A stretch of 64,000 nucleotides of DNA from a virus, in IMG/VR virus record IMGVR_UViG_3300024495_000015, positions 62,001-126,000 of that record, one strand, 5' to 3'. A model generated the notes under the pieces. The model saw only the letters and a list, made by a program, of their open reading frames with translations, had not been told where the DNA came from and did not search any database. Both the position numbers and the translations under genes were made by a program. Shown here piece by piece: positions 1 to 64,000 of this stretch (position 1 is its first letter; every line of letters starts with the position of its first letter).

Positions 1-58
1 CGGCGGTTTTGGATTGCTTAGTGCCTACTTCCATTTCTTGTAAATCTCCACGAGACAT
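1..58 (-). CDS. 22: 5' end of probable prohead core scaffold gene (gp22-like), truncated by window edge
   Basis: An ORF starts at 58 and runs off the left edge; the 19 visible residues begin MSRGDLQEMEVGTKQSKTA. The start is supported by GGAGAGTTCAA just upstream (ribosome site GGAG) and by a late promoter at 94-101. In T4-like phages the gene following 21 is 22, the major scaffold protein, and an 'EMEIGTKQSKTA'-like N-terminus is what I associate with cyanophage gp22. The identity therefore rests mainly on synteny and a short remembered motif. Confidence 0.55.
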   Translation of the reverse strand, partial: MSRGDLQEMEVGTKQSKTA

Positions 59-93
59 TTGAACTCTCCGATTAACCTTAGTAATTTAATCTA

Positions 94-101
94 TATTTAT
101 T
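94..101 (-). promoter_or_regulatory. Late promoter upstream of gp22-like gene
   Basis: Minus strand reads AATAAATA, matching the T4-type late consensus NATAAATA, about 36 bases before the start codon at 58. Confidence 0.65.
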
Positions 102-115
102 TATAAATTAATAAA

Positions 116-769
116 TTACAATGAATTTAAAAACTCATTGAATAATTTAATTTTATGTTCTTCTAGTATTCTTTGATCAACTAGAGCATTAATTTTTCTT
201 TTGGTATTCTCTGCTAATTTCTCTCGCAAAATACCACCATCCCAAATCCACTCTTTACCTTCCATAATTCCCTGAACAAAAGCGTCAGGTGCAGAAGGAT
301 CTGCAACAATATCTGCTGCAGTTGCAAGCATAAAATCTTCACCAACTTCTTTAAATCCTTTAGTATTTTCTCTTAAAGAACCAATTCCACGAGATGAAAC
401 ACCAAGAGTCACTCCATCTTTGAGAAGTGATTCGGCAATTTTACCCATTGGAGTGGATAAAATTTGTGCCTTACCAATAAAGTTATTACCACTTTGCTTG
501 AGTTCTGTAATTTTATGAGAAACTCTATCAAGATTTACAGTAGGTCCATCTGGATGACCTAATTCGCCAAGTGCTCTACCTTTTTGAACATAATTTTCAT
601 TATAACGGTTAACTTCTCTTTCCATAATTTGGAAAGGATACATTCTACCATTACGATTAACACATTCACTTTGGAGGAAAACTCCCTGAATATAAAGTTG
701 TTTTTTACCACCTACAGTTTCGGTGATAACTTCTACTTTTTCTACTTCTTCTCTGATAAGTTTCATCAT
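116..769 (-). CDS. 21: Prohead core protease gp21
   Basis: 217 aa. T4 gp21 is the serine protease (family U9/S78-like fold) that sits in the prohead core and cleaves scaffold and capsid proteins after (I/L)-x-E. Seen here: the family block around GELGHPDG (His72), GVSSRG (Ser125/126) and AADIVADPSAP (Asp153), consistent with a His/Ser/Asp triad. The start at 769 overlaps the previous stop as ATGA; a second Met follows directly. It lies downstream of gp20 as in T4, and just before the gp22-like gene. Three proteins in this window carry candidate cleavage sites for it (see findings). Confidence 0.93.
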   Translation of the reverse strand: MMKLIREEVEKVEVITETVGGKKQLYIQGVFLQSECVNRNGRMYPFQIMEREVNRYNENYVQKGRALGELGHPDGPTVNLDRVSHKITELKQSGNNFIGKAQILSTPMGKIAESLLKDGVTLGVSSRGIGSLRENTKGFKEVGEDFMLATAADIVADPSAPDAFVQGIMEGKEWIWDGGILREKLAENTKRKINALVDQRILEEHKIKLFNEFLNSL

Positions 770-1317
770 GCTTGTCCTGAGATTTGTACTTGTTGGTAAT
801 AAAGAGTTCCTGAACCGACACCATATGCAGAAACTTTATTTGAAATCGAAACACTAGCATCTGTTGGGGCAAATGCAGTTAAAATTCCACTAGAGTTATT
901 ATCTACGGTCATTCTTGTTTGATAATAACCATTTATACCGGCACTCGTATCAACTGACAAAACTTGTTTATGAGTGAAATCATAATATGACTGACCACCA
1001 ACTGTTAAAGATACATAATCACCAACCCCAAATGGAACTTGAGTTCCTTCTGGAACAATAATAGTTGTTGTTGTACCTGTAGTAACTCCAACAACTTTAT
1101 TTGATGCTTTAGTCAATGCAAGAGTTTCTGATCCACCAGAAGAAATATAATAATCAGTGGAAGTTGCTGAAGGATTTCCTCCCACAGAAATATGAGCTGC
1201 TCCTCCAACAGCAACCACTCTCAAAACACTTGATTGTACTGAAAATGCAGATGATGTTGTTGCAGCACCTGCAGTAAATGTAAATGAGGAACCTGCCCCA
1301 ACTGGTCTGTGAGCCAT
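766..1317 (-). CDS. Virion structural protein candidate, 183 aa
   Basis: Not recognised as a named T4 protein. 183 aa, very rich in Gly, Ser, Thr, Ala and Val, with no membrane segment; the composition (for example TTSSAFSVQSS, GTTTTIIVPEG) is that of beta-rich head or tail decoration proteins. It lies between gp20 and gp21 and its stop overlaps the gp21 start by four bases, so it is co-translated with head genes. A late promoter at 1342-1349 precedes it. A role as head decoration or fibre is inference. Confidence 0.8.
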   Translation of the reverse strand: MAHRPVGAGSSFTFTAGAATTSSAFSVQSSVLRVVAVGGAAHISVGGNPSATSTDYYISSGGSETLALTKASNKVVGVTTGTTTTIIVPEGTQVPFGVGDYVSLTVGGQSYYDFTHKQVLSVDTSAGINGYYQTRMTVDNNSSGILTAFAPTDASVSISNKVSAYGVGSGTLYYQQVQISGQA

Positions 1318-1341
1318 TATTTTTAATAATACACTTTTAGT

Positions 1342-1349
1342 TATTTATT
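1342..1349 (-). promoter_or_regulatory. Late promoter upstream of 183-aa gene
   Basis: AATAAATA on the minus strand, 25 bases before the start codon at 1317. Confidence 0.65.
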
Positions 1350-1355
1350 ATTTAA

Positions 1356-2681
1356 TCAAGTTAAGTCATAAAAACTCAAAGCACCAATACAATTTCCACT
1401 TCCAGAAATTGCTCTAACTGCTAATGTAAATGTGTCACTAACTTTTGCTTGAGTTCTTCCAAGTTGTAAATCCCAATTATATTCTGTATTTTCGTTTAAA
1501 GCAGTTGATGCTTTATTTGCAGATGAAATATATTCTGCTCTAACAACTGTTCCACCAGACATAGAAGTTGCAGTTGTATTTTGCTCCACATTTGGAGATG
1601 AAGAATTTACCCAACTTCCGCCACTGAGAGTTGCATTTTTAATGAGAGCGACTTCATAATAAACTGATGTTGCACTATCTGGAAGTGCATTAATTTGATT
1701 CGGAAGAATAACTGCATCTTCTCTTCCTGCTTTGAGACGAATACTTACAAGAGGAATAAAAGTTGTAGATGCTACTGAAACTAGTGCATCTTGTCTTGCT
1801 ACATCTGATGCAACCCTTTTTTCATAACCACCATTAGATTGAATAGAAACGCATATCTGTTTCATTGTTGATGTAGATGTTGTGACTCCAGTGTTTAATA
1901 TTTCATATCTAACTGGAAGTGTAGCAGTTGTCATATATGTACTATTAATTGTATTTGCATGATTAAAGATATGAGTAATATGAAAATTACCATCCTTATT
2001 TACAAATCCGCAACGAACTGCACCAACACCTAACCACTCATATTCGGTGAACATAATTTGTGCCATTGATAAATCCAATCTATGTCCACTTGAATTTTTA
2101 GATGTTGTTCCCACTCCAACACCATCATAAGTATCAATATTCCATTCGGATTGTGGAACTTTAATTTCTGTGCTAATACCAGATCTTTCAGTTCTCATTA
2201 CCCAGTATACTGTGGTAATTCCAGTAGAATCAGTTGCTTGTTCTAAAACTACGCCATTTGTTGATGATGCATAACCAACTCTTTGAGTAAGATTTGCTTT
2301 TGGTGATGCCATTACAAATGTTTGAAAAACTTGTAATGCTTTACCAGGTTGATATGAAAATACTCTTTTACTTTCTCTTACAATAGAACAACCTGCAGTA
2401 GTACCAATTCCTAATGTTGCAGTACTTTGATGTGTTATAATTCCAACAGTAGATCCTGCTCCAAGAATTACATCATCAAAATCACCATCTTGAGAATATC
2501 TATGAGTTGAGTCAAAAAGAGTAAATGGTTGTGATACTTTTAATCTACCAAAAAGATCTCCTGAAAATCCTTGACCTAATGGATCAAAAATATTTCCAAA
2601 TTTATCTGCTTGTAAAAAAACCTCAAAAAGACTTCTTTCTTGGTTCAAATAATCTTGAGTATTCTTATTCCACTGAGCCAT
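1356..2681 (-). CDS. Virion structural protein, 441 aa
   Basis: 441 aa, soluble, Thr/Ser/Gly rich. The N-terminus (MAQWNKNTQDYLNQERSLFE) and the stretch YQPGKALQVFQTFVMASPK belong to a type I associate with structural proteins of T4-like cyanophages and pelagiphages; no enzyme motif is visible. The start lies 3 bases after the stop of the 106-aa gene, so they form one head-gene operon between gp20 and gp21. Surface or decoration protein is the likeliest role, by inference only. Confidence 0.8.
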   Translation of the reverse strand: MAQWNKNTQDYLNQERSLFEVFLQADKFGNIFDPLGQGFSGDLFGRLKVSQPFTLFDSTHRYSQDGDFDDVILGAGSTVGIITHQSTATLGIGTTAGCSIVRESKRVFSYQPGKALQVFQTFVMASPKANLTQRVGYASSTNGVVLEQATDSTGITTVYWVMRTERSGISTEIKVPQSEWNIDTYDGVGVGTTSKNSSGHRLDLSMAQIMFTEYEWLGVGAVRCGFVNKDGNFHITHIFNHANTINSTYMTTATLPVRYEILNTGVTTSTSTMKQICVSIQSNGGYEKRVASDVARQDALVSVASTTFIPLVSIRLKAGREDAVILPNQINALPDSATSVYYEVALIKNATLSGGSWVNSSSPNVEQNTTATSMSGGTVVRAEYISSANKASTALNENTEYNWDLQLGRTQAKVSDTFTLAVRAISGSGNCIGALSFYDLT

Positions 2682-2684
2682 TTA

Positions 2685-3005
2685 TCAATCAATCCATTCT
2701 AATTTTGATGGGTGGTATCTGCTTGCTTTTTTAATATTGCAGTTCTTTTCTGCAATTGGATAAATCTGGTGAACAATTGCACCTGGATATTCTGCTTGCA
2801 ATTCTTCACCTAAAGATTGTTTTGATGGAATACCAGTTCTGCTGGTCAATTCCATCCTATAAAGACTTCCATTCCATACTACATCTGCAACATATCCTTC
2901 ACCAACTGATTGTTGTTCTGGTTGAGAAGAATTGATGTAAAGATTTCCGTTAAAATCTCCGGAAATATTTACTGATTCTGAGATGAATTGTTGAAATGAT
3001 TTCAT
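2685..3005 (-). CDS. Small head-packaged protein candidate with capsid-targeting-like N-terminus
   Basis: 106 aa. It begins MKSFQQFISES, close to the capsid-targeting sequence of T4 internal protein IPIII (MKTYQEFIAEA), with a candidate gp21 cleavage site I-S-E10/S11. Residues 38-85 (W44-x-G-x-x-Y...P60-S...ELQ-x-x-YPG) resemble residues ~489-540 of the 662-aa protein at 9506-11494, suggesting a shared domain. The start overlaps the stop of the 58-aa gene as ATGA. Expected role: a protein carried inside the head, cut by the protease encoded just downstream. Packaging is inference. Confidence 0.78.
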   Translation of the reverse strand: MKSFQQFISESVNISGDFNGNLYINSSQPEQQSVGEGYVADVVWNGSLYRMELTSRTGIPSKQSLGEELQAEYPGAIVHQIYPIAEKNCNIKKASRYHPSKLEWID

Positions 3006-3178
3006 TGTTCCTCTTCTACTTCTCCAGAAAACATTGAAACTGCAACAGAAGGTCGGAAAGAATCTATTTTTTCTGCTGATTTTGTGAATAAAAGTTCTTT
3101 AATTTTGTCGCTAATCTGAGAAGGTGATTCGTCAGAGACAATCATATCCATAAGATCATCCATTTTTAATAAACTCAT
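3002..3178 (-). CDS. Small head-core protein candidate, 58 aa
   Basis: 58 aa (starts MSLLKMDDLMDM, ends SGEVEEEQ), acidic at both ends, with a helical middle (ISDKIKELLFTKSAEKID). It directly follows gp20 and precedes the head proteins and gp21, where T4 has the small core proteins gp67 and gp68, so a prohead-core role is plausible by position. Its stop overlaps the next start (ATGA). A late promoter at 3192-3199 lies 14-21 bases upstream of the start. No sequence identity to gp67/68 can be claimed by eye. Confidence 0.75.
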   Translation of the reverse strand: MSLLKMDDLMDMIVSDESPSQISDKIKELLFTKSAEKIDSFRPSVAVSMFSGEVEEEQ

Positions 3179-3191
3179 AAGTAATCTCTAG

Positions 3192-3199
3192 TATTTATT
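3192..3199 (-). promoter_or_regulatory. Late promoter upstream of 58-aa core-protein candidate
   Basis: AATAAATA on the minus strand, overlapping the gp20 stop codon. Confidence 0.6.
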
Positions 3200-4892
3200 A
3201 AATTTCTCCACCCTTAGGCATTTCTGCAATTTTACCACTTGCTTCGGTGGCAGCACCTTGAGCATCTAAATTTGGTTCCATCACTGGTTGTCCCAAATTC
3301 ATTCCTGCAGGTTGTTGTCCAGGTTCTAATGGCATACCTGTCATTGGATCTATTGGTGCATTTGGATCTGGAATAATACCATCTTTAATTTCTTTTTTCA
3401 TAATTTTATCCTGCTCAAGAATTTCTTCATCAGTTTGACGAAGAATCTTTCTTCTCAAATAATCTTGAGAAAAATACTTTCCAACATAAGGTTCTGCAAT
3501 CTGAACCATATTCAATCTTTCATTGAGTAACTCAGCATCCTTGAGTTCAGCAAAGTGATTATCATATAAGAAGTCATATTGAATATGCTCACTCATAATT
3601 TCCCAGTCTTCTGGAGTGATAATATTTTTGAGAATCAATTGCGTTCTCAACATATCATGGAACATGTATGAGAATCTTTTTCTCAAACGAGCAACAAACT
3701 TGCTAAACTTAACTTCATCTCTCAGAATTTCTGATGACCGACCAAGATTAAATCCACCTTCTCCATCCATTCTTGATGGTGGGACATTTAGTGAACGATA
3801 AAGTTTCTTCTTAAAATATTCAATATCTGTAATCTCTCCAAGGTTTTGACCACCAGGAAGTGTAGAGATTTCAGTTCCTCTACCACCTTCTCTTCTTGGG
3901 AGCCAGAAGTCCTCAAGCATTGCCATGAATTTTTTATCATCGCGAATTTCTCCGGTGCTTGCATCATATACCAGTTTATTGCGATAACGCATCATAACAT
4001 CACGAAGATATTGTTCCGCCTTAACCTTTGGTAGATTACCTACATCAATATAAAAAATTCTTCTTTCTGGCGCACGAGACAGACGATAAATTACCAGTGA
4101 GTCTTCAATCATTCGCAGTTGATTGAGGGACTTGATTGCTTTATGAAGATATGAAAGTGTTGATCCCTTATTCCTATCTACAAGACCTGAGGTGCAATAT
4201 GTGATAGAATCCTTTGACATTTTAATTCCAGTATTTCCACCTAAAGAAGATGGATTTGTGGTTGGATATGTCATCTTTGGATTATAGATGAAATATTCCT
4301 CAATTTCAGGAAACTCATAATCCATTGGATTATCAGCATTTATATTAGACAGTCTATATCTGTTGTTATCTTTCTCATTCTTTTTATGTTGTCTCACATA
4401 ACGCATTTTAATTGCGTCTATGTAACGAAGTTCTTGAATTCCTTCTTGTGGATTCTTTAGATCAATTACTTTGTGATAAAATAACCTTCCATCAATATAC
4501 CAATTCCTATAAATTTCGTGAGATTTTTTATCAAAATCTAAAAGTGATAAAATATGTTTGAATTCTTGTCGTATTTTATTCTTAATACCATCACTAGCGT
4601 TCAGATTTGAAAGTTCAATTTCTACTGGACTGTCATTTGTATCCGACACTATGGCTTCATTTACAATATCTTCAATGGCACTATCACACTCTGGATGAAG
4701 TGCCATTTCACGATATCTTTTAATTAAATCAAATTCAGTTCTATAAACACCTTCAATATCTACATATGAACCAAAAAAACCACTACTCAAGTAGTGGTCT
4801 GACCCATCCTCATTATTTGGAGGAACGGGAGAGACCGTACTTGGAGATAGTGGTTCATTATCCTCAATAGAGAATCCAAATAATTTTGACAT
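3198..4892 (-). CDS. 20: Portal vertex protein gp20
   Basis: 564 aa (T4 gp20: 524). Dodecameric portal at the unique head vertex through which DNA is packaged and ejected. Family features seen: the N-terminal VDIEGVYRTEFDLIKRYREM, ECDSAIEDIVNEAIV, the middle RAPERRIFYIDVGNLPK and FWLPRREGGRGTEI..LPGGQNL, then the stem/crown helix region. The C-terminus is Pro/Gly/Met rich (DPMTGMPLEPGQQPAGM), typical of cyanophage gp20. Order gp17-18-19-20-21 is as in T4. A late promoter lies at 4917-4924. Confidence 0.96.
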   Translation of the reverse strand: MSKLFGFSIEDNEPLSPSTVSPVPPNNEDGSDHYLSSGFFGSYVDIEGVYRTEFDLIKRYREMALHPECDSAIEDIVNEAIVSDTNDSPVEIELSNLNASDGIKNKIRQEFKHILSLLDFDKKSHEIYRNWYIDGRLFYHKVIDLKNPQEGIQELRYIDAIKMRYVRQHKKNEKDNNRYRLSNINADNPMDYEFPEIEEYFIYNPKMTYPTTNPSSLGGNTGIKMSKDSITYCTSGLVDRNKGSTLSYLHKAIKSLNQLRMIEDSLVIYRLSRAPERRIFYIDVGNLPKVKAEQYLRDVMMRYRNKLVYDASTGEIRDDKKFMAMLEDFWLPRREGGRGTEISTLPGGQNLGEITDIEYFKKKLYRSLNVPPSRMDGEGGFNLGRSSEILRDEVKFSKFVARLRKRFSYMFHDMLRTQLILKNIITPEDWEIMSEHIQYDFLYDNHFAELKDAELLNERLNMVQIAEPYVGKYFSQDYLRRKILRQTDEEILEQDKIMKKEIKDGIIPDPNAPIDPMTGMPLEPGQQPAGMNLGQPVMEPNLDAQGAATEASGKIAEMPKGGEI

Positions 4893-4916
4893 GATTTATT
4901 GAAATTGGTTTCTGAC

Positions 4917-4924
4917 TATTTATC
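4917..4924 (-). promoter_or_regulatory. Late promoter upstream of gp20
   Basis: GATAAATA on the minus strand, overlapping the gp19 stop codon and 25 bases before the gp20 start. Confidence 0.65.
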
Positions 4925-5573
4925 AGCTAATTTGAACACCAGTTGCATCATTTCTAGCTGGACCTTTTCCTGCACTCCAGTATTGAACTTGGAACTCTAC
5001 AGTATATTCTTCAATTGCATCTGAAGAATCATATGAAAGATCAATTGCAGAAATTGCAGTTGGGAAAATTCCATCAAATTTGTAAGTTCTTAATGGAGTA
5101 ACATCAACAGAAGGTTGTGCAGCACCACCATTATTTGTGGTAGAAAATCTTCCCTTATCATATCCTCTGCCAAGTTGGTGTACAAAGGCATCGGTCATAT
5201 AGGAACTTGGATTAGTAGCACCGCTATTATTATCAAGTTTGCTGATATTATTCATCCACAATTCAAAAGCACTTCTTAATTGGAAATCTTCATCATTGAT
5301 GATAGTGACTGTCCAAACATCGAAGGTTCTATCACCCGCAACTTTCAAAATTCTACCTCTAAAAGGTACATCAATTGAAGCAATATTTGAAGCAGGAAGA
5401 GCAGCTGCTTTACATAGAAACTTAAATGTTTCTATTTGATTGCTACTACCAGTTTTCCAAAAATTTGTTAATGGAGCTGGGAAAGATGGTATTTCAACTT
5501 CAAATAGATTAGGTCTTGCGCCACCTCCAGCAAGTCTTTCTTTAAAACCTGTGATTGTTCTGAGAGTAGACAT
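4923..5573 (-). CDS. 19: Tail tube protein gp19
   Basis: 216 aa. It forms the stacked hexameric rings of the inner tail tube. The start (MSTLRTITGFKERLAGGGAR), followed by PNLFEVEIPSFP, then FLCKAAALPAS and PFRGRILKVAGDRTFDVWTVTI, is the standard T4-like tube fold signature. It is longer than T4 gp19 (163 aa) owing to loop insertions (around FVHQLGRGYDKGRFST). A good ribosome site (AGGAGGAAC) lies upstream. It sits between sheath gp18 and portal gp20 as in T4. Confidence 0.95.
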   Translation of the reverse strand: MSTLRTITGFKERLAGGGARPNLFEVEIPSFPAPLTNFWKTGSSNQIETFKFLCKAAALPASNIASIDVPFRGRILKVAGDRTFDVWTVTIINDEDFQLRSAFELWMNNISKLDNNSGATNPSSYMTDAFVHQLGRGYDKGRFSTTNNGGAAQPSVDVTPLRTYKFDGIFPTAISAIDLSYDSSDAIEEYTVEFQVQYWSAGKGPARNDATGVQIS

Positions 5574-5607
5574 TTTTTAGTTCCTCCTTTTGATTAATTT
5601 AAATTAA

Positions 5608-7791
5608 TTAAACTCTACCAGCAACTTCTTCAAAACTTACGCCTGTGCGCGTCGCTACAAATGTTAGAGTAACATAGTTAATTGATTTTGATGGTTTGAG
5701 GAAGATGTCTGCCCTAAACTCATTGTTGTCAATGACATCTGGAGTGTTGTTTGTTTCGTCGCAAATCACTAAGAAGTCGTAAATACCTCTCTTTGCTTGT
5801 ACATCGCGAAGATATGGTTCAACAATATTTACAAAGTTTGCCCTTGTAACTTGATCGTTGATTTCAAATAGTTGTGCTTGAGAAGCTTTTTCTAGAGATT
5901 GTTCAATGGTTAGGAACAATCTTCTAACATTAATTCTATCAAATGCTGAGGCATATGCTAGAGCAGTTTTATCGCCAAAGAGGTAAATGCCGATACCAGG
6001 TTGACTGATAATTGAGTTAACTCTGGAAGTGTAAAGCAGATCTCTTTGTGGTTTATTTGGATTATATGCAAGTTTAATTGCATTATTTAATACACCTCTT
6101 TGCTGACCAGCTGGTGAATACCATGGGAAGGAATTGATATTCGTTCTCATCATTAGACCAGCAATGTCTGCATTGCATGGTACATATCGGAAAAGGTTAT
6201 TAAACCTATCATAAGTGTACTTATATCCACTATCAAATACTGCATAAGATGAAGAGGAAAGTGCGCTGAAGAATCTAACTATGTTTGTTGTTTGTGTAGT
6301 AGTATTTGATAAATTAACTACGCCATCTCTGTGAGGAGAAATTACAGCAATACAATCTTTTCTACCTTCAGCAATTGATATTAACTTATTAGCTTTTGCT
6401 TGAGACTCGGATTCATTTGTAAGTCCAGGACCGTTGATCAGAAAATCAACCTGAACATCATCTTTGTTGGCAAAAAGATCATATGCAGTAGAAATATTTG
6501 ATAAAGTCGCTTGCATACCACCAGTAGAAGAATAATCAACACCACCAACAAGAGTGTAGGTTACATTTCCAATTGCACTATAAACTATGTTTTGTGCATC
6601 TTGTCCCCAAAGACCTTGTGATGTTGTATATGGGGTGTAACCCGAAGAGAATCCAGTTGCTTTTGGAGAGGTTCCATGATAAGAATCCGCACCATTAGAT
6701 GGATTATATCCAGCATAAATGTAGGATGAGAAATTTGATAAGAAATTTTTATACCAAATTTTCTGGGGGGAGTTTACGGAAGATACCGAATCTGCCGCTT
6801 TTGAAAGACTTAAATGCTTTTCAAGAACATTTCCCTGAACTCCAGTAATTGCGCCAGTATCATCAACGATTGCGATATGCATCGCATCATTCTTACCATT
6901 TCTCTGAATTGAATAATTATTTGAAATTGGCTTTGGAGCTATGGACTTCCAGTAAATTATAGAGTTTGTTAAACCAAGAGTTTGCTGATCATACCAATCT
7001 AATGCAGTAGCAACTGTAGATGTACCAGCAGTGGAACCTGAATTATTGACAAAAGTGAGAGTGTCTGATGCTTGGAAAGAATCTATTTCACTTCCTTGAG
7101 CATATGTTGTTGCAGTCTCCGTATTAGCGGCGGATACTCTGGATAGAATCTTTACATCTATACTACTGTTACCATTTGTTGCATCAGTAGTTACTCCAGT
7201 AATAATACCTTTTAAGTAACCATTAAATACGGATGTTGAACCTGCTCCAGCAAGAACTGCATTGCTAATTGGGGTTGTTATACCATATCCAACAATTGCT
7301 CCAATTGAACCTGGATTAGTTGATGCAATGGTAATTCTCTGATCTGCTAGATCGTCAATTAAACAAACTTTTAATTTGTTTCCCCATGATCCTGGGTTTT
7401 TTGCGGAAAATGTGAAATTTGTTGCTGTTGCCCAGTTAGCATTATAATCTTCATAATTTTTAATCTTTGCCGAAGAAGTAGAAGCTGCGCCAACTCCAGC
7501 ATTTGCATTATTTAAAGTAGCACCATCTGTTCTCACAACTTTCAAGATACCACCGTATGAAAGATAAGATGAAGCACTCATCCAATATTCATATTGAGCA
7601 TCAGTTGAAATTGGTTTGCCGAAAGTACTAATTAACTCCTGTTCGGTATTAATATCAATTGCTTGCTCAACTGGTCCGATTGCAAAGGGTCCAGCAATTG
7701 CACCAATATTATCTAATACATTTTCAGCTCTCCCGACTGTTAAATCAACTTCCCTAGTAATTACACCGGGAGACAATTGAGGAGTCGCCAT
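5608..7791 (-). CDS. 18: Tail sheath protein gp18
   Basis: 727 aa (T4: 659). Contractile sheath subunit. The N-terminus LSPGVITREVDLTVG and the C-terminal block PNKPQRDLLYTSRVNSI..QPGIGIYLFGDKTAL, followed by RRLFLTIEQSLEKAS and an EPYLRDVQAKRGIYDFLVICDETNN-type end, are diagnostic of phage sheath proteins. The centre (residues ~100-400) is the variable outer domain. A late promoter at 7825-7832 and the ribosome site GGAGAAAA precede the start. Confidence 0.96.
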   Translation of the reverse strand: MATPQLSPGVITREVDLTVGRAENVLDNIGAIAGPFAIGPVEQAIDINTEQELISTFGKPISTDAQYEYWMSASSYLSYGGILKVVRTDGATLNNANAGVGAASTSSAKIKNYEDYNANWATATNFTFSAKNPGSWGNKLKVCLIDDLADQRITIASTNPGSIGAIVGYGITTPISNAVLAGAGSTSVFNGYLKGIITGVTTDATNGNSSIDVKILSRVSAANTETATTYAQGSEIDSFQASDTLTFVNNSGSTAGTSTVATALDWYDQQTLGLTNSIIYWKSIAPKPISNNYSIQRNGKNDAMHIAIVDDTGAITGVQGNVLEKHLSLSKAADSVSSVNSPQKIWYKNFLSNFSSYIYAGYNPSNGADSYHGTSPKATGFSSGYTPYTTSQGLWGQDAQNIVYSAIGNVTYTLVGGVDYSSTGGMQATLSNISTAYDLFANKDDVQVDFLINGPGLTNESESQAKANKLISIAEGRKDCIAVISPHRDGVVNLSNTTTQTTNIVRFFSALSSSSYAVFDSGYKYTYDRFNNLFRYVPCNADIAGLMMRTNINSFPWYSPAGQQRGVLNNAIKLAYNPNKPQRDLLYTSRVNSIISQPGIGIYLFGDKTALAYASAFDRINVRRLFLTIEQSLEKASQAQLFEINDQVTRANFVNIVEPYLRDVQAKRGIYDFLVICDETNNTPDVIDNNEFRADIFLKPSKSINYVTLTFVATRTGVSFEEVAGRV

Positions 7792-7824
7792 GTTTTTCTC
7801 CGTAATCTCAGTTTATCTAAAAAA

Positions 7825-7832
7825 TATTTATT
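7825..7832 (-). promoter_or_regulatory. Late promoter upstream of gp18
   Basis: AATAAATA on the minus strand, 34 bases before the sheath start codon. Confidence 0.65.
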
Positions 7833-7843
7833 AAAAAATTGAT

Positions 7844-9490
7844 TTACATATACTCCCACATGTAAGATCTATCCCCATATTCATCTACGAACCATCGATC
7901 GCCATCCGAGTCAACAAAACTTTCATTATCTAGACCATCAGATATAAACCCAAAAGGCGACATATCCTGTTCAATTTGATTTTTTTGTTCTTCATATAGT
8001 CTTTTTCTTACATCTTGATCCGTAAGTTCTTTAAAATAGTCTTGAGCAACCAACCAGGCATAAATGACCAAACACATTGCAAGGTCATCATTGCATCCTT
8101 CTTCTGCTTCAAATGAATTATGTTTTTGAATAAAAGTGGTTAGCTCACTAATTATTTCATAGTCATTTAAATATAATTTATTTTCTTCAATCATAGTCTT
8201 TAAATTAAGACATCCAACTTTTTTTACAGTTTTAGACATCTTAACGCCTAGTTGAGTTTTCTTTCCAGAAAAACCTTGCCCTACAATTTGACCCGCTCTA
8301 CCTCTCATAGAGCACATAAGCAAATTATTATATTCTAAATCGTATTGAAGAATACTTGCAACTTGATCTCCAACATCATTTACTTCACATAAAATATATG
8401 CACTATTATATGCCACTGCTGTTTCCTGAATGATGCTTGGGAAGAGCATTGGTTTTATTTCATTGTTTCTATATTTTGCAACAACTTTATGTGGAAATTG
8501 TGTTATATCAACTACGGTGAAGGCAGAATAATCATTTCCAACACCTCTAGCAACATCAACAGTAATTAAATAATCATGATTTTCTTCTGGATCAACATAA
8601 ACATCCAACCCAGCACTACGTGTTTTGGGATGATCATAAACTAAAGATCTCAGTTTGCTTGGTGCAATAAGAGTATCAACAGACCCTAAAAATTCACATT
8701 CAAACTCAACTTTGAATTGTTGTTCACTTGTATTTGCAATAGTCTGGGCTTTCCATGCTTCGTCTCTACCTGGAACTTCCGACCAATGAACATCAGTGAA
8801 AACATATTCATTTTTACCTTTCTCTGCATCGTGCCACATTCGGTAGAAATGATTCATACCATGTGGAGTAGAAACTATAATAACTTTAGTTTGTTTACCA
8901 GAAGTAATTGTTGGATATACCGAGGCAAAGAATGAGTCTGCAATATGATTTGGAACGAACGCAAATTCGTCCAAGAATAGAATGTTAAATGACATTCCTC
9001 GAACAGCAGAAGCTGATGTAGATGCTGCTAAAATCTTGGAACCATTCTCAAGTTCTAGAGAACCTTTATTCCAAGATATAATTCCTTGCTGCATCCACTT
9101 GGGTAAGTTTTCATAAGCGGTCTGTAACCTATCTAGGAGCTCCCTGGCAGTCGCTGCTTTGTTTGCAAGGATACCTATGTTAACATTGTCGTTAAACACC
9201 GCATAGTGGAGCAGGAAAGACACTACGGTAGTTGACTTACCTGTTTGCCTAGGCATCTTACAGATATTAAATCTGTGGTTATGGAAATTATTAATTAATT
9301 TCTCTTGGAAGTGATATGGTTTAAAAGTTTGTAAACCATGATCCAAGGTCACAATTTTTACATAATTATTTGCAAAATAAACTGGGTCATCCTTACACTT
9401 AACAAATTCAAGAATTTGTTCTTGGGTAAATTCAATTGGCGTATTTGCTTTTTTTAGAAGCGGATTACCAAGATAAACATCATTTGACAT
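7844..9490 (-). CDS. 17: Terminase large subunit gp17
   Basis: 548 aa (T4: 610). ATP-driven DNA packaging motor and headful nuclease. Walker A RQTGKST at residues 81-87, Walker B with catalytic glutamate LFLDEF at 171-176, coupling motif STPHG near 207-211, then the RNase H-like nuclease domain with VDVARGVGNDYSA (Asp312 and Asp320 candidates). It follows the 662-aa protein and precedes the sheath gene; gp16 lies two genes upstream. No intein or frameshift is seen. Confidence 0.96.
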   Translation of the reverse strand: MSNDVYLGNPLLKKANTPIEFTQEQILEFVKCKDDPVYFANNYVKIVTLDHGLQTFKPYHFQEKLINNFHNHRFNICKMPRQTGKSTTVVSFLLHYAVFNDNVNIGILANKAATARELLDRLQTAYENLPKWMQQGIISWNKGSLELENGSKILAASTSASAVRGMSFNILFLDEFAFVPNHIADSFFASVYPTITSGKQTKVIIVSTPHGMNHFYRMWHDAEKGKNEYVFTDVHWSEVPGRDEAWKAQTIANTSEQQFKVEFECEFLGSVDTLIAPSKLRSLVYDHPKTRSAGLDVYVDPEENHDYLITVDVARGVGNDYSAFTVVDITQFPHKVVAKYRNNEIKPMLFPSIIQETAVAYNSAYILCEVNDVGDQVASILQYDLEYNNLLMCSMRGRAGQIVGQGFSGKKTQLGVKMSKTVKKVGCLNLKTMIEENKLYLNDYEIISELTTFIQKHNSFEAEEGCNDDLAMCLVIYAWLVAQDYFKELTDQDVRKRLYEEQKNQIEQDMSPFGFISDGLDNESFVDSDGDRWFVDEYGDRSYMWEYM

Positions 9491-9505
9491 AATAAACTCT
9501 ACTTA

Positions 9506-11494
9506 TTAGTTACAATTCCAACGACGAAGTGCTTTATTGATCCTTGAATCTGGATCCCTTGCGGTTTCTGCTGAGGTTAATCTTTTTTTCATTCCAGACA
9601 TACGACTGCAAAAATTTTTTCTCCTCTGCGCTCTTTTTCCTGTTGGATTTTTTTCAGTTACTGCAGTTTGAAGTTTTGAACCTGGATTCTCACGACGATA
9701 AGCATTTACTGCTTTTTGACTAAGACCATCAGTTTTATCTTTACGATTTACTGATTGCCAATCTTCATCAATTTCAACTTCTTCTCCCATAGTTTTTACA
9801 TAATTTTTACTTGGACCTGGTTTTGCTGCACTGCCTCCCTGAGGTCCAAATGCTTGAATTAATGGTTGTCCTGGTTGAATCTCGGAAACTGAATGGTAAA
9901 CAACCATTGATCCCGGATAAACTTTTTGAAGTTCGCTATTAATTTCTTTTCTTGAAGGAATTTTTACCTGGGGGAAAAACATCTTCATTGCATAATATTT
10001 ACCTCTCCAAGAAAGAGTGACTGCAATCACATTGCCAGTTTGCGCCTGAAGTCTTGTTGCTTCATCTATTTCTATTTGAGTCTTAAAACCTTTAATTGGT
10101 TCTGGTTGAATTAAATCAACAACTTCCGCAAAAGTATTCCCTTCAGCATCCTCTATGGTTACATCTTCCGCCTTTACGCAGTTTGGATAACGCTTTCCAA
10201 ACATTGTTTTCATACCTTTCTTTTTATAACCAGGCCAACATTTTTCTACCACAAATTCATTTGTAATTTTATCAACTAAGGTTTGTTCTTTAATTTTTGG
10301 AAGTTCTGGAGTTGGACCCAATTTTTTAGAAGCAACTTCCTTTTCTCCTCCAACACCGCTTTTTGCTAAAGACCTTATTTTTTCTCTTTTTCTTGCAGTT
10401 TTATGTGATGACGGATCAATGGTAAATCCAAAAGATTCTTCCATTTCTCCACTTGCAACATAATCTGCTGCAGTATCAATATAATCTGCTGCTTTGGTAA
10501 TCTTTGATTGAACCCATGCTTCTAAAGATCCTTCACCTTTACCTACCTTCTTTTCAAGTCTTTTAGCAGCATCAATAATATTTTTAAGTTCAGATCTAGC
10601 CATTGAATATTCTTGATCTTTTACAGAAACCTTATCCCATGCTTTTTCGCCATAAGAACATTCAGATCTTGTTTCTCTTTTATCACATAAAGGACAATAT
10701 CTTTCTTCTTCATGTGCAGTTTCTTCTGATTTAGTCCCCCAATTTGCAGCACCAACTTTACGGCATTTTACTAATGCTCCAGATGCATATGCACTAGGCC
10801 AAACATCATATCTAGATTTTACTTTATGATAACAAGCGTCCTTTTTTCCACTACCTTTTCCTTTTTTATCAGATTCTTCATTCATTTTTTTCTTCCTTCC
10901 TTGACAATGAGCTCTCTGAGAAAATCCTTTAGGGTTGTCACAATCTATAGATTTTTTATATTTATCGGACCAATCTTCTTTAACAGATTTTTCTGGTTTA
11001 TCTGTAGAAACATATGTTGGTTTTGCAGCTCCTGTTTTTTGCTGCTGACCTGGATCTGCTGCTTTTTTTCTTCTTGCTGCAGAAAGTCTTTGTGCTTTAG
11101 TCATACTTGCTCTTTTTGATGAAGAAACACATTTTGGTGTTCCCTCACCTGGTTCATCGCTTGCACAAGTTCCACCAGTTACAACATTTACCCATCCAGA
11201 TTTTCCATCCTTTGATTTGGATTTGCCAAACCAATCGCGAAGACCTTCTTCAGTAACATCTTTAAATTTTTTGTGGTGCTTTTTAGCATCTGCTTCCATT
11301 TTTTTCAAACGAGTATAATAATCTGGAATTTCGTCGAGATGTTGTAAAGCAATATCACGGGCAAGATCGTGGTCTTTAGTATGCTCATGCTCAATTGGTT
11401 CTCCCATATCAAGTTGTCTTTGTATAAAAGAAACATCAAGACGATGTTTCTTTGCAATTTGCTCAACTGTTTTATGGGACTTAAATTTAGACAT
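9506..11494 (-). CDS. Multidomain structural/packaged protein, 662 aa, DUF5661-like N-terminus
   Basis: 662 aa, highly basic, made of short modules. Residues 1-70 (HKTVEQIAKKHRLDVSFIQRQ, EHTKDHDLARDIALQHLDE) match what I know as DUF5661. Then follow a Lys/Arg-rich segment (SKRASMTKAQRLSAARRKKAADPGQQ), Cys-bearing modules (IDCDNPKGFSQRAHCQGRK; YCPLCDKRE...C, a possible zinc knuckle), CWPGYKKKGMKTMFGKRYPNC, a domain near 489-540 shared with the 106-aa head protein, and a C-terminal CSRMSGMKKRL module. It lies between gp16 and gp17 under a late promoter. A DNA-binding or head-packaged role is inferred from composition and position. Confidence 0.85.
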   Translation of the reverse strand: MSKFKSHKTVEQIAKKHRLDVSFIQRQLDMGEPIEHEHTKDHDLARDIALQHLDEIPDYYTRLKKMEADAKKHHKKFKDVTEEGLRDWFGKSKSKDGKSGWVNVVTGGTCASDEPGEGTPKCVSSSKRASMTKAQRLSAARRKKAADPGQQQKTGAAKPTYVSTDKPEKSVKEDWSDKYKKSIDCDNPKGFSQRAHCQGRKKKMNEESDKKGKGSGKKDACYHKVKSRYDVWPSAYASGALVKCRKVGAANWGTKSEETAHEEERYCPLCDKRETRSECSYGEKAWDKVSVKDQEYSMARSELKNIIDAAKRLEKKVGKGEGSLEAWVQSKITKAADYIDTAADYVASGEMEESFGFTIDPSSHKTARKREKIRSLAKSGVGGEKEVASKKLGPTPELPKIKEQTLVDKITNEFVVEKCWPGYKKKGMKTMFGKRYPNCVKAEDVTIEDAEGNTFAEVVDLIQPEPIKGFKTQIEIDEATRLQAQTGNVIAVTLSWRGKYYAMKMFFPQVKIPSRKEINSELQKVYPGSMVVYHSVSEIQPGQPLIQAFGPQGGSAAKPGPSKNYVKTMGEEVEIDEDWQSVNRKDKTDGLSQKAVNAYRRENPGSKLQTAVTEKNPTGKRAQRRKNFCSRMSGMKKRLTSAETARDPDSRINKALRRWNCN

Positions 11495-11513
11495 CGACCG
11501 ATAGTATTTTTTC

Positions 11514-11521
11514 TATTTATT
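11514..11521 (-). promoter_or_regulatory. Late promoter upstream of 662-aa gene
   Basis: AATAAATA on the minus strand, overlapping the end of gp16 and 20 bases before the start codon. Confidence 0.6.
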
Positions 11522-11951
11522 GGTCTAGAGACCCTTCAGAACTTTGTTGTTTTAATAACTTTGCTAATTCTGCAGTAGAACCGACAAAAAGTGCATTATT
11601 TACTGTAGTTGGACCTTTTGGTTTGTCTTCTTCAATATCTTTTATCTTCTTTTGCAAGTCCATTAATTTGTCTGTTGCATCAGCAACATTTTTAATTAAC
11701 TGTCCCGCAACTTCATATGCTCTAGGCATTTCACTTTCTTGAGCTAATTCTAAAATACCATTAATTGCTTCTTGACCTTTCTCAATCAATGAATACAAGT
11801 TACCTCTAGTGTATTCATAATCTTTTTTTATGTCGTTATTTGCATTATTAATGGTTTCTATTTTTTCTTCAACTACTTCTGGATTTTTTACTATCTCAGT
11901 AGAAACATTAAAAGTTTCATTTAAGTCTTTAAATTTTTTTGTCATTTTCAT
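11517..11951 (-). CDS. 16: Terminase small subunit gp16
   Basis: 144 aa (T4: 164). It recognises viral DNA and regulates gp17. Seen: a central helical region (TRGNLYSLIEKGQEAINGIL, YEVAGQLIKNVADATDKLMDLQKK) consistent with the coiled-coil oligomerisation core, and the C-terminal TTVNNALFVGSTAELAKLL that I recognise as the gp16 signature. The start overlaps the gp15 stop (ATGA). T4 order 15-16-17 is preserved apart from the inserted 662-aa gene. Confidence 0.92.
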   Translation of the reverse strand: MKMTKKFKDLNETFNVSTEIVKNPEVVEEKIETINNANNDIKKDYEYTRGNLYSLIEKGQEAINGILELAQESEMPRAYEVAGQLIKNVADATDKLMDLQKKIKDIEEDKPKGPTTVNNALFVGSTAELAKLLKQQSSEGSLDQ

Positions 11952-12949
11952 GATATTGTACCACTAAATCCAAAATCATCTCCCACTTGTATTAGAGCGT
12001 CATCAGCATCTGTTATCTTTTTAACTGGAGAACCTAAAACATGAGCAGATGCAACAGTTTTATCAGCACCTCTTACAACGGTTAAAACATTACCAGTTTT
12101 TGATTTCACTAACATTTCTTCCTCATCAATGTAGATGTAAGTATTACTACTAATATTTGATGAGTCATTAACCGAAATTGATGTATCTGTTGCGGATACA
12201 TCAACAGATAAATTAGTAGTTATTTGGCCAGTATAATTTTTAGTTGCTCTAGGTTCAACACTGTAAACAATTTCTCTTGTTGGAGTTTTTGTAGTATCTC
12301 CAGAAATAAGTCCAATAGAAACTCTTCTGATAACATCCGAAGAAGCAGAAGAAATAGGACCAAAAAGATATGTTTTTGCAGTAAATCTCAAAGTATAAAT
12401 TAATGATCTTCTAGTAGAAAAGTCACCCTCATAATCATCGGACATTGAAATACTATTCAATACAACGGGAATATCTCTTTTTTCCCCAATTTGTTCTACT
12501 AAGTCAATTGTCATCGTATAAGCTGGTTGAAAATATGGTAAAATTTGCTCAATAATTTGAAGCATATCATCATTCAACTTAGTGAATATACTAACTTCAA
12601 AATCTAAATTATATGGAACTGGTAAATATGACTTTTTTTGTTGGGTTTTATCGGTTACTGAAGTTGTTAAAAATGTTTGAGTAGTTGTCGCTTTTCTTGA
12701 TGAATCGTATGACAATCCAACCAATTCAAATGACATTCTAGGTAAACTTATTTGAATTGGTTTATTGAGGTCTGGTGATTGCTCAATTCTTGCTAAAAAT
12801 TTCTGTGTTGGTCCATATGCCAAAGGAACTTTAATAACACTAACCGTGTTATCATTGTTATTTGTGTGTTTGATAGAAATATTGTTAAAAAGAGACCCAA
12901 AGGAAACTACAGTTCTTCTTAATATTTCGTGATAAAAATACTCAAACAT
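11948..12949 (-). CDS. 15: Tail terminator / sheath stabiliser gp15
   Basis: 333 aa (T4: 272). It forms the hexameric cap of tube and sheath that joins the neck. The N-terminus (FEYFYHEILRRTVVSFGSLF) with KVPLAYGPTQKFLARIEQ and LPRMSFELVGLSYDSSRK is the family signature. The C-terminus carries an added domain (VDVSATDTSISVNDSSN...VVRGADKT), similar to 'TxxTVTRGxxGT' modules seen in tail proteins. Late promoter at 12996-13003. Confidence 0.93.
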   Translation of the reverse strand: MFEYFYHEILRRTVVSFGSLFNNISIKHTNNNDNTVSVIKVPLAYGPTQKFLARIEQSPDLNKPIQISLPRMSFELVGLSYDSSRKATTTQTFLTTSVTDKTQQKKSYLPVPYNLDFEVSIFTKLNDDMLQIIEQILPYFQPAYTMTIDLVEQIGEKRDIPVVLNSISMSDDYEGDFSTRRSLIYTLRFTAKTYLFGPISSASSDVIRRVSIGLISGDTTKTPTREIVYSVEPRATKNYTGQITTNLSVDVSATDTSISVNDSSNISSNTYIYIDEEEMLVKSKTGNVLTVVRGADKTVASAHVLGSPVKKITDADDALIQVGDDFGFSGTIS

Positions 12950-12995
12950 TTTAAAAAAATCTATTTGGTAAATTCAATTTAGATATGAATTTAAT

Positions 12996-13003
12996 TATTT
13001 ATG
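12996..13003 (-). promoter_or_regulatory. Late promoter upstream of gp15
   Basis: CATAAATA on the minus strand, overlapping the gp14 stop, about 47 bases before the gp15 start. Confidence 0.6.
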
Positions 13004-14375
13004 GATTTCCGAATGGATTACTTTCAGTAAAGTCTATTATTAAATCAGATTCACCTTCTATCTCTTCATTTTGAGCATATGGATCTGTTTTATTATAAGA
13101 ATCTTCAATTCTTAATTGATAAGAAGCTCCACTTTTTGCGCCAACTATTCTTTCTCCTGTTTTGAAGGTTCCAGATATTTTATGTACTTTTAATTCTTTA
13201 GTGACTGCGTTCCAAGAATTTACTTTTGCTGTTGTATTAGTAATAGATCCAGTTACCAATTCATTAAAAATATAAGTTCCGATTCCGGAAGTTGGTGAAG
13301 ATTCGATAGTTATTGTTGGATTTGATGTATAACCTATTCCAGCATCTATGAGTCTTATCTGAGTTATTGATCCACTTGAGTTTATTACTGCATAACCTTT
13401 GGCAGTTGTTCCTATACCAGGACCACTAAAGGTGACTGATGGTGAAGTAGTGTATCCAGACCCACCACTTGTTACTGTAACTACTCCAACTATACCATTA
13501 CCAATGACTGCTGTTGCTGCTGCTCCCGCACCGCCACCTCCGACAAACACAACACTTGGTGCCACTGTGTAACCAGCTCCAGAATTGCTAAGTTGAACTC
13601 CTTGAACTTTTAAGGAACTAGTTCCATTACAATCTATTAATCCACCAATCATTGTTGCAATACCAACTGCCGTAGTTCCTCCTGATGGCGCTGATGATAT
13701 TGCAACTTTTGGTACGGATGTATAACCATTACCTCTATTTGTAATTCTTACAAATCTAATTCCACCATTTACTATAGTAGCAGCTGCTGTTGCAGTTGAT
13801 GCAGATCCAACCAAAGTTAGTGTTTGAATGTATCCTTGATCTTGTATATTATCGTCTATTTGTTCTATAGTAGTATCAACAACTTCATCTTCATATCTAA
13901 ACAATTCACATCTTAATTCGTATACATAATTTTTTTGAAGTTGATAGAATGGTTGTTCATGTTCAACATATTTAATTTCGAATAATCTATCCCCTAACGG
14001 AAAATAAATCAAATCTCCTTCTTTTGGTCTGGTTGATAATTTTACATCTGTCATATTTTTTATGAGAGGAGATATGTAATTCTCAAATCTCTCTTTAGAA
14101 ATAATCAAATTTAAATCATCTAATTCTTGAATTCCAAATTTTGATAGTATAGTTCCTGCGCCACTATACCCTTCATAGCTATTAAGATATGCCTCTAAAG
14201 GAAAAGCATTTTGAAATTTTGATTCTATAACTTCCTTTATTATTGTTTTTTCTGTGATATATGCTCTTGGTAAATAATAAATTTCAACACCATACATCCT
14301 TAATTGTTCATTTATTAGATCTTGGATAAGATCTTGCTCTGTTCTAGATCCTTGAAGAAAAAATGGATTGAGCAT
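12999..14375 (-). CDS. 14: Neck protein gp14 with inserted Gly-rich beta repeats
   Basis: 458 aa, much longer than T4 gp14 (256 aa). Residues 1-~170 (MLNPFFLQGSRTEQDLIQDL, QLRMYGVEIYYLPR, FGIQELDDL, LIYFPLGDRLFEIKYVEHE, FYQLQKNYVYELRCELFRYEDE) are the conserved neck domain. Residues ~185-370 are four or more 'GxGYTxxPxVxI' repeats (NRGNGYTSVPKV, NSGAGYTVAPSV, SGGSGYTTSPSV, DAGIGYTSNPTI) inserted before the conserved C-terminus (YAQNEEIEGESDLIIDFTESNPFG). The start lies 3 bases after the gp13 stop. The same repeat recurs in three baseplate proteins. Confidence 0.93.
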   Translation of the reverse strand: MLNPFFLQGSRTEQDLIQDLINEQLRMYGVEIYYLPRAYITEKTIIKEVIESKFQNAFPLEAYLNSYEGYSGAGTILSKFGIQELDDLNLIISKERFENYISPLIKNMTDVKLSTRPKEGDLIYFPLGDRLFEIKYVEHEQPFYQLQKNYVYELRCELFRYEDEVVDTTIEQIDDNIQDQGYIQTLTLVGSASTATAAATIVNGGIRFVRITNRGNGYTSVPKVAISSAPSGGTTAVGIATMIGGLIDCNGTSSLKVQGVQLSNSGAGYTVAPSVVFVGGGGAGAAATAVIGNGIVGVVTVTSGGSGYTTSPSVTFSGPGIGTTAKGYAVINSSGSITQIRLIDAGIGYTSNPTITIESSPTSGIGTYIFNELVTGSITNTTAKVNSWNAVTKELKVHKISGTFKTGERIVGAKSGASYQLRIEDSYNKTDPYAQNEEIEGESDLIIDFTESNPFGNP

Positions 14376-14378
14376 ATC

Positions 14379-15227
14379 TTATCCTATCATATCTAATGGT
14401 GGAAGTTCATAAGTGTTAGACATTTTTTCCATTAAAATGTCAATTTCTCTTTGAGCGTCATCGTACATTTGTCTGCCATTTAATTCAACTCCACCTGGAA
14501 GTTTGACTCCAGTAAATTTCATCATATTTTGTCCCCACTGTCTCTTGATTAATGATGTTAAATATGGTTTCACAAAAGAATCATTCCAAACTCTACTGTA
14601 ATCATTTGGATCTAAAACTGAATAGCAATCAATGACAATGTATTGATTATTAGTTACAGTTGACCAATCAATATCTAAATATAATCTATCTTGTCTTTTG
14701 TTAAATCTAATTTGTTTTTGTGTATTGAGAAGAAAATCTAAATCTTCAAGGTAAGTTTTTACCATTGCATAAGATAATAGTTCTGTGCTACCCCAATAGT
14801 AAATATCATTTAAAAATAATTGATACTTTACGCTAAACATATTATGGGTAATAGTGTTAGCACTATCAAAAAGAAATATTTTATTTACACCTAATACTGA
14901 TGGTGGAATTTGGAGATAATTACTATTTTCTTCATATGTAAAAGTCGTTGTTACCCCAACTATAGTTGTTGTAACACTTGTTGATGCTATTCCTACTGCA
15001 GGTCCGGTTCCACCTCTTGCTCGGCCCCTATTAATATCATTTTGATTTATCTTGTACTTATAAAATGTAGGATATACACCATCAAAATGTCTTTCTTGAA
15101 AAAACTGAATGGCGTCATCTACTAGATCATCAATTTGCTCATCCGCAACATTAATTTCTAAAACTGGTGCCCCCAGTTTTCTTTTACAATAATCTATTAG
15201 TTCTTGTCTAGTAGATGGTTGCGACAT
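14379..15227 (-). CDS. 13: Neck protein gp13
   Basis: 282 aa (T4: 309). Head-tail connector that binds the portal after packaging. Signature: TRQELIDYCKRKLGAPVLEI, VADEQIDDLVDDAIQFFQE and YWGSTELLSYAMVKTYLEDL, with the C-terminal SLIKRQWGQNMMKFTGVKLP. It is paired with gp14 as in T4. A late promoter at 15246-15253 precedes it. Confidence 0.94.
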   Translation of the reverse strand: MSQPSTRQELIDYCKRKLGAPVLEINVADEQIDDLVDDAIQFFQERHFDGVYPTFYKYKINQNDINRGRARGGTGPAVGIASTSVTTTIVGVTTTFTYEENSNYLQIPPSVLGVNKIFLFDSANTITHNMFSVKYQLFLNDIYYWGSTELLSYAMVKTYLEDLDFLLNTQKQIRFNKRQDRLYLDIDWSTVTNNQYIVIDCYSVLDPNDYSRVWNDSFVKPYLTSLIKRQWGQNMMKFTGVKLPGGVELNGRQMYDDAQREIDILMEKMSNTYELPPLDMIG

Positions 15228-15245
15228 TTATCTTCTCTTTTAAAA

Positions 15246-15253
15246 TATTTATG
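15246..15253 (-). promoter_or_regulatory. Late promoter upstream of gp13
   Basis: CATAAATA on the minus strand, overlapping the stop of the 59-aa gene and about 20 bases before the gp13 start. Confidence 0.65.
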
Positions 15254-15428
15254 ATTTAGATATTAAAAGTTGAGATACAACCTCTTGTTGCTTTAAATAT
15301 AACTTATAATAACATTTAGCAATATTTTTTGCATCTTCAATATTAGATATACTATCTATTTCTGAAGCAACTTTAAAGTATTCAAAACTTTTGCTTAAAT
15401 TTTCAAGTTCTATACTATCTGGATTCAT
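15249..15428 (-). CDS. Small conserved-type protein, 59 aa
   Basis: 59 aa (MNPDSIELENLSKSFEYFKV... ending VSQLLISKS). Predicted all-helical and acidic with a basic tail. The start is 14 bases inside the end of the 75-aa gene and the stop lies inside the late promoter of gp13, so the three form one unit. No enzymatic motif and no membrane segment. By position it may be a minor tail or neck assembly factor; function unknown. Confidence 0.7.
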   Translation of the reverse strand: MNPDSIELENLSKSFEYFKVASEIDSISNIEDAKNIAKCYYKLYLKQQEVVSQLLISKS

Positions 15429-15642
15429 TTAACAAACTCCTTAGTAAACTTTTTATTTCATCAAGATCACTTTTCATATTAGCAACATTTTCTTCAAGGG
15501 ATTGTATTTTTAGATTCTCTTTTTCTTTTAATTTCTTTTGCAAAATATACGCATTGTAATCTGACATACTAGTATTAACTACCGCTTGAGTTTTATCGTC
15601 TCTTATTAAATTTGAATGGCCTGTAATTTTTGAATGACTCAT
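15415..15642 (-). CDS. Small coiled-coil protein, 75 aa
   Basis: 75 aa. The N-terminal half (SHSKITGHSNLIRDDKTQAV, VNTSMSDYNAYI) is a motif I associate with small proteins next to the neck genes of T4-like cyanophages; the C-terminal half (KEKENLKIQSLEENVANMKS, then DLDEIKSLLRSLL) is a clear heptad coiled coil. The start lies 6 bases after the stop of the 833-aa gene. Possible fibre or whisker-associated oligomer, by inference. Confidence 0.8.
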   Translation of the reverse strand: MSHSKITGHSNLIRDDKTQAVVNTSMSDYNAYILQKKLKEKENLKIQSLEENVANMKSDLDEIKSLLRSLLNESR

Positions 15643-15648
15643 AGTTTA

Positions 15649-18150
15649 TCATGCTAAAGCAATAACTCTTAAATCTTTAACTCTAGGTGGATATGCTTGA
15701 TTTGTTGAAGTTCCAACAAATTTAATACCAAAATATCTAAATGGTGGAAGATTATCAATTGTGAATTCATACTCCCTAAAGTCTAAAATATCACCATCAA
15801 ATCCAATGACATCTGTTTTTGATACCATTTTATCTGGAGATCCATCATTGTTTGCTAAATTAATAATTTCTCCAGTTGAAGTTAAGTTTTTATATCCTGG
15901 GAATGGATAATAAATCATCTCCGAGTTTGGATCATCTGTAATTGAATAAAAACATCTGATATCATTTTGGGTATTAATATAAGCATTCATATAAACTTTA
16001 ATAGATGATGCCGGAGTCTCTAGTGATATTGGTTTAGTTGCATAAACAAATGATGATGGATCTCCTTCTAAAGTTGATGTTCTATTGTCAGTTATATAGT
16101 TTGATATTGGATTATTTACTCTGTTTGAAATAAACATCACAGCAACTCTATCCAAATCAATCACTGGAGAAATATATGCATTTGTTGTGGATAGATTTAA
16201 GTTAAGAGTGAATGATTTGTTTGCTGGTAAATTTGTAAGTTTTGAAGATTCATTTACTTTTGAAGAAACGACTCTTGGGGTTGAAAAATAATTAGTCGCA
16301 TTCAAGTTAATTTGCTCAAAACCTTGATCTATGAATGAAATTTCATTTCCACCTATGCTACTTCCTGAAACTGATCTGATTGATGCATTGACATTAGTTC
16401 CTCTTAATGTCATAGTTTGAACTATTGGTTTTGCAAGTTCAAAAGGAATATTTTGTGTGGCGTTTATAGAACTTCCGCCAGTTGATTTAGTTTCATTTAA
16501 AAATAGTTTTGGATGTCCCGTGGATGTAGATCTATTCGTCATTGTAGAATTTTGATCGGACATATCAAGTTTTATATGATAGTAATCCAAATCAAGTGGA
16601 TTAGAAACAGTGGCGTTCGATAAATCATGAGTTTTGTTAATTCTTCTTAAAGAAACTCCAGACAACTCATACTTATAAATTAAACTCCCTGCATCATGAA
16701 TAAATGATTTAGTTTGATCAACACCCCTTGTAATTCCTGTTAATTTTGGTGGAGATGTTGTCGAATTTACGCCTGTATAAGAAATAATTTCATCTTCAAT
16801 TTTAATATATCCTGGATTCGTAGCTCCTACCGATACATTTTCAAAAGTTTGAAAGTTTGCGATTGTTACACTTTCTACTTGAATATCATCATTTGATGTT
16901 GCTGAATAATTTGCAAATAATTTAGTTGGTTTTAAGTCTGATACTACATTTGAAACGGCAACCAAATTATTTGCAGAGTTCATTCCATGATTCTTATGAT
17001 TAACTTTTAAATGTAGTCCATCAGATAAAGTTATTATACCATCTGTGGGTATAGTAACATTTCCACCAGTTCCATTTAAATCAGTAGTAATTCCTAAATT
17101 ATTAATAAATCTAATAGTTTTTCCTATTCCGGTTAAATATTCTCCTTGCACTTGATCTATTATTAATTCATTTACGCCAGAAATTTGAGATACCGACAAT
17201 CTTAAATTTCTACCTAAGTTTTTAGATCCAATAGTAGTAATACCAAGAACATCTCCAACAGAATAACCAGTTCCTCCATTTGAAATTGTTGCTGCGACAG
17301 CAACACCATTGGATATTGTTATATCTGCTGCGGCATCTCTTCCAGAACCTGTTATACTATTCAATGAAACATTTGTAAAAAGATAACTGCCTGATGATGG
17401 AGTATAACCTATACCAGAATTAATAATTCCTAAAGTGCTAAATGCAGAACCAGCTGATCCAACAAAATTGCCAGTTGCATTGCTATTTTGTTGAATTATC
17501 GTATTACCTGGAGATGGTAGTTTTGAATCTGCAATAGTTGTTCCTATACCTACTTTAATTTTTTTAGATGCAATTTCTAAAGAATCCTTGACTAAAGTTG
17601 CAACCTGACCATTTCCAACACTTAGATCTGGATTATAGAAATTTATATTTCCACTTCCAACGAAATTTGCTCTGTATAATTTAAACTTTAAATCTTCCAA
17701 TTGGCTTGGAGTCCAAGTAGATCCATTTTGCGATTTAAATAAAGATCCACTCAGAGGTTGCTTCGAAACTAGTACTTGTTGATCTTCTGTAAGATTTGAA
17801 GTACTAACTTCAACTTCTGATAATCTAGCAATCCATACATTATATACACTAGAATTTGAAAGTATGGCTAAAGCATGAAATTGTTTTCCCGCCAAATAAA
17901 TTGGCGAATCAAATGTAACTCTAGTTGGAACTGATGCGTCCGCAGAAATGTTTACATTTTTTGGATCAATAACAACCTCTCCAAATGGATAAACTTCATT
18001 TGTAGGTACACCCAACTGCATTGGTCTCAATTGAACTGTAACTGGAAGTTCCGCATCTCTGGAGTAAAAATATAAATCAACAGAAGTTACAAAAATACCG
18101 CTGTCAGGTTCTACATAAAAAGATTGTGCTAAAGGATCTATTATTTTCAT
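15649..18150 (-). CDS. Large tail/baseplate structural protein, 833 aa
   Basis: 833 aa. It begins MKIIDPLAQSFYVEPDSGIF, continuing VTSVDLYFYSRD, a block that in other T4-like cyanophages I remember as an internal or C-terminal domain of baseplate/fibre proteins. It contains one or two 'GxGYTxG' beta repeats (NSGIGYTPSS, NGGTGYSVGD) and a VTRGxxxT-type module (GITRGVDQTKS). The C-terminus (DNLPPFRYFGIKFVGTSTNQ) looks like a receptor-binding-type jelly roll, which is inference. It follows the 1884-aa protein in another reading frame with a late promoter at 18190-18197. Confidence 0.85.
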   Translation of the reverse strand: MKIIDPLAQSFYVEPDSGIFVTSVDLYFYSRDAELPVTVQLRPMQLGVPTNEVYPFGEVVIDPKNVNISADASVPTRVTFDSPIYLAGKQFHALAILSNSSVYNVWIARLSEVEVSTSNLTEDQQVLVSKQPLSGSLFKSQNGSTWTPSQLEDLKFKLYRANFVGSGNINFYNPDLSVGNGQVATLVKDSLEIASKKIKVGIGTTIADSKLPSPGNTIIQQNSNATGNFVGSAGSAFSTLGIINSGIGYTPSSGSYLFTNVSLNSITGSGRDAAADITISNGVAVAATISNGGTGYSVGDVLGITTIGSKNLGRNLRLSVSQISGVNELIIDQVQGEYLTGIGKTIRFINNLGITTDLNGTGGNVTIPTDGIITLSDGLHLKVNHKNHGMNSANNLVAVSNVVSDLKPTKLFANYSATSNDDIQVESVTIANFQTFENVSVGATNPGYIKIEDEIISYTGVNSTTSPPKLTGITRGVDQTKSFIHDAGSLIYKYELSGVSLRRINKTHDLSNATVSNPLDLDYYHIKLDMSDQNSTMTNRSTSTGHPKLFLNETKSTGGSSINATQNIPFELAKPIVQTMTLRGTNVNASIRSVSGSSIGGNEISFIDQGFEQINLNATNYFSTPRVVSSKVNESSKLTNLPANKSFTLNLNLSTTNAYISPVIDLDRVAVMFISNRVNNPISNYITDNRTSTLEGDPSSFVYATKPISLETPASSIKVYMNAYINTQNDIRCFYSITDDPNSEMIYYPFPGYKNLTSTGEIINLANNDGSPDKMVSKTDVIGFDGDILDFREYEFTIDNLPPFRYFGIKFVGTSTNQAYPPRVKDLRVIALA

Positions 18151-18189
18151 TTTAATTGTTAATTGTTGGACGATAACTCCACTATGATA

Positions 18190-18197
18190 TATTTATT
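18190..18197 (-). promoter_or_regulatory. Late promoter upstream of 833-aa gene
   Basis: AATAAATA on the minus strand, 40 bases before the start at 18150 and inside the gap after the 1884-aa gene. Confidence 0.6.
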
Positions 18198-18212
18198 TCT
18201 CATTTTACTTAG

Positions 18213-21200
18213 TTATTTTTTACCTTTTTTCTTATTATTTACTGGTGAAACTGTGATTGCGTTTGGTATTACAGTGGTAAGACCGTTTGGACCTGTTACT
18301 CTTACATCTCTTACAAAATCTTTTTGTATTTGCTTAGCTGGTTGTCCTAATGATGGACTATTTTGTGTTGTAGGAATCATGCCTTTTGCTTGATTACTTT
18401 CTTTTAGTTGAGTAGATAATGCTGCATAATTTTTATCGGTTGGAGTAACTTTTGCACCTTGTGCATTAAACGCTTGTTCTGCTTTATTGGCACCAATTTT
18501 CTTCTTGAGTTCTCCATAAGTAACTTCTTTACCATTATATTTAATTGTTGTTAGAGGAACCGAATAATATGGTTGATTGCTACCTTGAAGTTTCTTACCA
18601 AAAAGACCTGCTACAAATTTATCCCCACCAATACCACGCTGACCATATACTAATCCACCTGCATTTACATTTAAGAATTTGATACCAGCAGTTGATTTTG
18701 GTTCAACAGGTTTCACTGGACCTGGATCTGTCGTTGGTCCTGGAATATCATCGAGTGGTGGTGGTTGTGTCGTTGGTCCTGGATCAGGTGTCCACGATGG
18801 AGTGGGTTGATTATCAATTGGCGATGGGAACACCGGTGTTGGTGTTGGTTGTGGTTGTGGTTGAGGTTCTGGTTGTGGTTGTGGTTGTGGTTCTGGTAAA
18901 GTATTTCCAACAATAGTTGTTGCGACCACTGCAACCGGTCCAGTAGAAACCTCAGATCTACTTTCTATTATGGTTTGAGTTTCAGTTCTAGCAGTTCTGA
19001 CAGATAATATATTTTCTTGTACCCTATTAATTTTACCTTCAGAATAAAATCTTTCTTCCGCACTTGTAATTGTAGAATCAATTAAAGAATTAGTTGAGCT
19101 ACTTGTTATTCTGAAAAGTTTTGTGCCTGTTTGGAAACTTGGATTTCCGAAAACATTTGGATTTGGGATAAAGAAAGATCCTATTATTACACCATTGACA
19201 TCAGTAATTAATCTAATATTCGTTATTACTGCTTCTGCGCCACTTGTATTTCCTCTAAGTCTCATTCCAGTTTGAATAAATCCAAAGAAATCGCCAAGAG
19301 CTTGTTGTGAAAGACTAAAGGTATCAATATTTAAAATCGTTGAAGTTGATGAATAATTTGTTGGAATGTCTTGTACTGAGTTATATGGATCTTTTGTAAA
19401 GATTTCTGTTGGTGAATTGTAAGGTCCATATTTATGATTTGAATTTGCCACTCTAAAAGTAATCTTTGGTGTAGAAGATTGAACTCCTAAAATCTCAGCT
19501 CCATCACTAACAACACCCTGTACAGTTTCACCCACTTGGAATGTTCCTGAAACCATGCTAATTTCTAATAGTTTTGGAACTATAAATTTATTAACATCAA
19601 GACCACTAAAGAATGTGTAAACTCTTGTTAGTGGTTTTAATCTCTTGGCAACAAATTCAATATTCCTAGACCTCATGAAAGGACTTATATCAGAACTTAG
19701 AACAGTATCACCTAAAGAAACATACTTAGTATCTTCTTTAGTAATTTTTCTAATACCACTTCTTGTACTTGTGCCAGTTTTAGTTATTGTCTCTAAATCT
19801 TCTTTAATGATGTAATATCCAACATTAACTGTTCTTGAATCTTTTGCTGTAGTTGAACCTGTCCAGACAGTTTCCCAAGATCCCCAAGTTACTGGTCCAA
19901 ATCCAGTTTGTTTATCTAATTCTGAAGCAGTAATTTGAGATTCTGACTGAATATAATTTGTTGCCACTTCTGTTGAATTTGCAACAAGTCTTACGACATC
20001 AACCCAAACATCTGAAGATGGGGCAAGATTGATTGTTCCGCCATAATAACCAACTCTGTATGGAGCAACACTTTCTACTCTAGTTGCATATGGTTGATTT
20101 ATTTCTTCCACTTCCAAATAATCTAAGGTAATTATATCATTTGTTTTTTTGATGTTAGTTCCTATTAAGTCTGTAACATACCTAGAATCTACTTGAGAAT
20201 TTGAAGTTACACCTAATCCAATAAGAGAATTTGACCCTAAAACTAAATCAACTAATGTATTATATGGTGAAGGTCTTAGTTCCGAGTTAGCAACATCAAT
20301 ACTGTTCTTTACTATTGTTACTTTTTTCTGTGAAGATGTTGTAGAAAAGTCATCAACAAAAAATCCAGATTTAAAACGATTTAAACCATTGACATCTCTA
20401 ATAAAAAGATTTGAAGTATCTGTTTCTAATAAAGAAAGTGAAGTATAATACTCTAAATTTTTAATTCTATTCTCAAGAGAATAGATATCTTTCATTCTAT
20501 ATCTCTTGTGTTCGGCAAGATTTAGACTTGCATCGTTTATGTCGCACAAATATGCTGGTAATGTAATAGTTGCTATATCTAAAGCATCTTCAATTCCAAT
20601 TGGTGGTTGTGGATTATCTGCAGGTTCCCCTTTATTTAACTGGAATATTCCATCTTTAGTTAAATAAATTTTATCTACTCTTGGTAAATAATAAGAATAA
20701 TTTAATAAAATAGATTCATCGGAAGCCAAAACATTAGATGCAGAATTTCCACTAGAAGTAAAACTTCTAGATCTAAATTCAAATGGAGATAATGAAGATG
20801 TTGTAACTGTAAATTCAGAAACTCTTGGTCTAATATCTAAAATATCACTATTCCTAATACCATTGACGGAAGGTATGTCACAATAATCAAATTGGTTATA
20901 AGAATTTGCAGTTGTTATATTGCCATCATCAGAAGACAAAAAACTTGCAGACTCAAATACAATTTTTAATTTTCTAATTGGTTCTTTTGCTGCAGATTTT
21001 CTAGTTATTCTAGAATAATCATATATCGTGTTTCTTTGACCATTATCAAAAATATAATTTGTGGTGACATTATTATCACCTGCATCAGAAGAAGTTATAA
21101 CTGCTGTTATTCCGGATTCTTTGAAAGTGATTGTTTCGTCAATTCTGAATCTATTAGAATTTCTAGAGATATATGATATTTTTATTGAATTTAATTTTTC

Positions 21201-23867
21201 TGCATAAACACCAACAGCACCACTTATAGATCCAACAAATTCTTCTCCAATTAATAAATCATCTGTCTTATTAGTTGGGCCCTCGATAGTTGTTAATGTT
21301 AAATTTGGTAGTTCTGGTTCTGAAGTATCATTAGATTCGTATATTCCGTATAATTTAGTTACATCAGGTTCTAATAAACAAATATCCTCATCCTGAACTC
21401 TTGTTCCATATGGATAAGTTCCATATGTTAAACCATCATTGTTTGTAGTTGCTCCAACTCCAGAATATTGATATTTTGACTTGTCTACAATAATTGTTTT
21501 AATTCTATTTTTATTTTTAACTTTCGATTTAATATCAATTTTTCTTAAAGTACCTATTAGTCTTCCGGTGCCAGAACTTGTTTGGAGCCCATTTATTGTC
21601 AATTCTCTTCCACCATTACCAAAGACAAGTTTATCTGAGCTTAAACTTTCAGTTAATCCAGAATCTGTAATTAAAACATATCTTTCTTCATCAAATGGTA
21701 AGAAAGTTTCATCTGATTCTGCAGATACTGTGTTTGTTGAATTTGATGTAATTGTCACATTATATTGATTTCTCACCGTCAATGAAGATTCGGTTAAATC
21801 TACGGAAGCAACATTTCTATTTGGTAATGTTGTATATAAATTATTATCTAAAGAAGATTGGAAATTAGAATATAATATTCTAAAATCACTTGGATTTATA
21901 TCTGAAGTCGGTAAACCACCATCACAGACTCCACTGACAGTAGTAACGCCAGATATTGTAATAGAACTTTGAGATACTGAATTAATTTTTGCAAAAGTAT
22001 TTACAGAAAGTCCTGGATTTGAAAAAGCTACAATGTTTCCTACTGTAGCAATTCCAGTAAAAATATAATTAGATGATGTTACCGTGCTTATTCCACCACC
22101 AGTAGCAGTAATTTTAACTTGACCAACATCTGAGATTGTAGATAATTTTATATCAGATGTGAATGTAGATCCGCTTCCAACAATACCATAAAGGGATTTA
22201 ACATCATTTGTTGAATATGCCGTGATTGCTGTAGAAACTCTAGTATTTTCTATACCATCAAAAATTAATCTTTCACCAATTACAAAAGTACCTTTTGTAT
22301 TATATGCGGTGATAATTCCCGAATTAGATGCGTCATATCTTAAAAATCCAACAGCACCACTAGACTTACCCTTAATATAAGTGGGTGTAGTTAAACTAAT
22401 AGGTTCATTTAATGAAATTTCTGTATAAGTTTGTATATCATACAAAGAAATATCCCATTCATTAGAATCTGGTTGAGAAGTATTATATGATCCAGATTCT
22501 AATGCAAAATCATAAACTCTTGCAAGACCTATTTCTTTTCCCGAAGAGTTGGTTTGATTTGTCCCTACTCTAGAATCTCTTAAACTTACAGTATAAGATG
22601 TTGATATTCCTAGAGATGGTGATCCATAGACTCTATTTAAAGTATATGTTGGACCTGTTACATAATTTACGCTTTGATTTTGTAATAGTTTTGTTGTTCT
22701 TGGTTTTTCAAAATCCAAATATGTTGTTCCTACAACATCTATCTCATATCCACTCACAAATGCTTTAAGTGGAGAAATTATATAAGTACCTAAATCATCA
22801 GAAGCTTTGTTATTATTATATGTTACTTGATTATCTTTAAATACGCCACCATTTCCCTTTAAATCATCTAAAGTTTCTTTAACGGAGAGAGATGGGGATT
22901 TTACATAATAATTTCCAGATTCATCATAAGTTCTTCTTGCAAATTCTTTTTCAAGAATATTATAATCTGGATTATTAATTTGTTTTTGTATTATACCATT
23001 TCTAACTTCTAAAAGTTGAACAAAGTTTGGAGTAGCTTCTGGATTTTCTACATTTAAAGGAATTTTTGAAAGTATTGCTTGAATTGATAATCGATCTGCT
23101 CCAGGTGCAGCGTAATTTGAAAATCCTTGGGCATTATCATTTAAATCAATATCATCATCGGGAGTTATAATACTCTCAAATATTTCTAGTCCAACTCTAT
23201 AGCTTGGATAATTTGAATATTGATCTAATAAAATAGTTTGATCATCTACAGTAACAAAATGACCTCTAAGGTAGTAAACACCTTCGGAAATATTTACTGC
23301 TGATCCTATTGAGTTTGGATTTGATAAAATTGTAGCGGCAAATCCTTCATTTTGTTGAATTATTACATTTTTATCTCCAAAAATAGTGCTTTGCTCTGAT
23401 ATCCCATCTTCCACCAGCAAAACTTCATTCGAACCAAATCCTTGATAACTATTTGATAGTAGATCTGAATTTAAAAAATTAACATATAAAGTGTTATTAT
23501 TTCTTTCCGAATTAGAAAAATCTAAAACACCAACAACTACAGCTCTAACTCCACTATTTACGCCACGAATTGTCTTCCCTATCAAATAAGGAAGATATTC
23601 TATTACATTAATACCAAGATAACTTTCTTGAATTTCTACTGCATAATAGTTGTCAATATAATTAATATTTCCGGGAATTACAATAGATCCTTCTTTGAAA
23701 AAATGATTTCCAAATTTTTCAATTTGATTTTGTAATAATGATTGAAGAGTGGTTAATTCTCTAGCTTGAACTGGATAACCGGGTTTAAATAAAACTTTAT
23801 AATATTGACTTTCTGGGTCAAAGTCATCAAAATATGGAGAAACATTAAGGTTGGTTTGCTGTGGCAT
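18213..23867 (-). CDS. Giant baseplate/tail-fibre protein, DUF4815-like, 1884 aa
   Basis: 1884 aa. The N-terminus (TNLNVSPYFDDFDPESQYYK, then VLFKPGYPVQARELTTLQSL, QNQIEKFGNHFFKEGSIVIP) is the signature I know as DUF4815 of phage structural proteins. The middle is long beta-rich sequence. Residues ~1655-1720 are a Pro/Gln/Glu-rich linker (PQPQPEPQPQPQPTPTP) encoded by a ggttgtggt-like DNA repeat at 18846-18896, followed by a basic C-terminal domain ending NNKKKGKK. It follows gp8 directly. Likely a baseplate-periphery or fibre component; no named T4 equivalent is claimed. Confidence 0.87.
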   Translation of the reverse strand: MPQQTNLNVSPYFDDFDPESQYYKVLFKPGYPVQARELTTLQSLLQNQIEKFGNHFFKEGSIVIPGNINYIDNYYAVEIQESYLGINVIEYLPYLIGKTIRGVNSGVRAVVVGVLDFSNSERNNNTLYVNFLNSDLLSNSYQGFGSNEVLLVEDGISEQSTIFGDKNVIIQQNEGFAATILSNPNSIGSAVNISEGVYYLRGHFVTVDDQTILLDQYSNYPSYRVGLEIFESIITPDDDIDLNDNAQGFSNYAAPGADRLSIQAILSKIPLNVENPEATPNFVQLLEVRNGIIQKQINNPDYNILEKEFARRTYDESGNYYVKSPSLSVKETLDDLKGNGGVFKDNQVTYNNNKASDDLGTYIISPLKAFVSGYEIDVVGTTYLDFEKPRTTKLLQNQSVNYVTGPTYTLNRVYGSPSLGISTSYTVSLRDSRVGTNQTNSSGKEIGLARVYDFALESGSYNTSQPDSNEWDISLYDIQTYTEISLNEPISLTTPTYIKGKSSGAVGFLRYDASNSGIITAYNTKGTFVIGERLIFDGIENTRVSTAITAYSTNDVKSLYGIVGSGSTFTSDIKLSTISDVGQVKITATGGGISTVTSSNYIFTGIATVGNIVAFSNPGLSVNTFAKINSVSQSSITISGVTTVSGVCDGGLPTSDINPSDFRILYSNFQSSLDNNLYTTLPNRNVASVDLTESSLTVRNQYNVTITSNSTNTVSAESDETFLPFDEERYVLITDSGLTESLSSDKLVFGNGGRELTINGLQTSSGTGRLIGTLRKIDIKSKVKNKNRIKTIIVDKSKYQYSGVGATTNNDGLTYGTYPYGTRVQDEDICLLEPDVTKLYGIYESNDTSEPELPNLTLTTIEGPTNKTDDLLIGEEFVGSISGAVGVYAEKLNSIKISYISRNSNRFRIDETITFKESGITAVITSSDAGDNNVTTNYIFDNGQRNTIYDYSRITRKSAAKEPIRKLKIVFESASFLSSDDGNITTANSYNQFDYCDIPSVNGIRNSDILDIRPRVSEFTVTTSSLSPFEFRSRSFTSSGNSASNVLASDESILLNYSYYLPRVDKIYLTKDGIFQLNKGEPADNPQPPIGIEDALDIATITLPAYLCDINDASLNLAEHKRYRMKDIYSLENRIKNLEYYTSLSLLETDTSNLFIRDVNGLNRFKSGFFVDDFSTTSSQKKVTIVKNSIDVANSELRPSPYNTLVDLVLGSNSLIGLGVTSNSQVDSRYVTDLIGTNIKKTNDIITLDYLEVEEINQPYATRVESVAPYRVGYYGGTINLAPSSDVWVDVVRLVANSTEVATNYIQSESQITASELDKQTGFGPVTWGSWETVWTGSTTAKDSRTVNVGYYIIKEDLETITKTGTSTRSGIRKITKEDTKYVSLGDTVLSSDISPFMRSRNIEFVAKRLKPLTRVYTFFSGLDVNKFIVPKLLEISMVSGTFQVGETVQGVVSDGAEILGVQSSTPKITFRVANSNHKYGPYNSPTEIFTKDPYNSVQDIPTNYSSTSTILNIDTFSLSQQALGDFFGFIQTGMRLRGNTSGAEAVITNIRLITDVNGVIIGSFFIPNPNVFGNPSFQTGTKLFRITSSSTNSLIDSTITSAEERFYSEGKINRVQENILSVRTARTETQTIIESRSEVSTGPVAVVATTIVGNTLPEPQPQPQPEPQPQPQPTPTPVFPSPIDNQPTPSWTPDPGPTTQPPPLDDIPGPTTDPGPVKPVEPKSTAGIKFLNVNAGGLVYGQRGIGGDKFVAGLFGKKLQGSNQPYYSVPLTTIKYNGKEVTYGELKKKIGANKAEQAFNAQGAKVTPTDKNYAALSTQLKESNQAKGMIPTTQNSPSLGQPAKQIQKDFVRDVRVTGPNGLTTVIPNAITVSPVNNKKKGKK

Positions 23868-23873
23868 GATTCT

Positions 23874-25430
23874 TTAGAATTGCAAAATGACTTTGATATC
23901 TTCTTTTTGATTTGATGACCTAGTTATAGAAGGTCTGTTATCAACATATATAATGTTTCCAGAATATTTTTTTACTTCTGGATCAGAAACACCATTAATA
24001 AATGTTTGACCGACATAATACTTTCTATTATTTATTGTAGTAGATACACCAGTAAATGAAGTATCAATTCCTAATCCACTTATACCTGAGGAATTAATGG
24101 TCAAAGATCCACCTGTGCTTGGAGATGATGTAAACCTATGCATTTTAAATCCATAAATTGAATTTGGGTTTTTTGTACCATCACTATTAAATCCAACTAA
24201 AGTTCTATCCTGCCAATATTTTAAAACACCAGTATTTTTATCATAAGAAACAACTCTACCTACAGCTGTAGATCCTATTCCTATTGTTTGAGTGATAACG
24301 CTATCGTAAATAAAATTCGCAGTACTATAAGCGATTCCAACAAGTTTTAATGCAGATAAAGCACTAGATTTGTCTTTATTTAAAATTTGATTTGATCCAA
24401 ACGCTAACGGATTTTCTACTATTCCAACCCTTGCAATTTGATTACCAACAATAAAATCTGGATTTTCTAAATCATTTTCTATTCTAGAATATACTAAAAC
24501 TCTATACGCACCCAATTCTCTATAAATGTCGTATCCATGGCCATTTTGGGGAGGAATAATGACATCAAAAACTGGAGGTGTTGATCCAGCGGGAACTCCT
24601 CCGGCAGATAAATTTACAGTTCCATATGAGTATCCAGAACCGCCATTTGTAATAATAGCGGATTGTACTCTAGAGTCGCTATTAATCACTATGGTACATT
24701 CTGCTCCAGTTCCATCTCCATTTATAGGAACCCTAGTGTATGTTCTTCCTGCAGTACCAATTCCAGTTCCTCTATTAGTAACTGTTACAATTTTAATTTG
24801 ACCGCTCACTTCCGCGTTATTTCTAACTGCAGAATAATCGCTGTTTGTCTCCCAATCAGAGGGAACTGGAATAAAATTAGTAGATTCAAACTTCACTAAT
24901 TCATTCGGTTTAATAGTATATAAGTATTTCCAGATGTAACCATCTTCACTATCGCCAGCAGATCTTGGCTCTAAATCAGTAAAAGTTGGTTCGTCTAAAG
25001 AAGGTTTTCCTTTTGGATTTTCTGGGTCAACACCATTATAAAGACATATATAAACTCTATAATCACTATTAACTACATAAAAATTTGATGCATATAAACT
25101 AGTTGCATTTGAAGGTACTGATAAATTTGTTCTACTAATATCATGTCTATACATATCATAGACAGTTCCAGAACTCCAAGTAATTTTTCTTATTACCTGT
25201 CTGACATCACCCGGCAAAATCTTTTTTAATGCAATTATAGTGTCCCAATAATCATTTTCCTGATCAAAATTATCTTTTGGCGATGGTGGAACAGAGTCCC
25301 AATTAGAATCATAATTTGTTGCATTCGGTAAACCTACAAAAGTATAATAACCGTTTGCAGAAGAAGTTGCTGCCGCAACAAAGTTTTTTGCGTTTAATAT
25401 TCTAATTTGATCAGTTATAATTGCAGACAT
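23874..25430 (-). CDS. 8: Baseplate wedge protein gp8-like
   Basis: 518 aa (T4 gp8: 334). N-terminal region MSAIITDQIRILNAKNFVAA, YYTFVGLPNATNYDSNWDSV and VNSDYRVYICLYNGVDPE, with GDSEDGYIWKYLYTIKPNE, follows the gp8 pattern of wedge subunits. Residues ~215-290 are an inserted Gly-rich repeat (NGGSGYSYGTVNL) like those in gp14. The C-terminus has FNSDGTKNPNSIYGFKMHRF. It is located between the gp7-position giant and the DUF4815 protein, matching T4 order 6-7-8. Late-promoter pair at 25444-25455. Confidence 0.82.
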   Translation of the reverse strand: MSAIITDQIRILNAKNFVAAATSSANGYYTFVGLPNATNYDSNWDSVPPSPKDNFDQENDYWDTIIALKKILPGDVRQVIRKITWSSGTVYDMYRHDISRTNLSVPSNATSLYASNFYVVNSDYRVYICLYNGVDPENPKGKPSLDEPTFTDLEPRSAGDSEDGYIWKYLYTIKPNELVKFESTNFIPVPSDWETNSDYSAVRNNAEVSGQIKIVTVTNRGTGIGTAGRTYTRVPINGDGTGAECTIVINSDSRVQSAIITNGGSGYSYGTVNLSAGGVPAGSTPPVFDVIIPPQNGHGYDIYRELGAYRVLVYSRIENDLENPDFIVGNQIARVGIVENPLAFGSNQILNKDKSSALSALKLVGIAYSTANFIYDSVITQTIGIGSTAVGRVVSYDKNTGVLKYWQDRTLVGFNSDGTKNPNSIYGFKMHRFTSSPSTGGSLTINSSGISGLGIDTSFTGVSTTINNRKYYVGQTFINGVSDPEVKKYSGNIIYVDNRPSITRSSNQKEDIKVILQF

Positions 25431-25443
25431 TTTGCCGTTTTTT

Positions 25444-25455
25444 TATTTATTTATG
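25444..25455 (-). promoter_or_regulatory. Two overlapping late promoters upstream of gp8
   Basis: Minus strand reads CATAAATAAATA, containing both CATAAATA and AATAAATA, 14-25 bases before the start codon at 25430. Confidence 0.65.
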
Positions 25456-25459
25456 AATA

Positions 25460-28400
25460 TTATTGTAAAGTAGTTGAATAACCAACATATCTCAAAGGAT
25501 TAATTCTTTGGATAACCGCAGATGTTGACAAACCTGATATTCCATTATTTGTGTATGAAGTAAAAGATTTTGGTCTCTTTCTAACAGTGGTATTTATTTT
25601 ACCCCAACTATATTCGCCATAGAAAGCACTATATCCCATTCCAGATAATCCATTATAACCTAAGACACTTACAATCACTCTTGACACATTTGTTACTCCA
25701 ATTCCAGGAACACTTGTCTGTGCTATGGAAACTGATGCAACTTTGTAAACATTGTCCAAACAAGATGTCCCAACTCCAACTATTGAAGAGGATGAATCTA
25801 GAGATGTTATTCCATAACCAATGTTAGAATTAAAAATAGTAAAGTAATAGTCTGTTTTAATTCCACTTATTCCTGTAGTAGCTACTCCAACATTAATATT
25901 TGTGTTTCGTAAGTAGGACTCTGTTGGTACAAATAAATCAAATATAATTCCAGTTGAAGCTATTCCAACAGATGTTGTCTGAACACCAACAATAATTCCA
26001 AAATCACCTTCATAAGTAACATCTTCAATTTTTTCTGTTTTGGGTGATGGATAAGAAATTAAAACATAAGGTGGTTTCGATTGAGTATATCCAGATCCTG
26101 GGTTTGTAATTGTGAATGAAGTTACAATCCCCGATGATATTGATGATGTCACTAAACAAGTGCTTCCAATTCCAGTAGGAGATGAAATAGTAACAGATGG
26201 TGATGTGGTAAATCCAAGTCCGCCATTTGTTAACGAAATAGCAGATATTGTTCCTGCAATAGAAACTACTGCCGTAGCAGATGCTCCAACTAAACTATCT
26301 TGAGATGTTATTAATATTTTTGTTTTATATGGAACCGTTGCATTTTCTCTTAGGTCATCGAAGAAAATCTTTGCATTTTGTACAAAAATCTCTGTCGAAC
26401 CTACACTAACATTCTGTATAATATTAGTGGTTGGTTGAATTAATGACTCATATAAAATTCTATCTTTGCCAACTTCTTTTCCATTGACAATCTTATCTTC
26501 GGTTTGTTTACACCAAACTACAGGTCTTACTAAATTTTCATCTAAAGATAGTCCAACATCTGAATATGGATTAGTCTCAACGCTATCTGACGAAACAATA
26601 TCAGTTACTAATCTTTCATTCTCTTTCAATGAAATAGAATCGCCGTTTATCCTCAGATTATCTCCAACTTTTACAGATTCTAGAATATCTGCAAAAACAA
26701 CATCAACTTGACTGGTTCCTTTGTAGAATATAATCTTACAAGAATCACCTTCTTTTGGTGCTTCCGTAAATGTAATTATACTTCCGCCATTAAATATGTA
26801 ACCAGATCCTGGAACTTGTAAAATATCATTAATAAAAACTAATAATGTTGACTGTACATCAATACTCGATCCGCTTAAAGATCTAATGGCTGTTTGAATT
26901 CCATCTATTTTAATTGGGAAATTTCTTCTTCTGCCATTAAATAAATTTTCTACCTTATCAATAACTTGAAAATCTCCAATTGACCATCCAGAGAACTGGT
27001 CAGAAAATACCTGATCAATAGTAATCTCAAAATTTCTAAATGGTTTTGTTGGATCTGTAGGAATTCCTACCAATCCACCAACAGGAACCGTTAATAATTC
27101 TGACACTTTATATGCATAACCAAGATTTTTAATTTCAAAATTAACCACACTGGATCCTTGACCAACTATTATGTCTATGGTTGCCTGTGTTCCAACACCA
27201 GAATATCCACCTGAATATACTAAAGGAATATCTGAATAATTTAATGGACTTTCAAAAACAACAGTTGGTGGATTTGATGTTGTATAACCAGATCCGGGAT
27301 TAGTTATGATAACATTATTTGATATATGACCTGACAAAATTGTAGCAAAACCAACAAATTGATAATTAAGGAGTCCAGTACTTGAAGTTTTAACTCCAAC
27401 ATCAACCAGACCAACCATTGGAGAATTTAGAGATATTAATGCGGTTGCATCTTTACTAATTATTTGACTTGTTGTACTTGCCGCACCAATTGTAATATAA
27501 GTAGACCCAACAGAAACAATTGGCACATTAACTAAAACAGATCCTATTCCAATAGTATTTGCTGATGAGAATAAAAGTTTTCCAAATACACCATCAATAT
27601 TATCGATAGGTATAATTGTCTGACCTGATCCGACCGTAGTTGAAACCTTAGTTATAATTTCATATTTTAGTGAAGATCTATATCCAGATCCAGTATTTCC
27701 AATGCTGATTGATGAAATAGTTCCGGCAGAAGAAACTATCGAAGTTCCACCTGCAGAAACTAAAGGTTGGTAACCAAATCCTTGTGTAGAACCTACAGAA
27801 ATTATAATACCACCTCTAGGTATACTAGAAGTATTAATATCATATGCAGTAGAAGATATATTTCCAGTAAAACCAATTGTTGTTATACCAGAGTTTTCTT
27901 CCAATTTATAATCACCAAAAATATTAATGGATCCAAGTCTTTGTGGTTCCTGGAATACATTATTGATTAAAATAACCGCAGATGATCCAGATGTTGATAA
28001 ACCGGAAACATTTGACCCAGAAGATTTTAGAGTAAACTGAGTAGAAACTCCACTAAACTGTTCATCTAAACTATCAAAAACATAGTTAGTTTTATATGTG
28101 TCTTCGTTTGAATTTTCTATACCAGATCTTAAGAAAACTCTTCCACTAAAAGTTGATCTTGTAGTAATACCTGTAAAATCTCTGGCATCTGGTCTATTTG
28201 TTATTGTTCCAATCGGAGAATTTCCGTAAGGTGCGTCAATAAAATGAATTGTATTATCTACAATATTATAATTGCCCATGATCTTAGTTACAAGAGACCC
28301 ATTAGAGTGATCGTCTGGATTTGTTCCCATCCAACCACGAGAAACTAAAAGTACATTTGTGCTACCAAAACCTACTGAATTTACTTTTACAATCTCGTCA

Positions 28401-31400
28401 TCAATCTTTAATAAATCTCCTCCAAATATAGAACTTATACCGGAAAGTGAGATTGTTTCTTCATTTAATTGAGAAAGATTAGATAATGTAGTAGTTGTTG
28501 AAGTCGAAACAATTGGAGATTGAATAAAATTATCAATACTTATTAAACATTTACTGTTTTGCTTTGTTGAGGTAAATGTATGTGTTGTGCCAATACCTAC
28601 AGAAGTTAAAATTAAAGGTTCTGGTATTGGTTTTAGGGCATTTTCTGCAGATGCGGACAATCTTATACTCAAGTCATTAACTTTTATTGCATATACTGTT
28701 GAAGGAACTTTATCAGTGGTTCCAATGCCAGCAATAGTTGTAGTAGCAATACCAATTTTTTCTCCACCACCAGAATTATATACCAATTCTTCTCCAGTAA
28801 CGAAGAAGTGTTTTGGTAATCTGATCGTATTATTTTCAATATTAACTATTGATGTGTCTGAAGAATCTATTCTTCTTTGGAAAATTGGAGTTTCTTTATG
28901 TTTTAAGTCAAATGATTTTTTAACACTGTTAAATGTTCCTTCATAGCTAGAGAATCTGGAAAGAATATTTGCATTATTAAAATTATAAAATTCAAAAGAA
29001 TTTGAGGTATCAACAACACGCATTGCATGTTGATAAACTCTAACATCGACCGATATGTTAGGATCTGCGGTAAAATAAAGATTTGTCCCAGTTGACCCAA
29101 TTCCTGCTCCTATTGTCCCAATACCGGATCCAGAAACTGTTTCAATTGTACCATATTCAAGCAAATAAGTTTCACCTCCATCATCTACTAATACAACCTC
29201 AGATGCTTTATATCTGTTGTTTGTAGTATCCTCAGCAACTATAAAATAGTAAGCGCCAGAATGATTTGTATCGTAGGTTGATATTTTTGTTTCTGTGGGA
29301 CTTGCTGAAGATAAAATAGAAGTATAAGTGGACTTTAATTCACCTGTATTGAATGTGAGATTTCCAGAAGTTACTGCAGATGAAGTGCTTCCAATAGAAA
29401 TTCCTAAAGTATTTGCAAAATATGTAGTGCCAACACCAACATTAGGGGTAAAGTCCAGATTTATAACAGATCCGGAAATATATGCAGAATAAGTTCCTAT
29501 TGAATCTAAACCACTGTACGCAAGTCTATTTGCATTAGAAAGTCTTCCATATTCGGTAATATTTACATTAGTACCATCATGAATAAGAGTTAATTCGCTA
29601 AATTCAAAGTAAGTTCCATCAGATGCGGTCAATTCAACTAAAACTTTTGAAGATCTATAAGAAGATCCAATTCCAACAATTGTAGTTGTTGTACTTGGTG
29701 GTATTACTGCCCTTGAAGATTCTAATGTTGCGATATTTCCTAAAGATGTATTTCCAACACTTGAAACAGAATCAGAAATACTGTAAGACATAACACTAAT
29801 ATCATAATCATTTATAGTGTAATTAATTGGATAAAATCTCAATATTCCCTGAGAACCTAAAATAGAAAAATCGAAGGATCCTAAATCGTAATTAGATGAA
29901 ACTTTTCCATACTGAAGCATATATGATTCCAGTTCATCTTGCACTAGAGAGACCAAACATATTTGTCGGAGTCCGCTAAATTTTTTATCTCTAACATATG
30001 TTACATATTTTTTGGCTCTTATAGTTGATAGGACAAAAGACTCTATGTTCGAATAAGTATCTGTTTTTGGAATATTGCTAAATTGATCGCTAAAATCATC
30101 GACTAGTAATACTCTATTTCCTATAGACTGAAGTTCATCCTGTAAAGAAATTGAACTGAATGCAATTTCTTTTGAGAAATAATTCGAATCAATAGTTATA
30201 ACTCTTTCCTTCACTAAATCGTAATCATTTATGCAATTTAAGTCAACTTCGGAAACTAAGTCTGCAATACCGATAAAATTGCCTTGATCTTGAACTGTTG
30301 ATATTCCAGTAAATCCGGAATCAACAGATTCTGCGACAAGATCTCCAAATTTTTTGAATCCAGATGTATGATTTAAGTTTCCAATAGATTTATTCCAAGT
30401 TTCATAATCTACCTTTGATTTTATAGCATAAGAGAAGTATTGATAATAATTATTATCTGGAGTAACTTGAAATTGGTTATTCAAAAATCCAACTTCATCT
30501 TCCCATCCTTGATTTACAACTGAAGATCCATCAACAGAATAAATTGCAATAAGATCTTCTATTTTCGTTATTATACCTTTAGTGTTGGAAGTTTCTCCTC
30601 TGATAAAGACTCCTGTATTAAAATAATCTTTACTTGTTATTTTCAACTGCTCAGAATATTGATTCCAATTCAAAACATTGCCATAAGAAGAATCGCTAGT
30701 AACTTTTTCTCCTTTAATAAACTTTCCTTTTTCTAAAACAGGATCAAATATTGGGAAGTATTTACTTGGTACAATTATTGCTGCAGAATTTTCTTCATCA
30801 AAAGTCCCCGGATTTTCATTTACCCCCAAATAATTAGATAAGTTATATACAACAGTTGCGCCAGATCCACCATACTGTGGATTAACTGATGTCAATGTAA
30901 ATAATTCATAATTGTAGTTTTTAGAGTTATATCCTCTGAATGAGGTTGAACCCGAACTAATAATATTTGCACTTTCAACTAAAATTTTATCACCTATTGA
31001 AAGAGGAAATTCTTGACCATAACTAAAATTAACAGCCAATTCAACAGTAACATCTTTTGTTGTACTGTTAAATGTTATGTTATTAACTGGAATTCCATTG
31101 GAATTATTGACTGGTAAGATTTTTGGAGTTGCATCGTAAATACCATCAGTATTTTTTAAAATATTTACTTTTTTATTAAGGATATCATATTCTAAATCAA
31201 TATCCGTAACTACTTTATTAGTATAAGAGTCTATAACGACTAACTTTGGTGAAAGTGTGTAATTAATACCAACTGAAGATACGCCAACTGACTTAAAAGT
31301 TGATGATGGATTGATGGTTAAAATTTGAGGAAGTTTTGCAGAAGGTCTTAATGTTGTATCTGCAGAATATTCAAACCCAATATCATCAATTTCTATTTTT

Positions 31401-34400
31401 TTAATAGAACCTATATCTGTACTAGATATATTAAATATTGCACCTCTTCCAGTGTTACTAATAACACTGGTTATTCCTGGAACAGAGGAATAATTTCTGC
31501 CGCCAGATCTTAATTCAAGATCTTCAATGCAACCTGTTACATTTTTTGAATTAGTATAATATTCAAAAAATCCATCAGATTCTGTGTAAGATAAACTTTC
31601 TGGATATGTTAAAATATTAAATTTAAATGTTGTCTGACCAACACCTAAGATTGTATGATATCCCGAATAACCGCTATTTGTTAAAGAAAGTTTGTTATTA
31701 TTTCGGACTTCATCATCAGTGATTATTTCTTTCTTTATTGAACTATTGCTAAGTAAGTCAATAGGAACCAAAGAATAATACAAATCAAAATTTAAATTAT
31801 TGGTCGTTAAAGTGACTATAGCATTTGATCCAATTTTGCCTGATTTTACAATTTCAAATTGAGAAGAATCCGTTGTTTTTTTGAATTCTTCACTAAAACT
31901 AGGATCAAAATATAATTTAAAGTCAAAAGCTGGGTAAGAATTTTGATCCTTAATATATGATAAGGAACTATCAGAAAGATCAAATCTAACAACTTGATTG
32001 GGTATTACATTTAGTTCTGGATTGACTAAAGAAATTGTACCAAAAGAAGCACTCGTAAAATCTATAATCTCTGGAATAGTTTTAGTAGAGTTATAGTATG
32101 ATGAAGATAATTTAATCCTATCCTTATCAAACCTTACGATATAATATATTTGATTGTCTAAAAGTCCACCAATTGGAGTATTGGAAGAATAAATTATTTT
32201 TTGTCCAGTATAATACCCGTGATTTGGGATATTAATTGTATTATTTGTGATGTTTACTTTTGATGAAATAAATGATACCGGATTAATTACTAATCTTCTA
32301 TGTTTATCGTTATATTTTACTGTAATAGTAGTAGTAATACCAGGTAAAGAATTCATGTAAATTACTTCACCATTACTTAACCCATGAGACGATGCCGTAG
32401 AGACTGTAATAGTATTTTTTACAATTTCTCCACTTAAGACATTATCATAATTAGTTTTAAAACTATGATTTACTCCAGAACCAATATTAATAAAATATAA
32501 TAATGATGCAGATATGCTACTATCTATTCCGACGAAAGAACCAGTAGAACCTAGACCTACTCTATAAGTGGATATTCCTACCAAATCATTCGAAATTTTA
32601 GTTGCATATAACACCTGATTGTCTGCTAATTGGAAATTAACAGAACCATCATCAGAAACATAAAAAGGCGATCCACCATTACTAGAATATATTAATTCAG
32701 TTCCAGTATCTAAAGAATGATTAGGCAAATACATTGTTTTGGTTGGAACAAAGATATTTGTAATCCCAGCTCCAGGATTTGAGAAATATATTGTAGAACC
32801 AATACTAGCTCCAGAAGAAGAACCTATAGATAAAGACTCTTTAGGATCAAAGTAAATAGTCTTATTTAAATTATAATTTTGATTCTGACCGTTAATAGAA
32901 TTTACAACAAATTTTCTAGTTTGCTCATAAAGAACAGATGTTGCCGTGTGAGATGCTCCAACTGTAGAATCATATTCTCTAATCACTTTGATTCTTGACG
33001 ATAATTTATCGATAGATAAAATTCTTACTTTTTCATCATCAATTTTATAAATGTCATTTTCCCTAATATTTGGGAAATTCAACGATCCATTTACCTCAAA
33101 ATAGGTTACTATTCCAGTAGCAGAAGAAGATCCTACAGATTTAGATAAAATTAAAGTATCAGATCTAATTCCAACTTCAAAAAGACTGTCAAAATCTTTT
33201 GAAGAAGTGCTCAATCCTGATATAGAAATTATATCTTTGTTAAAAAGACTATGTGGCAGTGTGCAGAATCCAATGAATTTACCTGTAGAGTCGTATGGAT
33301 AAAATTCTACTGATTGCGAAGAAGTTGAAGCAAAACTAATATTTTTAATTGATTTTCCTTTTACATATGAAACATGCGCATATGCATCAGATCCCCCAGA
33401 ATTAAAATTATTAAATCTTACGAGATCTCCAACTTTATATCCAGATCCTCCTGTTACAATTCCTATATTTGATATTCTTCCACTAGTGGAAGATTTTACT
33501 ATTGAAACTGGTTCTTTAACTTTAATTGGGTTGAAAACAAAATCGTAGTTTGAAGTATTGCTAGTAAATTTATAAGGTGTAGTATTTCTTAATAACTGCT
33601 CAGAAACAAAGTCAAAAGTATTTTGACTTATACTCCTATCATAATTGAATTGGATTGAATCTGATTTAAAAGTATTTCCAATTAAATATGGAAAGACTGG
33701 TTTTTTATAGTTCTTGAAAACTCCATCAGTCTCTGTTGGTCCATTATTAATAGTTGCGAAATATGCATAAACTCCATTTGGATATTCTGGAGTAATACAA
33801 AATCTTCCATTATGTCTATCCAAATCACCCGAACCATTGAATTGATAATCTTCGACAAAAAAACCTTCAGAATAAATTCTATTTCCTGAAGATATTGGAT
33901 TTGGTCTGTCACTTGATGGTTGATAAACATATCCAGATACCATCTCTCTAATATTTCCACTACCAGAAGGATTATCATATCCATATGGTCCATAAATTGG
34001 ATTTCCGTCATATGCCCATCCAATAATAGGAGAGTGTACATATGATGTTACTTCTCTACTATTTGATAATTTCAAATCTGCAACATAAGTTTTTTTACCA
34101 TTTACATAATCAATACCAAAAACACTTCTCCTCAATTTTCTTGGTGCATATAAATGACAATATTGGGATCCGTTTATTGTATATGAAGATACATCAATAA
34201 TTCCATCGTCATCTAAAACTTTTTTAGATTCCAAATACTGCTGAACTTTGTTAATAGTCCAAGATTTTATTTTGGTCTCACATTTAAAGTTTTGACCAGA
34301 TGGAACAACATTTACATAAGTGCTTGATGTAGTAAATCCAGATCCTCCATTTACTACTTTTACTTCTACTATTTTGCCATTATTAATTACTGGAGTTAAA

Positions 34401-37400
34401 ACTGCTCCTGTTCCAATACCCAAAATATTAATATTTGGTGGTGCAGTGTAACTATTTCCCTGATTTAAAACTAAAATTTCAGTTATTCTACCATTATTAA
34501 TTATCGGAGAAAACTGAGCTCCAGAACCAATACCTAGCGTTATTCTGGGTTGTCTTTCATAGTTAATGATTTCCGAAGATCCATACCCAACTCCAGGATT
34601 TTTAACAAAAAGATTTGTGATACTTCCTCTAAAAATAGGTTGCAATTTAGCATTAAAATTTTGTCCCGTTAATGTAGAGACTCCTATTTTGCCAGTTATT
34701 TGTACATTAATTTCTGGGTAGTTGAAACTATGTGTCGAAGAACCAGAAGAGACGAAATTAATATATTGATTTGTTCTATAATAAAAATCTTTATTAGTAG
34801 TGGCAATTCCCACTAAAGAAAGTCTAAATTCATCTTTATTCAATTTAGTAATATAATATGAATTGTTATCAGACAAACCCCCAACAGGTGTTTCAGAAGA
34901 ATTGTAAACTACAATTTCTCCACTTTCATATCCATGATCAAATATTTTAATAGTGTTTGATGAGGTATTAATGCCAGATGATGAACAAAAAGTTTGTTTA
35001 TTTGTATACCCAAATCCAGAATCTATTACATTAATACTGGATATTTTTCTTTTTGTAAGAACAGATTCAAAGGCATGAATTCCTGAACCATGAGATGTTA
35101 AATCTATAGTGTTTATTCCGGAAACAGCATCATTAAAAGTCTTATGAAGCTTTATATTGTATGCATCTTGAACTGAAGCATAATATTGAGCATTAGTTGA
35201 TAGACCACCGACAGCAGTAGAACCATATGTCAAATACACAATATTTTCATAATCTCTAAATTTGTGGTAGCTAGAGAATCCAATTGTATTGTTTGCAAGA
35301 TTTACTAATCCCGAAGAACTATCTGAAATAAAAGAAACATTGTGTTTAAACGGGGTTAAATTTGGTTTGGCGTAAGCACCATAACCATTTCCTCCGGTTA
35401 TTGTTATCACAGGTTCTTCAACATAATCAAATCCACCATCTAGAACATCAATTCTTTCTAAAGAACCATTTACATGAGTAATTAAAGATGCGCCTATACC
35501 CAAAGAATCTTCTACAACTGCGATAGGCGGATTAATAACATCAAAGTTTTCTCCACCCGTTATTACATTAATTGATTGAATACCTCCATAATAAACTTTA
35601 TCGTCAGATTTATAGTTATATGCCTCTACACCATTGACAAAAACTCCAATGGGACCAACTGGAGTTTCTTCATTTCTACCACTAGTAGAAGATTGTGTTA
35701 TATTTTTTACATAATTTTGTGGTGATAACGAAGCATTTTCAAATTTTAATTTTCTAAAAATATTATCTGTGACAGTACCAGAAACTGTTACAAACTTATT
35801 TTTAAATAAATCCGATTTGCTATTAGATAATTTTATTTTTGTATTGTCTATTCTTTTAACATAATATACTTTTCCCAAAATATCCAAAGAATTTACAACA
35901 CTTTCATCATTTTTGATGTAAATAATTGCATCGCCAGTATAAAGACCATGTAAATTATTTGGATTACCTGAACTTAAATCTAAAGTTTCTTGATTGAAAG
36001 ATCCCGAAAAAATAATATCCGTATTTTTTATTTGAATATCTTCATTTAAATAATCTGGAATAGAATTTGCTGCGACATAAATGTTATTTTCATCTTTAAT
36101 GTAAACATTTTGAATATTTGCAGTACTATCATTTATAAATTTAAAGTTGGAAAATCTTGGTTTTTTTAATTTTCTTTGAATGGTATATCTTAAATTTAAA
36201 TTTTCAACTTTTGGTCCTTCAATAGATATACTCTTTTCGTTATCTATACCAACTACATTATATAAAAGTTTAATTCCACCTGAAGATAGTAAATCTGCAG
36301 AGTCTCCTAGGGAAAAATTATGATCATCATAAGTTGTAATGTTATAAGAAAATGTATTTTGAGTTATATTGGATGCAGTTGGTCCCTTTATTTCTTTTAC
36401 ATCGTAACTGTTAACTACATTAAATTTCCAAGTGTTCGGTAAAACACCCTTTGCTTCATATCCTAAAGTAATTGTTTTTATTGGATCACCTTTAGTCATT
36501 GAAGAGTTAAGTATACTGTAGGATAAATCTGACAAAACTCCAGTAATTCTGACTTGTATAATCGAATTATCTGATGCATATGCATATGCATATTGATTTA
36601 ATTTTATATCTGTACCTTCAGGAACAATAATATCCGATAGAGGAGTTATAAAAAATTGGTTTATATTTTTATATGAATATTTTGTTTTATAATCCACTCC
36701 ATTTACATTAAATATTAGCTCTCCATAACTTGGAAATCCCAAAGTAGAATCTACATCTATAAAATACTGATTCTGTTTTATTTCTGAAACATTTTTTGTT
36801 GATGGATGAATATAGAAATTACCATAAATCGAACCCTGAACATTGATGTCTTTATTGTAATCAGAATCAATACTCAAAACATAGTATGTTTTATTTTGTC
36901 TTACTATTTTTTCAACTTTTGAAACGCTACCGTAAGCTTTACCGTGAAAATCATTCTCGTCCTGATAGAGAGTTCTATTCTCCAAATCAATTGGATTTCC
37001 TAGAATAGATTCTACTACTATCTGCTTAGAAACTCTATATTTTGAATCTGAAGGTTTTAGAAGAAAATCTCTTGGTTTTACTACGCTTACATCTTCGCCA
37101 AATAGAGCTTTGAATATTAATTTATAGGAATCATCAGTTCCTTTTGATTTGTAAAAATCTTTTGCCTGCAGTAAAAAATTTTTTTCGTTTAAACCGTCAG
37201 CAAAAGTTCTATTTTCAAATCCAGGAAGCAACTGTTTTTTTATTTTAAATAAAAATTCTTTTAAAAATAAAGAACTTAAATTTAAAACTTTTGTGTTAGT
37301 AGTATGTGTTGAAATACTTGATGTGGAGAATACTAACTGATCTGGATTATTGCTTGAATGGTAAGATGTTATACCACTAAATCCTCTAGTACAATTATTA

Positions 37401-37942
37401 AATGTTGTGCTTGTCTTATCCGAATATAATATGATCTCAGAATCTATTTGAATTATGCCATTTTTTTCTGGAAATCCATAAGTTGATTCTACTGTTACTG
37501 TTAAATCGGTAAAATCAACATCACTTTTTAAAAATGTCGTTGATTTAGATTCTGAAGAAAATTCTAAGATATCTCCTGGAACAGCAGGTAACACAAAAGA
37601 TACTGATAATCCATCAGTTGCAAAATAATCAATGTCTTTTTGTAACTTCAGACCATTTTTATAAACAATAAGATCTTCTGGAGAATAACCAGTAGAAATT
37701 ACAAAATAATTTTCTGGAGACTGTGGTTTTATTGTTACGACACGGTTAAATAAACTATCATACAGTTTGTCAATTTTTAAATACTGATCAATGTTTTGGA
37801 GAATATCTAAAGTTCCTCCCTGAGACTCAACTGAGTTATAATATTCTTTTAAAAACTCACTGACAAGAGGATATTCCTCTTGCACAAAGTCTGGAAGTTG
37901 ATTCTGTACGATTGAACTGATTTTAACTCGTGTATCTTTCAT
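25460..37942 (-). CDS. Giant baseplate wedge protein (gp7 position) with YHYH domain, 4160 aa
   Basis: One uninterrupted ORF of 12.5 kb. The N-terminus (KISSIVQNQLPDFVQEEYPL, then VSEFLKEYYNSVESQGG) is a wedge/tail N-terminal type widespread in phages. Residues ~1250-1420 contain IIGWAYDGNPIYGPYGYD and DLDRHNGRFCITPEYPNG, the hallmark of the YHYH domain. The rest is beta-rich: at least eight 'GxGYTxxP' repeats (NPGVGYGSS, NGGSGFTTS, NTGSGYRSS, NPGSGYTTS, NPGSGYTQS) and about six 'HGxxTGxxxxYxS...GGLxDNxxYYI' units. It sits between gp6 and gp8, where T4 has gp7 (1032 aa), so it is probably the gp7 functional counterpart. Homology to gp7 itself is not shown. Confidence 0.88.
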   Translation of the reverse strand: MKDTRVKISSIVQNQLPDFVQEEYPLVSEFLKEYYNSVESQGGTLDILQNIDQYLKIDKLYDSLFNRVVTIKPQSPENYFVISTGYSPEDLIVYKNGLKLQKDIDYFATDGLSVSFVLPAVPGDILEFSSESKSTTFLKSDVDFTDLTVTVESTYGFPEKNGIIQIDSEIILYSDKTSTTFNNCTRGFSGITSYHSSNNPDQLVFSTSSISTHTTNTKVLNLSSLFLKEFLFKIKKQLLPGFENRTFADGLNEKNFLLQAKDFYKSKGTDDSYKLIFKALFGEDVSVVKPRDFLLKPSDSKYRVSKQIVVESILGNPIDLENRTLYQDENDFHGKAYGSVSKVEKIVRQNKTYYVLSIDSDYNKDINVQGSIYGNFYIHPSTKNVSEIKQNQYFIDVDSTLGFPSYGELIFNVNGVDYKTKYSYKNINQFFITPLSDIIVPEGTDIKLNQYAYAYASDNSIIQVRITGVLSDLSYSILNSSMTKGDPIKTITLGYEAKGVLPNTWKFNVVNSYDVKEIKGPTASNITQNTFSYNITTYDDHNFSLGDSADLLSSGGIKLLYNVVGIDNEKSISIEGPKVENLNLRYTIQRKLKKPRFSNFKFINDSTANIQNVYIKDENNIYVAANSIPDYLNEDIQIKNTDIIFSGSFNQETLDLSSGNPNNLHGLYTGDAIIYIKNDESVVNSLDILGKVYYVKRIDNTKIKLSNSKSDLFKNKFVTVSGTVTDNIFRKLKFENASLSPQNYVKNITQSSTSGRNEETPVGPIGVFVNGVEAYNYKSDDKVYYGGIQSINVITGGENFDVINPPIAVVEDSLGIGASLITHVNGSLERIDVLDGGFDYVEEPVITITGGNGYGAYAKPNLTPFKHNVSFISDSSSGLVNLANNTIGFSSYHKFRDYENIVYLTYGSTAVGGLSTNAQYYASVQDAYNIKLHKTFNDAVSGINTIDLTSHGSGIHAFESVLTKRKISSINVIDSGFGYTNKQTFCSSSGINTSSNTIKIFDHGYESGEIVVYNSSETPVGGLSDNNSYYITKLNKDEFRLSLVGIATTNKDFYYRTNQYINFVSSGSSTHSFNYPEINVQITGKIGVSTLTGQNFNAKLQPIFRGSITNLFVKNPGVGYGSSEIINYERQPRITLGIGSGAQFSPIINNGRITEILVLNQGNSYTAPPNINILGIGTGAVLTPVINNGKIVEVKVVNGGSGFTTSSTYVNVVPSGQNFKCETKIKSWTINKVQQYLESKKVLDDDGIIDVSSYTINGSQYCHLYAPRKLRRSVFGIDYVNGKKTYVADLKLSNSREVTSYVHSPIIGWAYDGNPIYGPYGYDNPSGSGNIREMVSGYVYQPSSDRPNPISSGNRIYSEGFFVEDYQFNGSGDLDRHNGRFCITPEYPNGVYAYFATINNGPTETDGVFKNYKKPVFPYLIGNTFKSDSIQFNYDRSISQNTFDFVSEQLLRNTTPYKFTSNTSNYDFVFNPIKVKEPVSIVKSSTSGRISNIGIVTGGSGYKVGDLVRFNNFNSGGSDAYAHVSYVKGKSIKNISFASTSSQSVEFYPYDSTGKFIGFCTLPHSLFNKDIISISGLSTSSKDFDSLFEVGIRSDTLILSKSVGSSSATGIVTYFEVNGSLNFPNIRENDIYKIDDEKVRILSIDKLSSRIKVIREYDSTVGASHTATSVLYEQTRKFVVNSINGQNQNYNLNKTIYFDPKESLSIGSSSGASIGSTIYFSNPGAGITNIFVPTKTMYLPNHSLDTGTELIYSSNGGSPFYVSDDGSVNFQLADNQVLYATKISNDLVGISTYRVGLGSTGSFVGIDSSISASLLYFINIGSGVNHSFKTNYDNVLSGEIVKNTITVSTASSHGLSNGEVIYMNSLPGITTTITVKYNDKHRRLVINPVSFISSKVNITNNTINIPNHGYYTGQKIIYSSNTPIGGLLDNQIYYIVRFDKDRIKLSSSYYNSTKTIPEIIDFTSASFGTISLVNPELNVIPNQVVRFDLSDSSLSYIKDQNSYPAFDFKLYFDPSFSEEFKKTTDSSQFEIVKSGKIGSNAIVTLTTNNLNFDLYYSLVPIDLLSNSSIKKEIITDDEVRNNNKLSLTNSGYSGYHTILGVGQTTFKFNILTYPESLSYTESDGFFEYYTNSKNVTGCIEDLELRSGGRNYSSVPGITSVISNTGRGAIFNISSTDIGSIKKIEIDDIGFEYSADTTLRPSAKLPQILTINPSSTFKSVGVSSVGINYTLSPKLVVIDSYTNKVVTDIDLEYDILNKKVNILKNTDGIYDATPKILPVNNSNGIPVNNITFNSTTKDVTVELAVNFSYGQEFPLSIGDKILVESANIISSGSTSFRGYNSKNYNYELFTLTSVNPQYGGSGATVVYNLSNYLGVNENPGTFDEENSAAIIVPSKYFPIFDPVLEKGKFIKGEKVTSDSSYGNVLNWNQYSEQLKITSKDYFNTGVFIRGETSNTKGIITKIEDLIAIYSVDGSSVVNQGWEDEVGFLNNQFQVTPDNNYYQYFSYAIKSKVDYETWNKSIGNLNHTSGFKKFGDLVAESVDSGFTGISTVQDQGNFIGIADLVSEVDLNCINDYDLVKERVITIDSNYFSKEIAFSSISLQDELQSIGNRVLLVDDFSDQFSNIPKTDTYSNIESFVLSTIRAKKYVTYVRDKKFSGLRQICLVSLVQDELESYMLQYGKVSSNYDLGSFDFSILGSQGILRFYPINYTINDYDISVMSYSISDSVSSVGNTSLGNIATLESSRAVIPPSTTTTIVGIGSSYRSSKVLVELTASDGTYFEFSELTLIHDGTNVNITEYGRLSNANRLAYSGLDSIGTYSAYISGSVINLDFTPNVGVGTTYFANTLGISIGSTSSAVTSGNLTFNTGELKSTYTSILSSASPTETKISTYDTNHSGAYYFIVAEDTTNNRYKASEVVLVDDGGETYLLEYGTIETVSGSGIGTIGAGIGSTGTNLYFTADPNISVDVRVYQHAMRVVDTSNSFEFYNFNNANILSRFSSYEGTFNSVKKSFDLKHKETPIFQRRIDSSDTSIVNIENNTIRLPKHFFVTGEELVYNSGGGEKIGIATTTIAGIGTTDKVPSTVYAIKVNDLSIRLSASAENALKPIPEPLILTSVGIGTTHTFTSTKQNSKCLISIDNFIQSPIVSTSTTTTLSNLSQLNEETISLSGISSIFGGDLLKIDDEIVKVNSVGFGSTNVLLVSRGWMGTNPDDHSNGSLVTKIMGNYNIVDNTIHFIDAPYGNSPIGTITNRPDARDFTGITTRSTFSGRVFLRSGIENSNEDTYKTNYVFDSLDEQFSGVSTQFTLKSSGSNVSGLSTSGSSAVILINNVFQEPQRLGSINIFGDYKLEENSGITTIGFTGNISSTAYDINTSSIPRGGIIISVGSTQGFGYQPLVSAGGTSIVSSAGTISSISIGNTGSGYRSSLKYEIITKVSTTVGSGQTIIPIDNIDGVFGKLLFSSANTIGIGSVLVNVPIVSVGSTYITIGAASTTSQIISKDATALISLNSPMVGLVDVGVKTSSTGLLNYQFVGFATILSGHISNNVIITNPGSGYTTSNPPTVVFESPLNYSDIPLVYSGGYSGVGTQATIDIIVGQGSSVVNFEIKNLGYAYKVSELLTVPVGGLVGIPTDPTKPFRNFEITIDQVFSDQFSGWSIGDFQVIDKVENLFNGRRRNFPIKIDGIQTAIRSLSGSSIDVQSTLLVFINDILQVPGSGYIFNGGSIITFTEAPKEGDSCKIIFYKGTSQVDVVFADILESVKVGDNLRINGDSISLKENERLVTDIVSSDSVETNPYSDVGLSLDENLVRPVVWCKQTEDKIVNGKEVGKDRILYESLIQPTTNIIQNVSVGSTEIFVQNAKIFFDDLRENATVPYKTKILITSQDSLVGASATAVVSIAGTISAISLTNGGLGFTTSPSVTISSPTGIGSTCLVTSSISSGIVTSFTITNPGSGYTQSKPPYVLISYPSPKTEKIEDVTYEGDFGIIVGVQTTSVGIASTGIIFDLFVPTESYLRNTNINVGVATTGISGIKTDYYFTIFNSNIGYGITSLDSSSSIVGVGTSCLDNVYKVASVSIAQTSVPGIGVTNVSRVIVSVLGYNGLSGMGYSAFYGEYSWGKINTTVRKRPKSFTSYTNNGISGLSTSAVIQRINPLRYVGYSTTLQ

Positions 37943-37943
37943 G

Positions 37944-39857
37944 TTATTCTCTTATAATTACTCCGTTACTGTAACTTGTAGTTTTTGTATAAGATGATCC
38001 TGATGGATCATCTCCAGAAGAAATTCTATCTGGCAAAGTTTGTATTGACACATTATCAATACTTAGATTTAAATATAAATCCTGTAAACCTATAACATCG
38101 TTTGATTCTGGTATTGCAGATATTTCTATTACAGGTTCACCTCCACTTTCTTTAGATGTTCCGACAATGTTAATAGCATTTAAGTAAATTTCTCCCTTTA
38201 CATAATCAATTGAACCTGCATTTGAATTTACTATTCTATAAGATTGAGCAGAGTCTAGATAAAATAAGAAAATAGTTCCAGTTAAACCGTTTGATAAGGG
38301 TGAATCACTTAAATAGACCGTCTGAGCAATACCAGGAACGGTAAATCCAGAAGATTTAATGTTAAATCCATTAAGATTTTTTATATGAAATTGGTTACCA
38401 AAACATATTTCATAAGTCGCTAAACTATTTAACACAGATTTTAAATCACGCCTCATTTCAACTTTTGTTATATTTGAAGTAATAGATTCGTGACTATCAT
38501 CAATTAATTTTAAAAATTTGCTATATTTGAATCTAGCTCCATATCGATTTAATTCAGTTGATTTTGCATATTTGTTTATATTTTGATAAACTACATTATT
38601 GATATACTCCGAAGATGGTGCGATGTTATTGTCGTAATAAATTGTTGAATTAATCTCAAGTATAAGATATTTTAAGTCTTTTATTTCTGGAATTATTCCA
38701 GCCACAGAATATTTTTTAAGTTTCTGTTTGATATTGTCTTTTACACCATTTGGAACAAAAAATCCATTTTGAGGTTTAATTGTAATAAAAACTTTTCCAT
38801 ATTCTGGTGGATTTAAATCTTCCCCACCATATACAGAAATAGATTCTGCTTCAGGATAAATTTGTGAGACTATTGCTTCATAATCATTTGCTGTGACTGC
38901 CCTATTCTGCGATGCATAAACCCTTGGGGCATATTTTTTGATAGAATCAATAGACTCTATCTCTTTACCACCACTTCCAGCGGTATTAGTGCTTATCAAT
39001 GATATTTCGCTTAAAACAATAAATCCATTATTGTCTACAATATTTCCACTAAAAACAAAAGATGATACTCCATTTGCAGACTCACCTTTAGTCACAACAT
39101 ATGAAATATCAACAATGTTTCCGCTGATCAATTTTCTACCAAAAATTCCATCACCAAATAAAAGTTCATATCTTTGATCTTCTATTTCTTGAATAAAAAA
39201 GACTCTAGAATCTGCATTGATATTTAAAATATTATCTGATTGAATATATTTTTTTCTTGGACCGAGTTCGCCGTCACGAACCTCAACTCTAATTAAGGAA
39301 GAATCGATATCAGAATTGTTTAAAATATACTTTTGATTTGGATTTAATGAGTCAACAGTATATTTTTCTGTGATATATGTACCTTCATATATGCTTATGT
39401 TACTAAATTCTGCAATTCCATTTATAACAGGAACTGTTATGTCATCAGGAATTGAAAAAACATAATTTTCTGATCCAAAAGATGACACCGAAGTAGCGAC
39501 AATTCCTTTTTTCAGTGTCAATGCAACAGGTTTTTGTGGAGAAGAACTAGTTGAGGTATCGACAAAGAAAGAAATATTAGCTCTTGATGCTATTTTAGAT
39601 CTGGGGATATATCCAATGCTTCTTGCAATTGATACCACATTTTCTCTAAGAGTGGCACTATCAATAAAAACCTCATTGCTAACCATGTTAGCATTATATG
39701 AGGAAATATATGTATTATATGCAAGTATATCTAAGATTACTGATAGATTCGATCCTTCAAAATCGTAATCAGTAAAATTTGAATTCGATCTAAGGTAATC
39801 CTTAATCGAAGTCTTAATTTGATCAAAATCTAGATTGGTAAAGTTAACTAGTGCCAT
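37944..39857 (-). CDS. 6: Baseplate wedge protein gp6
   Basis: 637 aa (T4: 660). Baseplate J-like wedge subunit whose dimers form the inner ring of the baseplate. Diagnostic parts: NFTNLDFDQIKTSIKDYLRS, GSNLSVILDILAYNTYISSY, SATLRENVVSIARSIGYIPR, RYELLFGDGIFGRKLISGN, and PRVYASQNRAVTANDYEAIV with IKPQNGFFVP. It lies 3 bases downstream of gp25, as expected for the conserved 25-6 pair. The stop is one base before the start of the giant gene. Confidence 0.95.
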   Translation of the reverse strand: MALVNFTNLDFDQIKTSIKDYLRSNSNFTDYDFEGSNLSVILDILAYNTYISSYNANMVSNEVFIDSATLRENVVSIARSIGYIPRSKIASRANISFFVDTSTSSSPQKPVALTLKKGIVATSVSSFGSENYVFSIPDDITVPVINGIAEFSNISIYEGTYITEKYTVDSLNPNQKYILNNSDIDSSLIRVEVRDGELGPRKKYIQSDNILNINADSRVFFIQEIEDQRYELLFGDGIFGRKLISGNIVDISYVVTKGESANGVSSFVFSGNIVDNNGFIVLSEISLISTNTAGSGGKEIESIDSIKKYAPRVYASQNRAVTANDYEAIVSQIYPEAESISVYGGEDLNPPEYGKVFITIKPQNGFFVPNGVKDNIKQKLKKYSVAGIIPEIKDLKYLILEINSTIYYDNNIAPSSEYINNVVYQNINKYAKSTELNRYGARFKYSKFLKLIDDSHESITSNITKVEMRRDLKSVLNSLATYEICFGNQFHIKNLNGFNIKSSGFTVPGIAQTVYLSDSPLSNGLTGTIFLFYLDSAQSYRIVNSNAGSIDYVKGEIYLNAINIVGTSKESGGEPVIEISAIPESNDVIGLQDLYLNLSIDNVSIQTLPDRISSGDDPSGSSYTKTTSYSNGVIIRE

Positions 39858-39860
39858 TTA

Positions 39861-40262
39861 TTATCGTGTTGGTTGTAATGCAAATGATAACTGTTGAGGA
39901 GATACATCAATACCAACTATGTAATATTTAATAGTTACATTAAATTCATAATTATCATAATTTGGAGCAACATTAACCTCTATTAAATTTACTCTGGGTT
40001 CATAATTTCGAATTGAAGATTCAATTTGATCTTTTACTATAGAAGCACTGATATCATCAATGTTTTCAAATAGAGACTGATTTACATTAGAACCTAAATT
40101 TGGTTCAAAAAATCTTTCTCCAGGTTGAGTTGCTATTAGATTACGAACAGATCGAGCAATAGCATTTTCATTTTTAATCGCAATTAAATCGTAGTTCAGG
40201 GGATTAACCTGAAAGGATAAACTAATATCTTTAAATGATTTGCTTATCCTTTCAGAAGGCAT
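39861..40262 (-). CDS. 25: Baseplate wedge protein gp25
   Basis: 133 aa (T4: 132). Lysozyme-like-fold wedge protein at the sheath-baseplate junction. Signature: KDISLSFQVNPLNYDLIAIK, NAIARSVRNLIATQPGERFF, EPNLGSNVNQSLFENID, with YEPRVNLIEVNV and the C-terminal PQQLSFALQPTR. Late promoter at 40285-40292. First gene of the 25-6-(7)-8 baseplate cluster. Confidence 0.95.
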   Translation of the reverse strand: MPSERISKSFKDISLSFQVNPLNYDLIAIKNENAIARSVRNLIATQPGERFFEPNLGSNVNQSLFENIDDISASIVKDQIESSIRNYEPRVNLIEVNVAPNYDNYEFNVTIKYYIVGIDVSPQQLSFALQPTR

Positions 40263-40284
40263 GAAAAAAGTAATAATTCTATCT

Positions 40285-40292
40285 TATTTATC
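40285..40292 (-). promoter_or_regulatory. Late promoter upstream of gp25
   Basis: GATAAATA on the minus strand, 23 bases before the gp25 start; marks the entry to the baseplate cluster. Confidence 0.65.
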
Positions 40293-40545
40293 ACTGATTT
40301 TTGGTTTCATAAAGGGGTTCTGTGCCATATTCCCAGTCATCGTAGTCAGAATCATTGCGAATTTTTGAGTGAATTTCATTTTGGTGGTAAAAATCATGCT
40401 TTTTGGGTGTCAGATCATCACTTGCGATTTCACGAAGCATTTTTTGCTTAGTAATTTTAGTTTCCCACCCATATTCACTTGACAAATACTCTGTTCCCCA
40501 CTCATTTTTCATGAAATTTTGGTCTTTATCGACTTTTTTGGTCAT
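40291..40545 (-). CDS. Hypothetical acidic protein, 84 aa
   Basis: 84 aa, rich in Asp, Glu, Lys and Tyr/Trp (WGTEYLSSEYGWETK, YDDWEYGTEPLYETK), no membrane segment. Not recognised. A strong ribosome site (AGGAGCAAAAAA) precedes the ATG. It is the last gene of the accessory block before the baseplate cluster; its stop overlaps the gp25 late promoter. Confidence 0.75.
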   Translation of the reverse strand: MTKKVDKDQNFMKNEWGTEYLSSEYGWETKITKQKMLREIASDDLTPKKHDFYHQNEIHSKIRNDSDYDDWEYGTEPLYETKNQ

Positions 40546-40590
40546 TTTTTTGCTCCTGATTTGTTAAAATCAGAACTTTTTACGGGGTTG

Positions 40591-40794
40591 CTATCCCGAA
40601 TTGTTATTATGTCGATGTAAAGTATAATTTTTTTGAATTCTAATATCGGAATTCTTAAAGGTCCAACATTCCCCACTACTATCTAGAAAAACAACCCACT
40701 CAAGATCATGTTCTTGAGATCGATCAATTACAAAAAAAGCCCAACCTTTACCCTTTGGAGTAAAGACTGGGATTTGAGGGTTAAGTTGAATCAC
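40591..40794 (-). CDS. Conserved-type phage protein, 67 aa, GTG start
   Basis: 67 aa. The pattern (I-Q-L-N-P-x-I-P...TPKGKGWAFFVID, HDLEWVVFLDSSGECWTFKN, NSDIRIQKNYTLHR) is that of a small protein I have seen in many T4-like phages; probably an SH3-like beta fold. The first codon is GTG at 40792-40794, overlapping the stop of the preceding gene as GTGA, and no in-frame ATG lies nearby, so GTG is the supported start. Function unknown. Confidence 0.82.
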   Translation of the reverse strand: MIQLNPQIPVFTPKGKGWAFFVIDRSQEHDLEWVVFLDSSGECWTFKNSDIRIQKNYTLHRHNNNSG

Positions 40795-40931
40795 CTACCT
40801 TGACCGCGATACTTTTTCTTTCGTCCGTTACGAGAGGTTGCACTCAATAGTGTGCGAGGAGAACGCCCTTGACGGGTTTTCTTTGGTGCTCCTGGTTCAA
40901 AAATAGTCTTATTAGATCCACCCTTTGCCAT
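40791..40931 (-). CDS. Small very basic protein, 46 aa
   Basis: 46 aa (starts MAKGGSNKTIFEPGAPKKTR, ends RKKKYRGQGR), about 30% Lys/Arg. A family I recognise from T4-like cyanophages ('GGSNKTIFEPGAPKKTRQG'). No fold motif; the charge suggests nucleic-acid or anionic-partner binding, by inference. The stop overlaps the next GTG start. The stop of the 50-aa gene lies immediately before its ATG (one-base gap), so it is in a tight operon. Confidence 0.82.
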   Translation of the reverse strand: MAKGGSNKTIFEPGAPKKTRQGRSPRTLLSATSRNGRKKKYRGQGR

Positions 40932-41084
40932 TTAGATTTCCTCCATTTCAATTAAATTAGGATCAATATCTTCTCCAGAGAAATAATCCTCAGAGAGATC
41001 TTGTAGAATCTCACTACACTCTTCCATAGTGAGATTCATGTAAATTTTACGCCCTTTATATAAAAGATTGTAGTGTTTTTCCAT
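40932..41084 (-). CDS. Small conserved-type protein, 50 aa
   Basis: 50 aa (MEKHYNLLYKGRKIYMNLTM, EECSEILQDLSEDYFSGED, ending IEMEEI). Acidic C-terminal half; the arrangement 'Y-x-L-L-Y-K-G-R...I-Y-x-N-L-T' is a recurrent T4-like cyanophage small protein. Its start overlaps the stop of the glycosyltransferase gene by one base (TAATG), indicating translational coupling. Function unknown. Confidence 0.8.
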   Translation of the reverse strand: MEKHYNLLYKGRKIYMNLTMEECSEILQDLSEDYFSGEDIDPNLIEMEEI

Positions 41085-41851
41085 TAGATTACGCGAGTTT
41101 TTTCATGACCTACTCTAATCCGAGGATCGCACCAGATTTCAAAGCCTTCTTCTTTTGCATCAAGACAGAAAGAAACATCCTCTCCACACATATCCTGAAC
41201 TTTACCAGACTCAAAGACTTGCATCTTCGGAGCAAACCAAGGATACTCAAGATTCTCAAAGACACCCTTCTTAATCAGAACCCAACCAAATCCAGTGTAA
41301 TCAACAGTAAATGGTTTCCGACGCTTTGAGATAGACTCAACGGTTTCATGATTCATTACTCCACCGTTCTTACGGAAATCATCCTCTTCCAACCAGTGTG
41401 CGACAGAGGTTGTGTGACCATCCTCAGTTGCATACCATCCTGCAACAATTTCCTTCTCTTCACCTTCCTCATTGAGAGCAAGATCACAGAGTTGCCAGAA
41501 TTTGTTAGTGTCAAAAACAATATCACTATCAATCCAAAGTTGATAATCATATTGTAGTTTTCCATCCCAAGGAATTTGCTTCGGACCTCTGAGAACATTT
41601 GCACCGAGTACTTTACAGCGAGCAAAGTTTACCATCGATGAGTAATCCTGAGAAATCTGAATACTCATTCCATTCTGAACCATGTCAAAACAAAGTTGTA
41701 CAAATGCTTTCAGAAAAATAAAAGAACATCCTCGACCAGGGAGACAAAAAACAATTGACTTCCCTTTCATTCTCTCTTTAATTGCATCAATATCCCATTC
41801 TTGTTCTTTGGGTTTTGGTGCATTTGCTTTAACTGTGAATCCTTTTGCCAT
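41084..41851 (-). CDS. GT-A-type glycosyltransferase-like protein
   Basis: 255 aa. Predicted nucleotide-sugar-dependent transferase of the GT2-like GT-A fold. A beta strand followed by WIDSDIVF (DSD at residues 108-110) is the metal/UDP-sugar binding DxD motif; IVFCLPGRGCSFIFL near residue 33 resembles the first Rossmann strand, and a late VDYTGFGWVLIKKGVFE plus CGEDVSFCLDAKEEG fits the acceptor/ED motif of GT2 enzymes. T4-like phages use such enzymes to decorate DNA, virion or host surface; the acceptor here is unknown. A sigma70-like promoter lies at 41875-41904. Confidence 0.85.
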   Translation of the reverse strand: MAKGFTVKANAPKPKEQEWDIDAIKERMKGKSIVFCLPGRGCSFIFLKAFVQLCFDMVQNGMSIQISQDYSSMVNFARCKVLGANVLRGPKQIPWDGKLQYDYQLWIDSDIVFDTNKFWQLCDLALNEEGEEKEIVAGWYATEDGHTTSVAHWLEEDDFRKNGGVMNHETVESISKRRKPFTVDYTGFGWVLIKKGVFENLEYPWFAPKMQVFESGKVQDMCGEDVSFCLDAKEEGFEIWCDPRIRVGHEKTRVI

Positions 41852-41874
41852 AAGTAAAAATAACCTTCAGATCA

Positions 41875-41904
41875 ATTTTATCAGTCTATATATGCTTTTG
41901 TCAA
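41875..41904 (-). promoter_or_regulatory. Sigma70-type promoter upstream of glycosyltransferase
   Basis: Minus strand TTGACA (41899-41904), 18-bp spacer, TAAAAT (41875-41880), about 24 bases before the start codon. The -35 box overlaps the stop of the 64-aa gene. A perfect -35 and a 5/6 -10 make an early/host-polymerase promoter likely. Confidence 0.7.
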
Positions 41905-42095
41905 TGCGAAGAATTCAATAATACTTCCTTATTCAAACAAAGTTCTTCATAACTTAAATCATCCTTTGTAAGGTCCAAATCAAGAAGATCAACCATTCTG
42001 TGCATCATTTCCCAGGTCTCAGAAAACTTATTCTCTGATAAACTGTGATAGACGCACCGACCCTTTGCGTATATGTGATAAACCTTTTCAGTCAT
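41901..42095 (-). CDS. Conserved-type small protein, 64 aa
   Basis: 64 aa (MTEKVYHIYAKGRCVYHSLS, WEMMHRMVDLLDL, YEELCLNKEVLLNSSH). The layout 'K-x-Y-x-I-Y...C-V-x-H-S-L-s-E...F' and a terminal 'L-x-Y-E-E-L' is one I associate with small cyanophage proteins. No catalytic motif. Its stop TGA is part of the -35 box of the glycosyltransferase promoter. Confidence 0.82.
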   Translation of the reverse strand: MTEKVYHIYAKGRCVYHSLSENKFSETWEMMHRMVDLLDLDLTKDDLSYEELCLNKEVLLNSSH

Positions 42096-42127
42096 AAAAA
42101 TATTTCCGGAATTTTTTCAGTCTCTTT

Positions 42128-42271
42128 TTAGTTTGTAGCCGCATTATATATCAGAACTATCAAAAATCCAACGGGGAGGAATACAATTTTTCCCATTGTC
42201 TTTGGATATCTGATCATCCACCCCGCAAGAATAACTCTCCAGAAATTCCAGTATGGCGTAGATCTTCTCAT
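42128..42271 (-). CDS. Small membrane protein, 47 aa
   Basis: 47 aa from the ATG at 42271 (MRRSTPYWNFWRVILAGWMI, RYPKTMGKIVFLPVGFLIVL, IYNAATN). One C-terminal membrane segment (IVFLPVGFLIVLIYNAA) after an aromatic, basic N-terminus. The frame extends upstream to 42313, but 42271 is chosen because it overlaps the stop of the preceding gene as ATGA. Function unknown. Confidence 0.78.
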   Translation of the reverse strand: MRRSTPYWNFWRVILAGWMIRYPKTMGKIVFLPVGFLIVLIYNAATN

Positions 42272-42384
42272 TTTTTCTTTTTGCGTTTTCTCGAAGCATT
42301 CTTTTGGGCACAAGTTCTTCCCGCACCTTTTGCTTTGTTCTTATTAGGGCGACTTTTACCGTTCTTATGAATCCATCCAAACAT
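42268..42384 (-). CDS. Tiny basic protein, 38 aa
   Basis: 38 aa (MFGWIHKNGKSRPNKNKAKG, AGRTCAQKNASRKRKKKK), more than 40% Lys/Arg. A strong ribosome site (CCGGAGG, then TATTTCAA) precedes the ATG, and the stop overlaps the next start, which together make a real gene likely despite its size. Possibly nucleic-acid binding, by charge only. Confidence 0.75.
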   Translation of the reverse strand: MFGWIHKNGKSRPNKNKAKGAGRTCAQKNASRKRKKKK

Positions 42385-42475
42385 TTGAAATACCTCCGGA
42401 AAATTTTTATGCGTTTGATACTTATAGGTCGATTTGTCACCTCTGTAGGTTAGGGTAGTTTGCTTTTTTTAATAA

Positions 42476-42500
42476 GGGGGGGGGCGCAACGCCCGCTTAT
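42476..42500. repeat. Hairpin with nine-G homopolymer
   Basis: Plus strand: ATAAG, nine G in total, CGCAACGCCCG, CTTAT. The inner stem GGGCG/CGCCC and the outer ATAAG/CTTAT pair, leaving a G bulge. No T tract follows on either strand, so it is not a classical terminator. Confidence 0.6.
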
Positions 42501-42629
42501 AATAATAACAAACAACATAAAATCGCTGCTAATTCACTATACTGTCAAATCACGAATGTCGATATAAAGAATTAACAACTCACAAAGTAATTATAATACC
42601 TAACTGTTTAACAAACAAAATACTTAAGA

Positions 42630-42658
42630 ACGGGGAGAAAGAATAACTAACTCCCCGT
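42630..42658 (-). terminator. Hairpin after the 46-aa gene, possible terminator
   Basis: Perfect 8-bp stem ACGGGGAG/CTCCCCGT with a 13-base loop, 13 bases after the stop at 42671. The following minus-strand sequence TCTTAAGTATTTTG is T-rich but not a clean tract. Confidence 0.5.
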
Positions 42659-42670
42659 CCCAGTTTACTA

Positions 42671-42811
42671 TCAGAACTCGATGGTATCTGCAGTGGGTTC
42701 GTTCACACTCTCCCCTGCAATCTCTTCACTCACGATAACATCCAGAATGGACAGAATCTCATCACCAGTGTTACCTTGAGCAAGCAGAGAGAACATCATC
42801 GACTTAGACAT
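42671..42811 (-). CDS. Small conserved-type protein, 46 aa
   Basis: 46 aa (MSKSMMFSLLAQGNTGDEIL, SILDVIVSEEIAGES, ending TADTIEF). The 'A-x-G-N-T-G-x-E-I-L-x-I-L-D' pattern is shared by small cyanophage proteins I have seen. Upstream it carries GGTGATTATG without a ribosome site, the same start context as the 63-aa gene at 43078. A hairpin follows the stop. Function unknown. Confidence 0.7.
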   Translation of the reverse strand: MSKSMMFSLLAQGNTGDEILSILDVIVSEEIAGESVNEPTADTIEF

Positions 42812-42886
42812 AATCACCAAGAAAGAATAAAGAACTGTTGTGGTGTTAGTTTATAGTCATAACCCAGGACTGTTTGTGATACTAAC

Positions 42887-43078
42887 TCAGCGAACTTGTG
42901 TCACAAAGTTAGTGCCACTGCTACGGTTAGTTCTACAACGATTCCCCTTGGTTTGTGTCATCACTAGGTGAGACTTACGGGGTTTCACTGTTGCTAACCG
43001 TGTCACCTTAACCTTACCTTGAACCTCAGCAATCACGAGATCCAGTGTAGACAACGAAGCAAACTCAGAGACGGTCAT
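42887..43078 (-). CDS. Small basic protein, 63 aa
   Basis: 63 aa (MTVSEFASLSTLDLVIAEVQ, KVKVTRLATVKPRKS, RCRTNRSSGTNFVTQVR). The N-terminus resembles that of the neighbouring 46-aa protein (short helix, then S/T-L-D-x-V-I). The start at the ATG 43078 is preferred over the GTG two codons upstream; context CGTGATTATG matches the neighbour. Not recognised; the basic tail hints at nucleic-acid contact. Confidence 0.65.
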   Translation of the reverse strand: MTVSEFASLSTLDLVIAEVQGKVKVTRLATVKPRKSHLVMTQTKGNRCRTNRSSGTNFVTQVR

Positions 43079-43113
43079 AATCACGAAGAAGTGTGTTGGT
43101 GAGTGATAACAAT

Positions 43114-43431
43114 TCAGTTAAGAATCATACCCTCAGTGAACGGAACTGTTTGGACAGTATCATTCACAAACCACTCGAAGTCTTTCTGATAAACACGAGC
43201 ACCATTTCCATGCTCTTGGAGAATAGCATTGAGACGCGACTTGGTGGTGTTTGTATAATACCCACAAGTGTAAAGTTCAATGAATGTATCACCAATAGTG
43301 GCAATGTGATTCCCGTGCAGATACACATAAGACGCATCTCTTTCGGGAGAATAAGTAACAGAAGTGTTGCTATTCTTCCAGTCGATGCACTTATTGATAG
43401 CGGTATTCATCTGCTTTTCGATGATACGCAT
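43114..43431 (-). CDS. Conserved phage protein, 105 aa
   Basis: 105 aa from ATG 43431 (MRIIEKQMNTAINKCIDWKN). The pattern 'MRIIE-x-Q-M-N...N-W/K...N-T-x-V...VYLHGNHIA...YTNTTKSRLNAIL...YQKDFEWFV...PFTEGM' is a widespread small protein of T4-like and other phages of unknown function. The open frame extends 20 codons upstream, but this ATG matches the family start. The leader-like element at 43479-43500 lies upstream. Confidence 0.82.
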   Translation of the reverse strand: MRIIEKQMNTAINKCIDWKNSNTSVTYSPERDASYVYLHGNHIATIGDTFIELYTCGYYTNTTKSRLNAILQEHGNGARVYQKDFEWFVNDTVQTVPFTEGMILN

Positions 43432-43478
43432 TGCAGGAAAGTGTCGGTGGGTTTGTGTGGTTGATCTCTCTTCCACCC

Positions 43479-43500
43479 TTATAGAATACACGATTTTGGA
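43479..43500 (-). promoter_or_regulatory. Leader element copy A (short form)
   Basis: Minus strand TCCAAAATCGTGTATTCTAT, sharing the core CAAAATCGTGTATTCT with copies B-E, but lacking the downstream GTTCAAGGGATTTCAC part. Upstream of the 105-aa gene. Confidence 0.55.
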
Positions 43501-43517
43501 TCCTGTGCTCTTTTATT

Positions 43518-43539
43518 GTGCCACTTTAACTTGTGTCAC
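43518..43539 (-). repeat. Operon-end hairpin
   Basis: GTGACAC-AAGTTAAA-GTGGCAC on the minus strand, 24 bases after the stop of the 57-aa gene and before leader copy A; same family as the other stop-codon hairpins. Confidence 0.5.
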
Positions 43540-43562
43540 ATGGTATAAACAATCGGAGCAAC

Positions 43563-43736
43563 TCACCATCTGTCAGGTACACTTAGGTCTTCAACATAAG
43601 CATCACACTTCTCTGCAGGTTCCAACTTGAATAACTTCTCCCAATCAATCTGATGTGGGTCGAAGTCACCGAACACTGATAGATCCAGAGTGATCCTATA
43701 ACGCTGCTTCTGTGCTTGACTGTATGCTACTGACAT
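43563..43736 (-). CDS. Small protein, 57 aa
   Basis: 57 aa from ATG 43736 (MSVAYSQAQKQRYRITLDLS, VFGDFDPHQIDWEKLFKLE, ending YVEDLSVPDRW). The start is fixed by GGAG seven bases upstream and by the promoter TTGACA-17-TATAGT ending 30 bases before it. The frame is open further upstream, but that part precedes the promoter. The pattern Y-x-I-T-L-D-L...D-x-x-x-I-D/N-W-x-K-L is seen in small cyanophage proteins of unknown function. Confidence 0.8.
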   Translation of the reverse strand: MSVAYSQAQKQRYRITLDLSVFGDFDPHQIDWEKLFKLEPAEKCDAYVEDLSVPDRW

Positions 43737-43764
43737 AAGTGCGCTCCGTTGGTGTATGTGAAAC

Positions 43765-43793
43765 ACTATAAGATGCCTGTGAGAACTTGTCAA
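43765..43793 (-). promoter_or_regulatory. Sigma70-type promoter upstream of 57-aa gene
   Basis: TTGACA (43788-43793), 17-bp spacer, TATAGT (43765-43770) on the minus strand. Near-consensus early promoter. Confidence 0.8.
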
Positions 43794-43804
43794 GTCCTGT
43801 GGGG

Positions 43805-43812
43805 TATTTATG
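43805..43812 (-). promoter_or_regulatory. Late-promoter match upstream of 57-aa gene
   Basis: CATAAATA on the minus strand, about 70 bases before the start at 43736. Confidence 0.45.
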
Positions 43813-43867
43813 AGCGAGTGGTGGATTTATGTGGGGGATGTGTGGGGATTTTGTGACGCTGGGGGTA

Positions 43868-43896
43868 TTGACATTTGTGCGGAGTGCTGATATAAT
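43868..43896 (+). promoter_or_regulatory. Perfect sigma70 promoter on the plus strand
   Basis: TTGACA (43868-43873), exactly 17 bp, TATAAT (43891-43896). Both hexamers are consensus. It points away from every gene in the window; the transcript would begin near 43903 and run through the 33-bp repeats. No plus-strand gene is supported downstream. Confidence 0.8.
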
Positions 43897-43920
43897 GCAC
43901 GGTAAGATCACAAGGTCTGA

Positions 43921-44006
43921 GCACATTTATAAGCACATAAGTACAAGACCTCAGCACATTTATAAGCACATAAGTACAAGACCTCAGCACATTTATAAGC
44001 ACATAA
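43921..44006. repeat. 33-bp tandem repeat, 2.6 copies
   Basis: Unit GCACATTTATAAGCACATAA plus GTACAAGACCTCA; exact copies at 43921-43953 and 43954-43986, then 20 bases of a third. Each unit has CTTATAAATG on the minus strand (one base off a late promoter). AGGTCT just before copy 1 can pair with AGACCT in each unit. Confidence 0.9.
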
Positions 44007-44150
44007 ATGGGTCTTAATTGATACTAATTCTTATCATTATCACCTTTTAATAACAATAATTATCAGAGAATAAAAACACGCATATACATTTAAAAATACA
44101 TTTTTAATTGATTTTATATCATTTTATCGTTATATTGTATTAAAAAGCAT

Positions 44151-44178
44151 AAAAAAGAGAGGGATTTGTTCCCTCTCT
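44151..44178 (-). terminator. Rho-independent terminator after the 58-aa gene
   Basis: Minus strand AGAGAGGGA-ACAAA-TCCCTCTCT followed by TTTTT; perfect 9-bp stem, 5 bases after the stop at 44184. Confidence 0.92.
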
Positions 44179-44183
44179 GAGCA

Positions 44184-44360
44184 TTATTCAATCACTGGTA
44201 CTTTCACCTCTTGTTTGTACTTATCAGCATAGAATCCTGCTAACTCTACTGATGACATTGGCACTGGAGTTTGATTGTATTTGTATAAACGATGTCTGTC
44301 ATAAGTGAACCATTCATACTCTTTTGTTTGTAGATTAGATGCAACGCAGTGTGAGATCAT
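44184..44360 (-). CDS. Small protein, 58 aa, last gene of its operon
   Basis: 58 aa (MISHCVASNLQTKEYEWFTY, DRHRLYKYNQTPVPMSS, ending VKVPVIE). Aromatic- and Lys-rich, soluble. The start is 4 bases after the stop of the 108-aa gene and a perfect intrinsic terminator follows the stop, which together mark it as a real operon-final gene. Function unknown. Confidence 0.8.
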   Translation of the reverse strand: MISHCVASNLQTKEYEWFTYDRHRLYKYNQTPVPMSSVELAGFYADKYKQEVKVPVIE

Positions 44361-44364
44361 TACA

Positions 44365-44691
44365 TCAAACTCCTAGAAGTTCTCGTTGTTCTGGTGTAAG
44401 ACTTTCAATCAATTCTTTACGCTTTTGTGATTTGATTTCTTTCTGTTTCTGCTCTTCAAGTTTTTCATCTAAAATGTTATTCATTGTGTAAAACTCATAA
44501 TCACCTTTATCCCAAGTAGATTCACCTTCGTTGGTGATGAAAACAGTTTTATTGCTCCATTCGTTACTATCGTACCAATCATCGCGCAGAGTGATTGTAT
44601 AACCTTCATCTGTTTGAGTATAGGTTACATCAACAATAGAAAGTTTTTCTGCTTTACAGAGAAAGTCCAGCAGTTCAGTTGTAGTAATCAT
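44365..44691 (-). CDS. Hypothetical protein, 108 aa
   Basis: 108 aa. N-terminal half beta-rich (VDVTYTQTDEGYTITLRDDW, KTVFITNEGES), C-terminal half a charged helix (ILDEKLEEQKQKEIKSQKRK), then LTPEQRELLGV. No known motif. It starts 5 bases after the previous stop; member of the same operon as the 70-aa membrane protein. Confidence 0.75.
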   Translation of the reverse strand: MITTTELLDFLCKAEKLSIVDVTYTQTDEGYTITLRDDWYDSNEWSNKTVFITNEGESTWDKGDYEFYTMNNILDEKLEEQKQKEIKSQKRKELIESLTPEQRELLGV

Positions 44692-44696
44692 TTCAG

Positions 44697-44909
44697 TTAC
44701 CTAAGATCAAAATTGTTAAACTGTTCACTCACATAATCCCACGAAAACATTGGTCCTTTGACAATAAGATAACTGATGCCCATACATGCTACATAAGCAC
44801 CACCAAATACAAATGCAAGTAACATAAAAGGAAGTGCAAATAGATTCTTCAGCATCACATACCAAGGCAACAGATTGTTGTTTGGTGTTTGAGGAAACTT
44901 CCAGTTCAT
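44697..44909 (-). CDS. Small membrane protein, 70 aa
   Basis: 70 aa. Two adjacent hydrophobic segments (LFALPFMLLAFVFGGAYVAC and MGISYLIVKG) after a Pro/Asn-rich N-terminus, ending in an acidic-aromatic tail (SWDYVSEQFNNFDLR). Start overlaps the upstream stop as ATGA. Inner-membrane role during infection is inferred; not recognised. Confidence 0.75.
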   Translation of the reverse strand: MNWKFPQTPNNNLLPWYVMLKNLFALPFMLLAFVFGGAYVACMGISYLIVKGPMFSWDYVSEQFNNFDLR

Positions 44910-45079
44910 TGGTTTTCAGGATAAAGAATGTCTAGCATTTGTTGATAATACTCATCTGCTTCAACCTCACATTGATGAGATTCAGTTGCATCTTCAATCT
45001 CATATTGTTTTAGGTTGAGAGTGTGAATCACTGTAGAGAGAAGTTCAGTCAGAGCATCAACTTTGTCTGCATCAGTCAT
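44906..45079 (-). CDS. Small acidic helical protein, 57 aa
   Basis: 57 aa from ATG 45079 (MTDADKVDALTELLSTVIHT, ending QMLDILYPENQ). A longer frame to 45106 exists, but 45079 overlaps the stop of the upstream gene as ATGA and is preferred. Predicted helical, strongly acidic in the middle. Function unknown. Confidence 0.72.
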   Translation of the reverse strand: MTDADKVDALTELLSTVIHTLNLKQYEIEDATESHQCEVEADEYYQQMLDILYPENQ

Positions 45080-45207
45080 TGCATTAAGTGCGCAGGTGAT
45101 CCACAAGAAAGATAAAACTCAATCATCCTTTGTGCTTCATCAAGTGTAGAGAATGATTGTATTCTCCACTCTTGTTGATATGGTGTGAAGTAGCGAATCG
45201 TGAACAT
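45076..45207 (-). CDS. Small protein, 43 aa
   Basis: 43 aa from ATG 45207 (MFTIRYFTPYQQEWRIQSFS, TLDEAQRMIEFYLSCGSPAH). The pattern 'Y-F-x-P-Y-x-Q-x-W...F-x-S/T-L-x-E-A-x-x-M-I-x-F-Y-x-S-C-G-S-P-A' is one I recognise from cyanophage small proteins. The frame is open to a TTG at 45258, but the ATG fits the family. Function unknown. Confidence 0.75.
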   Translation of the reverse strand: MFTIRYFTPYQQEWRIQSFSTLDEAQRMIEFYLSCGSPAHLMQ

Positions 45208-45262
45208 CTCAGTGATGAAAGTAGAAACGAAGTACAACTGAAATGAATACAGTTTCAATCAT

Positions 45263-45589
45263 TTACATCAACGAAAATGCTTCAGTTTGAGATACACTAC
45301 CTTCTGGCAGTTTTGTAGTTTCAGCACAGAAAACTGCATCAGCAAAAGTATTAAACTTTCCGAAGTTTACTTGATTACCAACCCAGCAACCTTTGTATTC
45401 ATAAACCATTGCTTGCACAATAAACTCATCACCTTTTGTTTGCTGATTCACAGAATGACGAATCTCAATGTTGTTTCCTTCCTGAGAATAAGTGTCGAAA
45501 CTATTACTCTTAAAGCGACGATTCCAGGTAGGAAAACTTACAGAAACATCAATGTTCTCAGCAAAGAGATTTGCGAAGTGAGCAGTCAT
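45263..45589 (-). CDS. Hypothetical protein, 108 aa, first gene after leader B
   Basis: 108 aa (MTAHFANLFAENIDVSVSFP, VQAMVYEYKGCWVGNQVNFG, ending EGSVSQTEAFSLM). Mixed alpha/beta, soluble, unrecognised. Its start codon abuts leader copy B (AAGGGATTTCACTCA before ATG), marking an operon head. Confidence 0.75.
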   Translation of the reverse strand: MTAHFANLFAENIDVSVSFPTWNRRFKSNSFDTYSQEGNNIEIRHSVNQQTKGDEFIVQAMVYEYKGCWVGNQVNFGKFNTFADAVFCAETTKLPEGSVSQTEAFSLM

Positions 45590-45631
45590 TGAGTGAAATC
45601 CCTTGAACTTCTATAGAATACACGATTTTGG
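45590..45631 (-). promoter_or_regulatory. Leader element copy B
   Basis: Minus strand CCAAAATCGTGTATTCTATA followed by GAAGTTCAAGGGATTTCACT, ending at the start codon of the 108-aa gene. Contains the AAGGG ribosome-site-like tract. One of five near-identical copies. Confidence 0.7.
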
Positions 45632-45644
45632 ACACTGGAGAGAT

Positions 45645-45821
45645 TTATTGTGCCACCTCTACAAGTGTCCTATCAATATATTTTTGATTGAGAATACTCA
45701 GGTAATCAAAAGGCCAAAGAACAGGATTTTCCAGAAAAAACTCATCATCAGCATCAGTCAGTTGTGGATACTTTTCCCGACACATTTGCAGGATTTCTTC
45801 ATCAGTGGGAAACTTGTTCAT
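45645..45821 (-). CDS. Small protein, 58 aa
   Basis: 58 aa (MNKFPTDEEILQMCREKYPQ, LTDADDEFFLENPVLWPFDY, ending DRTLVEVAQ). Acidic and helical. The start lies 2 bases after the stop of the 51-aa gene. Its last codons overlap the conserved upstream half of leader element B (GTGGCACAATAA), an unusual overlap of coding and regulatory sequence. Function unknown. Confidence 0.75.
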   Translation of the reverse strand: MNKFPTDEEILQMCREKYPQLTDADDEFFLENPVLWPFDYLSILNQKYIDRTLVEVAQ

Positions 45822-45823
45822 AA

Positions 45824-45979
45824 TCAGCAGTTGCGAAGTTTCAATTCCTCAATGAGAAGATTCATATACTCTTCTGCTTCTGGTGTCTTTAACAGTGCTG
45901 TATCTGCAATCTCAAAGGATAAATCAGAATCAGCAAGTTCTTGCAGTTCTTCTACAGAATAGAAACCATAATCAGTCAT
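45824..45979 (-). CDS. Small acidic protein, 51 aa
   Basis: 51 aa from ATG 45979 (MTDYGFYSVEELQELADSDL, ending IEELKLRNC). The upstream 12 codons of open frame overlap the previous gene; 45979 lies 4 bases after that stop and is preferred. Helical, net charge strongly negative. Function unknown. Confidence 0.72.
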   Translation of the reverse strand: MTDYGFYSVEELQELADSDLSFEIADTALLKTPEAEEYMNLLIEELKLRNC

Positions 45980-45983
45980 TGAA

Positions 45984-46229
45984 TTAACCTCCACCGTATT
46001 CATAAGCAACAACACCAGCAGGATGATTCACACCTTCGATGACTTTAATTGGTGCAGAATTAAACTCTTTTTGCATATCTTCATTCTTTACTTTTGCATA
46101 ATCACTTTCACCAGATTCACCAAACTGCTCCATAAAGATCTGCTCACAATGAGGCAATGATTCAGCAGCGATTACACACATTCCAGGAGTGTAATCATAC
46201 AGCACTTCGTTGAGAATGTAGAGGTTCAT
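45984..46229 (-). CDS. Hypothetical protein, 81 aa
   Basis: 81 aa from ATG 46229 (MNLYILNEVLYDYTPGMCVI, AAESLPHCEQIFMEQFGESG, ending GVVAYEYGGG). The pattern of beta-strand, 'P-G-x-x-V-I-A-A-x-S', helix and a terminal 'V-V-x-Y-x-Y-G-G-G' resembles a family of small cyanophage proteins. 46229 is 4 bases after the upstream stop; an ATG at 46247 would overlap. Function unknown. Confidence 0.75.
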   Translation of the reverse strand: MNLYILNEVLYDYTPGMCVIAAESLPHCEQIFMEQFGESGESDYAKVKNEDMQKEFNSAPIKVIEGVNHPAGVVAYEYGGG

Positions 46230-46233
46230 TGTT

Positions 46234-46431
46234 TTAGTTGCGGTCATAAACAAGATTCTCAAGTTCAGTAAGAAGTTCGGGCGTGAAGTTTTCTACAATG
46301 AGAACTGGTTCTTCATCCTCATTGCAATCATAATACAATTCACATTCATACTGATAAGCAAGGTCATCATCCAACAACATCAGATTCTCAAGTTGTTGTT
46401 CAATACTGCGAATCAGTTGTTCTTGTGTCAT
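46234..46431 (-). CDS. Small acidic protein, 65 aa
   Basis: 65 aa (MTQEQLIRSIEQQLENLMLL, DDDLAYQYECELYYDCNEDE, ending LENLVYDRN). Very acidic (Asp/Glu near 30%). Start overlaps the upstream stop (ATGA). Such acidic mini-proteins can be DNA mimics, but nothing specific supports this here. Confidence 0.72.
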   Translation of the reverse strand: MTQEQLIRSIEQQLENLMLLDDDLAYQYECELYYDCNEDEEPVLIVENFTPELLTELENLVYDRN

Positions 46432-46613
46432 TTTGCGGGATAAAGACAGGAACTAAGATGACCGGGGCGAACAAGAACTTGCCCACCTTTTGCTGCACAT
46501 TGTGCTTCAATCTTTGGATTGGTAAAAGCAAGAAGAATTGCAGCAAATGCAAGAAATACTACACCAATCCCAAGATAAACAAACACCTCAAACCAAGTTT
46601 CGTTGTTGTTCAA
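46428..46613 (-). CDS. Small membrane protein, 61 aa, TTG start
   Basis: 61 aa with one membrane segment (VFVYLGIGVVFLAFAAILLA) after NNNETWFE, and a soluble Cys-containing tail (QCAAKGGQVLVRPGHLSSCL). There is no in-frame ATG; the TTG at 46611-46613 overlaps the upstream stop as TTGA, so TTG is the likely start. The two tail Cys could form a disulfide. Confidence 0.72.
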   Translation of the reverse strand: MNNNETWFEVFVYLGIGVVFLAFAAILLAFTNPKIEAQCAAKGGQVLVRPGHLSSCLYPAK

Positions 46614-46798
46614 AACTCAACCTCCCAATCAGAATCGTTGTTGAGATTAACCCAGAAAAAGTTCTTTCCATTCAGTGAACGCAAAAATACACGATCACCT
46701 TTGTTTTGTTCAACAATACACTCTGATTCTGATTGCATCAAGTTACAAAATCTGTTCTTTGCTTTCTTAGATTTTGGAGAGACAAATGCAGTGTTCAT
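46610..46798 (-). CDS. Small protein, 62 aa
   Basis: 62 aa (MNTAFVSPKSKKAKNRFCNL, ECIVEQNKGDRVFLRSLNGK, ending NNDSDWEVEF). Basic N-terminus, acidic C-terminus, likely a small beta barrel. It starts 3 bases after the upstream stop. Unrecognised. Confidence 0.72.
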   Translation of the reverse strand: MNTAFVSPKSKKAKNRFCNLMQSESECIVEQNKGDRVFLRSLNGKNFFWVNLNNDSDWEVEF

Positions 46799-46801
46799 TG
46801 T

Positions 46802-47041
46802 TCAAAAGTGCGATTCGGACCAATCAAGTTTGTCACTGTACTTTGCAATACCATCGTAACAACGACCTGCCATCAGATCGTCACCGTCAGCGACATAACC
46901 TTTGAGAAACTCAAAGCAATACTTGATACGCAGTTCAGGTGCAACTGCATCAAGTTGTTGTTGCTTACGCTGCTGATAGTTTGCATTGTAAGCAAACATT
47001 TCACGATCTTCGATGCTGATGGGATGAAACTTGCGATCCAT
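46802..47041 (-). CDS. Hypothetical protein, 79 aa, first gene after leader C
   Basis: 79 aa (MDRKFHPISIEDREMFAYNA, ELRIKYCFEFLKGYVADGDD, ending DKLDWSESHF). Helical. The ATG directly follows leader copy C (AAGGGATTTCACCCA), so it heads an operon of at least six small genes down to 45645. Function unknown. Confidence 0.75.
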   Translation of the reverse strand: MDRKFHPISIEDREMFAYNANYQQRKQQQLDAVAPELRIKYCFEFLKGYVADGDDLMAGRCYDGIAKYSDKLDWSESHF

Positions 47042-47083
47042 TGGGTGAAATCCCTTGAACTTCTATAGAATACACCAATCTGG
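47042..47083 (-). promoter_or_regulatory. Leader element copy C
   Basis: Minus strand CCAGATTGGTGTATTCTATA then GAAGTTCAAGGGATTTCACC, ending at the start of the 79-aa gene. Confidence 0.7.
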
Positions 47084-47103
47084 GCGCTGTGCTCATACCT
47101 TGT

Positions 47104-47121
47104 GACAGTTCCTCAACCGTC
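47104..47121 (-). repeat. Operon-end hairpin overlapping a stop codon
   Basis: Minus strand GACGGTT-GAGG-AACTGTC (one G-U pair); the TGA stop of the 85-aa gene lies in the stem/loop. Confidence 0.6.
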
Positions 47122-47370
47122 CGCATTTACTACATTTTCAATCATTTCATTCACATAATCTTCATCATAAAACTGTGAAATCTCTTCTACCAATTCATCT
47201 GGAGTAGAACAACTTTCACGCAGATTCATTTCAATTTGTTCTGATACAAATTGCACCAAACTGTCTAGATCCATTCCATCAACCAACTGCTCAACATAGT
47301 TGGCAAGCAGTTTATCGTACTGATCTTGAGTAAGTTCCATTTTGTTTGTGAAGTTAGGAAGGGAAATCAT
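47113..47370 (-). CDS. Conserved-type acidic protein, 85 aa
   Basis: 85 aa (core: ELTQDQYDKLLANYVEQLVD, GMDLDSLVQFVSEQI, ELVEEISQFYDEDYV). The 'Y-V-x-x-L-V-D-G-M-D-L/M-D-x-L' core belongs to a family of small helical cyanophage proteins. The ATG at 47370 overlaps the upstream stop (ATGA); the ATG at 47340 is where the family usually begins, so the start is uncertain by 10 codons. Confidence 0.82.
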   Translation of the reverse strand: MISLPNFTNKMELTQDQYDKLLANYVEQLVDGMDLDSLVQFVSEQIEMNLRESCSTPDELVEEISQFYDEDYVNEMIENVVNADG

Positions 47371-47582
47371 TTTTTGAGAAAGTTTTTGATGAAACTAAGA
47401 ATTAGAATCACACCAAACACCTGCCAATAGGTGACAGTCAAACCAATCAGAAAATGGATAATTGCATATAGCACACCTGCGAAGATTGCAGTGGCAATGA
47501 GACTACCAATCAGTTCTCCAATCAATCCACTAATCTCAACTAAAATCTCTTTGATTTGTTGCTTTTCAGAAGAAATAGTCAT
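47367..47582 (-). CDS. Small membrane protein, 71 aa
   Basis: 71 aa. Amphipathic N-terminal helix (SSEKQQIKEILVEISGLIGE), then two hydrophobic segments (SLIATAIFAGVLYAIIHFLI and VTYWQVFGVILILSFI), ending KNFLKK on the positive side. Start is 2 bases after the upstream stop (TGATTATG). Unrecognised; inner-membrane localisation inferred. Confidence 0.75.
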   Translation of the reverse strand: MTISSEKQQIKEILVEISGLIGELIGSLIATAIFAGVLYAIIHFLIGLTVTYWQVFGVILILSFIKNFLKK

Positions 47583-47584
47583 AA

Positions 47585-47809
47585 TCAGTTCTTGAAGTAA
47601 AAACCTGCAGTTTTGTTCATTGCAATCAATTTATCTTGAATCTCTTGCAACTCTGGTTCATAACAACCTTCATATAAATCATCACTATCAACTTCTGCAG
47701 TTTCCTCCAGATAGAGTGTTCCACCTTCAAGAAGTGGAGTGTAATACATTGCACCTTCTGCATCAATAGAATATGCACAACCGTGACCTTCGGGAATGTA
47801 TAGAATCAT
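47585..47809 (-). CDS. Hypothetical acidic protein, 74 aa
   Basis: 74 aa (MILYIPEGHGCAYSIDAEGA, MYYTPLLEGGTLYLEETAEV, ending NKTAGFYFKN). Beta-rich first half with 'A-Y-S-I-D-A-E-G-A-M-Y-Y-T-P-L', helical end. It starts 3 bases after the upstream stop. A small-protein type I associate with cyanophages; function unknown. Confidence 0.75.
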   Translation of the reverse strand: MILYIPEGHGCAYSIDAEGAMYYTPLLEGGTLYLEETAEVDSDDLYEGCYEPELQEIQDKLIAMNKTAGFYFKN

Positions 47810-47812
47810 TGT

Positions 47813-48019
47813 TCAGTGAGTGTTGAGAATGTGACGGTAATCAATAGACTTAATGCACCAACCAGTCCAAGATGTAATCTCTTCGACTAGATCTTCTTCA
47901 TCATCTGCTTCTACAATCTGACCGATTGTTTCTTCAGTGATTGCGTTCATCTCTTCTGCAGAGATTTCATCTTCAGCACCAGTGAAATCAAACTCAATGT
48001 CAGTAACTTGGAATTGCAT
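47813..48019 (-). CDS. Small acidic protein, 68 aa
   Basis: 68 aa from ATG 48019 (MQFQVTDIEFDFTGAEDEIS, ITSWTGWCIKSIDYRHILNT). The start shares one base with the upstream stop (TAATG), chosen over a Met three codons upstream. 'V-x-D-I-E-F-D-F', an acidic middle and 'E-I-T-S-x-T-G-W-C-I-x-S-I-D-Y' are typical of a small cyanophage family. Function unknown. Confidence 0.8.
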   Translation of the reverse strand: MQFQVTDIEFDFTGAEDEISAEEMNAITEETIGQIVEADDEEDLVEEITSWTGWCIKSIDYRHILNTH

Positions 48020-48153
48020 TACTTGCAATAGTTAGGGTCAATTTGACAGAAACGATCTGCTTGTTGTTCTTGATACTCATTCACAGTAGCGTGAGCAGCA
48101 AGACCAACACGAAGACCAAGCGCGAGAGTAGCAATCAAAAAAGCAATTCGCAT
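48019..48153 (-). CDS. Small secreted or membrane-anchored protein, 44 aa
   Basis: 44 aa. MRIAFLIATLALGLRVGLAA has a signal-peptide or anchor profile, with AAHA as a possible cleavage site, followed by TVNEYQEQQADRFCQIDPNY with two Cys. Both ends are locked by TGATG/TAATG overlaps with neighbours, which strongly supports it. Likely periplasmic or membrane in the host. Confidence 0.78.
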   Translation of the reverse strand: MRIAFLIATLALGLRVGLAAHATVNEYQEQQADRFCQIDPNYCK

Positions 48154-48299
48154 CAGACTTCATCCCTCATTTGACCAACTTTGTCATAAAGTTGCTCAAT
48201 ATCCACATCCAGATGTTCACTCAATTCTATCCAATCGTGAAACTCAATCAATGCAAGAATTGCATCCAATTCTTCAAAAGTGAGAGTGGTTTTAGTCAT
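48153..48299 (-). CDS. Small acidic helical protein, 48 aa
   Basis: 48 aa (MTKTTLTFEELDAILALIEF, HDWIELSEHLDVDIEQLYDK, ending MRDEV). One-base overlaps (TGATG) at both ends. Two amphipathic helices, possibly a dimer. Function unknown. Confidence 0.78.
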   Translation of the reverse strand: MTKTTLTFEELDAILALIEFHDWIELSEHLDVDIEQLYDKVGQMRDEV

Positions 48300-48547
48300 C
48301 AAACTGCACCTTGCATAAAGTTGTACTCTTGAACCAGACCAATGTTGTCACCAGTGATGACATAATCCATTGCGATTCTCTCATCAATCTCGCGGATTGC
48401 ATCTTTCTTGGTGATGCACTTCTGAGAGATTGTATCAATACCCTTCCAAGAAAGAATCTTGAGAGTGTGAGTAGAACAATCCTCAATGGGATAGAATCCC
48501 ACGAGCATTGTGCCGTCTTTTGATTGAAGTGTGGGAAACTCGGTCAT
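48299..48547 (-). CDS. Hypothetical protein, 82 aa, first gene after leader D
   Basis: 82 aa (MTEFPTLQSKDGTMLVGFYP, IEDCSTHTLKILSWKGIDTI, ending GLVQEYNFMQGAV). Mixed alpha/beta, soluble, unrecognised. The ATG abuts leader copy D; it heads an operon of seven overlapping small genes down to 47113. Confidence 0.75.
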   Translation of the reverse strand: MTEFPTLQSKDGTMLVGFYPIEDCSTHTLKILSWKGIDTISQKCITKKDAIREIDERIAMDYVITGDNIGLVQEYNFMQGAV

Positions 48548-48588
48548 GGGTGAAATCCCTTGAACTTCTTAAGAATACACGATTTTGG
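48548..48588 (-). promoter_or_regulatory. Leader element copy D
   Basis: Minus strand CCCAAAATCGTGTATTCTTA then AGAAGTTCAAGGGATTTCAC, ending at the start of the 82-aa gene. Confidence 0.7.
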
Positions 48589-48604
48589 GTCAGGAAACCA
48601 GAGC

Positions 48605-48630
48605 GTGTGCCAGAAATCGAACTGGCACAC
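48605..48630 (-). repeat. Operon-end hairpin, perfect 9-bp stem
   Basis: GTGTGCCAG-TTCGATTT-CTGGCACAC on the minus strand, 15 bases after the stop of the 147-aa gene. The loop resembles a tRNA T-loop, but no tRNA body is present. Confidence 0.75.
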
Positions 48631-48645
48631 CTCTCTTAGTTTATA

Positions 48646-49089
48646 TCAACGAGCGTACAAATATCCTCCCGACCAATCGCAATTCTCAAGCACATATTCA
48701 CGATCAGTAATCAATCGCAAATCATAGCGAACACCTTTAGCAGGAGACTTCCAACTGGCAGACTTATAAACTTCTCCCGTTTGCTTATCAATGAAGCAAT
48801 GAACACTGCGGGAACCGCCACCATTAACCAAAATCACTTTGTGATACTTTTTACCAGTTTCTACCTGATAATCAATGTCGCACTCTCCAGACTTGAGTTC
48901 ATCAATCTTGCGCTGATGATACTCTTGGGTATCAGCATCATTCGCGAACTTTTGATGACCGCGAATAGAATACTCAACATAATTCTGTTTGAGTGCTTCA
49001 ATCAGCATTTGAGTGTACTTAACAACATTCTCAGCAATTTGTTGCTTTGCTTGTTGTTGAGCAGGAAAATCAACGAAAGCAGTTGTCAT
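48646..49089 (-). CDS. Conserved cyanophage-type protein, 147 aa, after leader E
   Basis: 147 aa. Helical N-terminal half (QQQAKQQIAENVVKYTQMLI, EALKQNYVEYSI) and a conserved C-terminal half (GGGSRSVHCFIDKQTGEVYK, SASWKSPAKGVRYDLRL, ending GGYLYAR). I recognise the 'SRSVHCFIDKxTGEVYKxASWKxPAKGVRY' block as common in T4-like cyanophages; no activity is known to me. It is transcribed from leader E and followed by a perfect hairpin, so probably monocistronic. Confidence 0.87.
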   Translation of the reverse strand: MTTAFVDFPAQQQAKQQIAENVVKYTQMLIEALKQNYVEYSIRGHQKFANDADTQEYHQRKIDELKSGECDIDYQVETGKKYHKVILVNGGGSRSVHCFIDKQTGEVYKSASWKSPAKGVRYDLRLITDREYVLENCDWSGGYLYAR

Positions 49090-49130
49090 TGGGTGAAATC
49101 CCTTGAACTTCTTAAGAATACATCATTTTG
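49090..49130 (-). promoter_or_regulatory. Leader element copy E with palindrome
   Basis: Minus strand CAAAATGATGTATTCTTAAG then AAGTTCAAGGGATTTCACCC, ending at the start of the 147-aa gene. Just upstream lies the palindrome GAGCACAGTGCTC (49130-49142), a possible operator. Confidence 0.7.
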
Positions 49131-49149
49131 AGCACTGTGCTCATTTACT

Positions 49150-49171
49150 GTGCCACTTTCATAAGTGTCAC
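49150..49171 (-). repeat. Operon-end hairpin overlapping a stop codon
   Basis: GTGACACTT-ATGA-AAGTGGCAC on the minus strand (8 of 9 paired); contains the TGA stop of the 84-aa gene. Confidence 0.6.
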
Positions 49172-49422
49172 CATTTGTTTTGTTGAATGAGGATCTTTTT
49201 GATTTCTTGATAAATGAACTGACGAAGTTTAGGTTCGGTAGTGTTATCAAAAGCATAATACAGTCGATTCAGATACTCATTCTGTGTTGCACCAATGTTA
49301 CCATCACCACCGATGTCATTGAGTGATGAACCTGCAACAACTTTCGATTTTCCAAAGTTACCTGAGACACGCCCAGTTGTTCTCAGTTTAGGGCGAATCT
49401 TTGAGAGGTTAGAGTAAGTCAT
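49168..49422 (-). CDS. Hypothetical protein, 84 aa
   Basis: 84 aa (MTYSNLSKIRPKLRTTGRVS, VVAGSSLNDIGGDGNIGATQ, ending IKKILIQQNKW). Basic Gly/Ser-rich first half, helical second half. Start overlaps the upstream stop (ATGA). Last gene of an eight-gene operon; an imperfect hairpin covers its stop. Unrecognised. Confidence 0.75.
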   Translation of the reverse strand: MTYSNLSKIRPKLRTTGRVSGNFGKSKVVAGSSLNDIGGDGNIGATQNEYLNRLYYAFDNTTEPKLRQFIYQEIKKILIQQNKW

Positions 49423-49592
49423 TCATCCTCTTCATAAGGGAACATTTCATCATACTCTTCATCTGTGAGAGTAAGATACTGAACATTAGCATTTTTGTGC
49501 TCTTCAGCATACACTAACTGATAATGTGCAAAAGAACTAGGATCGGAACTAGCAAACTCTACCAGACCATCAATCAAACAAAGGTAATTCAT
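49419..49592 (-). CDS. Small acidic protein, 57 aa
   Basis: 57 aa (MNYLCLIDGLVEFASSDPSS, FAHYQLVYAEEHKNANV, ending MFPYEEDE). ATGA overlaps at both ends. C-terminal third strongly acidic. Function unknown. Confidence 0.75.
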   Translation of the reverse strand: MNYLCLIDGLVEFASSDPSSFAHYQLVYAEEHKNANVQYLTLTDEEYDEMFPYEEDE

Positions 49593-49732
49593 TTGAAACT
49601 CACATTTACACCAATTACTTTTGCTTTTGGATTTCGTGCAGTAGCAGTTTCTCTTGCATCTTTAGGAGAGTTAGCATACACCTCTTCCTTAAAGACTTTG
49701 CCACCAACATACAGATCAACAATGTACTTCAT
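49589..49732 (-). CDS. Small conserved-type protein, 47 aa
   Basis: 47 aa (MKYIVDLYVGGKVFKEEVYA, NSPKDARETATARNPKAKVI). The 'Y-x-V-x-L-Y-x-G-G-K-V-F-K-x-x-V-x-A-x-S-P-x-D-A...A-x-N-P-x-A-x-V-I-G-V-N' pattern is a recurrent cyanophage beta-alpha-beta mini-protein. ATGA overlaps on both sides. Function unknown. Confidence 0.82.
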   Translation of the reverse strand: MKYIVDLYVGGKVFKEEVYANSPKDARETATARNPKAKVIGVNVSFK

Positions 49733-49923
49733 AGTGTTTGCCAGTGTTGTGCTTCTTTGATGTTAGAATTGAAAAACTTTTGAATGATAGAATCAATCAC
49801 AGGATACCATTCTTCGTTTGCACTAGGATACCCACATTCTCGTGCTTGATTGAGAAACTTAAGGATGCAAGTTTCCTCATTAGGAGTAAAATTAACGCGA
49901 TTGAAAGTGTAACCGTCAGTCAT
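49729..49923 (-). CDS. Hypothetical protein, 64 aa
   Basis: 64 aa from ATG 49923 (MTDGYTFNRVNFTPNEETCI, ending KEAQHWQTL). The codon before it in frame is TTG; the ATG is preferred because it overlaps the upstream stop by one base (TGATG). Unrecognised; helical C-terminal half. Confidence 0.75.
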   Translation of the reverse strand: MTDGYTFNRVNFTPNEETCILKFLNQARECGYPSANEEWYPVIDSIIQKFFNSNIKEAQHWQTL

Positions 49924-50081
49924 CAATCATCTCCAAAGTTGTTGACAAGAAAATCCTCAAGTTCGCAAAGTTCCACCTCATCTAAGGAGTCAATGTAGTT
50001 ACGCAAAGTATCTTCTAAGACACCATTATTCTTTTTGCAAGTTTCATACAGAAACTCAAAAAGTTGCGTTTTGTTAGTCAT
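49923..50081 (-). CDS. Small acidic protein, 52 aa
   Basis: 52 aa (MTNKTQLFEFLYETCKKNNG, VLEDTLRNYIDSLDEVE, ending FLVNNFGDD). Helical, strongly acidic. It starts 2 bases after the upstream stop (TGATTATG). Function unknown. Confidence 0.75.
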   Translation of the reverse strand: MTNKTQLFEFLYETCKKNNGVLEDTLRNYIDSLDEVELCELEDFLVNNFGDD

Positions 50082-50083
50082 AA

Positions 50084-50353
50084 TCAGTTTGCGTAGATTG
50101 CCAGACCCTTACGGTCACGGATTGAATCATCAATCACCTCACCAATCTGTTCGTAAATGTAGTCGGAACCACCTACATCAGCGAGCACATCTTGAGTGAA
50201 AAGAGAAGAAAAATACTTCTCTTGATTGTCCTCACCATCAAACTCAACAACATCGTGTTGAGTGAATACAAACGCAGCACAGGGAGCGTTCTCACCTTGA
50301 CTCTCAATCATTTGGTTGATAGAGTCACGAAGTTCAGAAAGAGTGCGATACAT
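50084..50353 (-). CDS. Hypothetical protein, 89 aa
   Basis: 89 aa from ATG 50353 (MYRTLSELRDSINQMIESQG, AAFVFTQHDVVEFDGEDNQE, ending DRKGLAIYAN). The pattern 'helix, E-x-x-P-C-A-A-F-V-F-T-x-x-D-V' and 'I-Y-x-Q-I-G-E-x-I-D-D-x-I' matches small cyanophage proteins I recall. Start 2 bases after the upstream stop; the longer frame begins with TTG. Function unknown. Confidence 0.8.
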   Translation of the reverse strand: MYRTLSELRDSINQMIESQGENAPCAAFVFTQHDVVEFDGEDNQEKYFSSLFTQDVLADVGGSDYIYEQIGEVIDDSIRDRKGLAIYAN

Positions 50354-50355
50354 AA

Positions 50356-50523
50356 TCAAACAGGGGTAACTTCAACAGAGCGGATAAGATTTGTGCGATC
50401 TCGTGCTAGGTAATCGTCTGCAATCTTGCCACAAGATGAACGAGACTTAATGAATGTTTCTTCATAATAAGTCTCTGCACTGTTGGGGACTTTATACTCA
50501 ATCAAGAGTCGATAGTTGTTCAT
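50356..50523 (-). CDS. Small basic protein, 55 aa
   Basis: 55 aa from ATG 50523 (MNNYRLLIEYKVPNSAETYY, EETFIKSRSSCGKIAD, ending VEVTPV). Upstream open frame ignored because 50523 lies 2 bases after the previous stop. Beta-alpha-beta prediction. Function unknown. Confidence 0.76.
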   Translation of the reverse strand: MNNYRLLIEYKVPNSAETYYEETFIKSRSSCGKIADDYLARDRTNLIRSVEVTPV

Positions 50524-50525
50524 AA

Positions 50526-50735
50526 TCAGCAAGCAGTGGGAAGAATAGAGAAAGTGCCACACCAACGACAAACCCAATCAAGGGTATCATTGTAGCAGCG
50601 AGGATTGCTCACCACCATGCTGCTGTTTCTTTCGGGATTGTATGCAACAGCAACATAAAGGTTCTTACCAACCTCCTGAATCCACATTTGATTCACTTTA
50701 CCTTCCTTCCAGTTGGTAGTGTAGTGAAATACCAT
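50526..50735 (-). CDS. Hypothetical protein, 69 aa
   Basis: 69 aa from ATG 50735 (MVFHYTTNWKEGKVNQMWIQ, EVGKNLYVAVAYNPERNSS, ending CGTFSILPTAC). The longer frame starts only with TTG at 50759, and the ATG at 50687 is another option, so the start is uncertain. Cys/Trp-rich C-terminus. A TATACT box near 50767 could belong to its promoter. Function unknown. Confidence 0.65.
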   Translation of the reverse strand: MVFHYTTNWKEGKVNQMWIQEVGKNLYVAVAYNPERNSSMVVSNPRCYNDTLDWVCRWCGTFSILPTAC

Positions 50736-50811
50736 CGGTTGCGTGGTTTGATTCAACAAAGTCAGTATAAGCGCATCAGAGGCGATTCTGGTGCGCCTGG
50801 TGGACAGTTAA

Positions 50812-51162
50812 TCAGGTGTCACTGTCGGCGCCGCGAGCAAGTTTATTTGCTCTTTTCTGCTGCGAACGATAATGTGTTGTCATAGCATCAGATCTTGCTT
50901 GTGCAGTATCACGATCTGCTACTGTTTTTGTAGTTTTGCGAATCTTATTTGCTCTTTGACGATCTTTAGCACTTTGAGACTGACTTAGGCGCTCTGCTTT
51001 ATTCAGTGCCTTTTCTTCACCAGTTTTCTTAGGATACTTGAAATTGCCAGCATCACGAGCGAATGGAACTTTTGCTTCACAAATGCTCATAAACTCCTCA
51101 AAAGTTCTTGGTTTTGGGATGGGTTTGCCAGTGATTCCTACTTCTGTTTGATCCTTTGACAT
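50812..51162 (-). CDS. Basic protein with capsid-targeting-like motif, 116 aa
   Basis: 116 aa from ATG 51162. Residues 20-30 (TFEEFMSICEA) resemble the T4 internal-protein targeting sequence, with candidate gp21 site I27-C-E29/A30. The rest is Lys/Arg/Gln-rich and helical (KAERLSQSQSAKDRQRANKI, HYRSQQKRANKLARG), as expected of DNA-contacting internal proteins. A late promoter (51183-51190) precedes it, unlike its early-type neighbours. Packaged internal protein is inference, supported by motif, charge and promoter together. Confidence 0.78.
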   Translation of the reverse strand: MSKDQTEVGITGKPIPKPRTFEEFMSICEAKVPFARDAGNFKYPKKTGEEKALNKAERLSQSQSAKDRQRANKIRKTTKTVADRDTAQARSDAMTTHYRSQQKRANKLARGADSDT

Positions 51163-51182
51163 CTTAACAAACACTTTTTAGG

Positions 51183-51190
51183 TATTTATT
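51183..51190 (-). promoter_or_regulatory. Late promoter upstream of 116-aa internal-protein candidate
   Basis: AATAAATA on the minus strand, overlapping the stop of the ligase-fold gene and about 21 bases before the start at 51162. Confidence 0.65.
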
Positions 51191-52085
51191 AAGTCCATTG
51201 CTTAGGAAGAGCAAAGTTTTGATGAGAAAACTCATCACGATTTACAATCTTGTAACTTCCAAACTCATTGTGCATGACATAACCTTCATGATCACTGATT
51301 CCACCATCAATTTCACATCGAATGTCAGTGTCACATTCAATGTAAAAGAACATGTCCATTTTGATAGACTCAATCAACTTCCACAAACGAAGCAGGTTGA
51401 TGTCAACATCATAATTTTCTGCAATTTCATGCTCATCCACCTCACTACCCTCGCGGATGTAGGAATTGATGACTTTTTTGAGTTCTTTTGCTTGTTTATC
51501 ATTCACAAAGGTGCAAAGAGTGCTCATTTGTTTAGCAAACTTGCAGAAGTCTTCGATGTCTTCGCGATAAGGACAAATAGATGCTTCTGGTTGCACCCAT
51601 TTCACATCCAGAGTATCAGCAAACTGTTTGCTGATAGGATATGCAACAGCATTGCGAAGATCATCTTCACAATCATACTCAGTGTGAGGGGCAATGATTA
51701 CACTTTGCTCAATCACCTCAGGGAACTTGTAAGTGATCGTGTTGGGGCAATAAGTATCACTCCCAGCAAAACCAATAAAATCACCTTGATAGATATGACT
51801 TGTGCGAGGTAGACTATCAAAGCAAGCATGAAGAATAGTCGCAACTTTACCTTCATGGTTTTGATCAATTTCTTCATGAGAATGATTGATTTTAATTTTT
51901 ACTTTGTTGAACACAGATTTGGTGCCAACAAAAAACTTACCGTTAGCAGGATTGCGACCCCACACAATAGCAGGAGCGCCATCAATCTTGACACTGACAT
52001 GAGAATCGGCAGTGAACCAATCAAGAACTGAAAGATCACCAGTCAAGATGGTATCTTCAGGATGTTCGATGTGCTTGTTTTGCAT
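51189..52085 (-). CDS. Nucleotidyltransferase/ligase-fold protein (DUF6267-like), 298 aa
   Basis: 298 aa from ATG 52085 (the longer frame begins with TTG inside the terminator stem region). VKIDGAPAIVWG (K33-x-D-G) matches motif I of covalent nucleotidyltransferases (DNA/RNA ligases, capping enzymes), followed by KFFVGTKSVFN; YQGDFIGFAG fits motif III, EGYV at 267-270 motif IV and YKIVN at 278-282 motif V. The family resembles what I know as DUF6267 of large myoviruses. Substrate unknown; nick sealing or RNA repair is possible. A strong terminator lies directly upstream. Confidence 0.78.
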   Translation of the reverse strand: MQNKHIEHPEDTILTGDLSVLDWFTADSHVSVKIDGAPAIVWGRNPANGKFFVGTKSVFNKVKIKINHSHEEIDQNHEGKVATILHACFDSLPRTSHIYQGDFIGFAGSDTYCPNTITYKFPEVIEQSVIIAPHTEYDCEDDLRNAVAYPISKQFADTLDVKWVQPEASICPYREDIEDFCKFAKQMSTLCTFVNDKQAKELKKVINSYIREGSEVDEHEIAENYDVDINLLRLWKLIESIKMDMFFYIECDTDIRCEIDGGISDHEGYVMHNEFGSYKIVNRDEFSHQNFALPKQWT

Positions 52086-52112
52086 TGGTGTTTGAGTCAC
52101 AGGTTGATCATA

Positions 52113-52142
52113 AAACAAAAACAGGAACCTTGTGGGTTCCTG
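52113..52142 (-). terminator. Rho-independent terminator
   Basis: Minus strand CAGGAACC-CACAA-GGTTCCTG followed by TTTTTGTTTT; perfect 8-bp stem, 13 bases after the stop of the 68-aa gene. Confidence 0.93.
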
Positions 52143-52145
52143 CGT

Positions 52146-52163
52146 GACAGTTGTTTAATTGTC
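52146..52163 (-). repeat. Operon-end hairpin overlapping a stop codon
   Basis: GACAATT-AAAC-AACTGTC on the minus strand (one mismatch); contains the TAA stop of the 68-aa gene, directly before the intrinsic terminator. Confidence 0.5.
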
Positions 52164-52361
52164 CTCTTTCATCTTATCTTGAGCAGATTTGCTGATTTTG
52201 CACACCAAATCATTATCGTAAAAGTATTTTACCCTTTCACGGCGAGCAGCAATCAACATGTTGTACTCTTCTTGTTGCTGTTTCGTAAAAATAAAATCTT
52301 GACGACGCCAAGCATCTTTCAGTTCTTGAAGATGTGGCAGAACATTTACAGTATCAGTCAT
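52155..52361 (-). CDS. Hypothetical protein, 68 aa
   Basis: 68 aa from ATG 52361 (MTDTVNVLPHLQELKDAWRR, QQEEYNMLIAARRERVKYFY, ending SAQDKMKEDN). Helical; 'F-T-K-Q-Q-Q-E-E-Y-x-M-L-I-A-A-R-R-E-R-V-x-Y-F-Y' is a recurrent small cyanophage protein. Start 2 bases after the upstream stop; followed by hairpin and terminator. Function unknown. Confidence 0.8.
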   Translation of the reverse strand: MTDTVNVLPHLQELKDAWRRQDFIFTKQQQEEYNMLIAARRERVKYFYDNDLVCKISKSAQDKMKEDN

Positions 52362-52363
52362 AA

Positions 52364-52504
52364 TCAATAATCGTAGTTGGAGTTTAGAAAAGAATTGAAA
52401 GACTTTTCCTCATCTTCGACTTCATCAAAGAGTCCATCATAAGATGCTTCTGCAAAGTCGAAACCATCAGATTCTTCAATTTGGAAATCATCAAAGGTGT
52501 TCAT
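52364..52504 (-). CDS. Small acidic protein, 46 aa
   Basis: 46 aa (MNTFDDFQIEESDGFDFAEA, ending SFNSFLNSNYDY), about one third Asp/Glu. Good ribosome site AAGGAG seven bases upstream. First gene of a two-gene unit ending at the 52.1-kb terminator. Function unknown; acidity alone does not establish DNA mimicry. Confidence 0.75.
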   Translation of the reverse strand: MNTFDDFQIEESDGFDFAEASYDGLFDEVEDEEKSFNSFLNSNYDY

Positions 52505-52530
52505 GAAGTGCTCCTTGACTGAACAAATGT

Positions 52531-52559
52531 AATTTAACTGATCTTGGTGTGGAAATCAA
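52531..52559 (-). promoter_or_regulatory. Possible promoter upstream of 46-aa gene
   Basis: TTGATT (52554-52559), 17-bp spacer, TAAATT (52531-52536) on the minus strand; 4/6 matches each. Confidence 0.4.
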
Positions 52560-52568
52560 GTGTCTTGT

Positions 52569-52586
52569 GACAGTTTGAGAACTGTC
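52569..52586 (-). repeat. Operon-end hairpin
   Basis: GACAGTT-CTCA-AACTGTC on the minus strand, perfect 7-bp stem, immediately after the TGA stop of the Mom/DruA-like gene. Confidence 0.7.
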
Positions 52587-53165
52587 TCAAAGTTTCTTAT
52601 AAAGTATGATTTTCTTGTTTTCTCCAGTAGGTTTAACAAACTTTTGCTTTAATTGTTCTCCACTATCCCATTTCATTGAAGATGATTTGTGGGCAGGAAG
52701 TCCTGCGGTTTCACCTATAACTTCCCAATTATCTGCTTTATAAACTGCACCAGTGTTTCCACCTGCAACAAATGTGAGCAAATGCGATAGATCATCACCA
52801 TATTTTTCTTTCCATACTTCTTGGCAAGAATTGCGAACAAGTTTCAAAATCTGTGTGCCTGCATTGGGTATCTTTCTCTTTAGGCAAAATCTCCAATTAT
52901 TTGCGAAGTTGTTAAAAACCTTTCGATATTCATCTTTACTGAGATTTACCTTTTTCAACAAATCTTTCGGTGGTGGATATACTGAAGAACCAAGTCCAAT
53001 CATGCCAATACACTCAGGAAGTAAACCCTCCTGAGTATAATAAATCAACCAATCAATCCGTCTACCTACAGATGCTGCAGATGCGACATAACTGTGATAG
53101 TTCTCGATGATATTTTTTACTTCTTGCTTTTGTGCTTTTGTTGTAACTAACTCAATAGAAAACAT
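52587..53165 (-). CDS. Mom/DruA-like (GNAT-related) protein, 192 aa
   Basis: 192 aa. The C-terminal half has FANNWRFCL (88-95), IPNAGTQILKLVRN (99-112), HLLTFVAGGNTGAVYKADNW (128-147) and VIGETAG (149-155). This order (asparagine/arginine segment, helix, beta-strand, 'G-x-x-Y-x-A-x-N-W-x-x-x-G-x-T') is what I know from Mu Mom-type DNA adenine carbamoylmethylation proteins and DUF4338/DruA proteins, both with acetyltransferase-like folds. The choice between them is not settled by eye. Its start shares one base with the stop of the nuclease-like gene (TAATG). Confidence 0.6.
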   Translation of the reverse strand: MFSIELVTTKAQKQEVKNIIENYHSYVASAASVGRRIDWLIYYTQEGLLPECIGMIGLGSSVYPPPKDLLKKVNLSKDEYRKVFNNFANNWRFCLKRKIPNAGTQILKLVRNSCQEVWKEKYGDDLSHLLTFVAGGNTGAVYKADNWEVIGETAGLPAHKSSSMKWDSGEQLKQKFVKPTGENKKIILYKKL

Positions 53166-53833
53166 TAGAAAGTTTTGTAAATATGAAACATCAATCCATG
53201 ATAACCAGAGGTATATTTTTTACCCGAACCTTTCATTTGAAGATGAAACATTTTATTGCCATTTGAGTCAATAAAATGTAGTGTGGTCTCATTCAATACC
53301 CATTGTCCATTATACACCAGTTGCTCAAGATCTTCAACAGAGTACACTTGAGTATTAGTAGTAGGTTTATCAAACCAAATCAAATAATCAACTGGAGTGT
53401 CGCTCATGCCGCGGCGGACAATCACATCGAAGATTTCAAGTTTGTGTTGATTGAACCATTCAATCGCCCAATCATTGTATCCATCATCAATTTGACTTTT
53501 AGTGAGTCGATGTTGACGACTTTGACCTTTGCTTACATCTTTTCCAGGAATACCAAAGAAAGAATCAAACCACAGACGGAGATCTCCAGCAATGTTAAAA
53601 AACTCACACCACCTTTCAGTAGAAGTTAGGTGACATTGAGTGTGATTCTTACTGACAGATTTGAGACTGTAAGAAACACCAGTTTCGTTGTTAATGATGT
53701 CTTGCTTTGTCTTGGGTTTTCCATCAACAACATGACCAGCAGTTTTAGTATTCAACCAATCACAAATGCGCTGTTCATTAAGATGACCGATGCGCTTTGC
53801 TTCGGTTCCTGCAATGATTTGGGCAGTAGTCAT
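53165..53833 (-). CDS. Restriction-endonuclease-like protein (PD-(D/E)XK type), 222 aa
   Basis: 222 aa. The N-terminal layout fits a PD-(D/E)XK nuclease: E20 in the first helix (RIGHLNEQRICDWLN), D45 in KTKQDIINNE, then S56-x-K58 (VSYSLKSVS), an accepted variant of E-x-K, followed by HTQCHLTSTERW. The C-terminus (MFHLQMKGSGKKYTSGYHGL) is restriction-enzyme-like. It is translationally coupled to the Mom/DruA-like gene. Likely a phage nuclease or a restriction-type partner; DNA cleavage and specificity are inference. Confidence 0.62.
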   Translation of the reverse strand: MTTAQIIAGTEAKRIGHLNEQRICDWLNTKTAGHVVDGKPKTKQDIINNETGVSYSLKSVSKNHTQCHLTSTERWCEFFNIAGDLRLWFDSFFGIPGKDVSKGQSRQHRLTKSQIDDGYNDWAIEWFNQHKLEIFDVIVRRGMSDTPVDYLIWFDKPTTNTQVYSVEDLEQLVYNGQWVLNETTLHFIDSNGNKMFHLQMKGSGKKYTSGYHGLMFHIYKTF

Positions 53834-53858
53834 GAATTAGATGTCAAAAGTGAATAAT

Positions 53859-54284
53859 TTAGCGACTCATAATTGCTTTGAGTCTTGCCTTCTTTGCTGC
53901 AAGTTCAGATTGTGCTCTGCTTTGCATTTCTCCATGAGATTGTCTAATCTGTTTCCCCTTCCAAGTAGCAGATTGTCTAGCAACTTGTTGGTTATACAAA
54001 TTAGGTTCCATTGTTGGACTTTGCTCAGTCTGCAACTCTTCCTTTACCTTCTTCGCTGCTTTTTCTCTACGCTTGAGTTCTCTCTTTACAGCACCACCGC
54101 CACTACGATTAACAATGAGTTTTTCTATTTCTTTTTTCTTTGGTTTACCTGCTGGACCTGAATGTGACTGGAGAGTGTAACTTTTTACTCCATCAACTTC
54201 TTTATAAGTTCCAGGAACTGCGTGTGGTGGAGTATTTGGTTTTTTACCTTCACAAATTTCGTAGAACTCTTTGAATGTCAACAT
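53859..54284 (-). CDS. Basic protein with capsid-targeting-like N-terminus, 141 aa
   Basis: 141 aa. Begins MLTFKEFYEICEG, close to T4 IPIII MKTYQEFIAEA, with candidate gp21 site I-C-E12/G13. The remainder is Lys/Arg/Ala/Gln-rich (KRELKRREKAAKKVKEELQT, QSELAAKKARLKAIMSR), without enzyme motifs. A late promoter at 54305-54312 precedes it although neighbours look early. Probable internal head protein injected with the DNA, by inference. Confidence 0.78.
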   Translation of the reverse strand: MLTFKEFYEICEGKKPNTPPHAVPGTYKEVDGVKSYTLQSHSGPAGKPKKKEIEKLIVNRSGGGAVKRELKRREKAAKKVKEELQTEQSPTMEPNLYNQQVARQSATWKGKQIRQSHGEMQSRAQSELAAKKARLKAIMSR

Positions 54285-54304
54285 TTGTCTATTGTTTTTT
54301 TGAT

Positions 54305-54312
54305 TATTTATT
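54305..54312 (-). promoter_or_regulatory. Late promoter upstream of 141-aa internal-protein candidate
   Basis: AATAAATA on the minus strand, 21 bases before the start at 54284. Confidence 0.65.
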
Positions 54313-54313
54313 T

Positions 54314-54583
54314 TTACTCAAACTCAAGAGTCCTATTTGCTTTTTGAAGTGGGTTCGGAGTTTGATATTCAAATTGTGAGGGAGTTTCAACAAATACTTC
54401 GATTTTAGTTTCATCGTTCCAATGTCGAATCACACCAGCACAAATAAAAGCATTAGTAATCAAATAAGTTGCAAATATAAAAGTGCGAATAATTGCAACC
54501 TTATCAGATTCTTTATCACATTTGCTTGCCTTTTCACCCAATGCTTTTGCCCACCAGCGCCATGCAGTCTTGTTCTTCTTCAT
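54314..54583 (-). CDS. Small membrane protein, 89 aa
   Basis: 89 aa from ATG 54583 (MKKNKTAWRWWAKALGEKAS, KCDKESDKVAIIR). One membrane segment (TFIFATYLITNAFICAGVI) and a soluble C-terminus (EVFVETPSQFEYQTP). 'W-W-A-K-A-L-G-E-K-A-S-x-x-D-K...D-K-V-A-x-I-R' is a family I recall from cyanophages. ATG 54607 would add eight residues; either start overlaps the upstream gene by 50-74 bases. Function unknown. Confidence 0.78.
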   Translation of the reverse strand: MKKNKTAWRWWAKALGEKASKCDKESDKVAIIRTFIFATYLITNAFICAGVIRHWNDETKIEVFVETPSQFEYQTPNPLQKANRTLEFE

Positions 54584-54809
54584 GTTTTGATTGTCTTGAT
54601 TTAACATACTTCAACTGTTTCCAATCTTCTTTGTAACAAACCACAAGCAATCTTTCGTTTGCATGAATAGGGCAAGCATGATAGTTTACTTTATCTTTAG
54701 GACGAACAATGTACTCGATAGTAATGTATTCGTCATCCTTAAAATAAACCCAACCTTCAACACCCTTTGTCCATTCTACATAATCATTGACTTGTGGTTT
54801 GTATTTCAT
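54534..54809 (-). CDS. Hypothetical protein, 91 aa
   Basis: 91 aa (MKYKPQVNDYVEWTKGVEGW, VYFKDDEYITIEYIVRPKDK, ERLLVVCYKEDWKQLKYVKS). 'V-x-D-Y-V-E-W...G-W-V-x-F...Y-I-T-I' and a terminal 'L-V-V-C-Y-x-E-D-W-x-x-L' match a common small beta-barrel protein of cyanophages. Start overlaps the upstream stop (ATGA). The last ~25 codons overlap the next gene, unusually long here. Function unknown. Confidence 0.78.
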   Translation of the reverse strand: MKYKPQVNDYVEWTKGVEGWVYFKDDEYITIEYIVRPKDKVNYHACPIHANERLLVVCYKEDWKQLKYVKSRQSKHEEEQDCMALVGKSIG

Positions 54810-55087
54810 ACAAAGAACGCATCTAGTGGAGATTGTTTAATGGGCATTGCGGTGTAGTTTCGCGTGTCCGTGATATTTACACGAGCACCGATGGTTTTAC
54901 TATTGATGGGGGCGAAGTATTCTCTGGTCTTGGACTTGTAGAATCCCCAGATGGTTTTTGTTGCAGCACCATTATTGTAATCAAACTTGCGATGGCAATG
55001 CAACCATATAGCAATAACTCCGCGCTTAAACTCTTCGAACTCATAAGAATACCCCTTTGGTGGATGATGAGGAAACTCAGCAATCAT
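54806..55087 (-). CDS. Conserved cyanophage-type protein, 93 aa
   Basis: 93 aa from ATG 55087 (MIAEFPHHPPKGYSYEFEEF, KRGVIAIWLHCHRKFDY, WGFYKSKTREYFAPINSKTI). The 'M-I/L-A-E-F-P-H-H-P-P-K-G-Y...E-F-K-R...I-W...T-I-W-G-F-Y...Y-Y/F-A-P-I-N-S' pattern is one I clearly recognise from T4-like cyanophages; function unknown. The 30 upstream codons of open frame overlap the coiled-coil gene and are rejected. Confidence 0.88.
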   Translation of the reverse strand: MIAEFPHHPPKGYSYEFEEFKRGVIAIWLHCHRKFDYNNGAATKTIWGFYKSKTREYFAPINSKTIGARVNITDTRNYTAMPIKQSPLDAFFV

Positions 55088-55244
55088 AGAACTTGTCTCG
55101 CGACATGTACTCAATTTGTTTTTGCAGTTGTAAGATTTCGTGTTCTTGTTCTGCAATTTTACTTTGCAGTTGTTCAATGCGATCTTGATACTGTTTCTTC
55201 AAATCAAACACCATTTTATTGGTGTGAGCAACATGGTGAGTCAT
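55077..55244 (-). CDS. Small coiled-coil protein, 55 aa
   Basis: 55 aa (MTHHVAHTNKMVFDLKKQYQ, DRIEQLQSKIAEQEHEIL, ending SRDKFYDC). Near-continuous heptads over residues 14-47 predict a coiled coil. The start overlaps the upstream stop as TGATG, supporting 55244 over the internal Met at 55214. The last codons overlap the next start by 11 bases. Function unknown. Confidence 0.76.
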   Translation of the reverse strand: MTHHVAHTNKMVFDLKKQYQDRIEQLQSKIAEQEHEILQLQKQIEYMSRDKFYDC

Positions 55245-55486
55245 CAGGTCGTAAAAGATTCAACTACTACAGATTCTACATCTTCTGCAAGAGCATAAGT
55301 CCTTGAGTTTAACACATTTTCGCGAAGAGTAGTGTAATGTTGCTCATAGAAGTTTCCTTCATCCTCCGCAGCAATTAAATCAAAACATTCATTGTCATCT
55401 TTGGCAATTACATTCCAAAGTCCACCGTATTCACTAGATGGAAAAGGAATGTAGTGGTCAACGATGTAAAGAAACTTTTGTGTCAT
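55244..55486 (-). CDS. Conserved-type protein, 80 aa
   Basis: 80 aa (MTQKFLYIVDHYIPFPSSEY, GGLWNVIAKDDNECFDLI, ending ESVVVESFTT). 'D-x-Y-I-P-F-P-S-S-E-Y-G-G-x-x-N-V-I-A-x-x-D-x-E' is a small cyanophage family I recognise. Stop overlaps the coiled-coil gene start. Function unknown. Confidence 0.85.
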   Translation of the reverse strand: MTQKFLYIVDHYIPFPSSEYGGLWNVIAKDDNECFDLIAAEDEGNFYEQHYTTLRENVLNSRTYALAEDVESVVVESFTT

Positions 55487-55518
55487 TTGTCTTTGTAAAT
55501 TACCTCTTTAGTTTAATG

Positions 55519-55617
55519 TCATTGAATAGAATTGTCAACATCATCATCGGAAGCAATCAAAAATGCAAACCCAATGGTAAGTAGAGAACCTAGTCCCATT
55601 CCAAGTAGAAAAGTCAT
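55519..55617 (-). CDS. Tiny membrane protein, 32 aa
   Basis: 32 aa (MTFLLGMGLGSLLTIGFAFL, IASDDDVDNSIQ): one membrane segment with an acidic C-terminus. Small, but its start overlaps the upstream stop as TGATG, and similar micro-proteins occur in cyanophages. Confidence 0.65.
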   Translation of the reverse strand: MTFLLGMGLGSLLTIGFAFLIASDDDVDNSIQ

Positions 55618-55754
55618 CAGTAAAACTCTGCAAGATAATAGTCAACTGTCACTTCAAGTTTTGCTGCTTCACGCTCAATTTCTTTCCAAAACTCTTCTGC
55701 TACTTTGTCCATTTCTGCTTGTTTAATGAGGTCGCGGAGTCGTTTTGGGATCAT
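55617..55754 (-). CDS. Small helical protein, 45 aa
   Basis: 45 aa (MIPKRLRDLIKQAEMDKVAE, ending AKLEVTVDYYLAEFY). 'A-x-x-L-x-V-T-V-D-Y-Y-L/I-x-E-F' is a recurrent C-terminus of small cyanophage proteins. Overlaps at both ends (ATGA upstream, TGATG downstream). Function unknown. Confidence 0.8.
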   Translation of the reverse strand: MIPKRLRDLIKQAEMDKVAEEFWKEIEREAAKLEVTVDYYLAEFY

Positions 55755-55885
55755 TTTAGGTGTTGAGTTGCTTGTTGACGATAATATGATTTATACATTG
55801 CATCATCACGCTGGATTAGGAAAACATTCCAACCAAGAATAACTGCAAAACCAATCAATCCAACAACAATGTACTTTTTGTTCAT
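55751..55885 (-). CDS. Small membrane-anchored protein, 44 aa
   Basis: 44 aa (MNKKYIVVGLIGFAVILGWN, VFLIQRDDAMYKSYYRQQAT). N-in signal-anchor: Lys-rich start, one membrane segment, then a polar tail. ATGA overlaps at both ends. Not recognised. Confidence 0.78.
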   Translation of the reverse strand: MNKKYIVVGLIGFAVILGWNVFLIQRDDAMYKSYYRQQATQHLK

Positions 55886-56289
55886 TTGTTCATTTGAAGA
55901 GTAGGAACGGGCATACCACCTTCAGTGGGAACATAGATGGTCACATTACCTTTGTTAGATCCTTCTTCAAGACCAGTAATGTAAAGATACTGAAGATACT
56001 CACGATTATCTTTCAGCGAATCACCAATGATTTGGTTTGCCTTGGCAACACCAGTGGCACGGATAATTTCAGCATCAGCAAGTTGTTGTGCTGAATCTTT
56101 CTTTGCTTGTGCTTCCAAAACAGCAACCTGTCGGGTATATTCTGCTTTTTGCAGTTCTGCTTTACCAGCAAGAGATTGTTGCCACACATTGTATTGAGGT
56201 CCACCAATGAAGATAAGACCACCAATCACTACCACACCTACAGTAATAGCAGCAACTGCAGGGTCAATAAATCCGTTTTGTTGTTTCAT
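55882..56289 (-). CDS. Membrane-anchored SPFH/prohibitin-tail-like protein, 135 aa
   Basis: 135 aa. N-terminal membrane segment (AAITVGVVVIGGLIFIG), then a long helix (LQKAEYTRQVAVLEAQAKKD, QQLADAEIIRATGVAKANQI) and 'GDSLKDNREYLQYLYI...VTIYVPTEGGMPVP'. The Ala/Glu-rich helix with 'A-E-I-I-R-A-x-G-x-A-x-A-x-x-I-I-G-x-S-L' and a terminal 'YVP-x-x-G' mimic the end of stomatin/prohibitin (SPFH) proteins, without the SPFH domain itself. Such proteins bind FtsH-like proteases in bacteria; modulation of host membrane proteolysis is speculative. Confidence 0.8.
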   Translation of the reverse strand: MKQQNGFIDPAVAAITVGVVVIGGLIFIGGPQYNVWQQSLAGKAELQKAEYTRQVAVLEAQAKKDSAQQLADAEIIRATGVAKANQIIGDSLKDNREYLQYLYITGLEEGSNKGNVTIYVPTEGGMPVPTLQMNK

Positions 56290-56306
56290 AATAATTTACC
56301 TAAGAA

Positions 56307-56726
56307 TTAAACAGCAAGGGCAGCAGAGGGGATTTCAACAACTTCAGGCATTTTAGTTCCCCACTGGTGACGATCATAGCATACCCACTCACCTTTCAGA
56401 GTGTAGATGTAAGCATACTCTTCACCCTCAGCAAGATACTCATATTTGTTAGCATCAAGGCGAGGGGGGCAATCTTCACCACGCTCAGAGTAATACTGAG
56501 GACCATATTCAGATTTCTTTTCTACACCTTCAGAAGTGCGGAAGTGATCATCAGTCCAACAGCAAGACATATCACCACCATCAATCAGTTCGGCAACTTT
56601 CTGACGGGTGTTGTAATGGGTACGGAGAATACGACCCAACCATTCAGGATAACCATCCCAATGGTGGTAAGCAGAAAGAATAGATCCGTCAGAGAGTTCA
56701 AGACCAATTCGTGCTCGGGTTGCCAT
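56307..56726 (-). CDS. Conserved phage protein, 139 aa
   Basis: 139 aa from ATG 56726 (MATRARIGLELSDGSILSAY, HHWDGYPEWLGRIL). 'M-A-T-R-x-R-I-G-x-E-L-x-D-G-S...Y-x-H-W-D-G-Y-P', 'L-I-D-G-G-D-x-S' and a terminal 'W-x-C-Y-D-x-H...P-E-V-V-E-I-P' define a widespread phage and bacterial family of unknown function. CGGAG lies 14 bases upstream. The 27 upstream codons are rejected because they cross a hairpin and a TATACT box. Confidence 0.87.
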   Translation of the reverse strand: MATRARIGLELSDGSILSAYHHWDGYPEWLGRILRTHYNTRQKVAELIDGGDMSCCWTDDHFRTSEGVEKKSEYGPQYYSERGEDCPPRLDANKYEYLAEGEEYAYIYTLKGEWVCYDRHQWGTKMPEVVEIPSAALAV

Positions 56727-56793
56727 TTGAGAGTTGTCTCCGTTGATTACTTTGTAAGTATAGGGTCTCCTGCGACCCCTGCGAGCATGTGTG

Positions 56794-56813
56794 GGACAGT
56801 TCCCCAACTGTCC
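56794..56813 (-). repeat. Operon-end hairpin, perfect 8-bp stem
   Basis: GGACAGTT-GGGG-AACTGTCC on the minus strand, immediately after the TGA stop of the methyltransferase gene. Confidence 0.75.
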
Positions 56814-57650
56814 TCAGTACAATAAACTCTCTAGTGCATTTGGATTAGATTCCACCTTCACTTCTGGATGTTTGATGATAATAAGTTCCGTTTTCTTTCC
56901 TCTGCAACTTACATCACCTGCCATCTGATAATCAAACTCCAAATAGCGAAACTCTGTCCAATCTTTATAAAGTTCTTTAAGGTAATCTGTGTTGTCATAA
57001 GACATCACGAACCCACCTTTATGTTGCTTCAAGACATCAGAAAGTTTATCGTGATTGAATCCTTCGTGAGTGCTTCCATCAATACCATAATAGTATGATG
57101 TAGTTTTATAATAAGGAGGATCCAAATACATAAAATCATTCTGATGCTTTGGTATTGTATCAAAACAATTTCCAAAAGAAAATGAGAAGTTTGGATTATA
57201 GAACCCAATGAGTTTATGAATACCAGAAAGATTTAGATTCTTTCTGGATGATTCTGATGTGTGACCAAGATCTCCACTAAAGGCACCTTTGATGCAAATG
57301 TAAAATGACCATGCTCGGGTGAACTTATCATCACTCTCTAAAAGAGGAAGAAAAGACTTATAGTGTTCTCTATCTTTTAGAGGATAATGCTTTGCTGCTT
57401 CTTCTCCAATTCTCTTTCCACCTTCTGTGGTTAGAATCTCCCAAAAATCAGCAAGAGGTTGAAATAAATCATATGCTTGAACTTTTACACCTCTTGCTGC
57501 AAGGGCAAGTTCAATACAACCTCCACCCATGAAAGGTGACATCATATATGTAAGATTAGGATGAATCTCATCAATAATCTTAATGATCTCATCTTTCATA
57601 GTGTTTTTACCACCAGCGTAGCGGTATAAACTTGTGGAGGTATATCTCAT
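56814..57650 (-). CDS. D12-class N6-adenine DNA methyltransferase (Dam-like)
   Basis: 278 aa. Transfers methyl from AdoMet to adenine N6 in DNA. Motif X RYAGGKN (residues 10-16), motif I SPFMGGG (38-44), motif IV DPPY (177-180), and GKKTELIIIK near the C-terminus, in the D12 order. T4 Dam (259 aa) is the model. Its start overlaps the 58-aa gene (ATGA), last gene of the helicase-nuclease-ParB-like operon. It could protect phage DNA from the nucleases encoded with it, or from host restriction; the target site cannot be read from sequence. Confidence 0.92.
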   Translation of the reverse strand: MRYTSTSLYRYAGGKNTMKDEIIKIIDEIHPNLTYMMSPFMGGGCIELALAARGVKVQAYDLFQPLADFWEILTTEGGKRIGEEAAKHYPLKDREHYKSFLPLLESDDKFTRAWSFYICIKGAFSGDLGHTSESSRKNLNLSGIHKLIGFYNPNFSFSFGNCFDTIPKHQNDFMYLDPPYYKTTSYYYGIDGSTHEGFNHDKLSDVLKQHKGGFVMSYDNTDYLKELYKDWTEFRYLEFDYQMAGDVSCRGKKTELIIIKHPEVKVESNPNALESLLY

Positions 57651-57823
57651 ATTGGTAACTTTGCTACAGATTTTCCTTTCTTATGATCAGCAATATACTT
57701 TCGTGCAGATGATTCTGTTCTGCAGATTTTTTCTAATTGCTGACCGTTATGGATAATTATATATCCTTTTTTACCAAATGGCACTGCCGCATACTCACCT
57801 TTACCTACAATAAATCCCTCCAT
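57647..57823 (-). CDS. Small basic protein, 58 aa
   Basis: 58 aa (MEGFIVGKGEYAAVPFGKKG, YIIIHNGQQLEKICRTESSA, ending SVAKLPI). 'G-K-G-x-Y-A-x-x-P-F-G-K-K-G-Y-I-I-I-H-N-G-Q-Q-x-E' is a family I recognise from cyanophages. Overlaps ParB-like stop (TGATG) and methyltransferase start (ATGA). Function unknown; genetic coupling to the methyltransferase is notable. Confidence 0.84.
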   Translation of the reverse strand: MEGFIVGKGEYAAVPFGKKGYIIIHNGQQLEKICRTESSARKYIADHKKGKSVAKLPI

Positions 57824-58824
57824 CAGTTAATTTCAACAAGAGATTGAGGATCTTCCACACCAATCAGTTGGGGAAGAGCACCTGCAATCGAATATGCAGA
57901 AGATTGATTACTCATACGCTTAACAACATATTGAACAACAAGATCATCAAGTTTTTTGAGATAATCAACTGCGAACTGTCGTTGTTTGGTAACTTCTTCT
58001 GCAGTTTCACAACCTTTAGTATAAGTCACAACATCAGTCATCTCAATGTCCCTTTGGACAAAGTTTTCCATAATTTGGATGAAACCACGCTTCACATACA
58101 TTACATCTTTACAACAAATCACAACAGGATTTGTAGAAGAATCAGTATCTACAATTTCAGCAACTTTAGACTGTGCGTTTTGTGGGTAAGGGAATGGGAG
58201 AATGTTGACAGCGATTGTGGTTTGTTGATAGATTCGATTTACGGCATCTTCAACTTGCTTTGCTGTAAAAGAGTGATCAATACTTTCAATCCAATTTTTG
58301 ATTTCTTTCTTTGAAAGATTACTACCGTGACGCTTGCAGTAGCACACGCCACGATTCACAAAATCATTGATAGTATGTCGCTTTGCAACTGTGTGATTGT
58401 TAGAACCAAGAGACACCATATCATAGGCATCTTCAATACGATCTTCCCAATCTTTTTTGAGTCGATATACAAGAAAGGGATAATCTTGAATACCAAGTTT
58501 ATATGCAGCGTTGCTACGATTGTATCCATCCCAAAGTTGCTTTTTACCATTGGGAAGAATCATCACAACAGGAGGAAGTTCGGTTACGCGATAACCTTTT
58601 TGAAACTCTGCAATGAGACCGTTGATATTATCAGTATCAACACCACCTGCTCGTGCTTTATTTTTTTGTTGTTGAATTTGAAGTTGATTCCACTTAAGAA
58701 TTTGAATATCATCAAATTCAGCACATTCAAATTCAGGAATGTCAAGAGAGTCAAAAGTAGGATTGCTCAGAAGAGCATCCCAAGAAGTCACATTAGACTG
58801 GAAAAAAGGAACAATTTGAGTCAT
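57823..58824 (-). CDS. ParB/Srx-fold protein, 333 aa
   Basis: 333 aa. Residues ~38-125 contain the ParB-like core: ILKWNQLQIQ, a variable helix, LPPVVMILPNGKKQLWDGYN (81-101) with D99-G-Y-N-R-S-N-A, the counterpart of the ParB GERR/GNHR box. The C-terminal two thirds are helical and unassigned. Proteins of this fold bind or cleave DNA, or use CTP/ATP. Promoter TTGACA-17-TAATCT lies 66-94 bases upstream. It sits between a nuclease and a methyltransferase, suggesting a DNA-linked job rather than partition. Confidence 0.82.
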   Translation of the reverse strand: MTQIVPFFQSNVTSWDALLSNPTFDSLDIPEFECAEFDDIQILKWNQLQIQQQKNKARAGGVDTDNINGLIAEFQKGYRVTELPPVVMILPNGKKQLWDGYNRSNAAYKLGIQDYPFLVYRLKKDWEDRIEDAYDMVSLGSNNHTVAKRHTINDFVNRGVCYCKRHGSNLSKKEIKNWIESIDHSFTAKQVEDAVNRIYQQTTIAVNILPFPYPQNAQSKVAEIVDTDSSTNPVVICCKDVMYVKRGFIQIMENFVQRDIEMTDVVTYTKGCETAEEVTKQRQFAVDYLKKLDDLVVQYVVKRMSNQSSAYSIAGALPQLIGVEDPQSLVEIN

Positions 58825-58889
58825 AATTAAAAGTTAGCAATTTGCTTTGAGTGTCGATGCTATGAACAGAAGTTCTGACCAACGAGACA

Positions 58890-58918
58890 AGATTAACAAC
58901 TTTGGGTGGGGATGTCAA
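58890..58918 (-). promoter_or_regulatory. Promoter upstream of ParB-like gene
   Basis: TTGACA (58913-58918), 17-bp spacer, TAATCT (58890-58895) on the minus strand; -35 perfect, -10 weak. Allows the distal half of the operon to be expressed separately. Confidence 0.6.
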
Positions 58919-58934
58919 GCCCCATTTTGGGATC

Positions 58935-59447
58935 TTAAAAACTCTTTACATACTCGTAATCAAACTCTTCTGCTTCTGCAAAGTAGTCTTTTTCATACTG
59001 ATCCTGGTATCCGTGAAGGAAAAAATGATCCTGATTTGGATTACAACTTCCAGTAAGAACAGCACCAGTAAACTTAGTGTTGTAGATCATATTTGAAGGA
59101 ACACAGCACGCTTTCCCAAGTTTTACATCAGTAAAGATAAAGAAATCGGCAAGTTTTTCGTTGACAGAACTGCTGGCGCGACTATTCTTCAGGATTACAC
59201 CACGCACTGCCATTTTTGACACATTCTTGAATTGAATGACTTTTGATTCATAAGTGCATCCATCAGTGCCAATCAAATCTACTCCAGGTAGATTAACTCT
59301 CTTGAGTTGTCCTTTGCTATAAACATCATATGCAATCTCCACAAGTTCCCCTGCTTTGGGAAAGCGAAGATTATTTGTGGTATAGTCTCTCAAACTCCAC
59401 AAGAGTTTAGAAAGGCGATCTAGTTCAAATGTGTTGAAATCAATCAT
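58935..59447 (-). CDS. PD-(D/E)XK-type nuclease, 170 aa
   Basis: 170 aa. GELVEIAYDVYSKG (33-46; Glu in the first helix), PGVDLIGTDG (54-63; Asp57) and YESKVIQFKN (66-75; E67-x-K69) give the complete PD-(D/E)XK catalytic order with typical spacing, as in type II restriction enzymes. Start is 2 bases after the helicase stop (TGATTATG). A helicase plus small nuclease encoded in tandem suggests a two-subunit DNA-degrading or repair enzyme; substrate unknown. Confidence 0.75.
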   Translation of the reverse strand: MIDFNTFELDRLSKLLWSLRDYTTNNLRFPKAGELVEIAYDVYSKGQLKRVNLPGVDLIGTDGCTYESKVIQFKNVSKMAVRGVILKNSRASSSVNEKLADFFIFTDVKLGKACCVPSNMIYNTKFTGAVLTGSCNPNQDHFFLHGYQDQYEKDYFAEAEEFDYEYVKSF

Positions 59448-59449
59448 AA

Positions 59450-60694
59450 TCAGCGTTTGATTGTGGAAATAGCAGGTTCACCTTGTTGAAACACAGTGTC
59501 AACAACATTCTGAATTTTTTTAGCGGTGGAGATTCCCACAGAGTTGAAGGTCGGGATAATCACCAGACCATACGACTTATGGTAGTCCTCCAACCGTCCA
59601 GGTGTCAAGTCTCCAGAGCGAAGTCGTGCAGCATCCTTATGATGTAGTCGCACAACCCGTCCAATAGTCTGACAGATACCAATAGCATCCATAGATCGCA
59701 TAAAGATCACTGCTTCAAGTCCAGATACATTGATACCTTCGGACAGAATAGAATAATGAAGCAAAACAAACTTCTTAGAATCATCCAAACTCCACTTATG
59801 AAGAATCTCAAAGAACTCCTCACGATTTACCTTCTTACCATCAATGATTGCACCAGTCTTAGATGTAATGACCATCCAAGAATATCCACGATCTTCTAGT
59901 TCCTGACAGAACCCAGTTTGTGAGATTAGATTGGTGATTTGCTTGGTTGCTTTGGCACACACAAGCACCTTAGAAACTGCTGCTTCGTCAATACTTTCCA
60001 GAAGATGATTGCAGTCACGCTCAAATACATTATTGCTGTCCAAAGATACTTGCTTAGCAACAATCTTAGGAGGAATAATATATCCTTCTCTCACCATACG
60101 GGGAGCAGGAACATTTGCAATGATGTTACCATAAACCTGAGTATTGTTCATCCCAGGTTTCTTGGGAGTGGAAGAATACTTTGGAGTTGCAGTATAGAAA
60201 TAACAACGATCCGCTTTCCTGCTGAAGTATTCAGTAGCAACATAGAAGTTCTTTTGCACGCTGTTATGTGCTTCATCAAAGTGAATTGTATTCACCTTGA
60301 TACCTGCCTCCATAATTTTATGAAGAGAATGATATGTGGTGAAGATCAGTTTGTGCTTAGGAGCATCAGGATTAAATGCAACTCTCACTATCTGATCCCA
60401 GTGCTGAATCTCTGCAGGTTTAGTGGTGCTGAAATGATGCGTTTCTCCAGAGTGAACATGAAGAACAGCAACTGTATCAATATGCTCCAGATACTCAGAA
60501 GACAGTTGATTCGCAAGCAAAATGCGAGGAGCAACAACCACAACAGTTTGTGGTGTCTCTTTCTCAAATTCTCTTATTGTGTCACCAATACCCACAAGAG
60601 TCTTACCTGCACCTGTCGTTGCACAGATAATACCTTTAGGATGAATCTCAGTCGCATCAAGACATTCATTCTGATGATCGCGAAAGGAAATCAT
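59450..60694 (-). CDS. SF2 DEAH-box helicase (UvsW / restriction-subunit-like)
   Basis: 414 aa. ATP-dependent DNA translocase/helicase of superfamily 2. Motif Ia/Walker A ATTGAGKT (25-32), motif II DEAH (140-143), motif III YTATP (168-172), motif V/VI region LHYSILSEGINVSG and QTIGRVVRLHH. It resembles both T4 UvsW (fork remodelling) and the helicase half of type I/III restriction subunits; it is shorter than T4 UvsW (503 aa). A good promoter (TTGCCA-17-TATGAT) lies at 60716-60744. Head gene of the operon. Confidence 0.88.
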   Translation of the reverse strand: MISFRDHQNECLDATEIHPKGIICATTGAGKTLVGIGDTIREFEKETPQTVVVVAPRILLANQLSSEYLEHIDTVAVLHVHSGETHHFSTTKPAEIQHWDQIVRVAFNPDAPKHKLIFTTYHSLHKIMEAGIKVNTIHFDEAHNSVQKNFYVATEYFSRKADRCYFYTATPKYSSTPKKPGMNNTQVYGNIIANVPAPRMVREGYIIPPKIVAKQVSLDSNNVFERDCNHLLESIDEAAVSKVLVCAKATKQITNLISQTGFCQELEDRGYSWMVITSKTGAIIDGKKVNREEFFEILHKWSLDDSKKFVLLHYSILSEGINVSGLEAVIFMRSMDAIGICQTIGRVVRLHHKDAARLRSGDLTPGRLEDYHKSYGLVIIPTFNSVGISTAKKIQNVVDTVFQQGEPAISTIKR

Positions 60695-60715
60695 AAATTA
60701 AGAATCAATGAAGTA

Positions 60716-60744
60716 ATCATACCAGGAATCTGGTGCTGTGGCAA
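60716..60744 (-). promoter_or_regulatory. Sigma70-type promoter of the helicase operon
   Basis: TTGCCA (60739-60744), 17-bp spacer, TATGAT (60716-60721) on the minus strand; 5/6 match each, about 22 bases before the start codon. Confidence 0.75.
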
Positions 60745-60750
60745 GTCAGT

Positions 60751-60772
60751 GTGCCAGTTAATCAATTAGCAC
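60751..60772 (-). repeat. Operon-end hairpin overlapping a stop codon
   Basis: GTGCTAATT-GATT-AACTGGCAC on the minus strand (one mismatch, one G-U); contains the TAA stop of the 559-aa gene. Confidence 0.6.
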
Positions 60773-62437
60773 ATATGGTGCAGTTGCGACCTTTGCAAGT
60801 TTTGTTTTATTATTTTTTGTTTTGAACTCTTTAACAAAAGCATCTTCAATAAGCATACTTTTGTTTCCAGAAAGAAATACCTTAGCACCTTTCTTTGCAA
60901 ACAATCCATAAAGAGACAGCGTAATTTGTTTTTTCAGAAAATTTTGTATATCTCTATCATTTCTAGTATAAATCCACAATCCTTGAGCATGGACATAATC
61001 ATTATGCAAAATACCCATTTTATTTTTTAACATTGAATTTTTATCAAGAGTTGCAAGTTTTCCATGAGGACTTGTCAATGATTTGTTTTTACACAACTTA
61101 GATACTGCTATTCTATATTCTTGAAAGGAATCTTTTGGATTACTGGTTAAAGTATCATATTCTGCACAAAAACCTTTTATAATTTTATTTGAAGCATCAT
61201 CATATAATACTAATTCTCTCTTACGAATTTCTCTCAAAGCACTATTATAATCATTTCTTATCTTTTGAGGAATGTTTCTTTTGTTGATCGCAAAATCAAA
61301 TGCTTTATTTCTAATTGAAATAATTTCTACAATCATAGAATTATATTTTGAATATTTTTTCATTATTACATCAGATACCGTATATGAAGCACCACCAACA
61401 AATGCACCTTTACCGAAAGGTTTTGCATTAAAACCCGTTCGTCCAATTTGCAAATCAAATTTTGCCAACTTATCTGTAATGTCAACTTTTTTGTAGTTTA
61501 AAGTGTAAATTACACTGAAATAAGTTCTACCATCCGCAATTTTGTCATCATCAATATCTTCTATTTCCACCATTTCACTGATTAAGTCATATAGTTCCTT
61601 TCTATTCATTGACGATGCTCTTGCAAGAAATTCAGTATATGGGTCCAAATATATTTCAAATCCCTGAGCACCAGAAACTGTACCAACTATTGAAATATCT
61701 GCTTTTGATGCACTTGTTTTCTTCAAAGAAATGCCAACCATATCCTTTGAAGCAAAATACTTGTTTGTTAAAGTTCTAAAAGTATTTCTACCTCTATTTC
61801 CCCAAGCAAGATTATTCAAGATATCCATTGTTGTGACACTTGAATCAGTAATGTTATCTTTAAATTCTTTTAGAATATCATTTACTTTACTTTTTTTTAC
61901 TGCGATTACATCAACAGATGATAAAATATCAGAACCAACACTATCTGGCAAATCTAAAGAATTTAAAGTTTTTGTCAGAGCATCATCTTTCACAATTTGC
62001 ATAAAATCTGTGCTCTGATCAAAAAACATGTATTGAGATAAATTTCCAATAATGTTAGATTGTTTTAATTTTGCTGCACTAAGGTATGCCGACTTAATTT
62101 CACCATCTAATTTTGTAGGTTCTCCAGTTTCAGATCTTAACAAGGTTCCGTTTGGAAAATCTTTTTTGTGTTGACCAATTGGATATTTGCCATCTTTGTT
62201 AAGTGCATCTTCTTTTTTTAAAATTCCTGTTTTAGAATCTTTATGAAATTCTTGTATTCTTCTAAAATTAAAGGAATTTGGTAAATGATTGGAAAGTTTT
62301 CTTACTTCAGTATCATTATTATTGAAATAATAATCATAAACGATATTGCTAAACTCCTGCAAATCAGTATTTCCATCTGCAAAGTAACTAAATGCAAGAC
62401 AAGTTAGTGCTTCTCTTGGTGTAGTTTGTGACGCCAT
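60758..62437 (-). CDS. Unknown protein, 559 aa
   Basis: 559 aa, basic, no membrane segment. Not recognised with confidence. Notable parts: YPIGQHKKDFPNGTLLRSET, ILNNLAWGNRGRNTFRTLTN, VGISLKKTS and the C-terminal VFLSGNKSMLIEDAFVKEFK. A segment ending 'V-G-I-S-L-K-K' resembles large-phage proteins where S-L-K-K follows an aspartate strand, as in degenerate PD-(D/E)XK folds; this is only a hint. CTAAATA (62452-62458) lies 15 bases upstream and a strong terminator isolates it from the gene before, so it is its own, probably late, unit. Confidence 0.85.
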   Translation of the reverse strand: MASQTTPREALTCLAFSYFADGNTDLQEFSNIVYDYYFNNNDTEVRKLSNHLPNSFNFRRIQEFHKDSKTGILKKEDALNKDGKYPIGQHKKDFPNGTLLRSETGEPTKLDGEIKSAYLSAAKLKQSNIIGNLSQYMFFDQSTDFMQIVKDDALTKTLNSLDLPDSVGSDILSSVDVIAVKKSKVNDILKEFKDNITDSSVTTMDILNNLAWGNRGRNTFRTLTNKYFASKDMVGISLKKTSASKADISIVGTVSGAQGFEIYLDPYTEFLARASSMNRKELYDLISEMVEIEDIDDDKIADGRTYFSVIYTLNYKKVDITDKLAKFDLQIGRTGFNAKPFGKGAFVGGASYTVSDVIMKKYSKYNSMIVEIISIRNKAFDFAINKRNIPQKIRNDYNSALREIRKRELVLYDDASNKIIKGFCAEYDTLTSNPKDSFQEYRIAVSKLCKNKSLTSPHGKLATLDKNSMLKNKMGILHNDYVHAQGLWIYTRNDRDIQNFLKKQITLSLYGLFAKKGAKVFLSGNKSMLIEDAFVKEFKTKNNKTKLAKVATAPYVLID

Positions 62438-62451
62438 AATACTTTTTCAAG

Positions 62452-62458
62452 TATTTAG
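62452..62458 (-). promoter_or_regulatory. Late-promoter-like box upstream of 559-aa gene
   Basis: CTAAATA on the minus strand, a variant of the late box, located just after the terminator U-tract. Confidence 0.45.
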
Positions 62459-62486
62459 AAAAAAAGAGGGTCATTTCTGACCCTCT
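62459..62486 (-). terminator. Rho-independent terminator after 54-aa gene
   Basis: Minus strand AGAGGGTCA-GAAA-TGACCCTCT followed by TTTTTTTC; perfect 9-bp stem, a few bases after the stop at 62490. Confidence 0.93.
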
Positions 62487-62489
62487 CTA

Positions 62490-62654
62490 TCAACCACCCT
62501 TTTCTCTCAAACTTCGCACAAGATATTCAGTAAACTCTTCCATTTTTTCAGGAACAACAGCAGCAGGTCTTTCATTGATAGCATTTTTAAGTGCTGTCAT
62601 TTCATTCCATTCTGCATCAGTAAGTTTTTCTTGTTTTCCTGATGAAAGAGTCAT
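62490..62654 (-). CDS. Small conserved-type protein, 54 aa
   Basis: 54 aa (MTLSSGKQEKLTDAEWNEMT, EEFTEYLVRSLREKGG). 'M-T-L-S-S-G-K...L-T-D-x-E-W-x-E-M-T-A-L' and 'K-M-E-x-F-T-E-Y-L-V-R-S-L' are a cyanophage small-protein signature I recognise. Ribosome site GGGAGC upstream, perfect terminator downstream. Function unknown. Confidence 0.87.
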   Translation of the reverse strand: MTLSSGKQEKLTDAEWNEMTALKNAINERPAAVVPEKMEEFTEYLVRSLREKGG

Positions 62655-62743
62655 AATTTTGCTCCCGAATACTTCGATATGTTAGCATATCCCTATAAAA
62701 TATCTAGTAACTTAACAATCTCTTTGGGATTGATTAACAGTTC

Positions 62744-62974
62744 TTAACTGAAGAAAGTTCCGAAAGAACCTTTATCATCACCCAAACCTTTCATTCGATC
62801 TTCAAGTTTATCAAGAAGTTGATCTGTTTTAATTAAACTATCAATACGACAAATAATTTCCGAAATTTCACGAGAAACAAAGGGTTTCTCTTGTCTTGCA
62901 GCATATGCTAAAGCATTTCGGAGATTACCTTCTGCTTCTTTCAAACTTTCTTCTACTGATTCACTTAGTGCCAT
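62744..62974 (-). CDS. Conserved cyanophage-type helical protein, 76 aa
   Basis: 76 aa (MALSESVEESLKEAEGNLRN, ALAYAARQEKPFVSREISEI, DQLLDKLEDRMKG). 'S-V-E-E-S-L-K-E-A-E-x-N-L-R-N-A-L-A-Y-A-A-R-Q-E' is highly typical of T4-like cyanophages. Helical, soluble. Its start overlaps the 59-aa gene by 14 bases. Function unknown. Confidence 0.88.
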   Translation of the reverse strand: MALSESVEESLKEAEGNLRNALAYAARQEKPFVSREISEIICRIDSLIKTDQLLDKLEDRMKGLGDDKGSFGTFFS

Positions 62975-63140
62975 TTAATCGATCCTCACATTTAGTATAA
63001 AAAGTTCCGTTGACATAACAGGACTTCCCTGGTTCATAGTATTTTATCGTAGGTGGGTTAGGTTGGTCAATGGTACATATATTTCCAGTTGACATTAACA
63101 ATCCATTTAAACAATACATTACCAACTGCGGAAGTAACAT
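62961..63140 (-). CDS. Small Cys-containing protein, 59 aa
   Basis: 59 aa (MLLPQLVMYCLNGLLMSTGN, ICTIDQPNPPTIKYYEPGKS, ending CEDRLNGTK). Hydrophobic first 17 residues (possible signal or anchor) and four Cys. The start shares one base with the AbrB-like stop (TAATG) and the end overlaps the next start, supporting the gene. Possibly exported; function unknown. Confidence 0.72.
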   Translation of the reverse strand: MLLPQLVMYCLNGLLMSTGNICTIDQPNPPTIKYYEPGKSCYVNGTFYTKCEDRLNGTK

Positions 63141-63715
63141 TACCCCACACTCACTTTACGCAATTCAAAACTACCATCACCACGATCAATCCATTCAATT
63201 TGGTCACCCTCTTTCAGGTTTGCTGCTTCTAACAAGTCATCAGGGAAACTGATAAAGTATTCTGTTTTATCGGTATCAGCATCTTTACATTCTTCAACAG
63301 GAAGTTGCCACTTTACAACTTTATCTCTCACTGGATAAATGTCTCCATCTTCAGTTATATGAAGTTTAGATTCTTCTGACCAATTATTAACATCTTCCCA
63401 AAAATCATTCCAAGATTTCATACATTCTGGTGAAGGGTCATCTTTATCACAAGAAAGAATTTTGTCTGGATCATATGATCCTTCATAGTATTCTTTTTCA
63501 CTCATCACCTCTTTATATGTCCAACCACCATTACCATTTAACAGTGCAAGGAGTTCATAAGCCTCAGATGTTTTTTGTTTATATGTGTAGTAGTTTTCTT
63601 TAACTACACCGACAATAACATCATAAATCTCCTGTGGTGTTGCTTCACCTGCAGACATTGCATCATAAAGCCAATTTTCTAGATTTTCAAGTGAATACTT
63701 TTTGTAATCAGTCAT
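63140..63715 (-). CDS. AbrB-like domain protein, 191 aa
   Basis: 191 aa from ATG 63715 (MTDYKKYSLENLENWLYDAM, SAGEATPQEIYDVIVGVVKE). The helical N-terminal domain is a conserved cyanophage type; the C-terminus (FISFPDDLLEAANLKEGDQI, EWIDRGDGSFELRKV) is an AbrB/SpoVT-type swapped-hairpin DNA-binding motif ('P-x-x-L-L-x-A-x-x-L-x-E-G-D-x-I-E-W'). Possible transcription regulator acting on the early region; targets unknown. The frame extends to 63763, but 63715 fits the family start. Confidence 0.86.
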   Translation of the reverse strand: MTDYKKYSLENLENWLYDAMSAGEATPQEIYDVIVGVVKENYYTYKQKTSEAYELLALLNGNGGWTYKEVMSEKEYYEGSYDPDKILSCDKDDPSPECMKSWNDFWEDVNNWSEESKLHITEDGDIYPVRDKVVKWQLPVEECKDADTDKTEYFISFPDDLLEAANLKEGDQIEWIDRGDGSFELRKVSVG

Positions 63716-63914
63716 TTCTTGGTTTGGGTTTAGAGCAATCGTGGCAATAGTAAGAGAAACCATCGCGGAAGTATTTTACCACCTGATAGTGGTCTTTGTC
63801 AAGTGGTTTTTCCACACCACATTTATCACAGATCCTTGTCTTTCTTGAGGGACTTTCGGATTCGCTTGAGTTCTTTGAGTTCCATTTTAATATTTTTGTA
63901 AGCAGCATCAGCAT
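63708..63914 (-). CDS. Zinc-ribbon protein, up to 68 aa
   Basis: The C-terminal 42 residues (RICDKCGVEKPLDKDHYQVV, YYCHDCSKPKPRND) have two CxxC pairs, typical of a small zinc ribbon of cyanophages. The start is uncertain: ATGs at 63914 and 63908 would overlap the preceding gene by about 80 bases, and no closer ATG exists in frame, so a non-ATG start near 63840 is possible. The stop overlaps the AbrB-like start by 8 bases. Confidence 0.72.
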   Translation of the reverse strand: MLMLLTKILKWNSKNSSESESPSRKTRICDKCGVEKPLDKDHYQVVKYFRDGFSYYCHDCSKPKPRND

Positions 63915-64000
63915 CTAATTTGCCTCCCATTTCCATTGCAATGATAACATCAACTCTTGTACCAAAGTGTGCTAATGCTTTTTCAAAATCGTCTAGTTCA
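63826..64000 (-). CDS. 3' part of a conserved-type helical gene, truncated by window edge
   Basis: 57 codons plus stop are visible (ELDDFEKALAHFGTRVDVII, MGGKLDADAAYKNIKMELKE, ending RKSLKKDKDL). Helical with a basic end; the 'F-E-x-A-L-A-x-F-G-T-x-V-D-V-I' pattern is common in T4-like cyanophages. The gene continues beyond the right edge. It overlaps the zinc-ribbon frame. Function unknown. Confidence 0.78.
   Translation of the reverse strand, partial: ELDDFEKALAHFGTRVDVIIAMEMGGKLDADAAYKNIKMELKELKRIRKSLKKDKDL

Follow-up and report, generated by a model that had tools for sequence, protein, structure and literature searches.

The phage genome analysed here carries a two-gene locus whose upstream product, R, is most likely a restriction endonuclease with a HinP1I/MspI-type fold and very probably cuts ACGT, a word that has almost disappeared from the phage's own DNA. 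The pair is real and conserved, and its chief interest lies in this ACGT signature. The window, i.e., the whole 64-kb stretch that was analysed, comprises bases 62001 to 126000 of a 126,158-base virus record, and three features in it are central to the argument:

R, 53165..53833, minus strand: 222 aa with an ATG start; HinP1I/MspI-type PD-(D/E)XK endonuclease-like protein with E20, D45 and S56-x-K58; inferred target, ACGT.
M, 52587..53165, minus strand: 192 aa with an ATG start; Mom/DruA-like GNAT-fold protein, predicted to be a DNA base-modification enzyme.
Sole ACGT of the 64-kb window, 8618..8621, no strand: 1 match, versus 91.07 (sd, 9.15) in 100 dinucleotide shuffles.

A sequence-only reading of the window had drawn attention to both proteins, and its description is accurate: E20, D45 and S56-x-K58 of the 222-aa protein are all at the residues given, and the two motifs of the 192-aa protein are present as G139-A-V-Y142-K-A144-D-N146-W147 and V149-I-G-E-T153. 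The open reading frame coordinates also bear out the one-base overlap, base 53165 being common to the R stop and the M start, with a junction that reads TAATG. Copies of the pair, with 86 to 100% identity and the same type of overlap, are present in other viral contigs. DNA of the 56- to 62-kb region matches 321 phage records, mostly from Synechococcus and Prochlorococcus phages (best match, 19% covered and 68% identity), and the left part of the record encodes what is, judging from its motif, presumably an Hli-like protein; the host is therefore probably a cyanobacterium. Two D12-class (Dam-like) adenine methyltransferase genes are also found in the record, one at window positions 56814 to 57650 (minus strand), 3 kb upstream of the pair, and another at record positions 45051 to 45902 (minus strand; L179:5051-5902).

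Several lines of evidence favor the assignment of R. First, its AlphaFold2 model (mean pLDDT, 90.9, built from 44 window and locus sequences) retrieved only HinP1I bound to cognate DNA (E, 2.5e-10), apo HinP1I and MspI from the PDB at values below 0.001 in Foldseek, and VIA-align placed HinP1I first (Z, 18.5; rmsd, 2.8; 208 of 222 residues aligned), ahead of MspI (12.6), HhaI (7.6), DpnI (6.1) and a Holliday-junction resolvase (6.1). The nuclease core anticipated for the 222-aa protein is thus present in the model. Second, an alignment of 44 R proteins shows no variation at D45 or K58 and conservation of at least 90% at E20 and S56, and this layout is therefore not a chance occurrence. In the model, the long first helix (residues 3 to 30) carries E20, D45 comes just before the strand at 46 to 48, and S56-x-K58 is within the strand at 54 to 60. 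The textbook D/E-x-K second motif is not matched, since serine takes the place of D/E, but HinP1I and MspI also deviate at that position (Q and N, respectively), and the serine consequently does not exclude R from this branch.

Sequence comparisons were less informative. The Pfam R-HINP1I model matched two of the 44 R family members (best E, 2.3e-4), the window R not among them, and the only PHROG match was PHROG 25220 (E, 3e-15), whose annotation gives no function. Among searches of R sequence profiles against solved structures, profile A1 found nothing and profile A3 found HinP1I only at an E of 2.5, ranked below two unrelated chains, while profile A8 and one R relative searched alone gave only unrelated chains or no link. 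A single pattern-based scan of the genome_contigs collection, which can establish absence only weakly, yielded 36 pattern matches and no R relatives. R therefore resembles HinP1I and MspI, which are Type II restriction endonucleases, in its whole-chain fold, and differs from HinP1I in its 17% identity, in the lack of a Pfam R-HINP1I match to the window protein, in the serine at the D/E position and in being phage-borne. HinP1I cuts G^CGC and MspI cuts C^CGG, and the ACGT site inferred below for R has the same xCGx' palindromic form.

Relatives of R and M were collected by sequence scans, and all locus counts given here refer to the matches listed. R is represented by 99 distinct proteins of at least 180 aa (one per distinct sequence) in three branches, R1 (54 proteins), R5 (28) and R6 (17). 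M adjoins R in 23 of the 99 (9 in R1, 1 in R5 and 13 in R6), a DNA methyltransferase accompanies it in 31 (8 in R1 and 23 in R5; 30 adjacent or overlapping and one, L013, 1.2 kb upstream), and neither partner is found in 45 (37 in R1, 4 in R5 and 4 in R6). Loci without a partner are those with no M or methyltransferase profile match of >120 bits within 1.5 kb of R; methyltransferase-like matches of 70 to 81 bits at 2.4 to 2.7 kb from R in L054, L076 and L085 were scored as no partner, and records G007 and G008 were counted as partnerless even though they hold a weak methyltransferase-like gene. The partner methyltransferase matches PF01555 (E, 5.2e-46 in the L011 copy, and over the cut-off in all five such records scanned), and its scores against NCBIfam CcrM/YhdJ-type models (103.7 versus 830 bits and 88.1 versus 292 bits) are too low to tell m6A from m4C.

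In R1 and R5 the partner gene follows R, the ends mostly overlapping by 1 to ∼30 bases (exceptions are L013 and L186, in which the partner precedes R), while in R6 M precedes R. Two annotated phages were inspected among the 10 records matched by R. In both S-CAM22 (gp186-gp185) and S-RIM12, where R is unannotated, a homologous R stands directly before its partner gene, as in the window phage, but this partner is a TSPPY-type methyltransferase rather than M. On an R tree of 76 of the 99 proteins (near-copies removed, and subject to a long-branch warning), the three partner states require 9 changes, compared with a possible minimum of 2, and the M label alone requires 6, at least 5 of which are forced by well-supported branches. 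Given this repeated switching, M repeatedly occupies the position that a modification methylase has in related phages. Viewed from M, R is adjacent to 19 of 60 distinct M genes (9 with R1 upstream, 1 with R5 upstream and 9 with R6 downstream) among open reading frames of at least 170 aa with 800 bp on each side, and the other 41 have no adjacent R. R and M form a recurring unit: the coupling proposed from the window alone holds in other phages, in all three R branches and in both gene orders. An adjacent endonuclease gene and modification gene, the arrangement of Type II restriction-modification systems, are what the R-M locus contains at the level of predicted functions. The genes, their modelled folds, the recurrent pairing and the exchange with methyltransferases are established here. 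A family of ∼450- to 520-aa proteins, tryptophan-halogenase-like on reading of the translations, lies directly upstream of R at 22 of 60 distinct R loci among the matches listed, including partnerless R1 loci such as L053, L065 and L085.

Word counts were compared with a trinucleotide-based expectation and, for the window, also with the 100 dinucleotide shuffles. The word missing from the record of the window phage is ACGT, with 8 occurrences versus 145 expected. At R1 loci without a partner the loss is complete: 0 versus 392 expected, with 37 of 37 loci empty among the matches listed, and 0 versus 1377 expected in 11 of 11 longer records (G001 to G009, G011 and G012; ∼1 Mb in total). Partnerless R5 loci are likewise empty (0 versus 52 expected, 4 of 4 among those listed), as is the partnerless R5 record G025 (0/97). 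Another such record, G026 (L394 to L396), retains 58 of 90 expected sites, all of them beyond the initial 15.8 kb that contains R and at normal density there; it may be a chimera, a mosaic contig or a counter-example. Where R has a methyltransferase, ACGT is usually present, with observed/expected counts of 26/94 (R1) and 104/261 (R5) at the loci listed and of 23/66 and 4/34 (R1) and 15/166, 37/43, 51/90, 109/186 and 44/86 (R5) in longer records. In the stretches around the loci, ACGT is absent from 6 of these 31 (L046, L048, L189, L192, L198 and L209, among the matches listed). Some records were covered in part: 100 of 172 kb of S-CAM22, 50 of 175 kb of S-RIM12, 60 of 64 kb of G012, 120 of 177 kb of G014 and 100 of 162 kb of G017.

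Controls were UvsW-helicase loci from related phages, screened for R in the local stretch. The 79 of 80 that lacked R locally contained 1404 of 1998 expected ACGT sites (0.70), and each of the 75 for which 8 or more sites were expected contained ACGT; searches of 8 of the corresponding records over their full length found no R. The single R-bearing UvsW locus (L311, on the same contig as L185) had 0 of 14.7. In the nearest R-less relative, G038 (UvsW 87% identical; 153,555 bases without an R match), 122 of 215 expected sites remain (0.57), and most other 4-bp palindromes occur much as they do in the window phage. In the R1 branch and in most of R5, the presence of R is thus linked to the absence of ACGT. 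Because ACGT is absent with R, kept in R-less controls and usually present when R has a methyltransferase, the R proteins of these two branches most likely cut ACGT, and for the window R we hold this with high confidence. If the cut position corresponds to that in G^CGC and C^CGG, cleavage would be at A^CGT, which would give the HinP1I/MspI fold a third xCGx' site. The main means of self-protection for such a phage would be the absence of the site itself.

Avoidance of ACGT could instead have been imposed by host restriction enzymes, R being an incidental repair, recombination or packaging nuclease. Avoidance of host restriction sites by phages is described in the part of one source consulted (PMC6286503). 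In addition, CCGG is absent from many of the phages studied here, irrespective of R. Host restriction does not account for the retention of ACGT at the 79 R-less loci and in the nearest R-less relative, nor for its usual presence where R has a methyltransferase, and the fold of R is that of enzymes whose sites, GCGC and CCGG, share the xCGx' form with ACGT. As R-less phages retain ACGT, we have set this explanation aside as very improbable.

CCGG was itself considered as the R5 target, its count being 0 in S-CAM22 and S-RIM12, and was rejected because several R1 records and the R-less record G039 also lack it and because it is at expectation in G027, in which R5 has a methyltransferase. Overall, in the parts examined, CCGG is absent (0 versus 16 to 84 expected) from S-CAM22, S-RIM12, G004 to G008, G011, G024, G028 to G030 and G039, with or without R. 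GGTACC is almost absent from G001 (1/38), G004 (0/28) and S-CAM22 (L287 to L288; 0/20).

The R6 branch differs. Its partnerless records show no loss of ACGT like that in R1 (75/206 and 182/272), and records with R6 and M have counts of 8/67, 27/53 and 20/30. In the 92-kb partnerless R6 record G019, AGCGCT (0/16) and TGCGCA (0/20) are absent, yet GCGC overall is present at 165/217, which hints, from one record, at an R6-type target. CGCG is absent from G014 (0/65), G022 (0/18), G023 (0/6) and G031 (0/11), all of which carry M, with or without an adjacent R6.

The 192-aa protein, M, had been proposed to be GNAT-like and related to Mom and DruA, and the analysis upholds both points. The best solved match to its AlphaFold2 model (pLDDT, 83.4; <50 at residues 160 to 181) is bacteriophage Mu Mom, 8bv8_A (Foldseek E, 5.4e-6; VIA-align Z, 15.4; 157 residues aligned). 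RimI follows at a Z of 13.7, and many GNATs score 12 to 14, so the fold alone shows only that M is a GNAT; rank, profiles and motif favor membership in the Mom/DruA group. The window M passes the gathering cut-off of Pfam DruA (PF14236) by 0.6 bit (27.6 versus 27 bits) and matches PHROG 1384 (phrog_1384, “Mom-like DNA modification protein”) at an E of 5.8e-4. All 40 aligned M proteins, the window M included, match the DruA profile at an E of 0.01 or better (best, 3.2e-22), and all 40 match PHROG 1384 (best, 1.4e-8); Pfam Mom matches 1 of the 40 (E, 0.0052), and NCBIfam gave no match to M at an E of 0.1. Y142, A144, N146, W147 and G151 are invariant in the 40 proteins, and the motif residues are therefore not fortuitous.

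Identity between M and Mu Mom is only 13%. In the hhalign comparison of the M profile with Mu Mom, GAVYKADNWEVIG is paired with GVVYQASNFDFIG at an E of 8e-4 yet with a probability of only 24.5, and in the same low-probability pairing the Mom catalytic residue S124 (named in the title of 8bv8) falls at about P100-N101 of M. Unlike Druantia DruA, M is phage-borne and has no PADLOC match, and no Druantia model was matched at an E of 0.01 among the eight window proteins scanned, M included. In the part of PMC10853773 consulted, DUF4338 is called a GNAT domain. M sequence profiles found no convincing relative among solved structures, and a tblastn search of 50,697 phage records with M gave no match at an E of 0.01; the relative L024 gave matches at an E of 0.3 only. 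Relatives of M were found in three genome contigs. In one of them, L449 (a Persephonella MAG; 3538 to 5540), an M relative with 38% identity has a TSPPY-type DNA methyltransferase two genes upstream and neighbours that are replication-protein-like on reading of their translations. In L027 and L028 (5001 to 5609), the M gene is broken by one in-frame TAG, reflecting recoding or decay, and in L027 several neighbouring open reading frames have Leu-Trp as their last residues at the overlap with the following ATG.

If M protects DNA against R, then ACGT should be tolerated to some extent where M is present. Records with R1 and M contain 18 of 419 expected sites over 11 records (0 to 0.10 per record, 4 of the 11 at zero), compared with 0 of 1377 in the partnerless records (binomial p, 4e-12, or 1e-11 without near-copies of the window phage), although the records compared share ancestry and such p-values overstate their independence. 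In R5, M is represented by a single contig, L129, of 6.7 kb, where 7 of 14.5 expected sites remain, whereas three M-less siblings with R 89 to 91% identical (L182, L184 and L185) have 0 of 37 (p, 1.4e-4); a further sibling, L183, was left out (0/14.9 locally; its record is G026). This retention fits partial or recent protection, and we lean modestly towards M protecting against R. Phages with R1 and M have nevertheless lost ∼95% of their ACGT, an ∼20-fold depletion, and M consequently does not relieve selection as full cognate modification would. Their pooled ratio is lower than that of each of the seven records with R and a methyltransferase (0.09 to 0.85), which suggests that M is a weaker shield than a methyltransferase. 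ACGT is also low where M has no adjacent R (98/382 over 41 loci among those listed; 91/270 in G014 and 21/105 in G017), so that the background differs between phage groups. Mu Mom acts within (C/G)A(C/G)N(C/T), which includes (C/G)ACGT, and on this analogy modification of the adenine within ACGT by M is conceivable. The proposal that the pair protects phage DNA by modification while degrading unmodified DNA therefore survives in part: the predicted restriction core, the GNAT/Mom-like fold and the recurring unit agree with it, but protection appears to come chiefly from site loss (1 versus ∼91 in the window), and the role assigned to M is only partly supported (18/419).

Alternatively, R may be an ACGT nuclease and M an independent Mom-type modifier directed against host nucleases, the two being neighbours through a shared DNA-conflict toolkit. 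Such independence would suit the 41 of 60 listed M genes without an adjacent R, the frequent position of M beside gp59-, DNA polymerase- or primase-like genes (named by reading) and the 20-fold depletion of ACGT despite M. It sits poorly with the adjacency of M to R in three R branches and in both gene orders, with the occupation by M of the methyltransferase's place and with the presence of ACGT in R1 and R5 phages only where M or a methyltransferase is adjacent, G026 excepted. We regard this alternative as possible but unlikely. Still less probable, and scarcely credible to us, is that R works with a modification enzyme encoded elsewhere, such as the Dam-like methyltransferase at 56814 to 57650, and that M is irrelevant. 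The proximity of that gene, 3 kb upstream, and the second copy at record positions 45051 to 45902 would allow this, but in the 2 to 5 kb of upstream sequence covered, a Dam profile matched at only 1 of 9 distinct R1 loci with M among those listed. Dam acts at GATC, which the window phage does not specially avoid (0.74). We have set the Dam-like gene aside as a partner of R on these two grounds.

The explanation that we prefer, and consider reasonably likely as a whole, is a phage-borne restriction module in which site loss comes first and M deals with the remaining sites. Cleavage, the modified base, expression and the biological role of the two proteins are inferred, as follows. R and M would be made together during infection, probably from one message given their overlap, and R would cut ACGT in the DNA of the host or of competitors. 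With almost no ACGT to cut, the phage chromosome would be spared in the first place, and M would mark the leftover sites or provide wider shielding. Without M or a methylase, R could be kept only if every ACGT had gone, and after gain of a methylase, sites would gradually return; which states were gained and which were lost is likewise part of the proposal. The chances appear evenly balanced on the broader reading that these are offensive restriction enzymes of T4-like phages, with self-immunity through purging of all ACGT, a partner swapped between methyltransferase and Mom-like acyltransferase, and a protective mark other than methylation.

A phage with both halves in one unit was expected to be unusual, but it is not without precedent, and for fused proteins the idea has already been published: in the part of PMC7824862 consulted, group 2 jumbo phages are predicted to encode fusions of Mom with REase-fold domains, the two serving as the modification and restriction components of a single phage weapon. 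Both cases combine a Mom-family domain with a REase-fold domain. There, in the same part of that source, they form one protein, and the REase family and site are unnamed; here there are two genes, a HinP1I-type R, an inferred ACGT target and an M that can be exchanged for a methyltransferase or be absent. Type II restriction endonucleases are described as rare on bacteriophages, and Chlorella viruses as encoding them, in the part of PMC4081073 consulted. A word search of open-licence full texts found no report describing the R-M pair, a phage enzyme specific for ACGT or cyanophages purged of this word, and the parts of PMC5512222 and PMC12707154 consulted contain nothing on the pair. New here are the arrangement as two separate genes, the inferred target, the swapping of M with methyltransferases and the form in which R stands alone in a site-free genome.

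If these predictions are correct, a target has been predicted from sequence alone for a family of uncharacterised enzymes, and the locus would offer a tractable setting for establishing what DruA/Mom-like proteins do to DNA, with S-CAM22 and S-RIM12 available as named, sequenced cyanophages for experimental work. We would then have a virus whose restriction enzyme is tolerated through erasure of its target rather than through a partner enzyme, on a genome scale and in a directly testable form, and whose relatives display all of the alternative states: site-free, with a Mom-like partner and with a methyltransferase partner.
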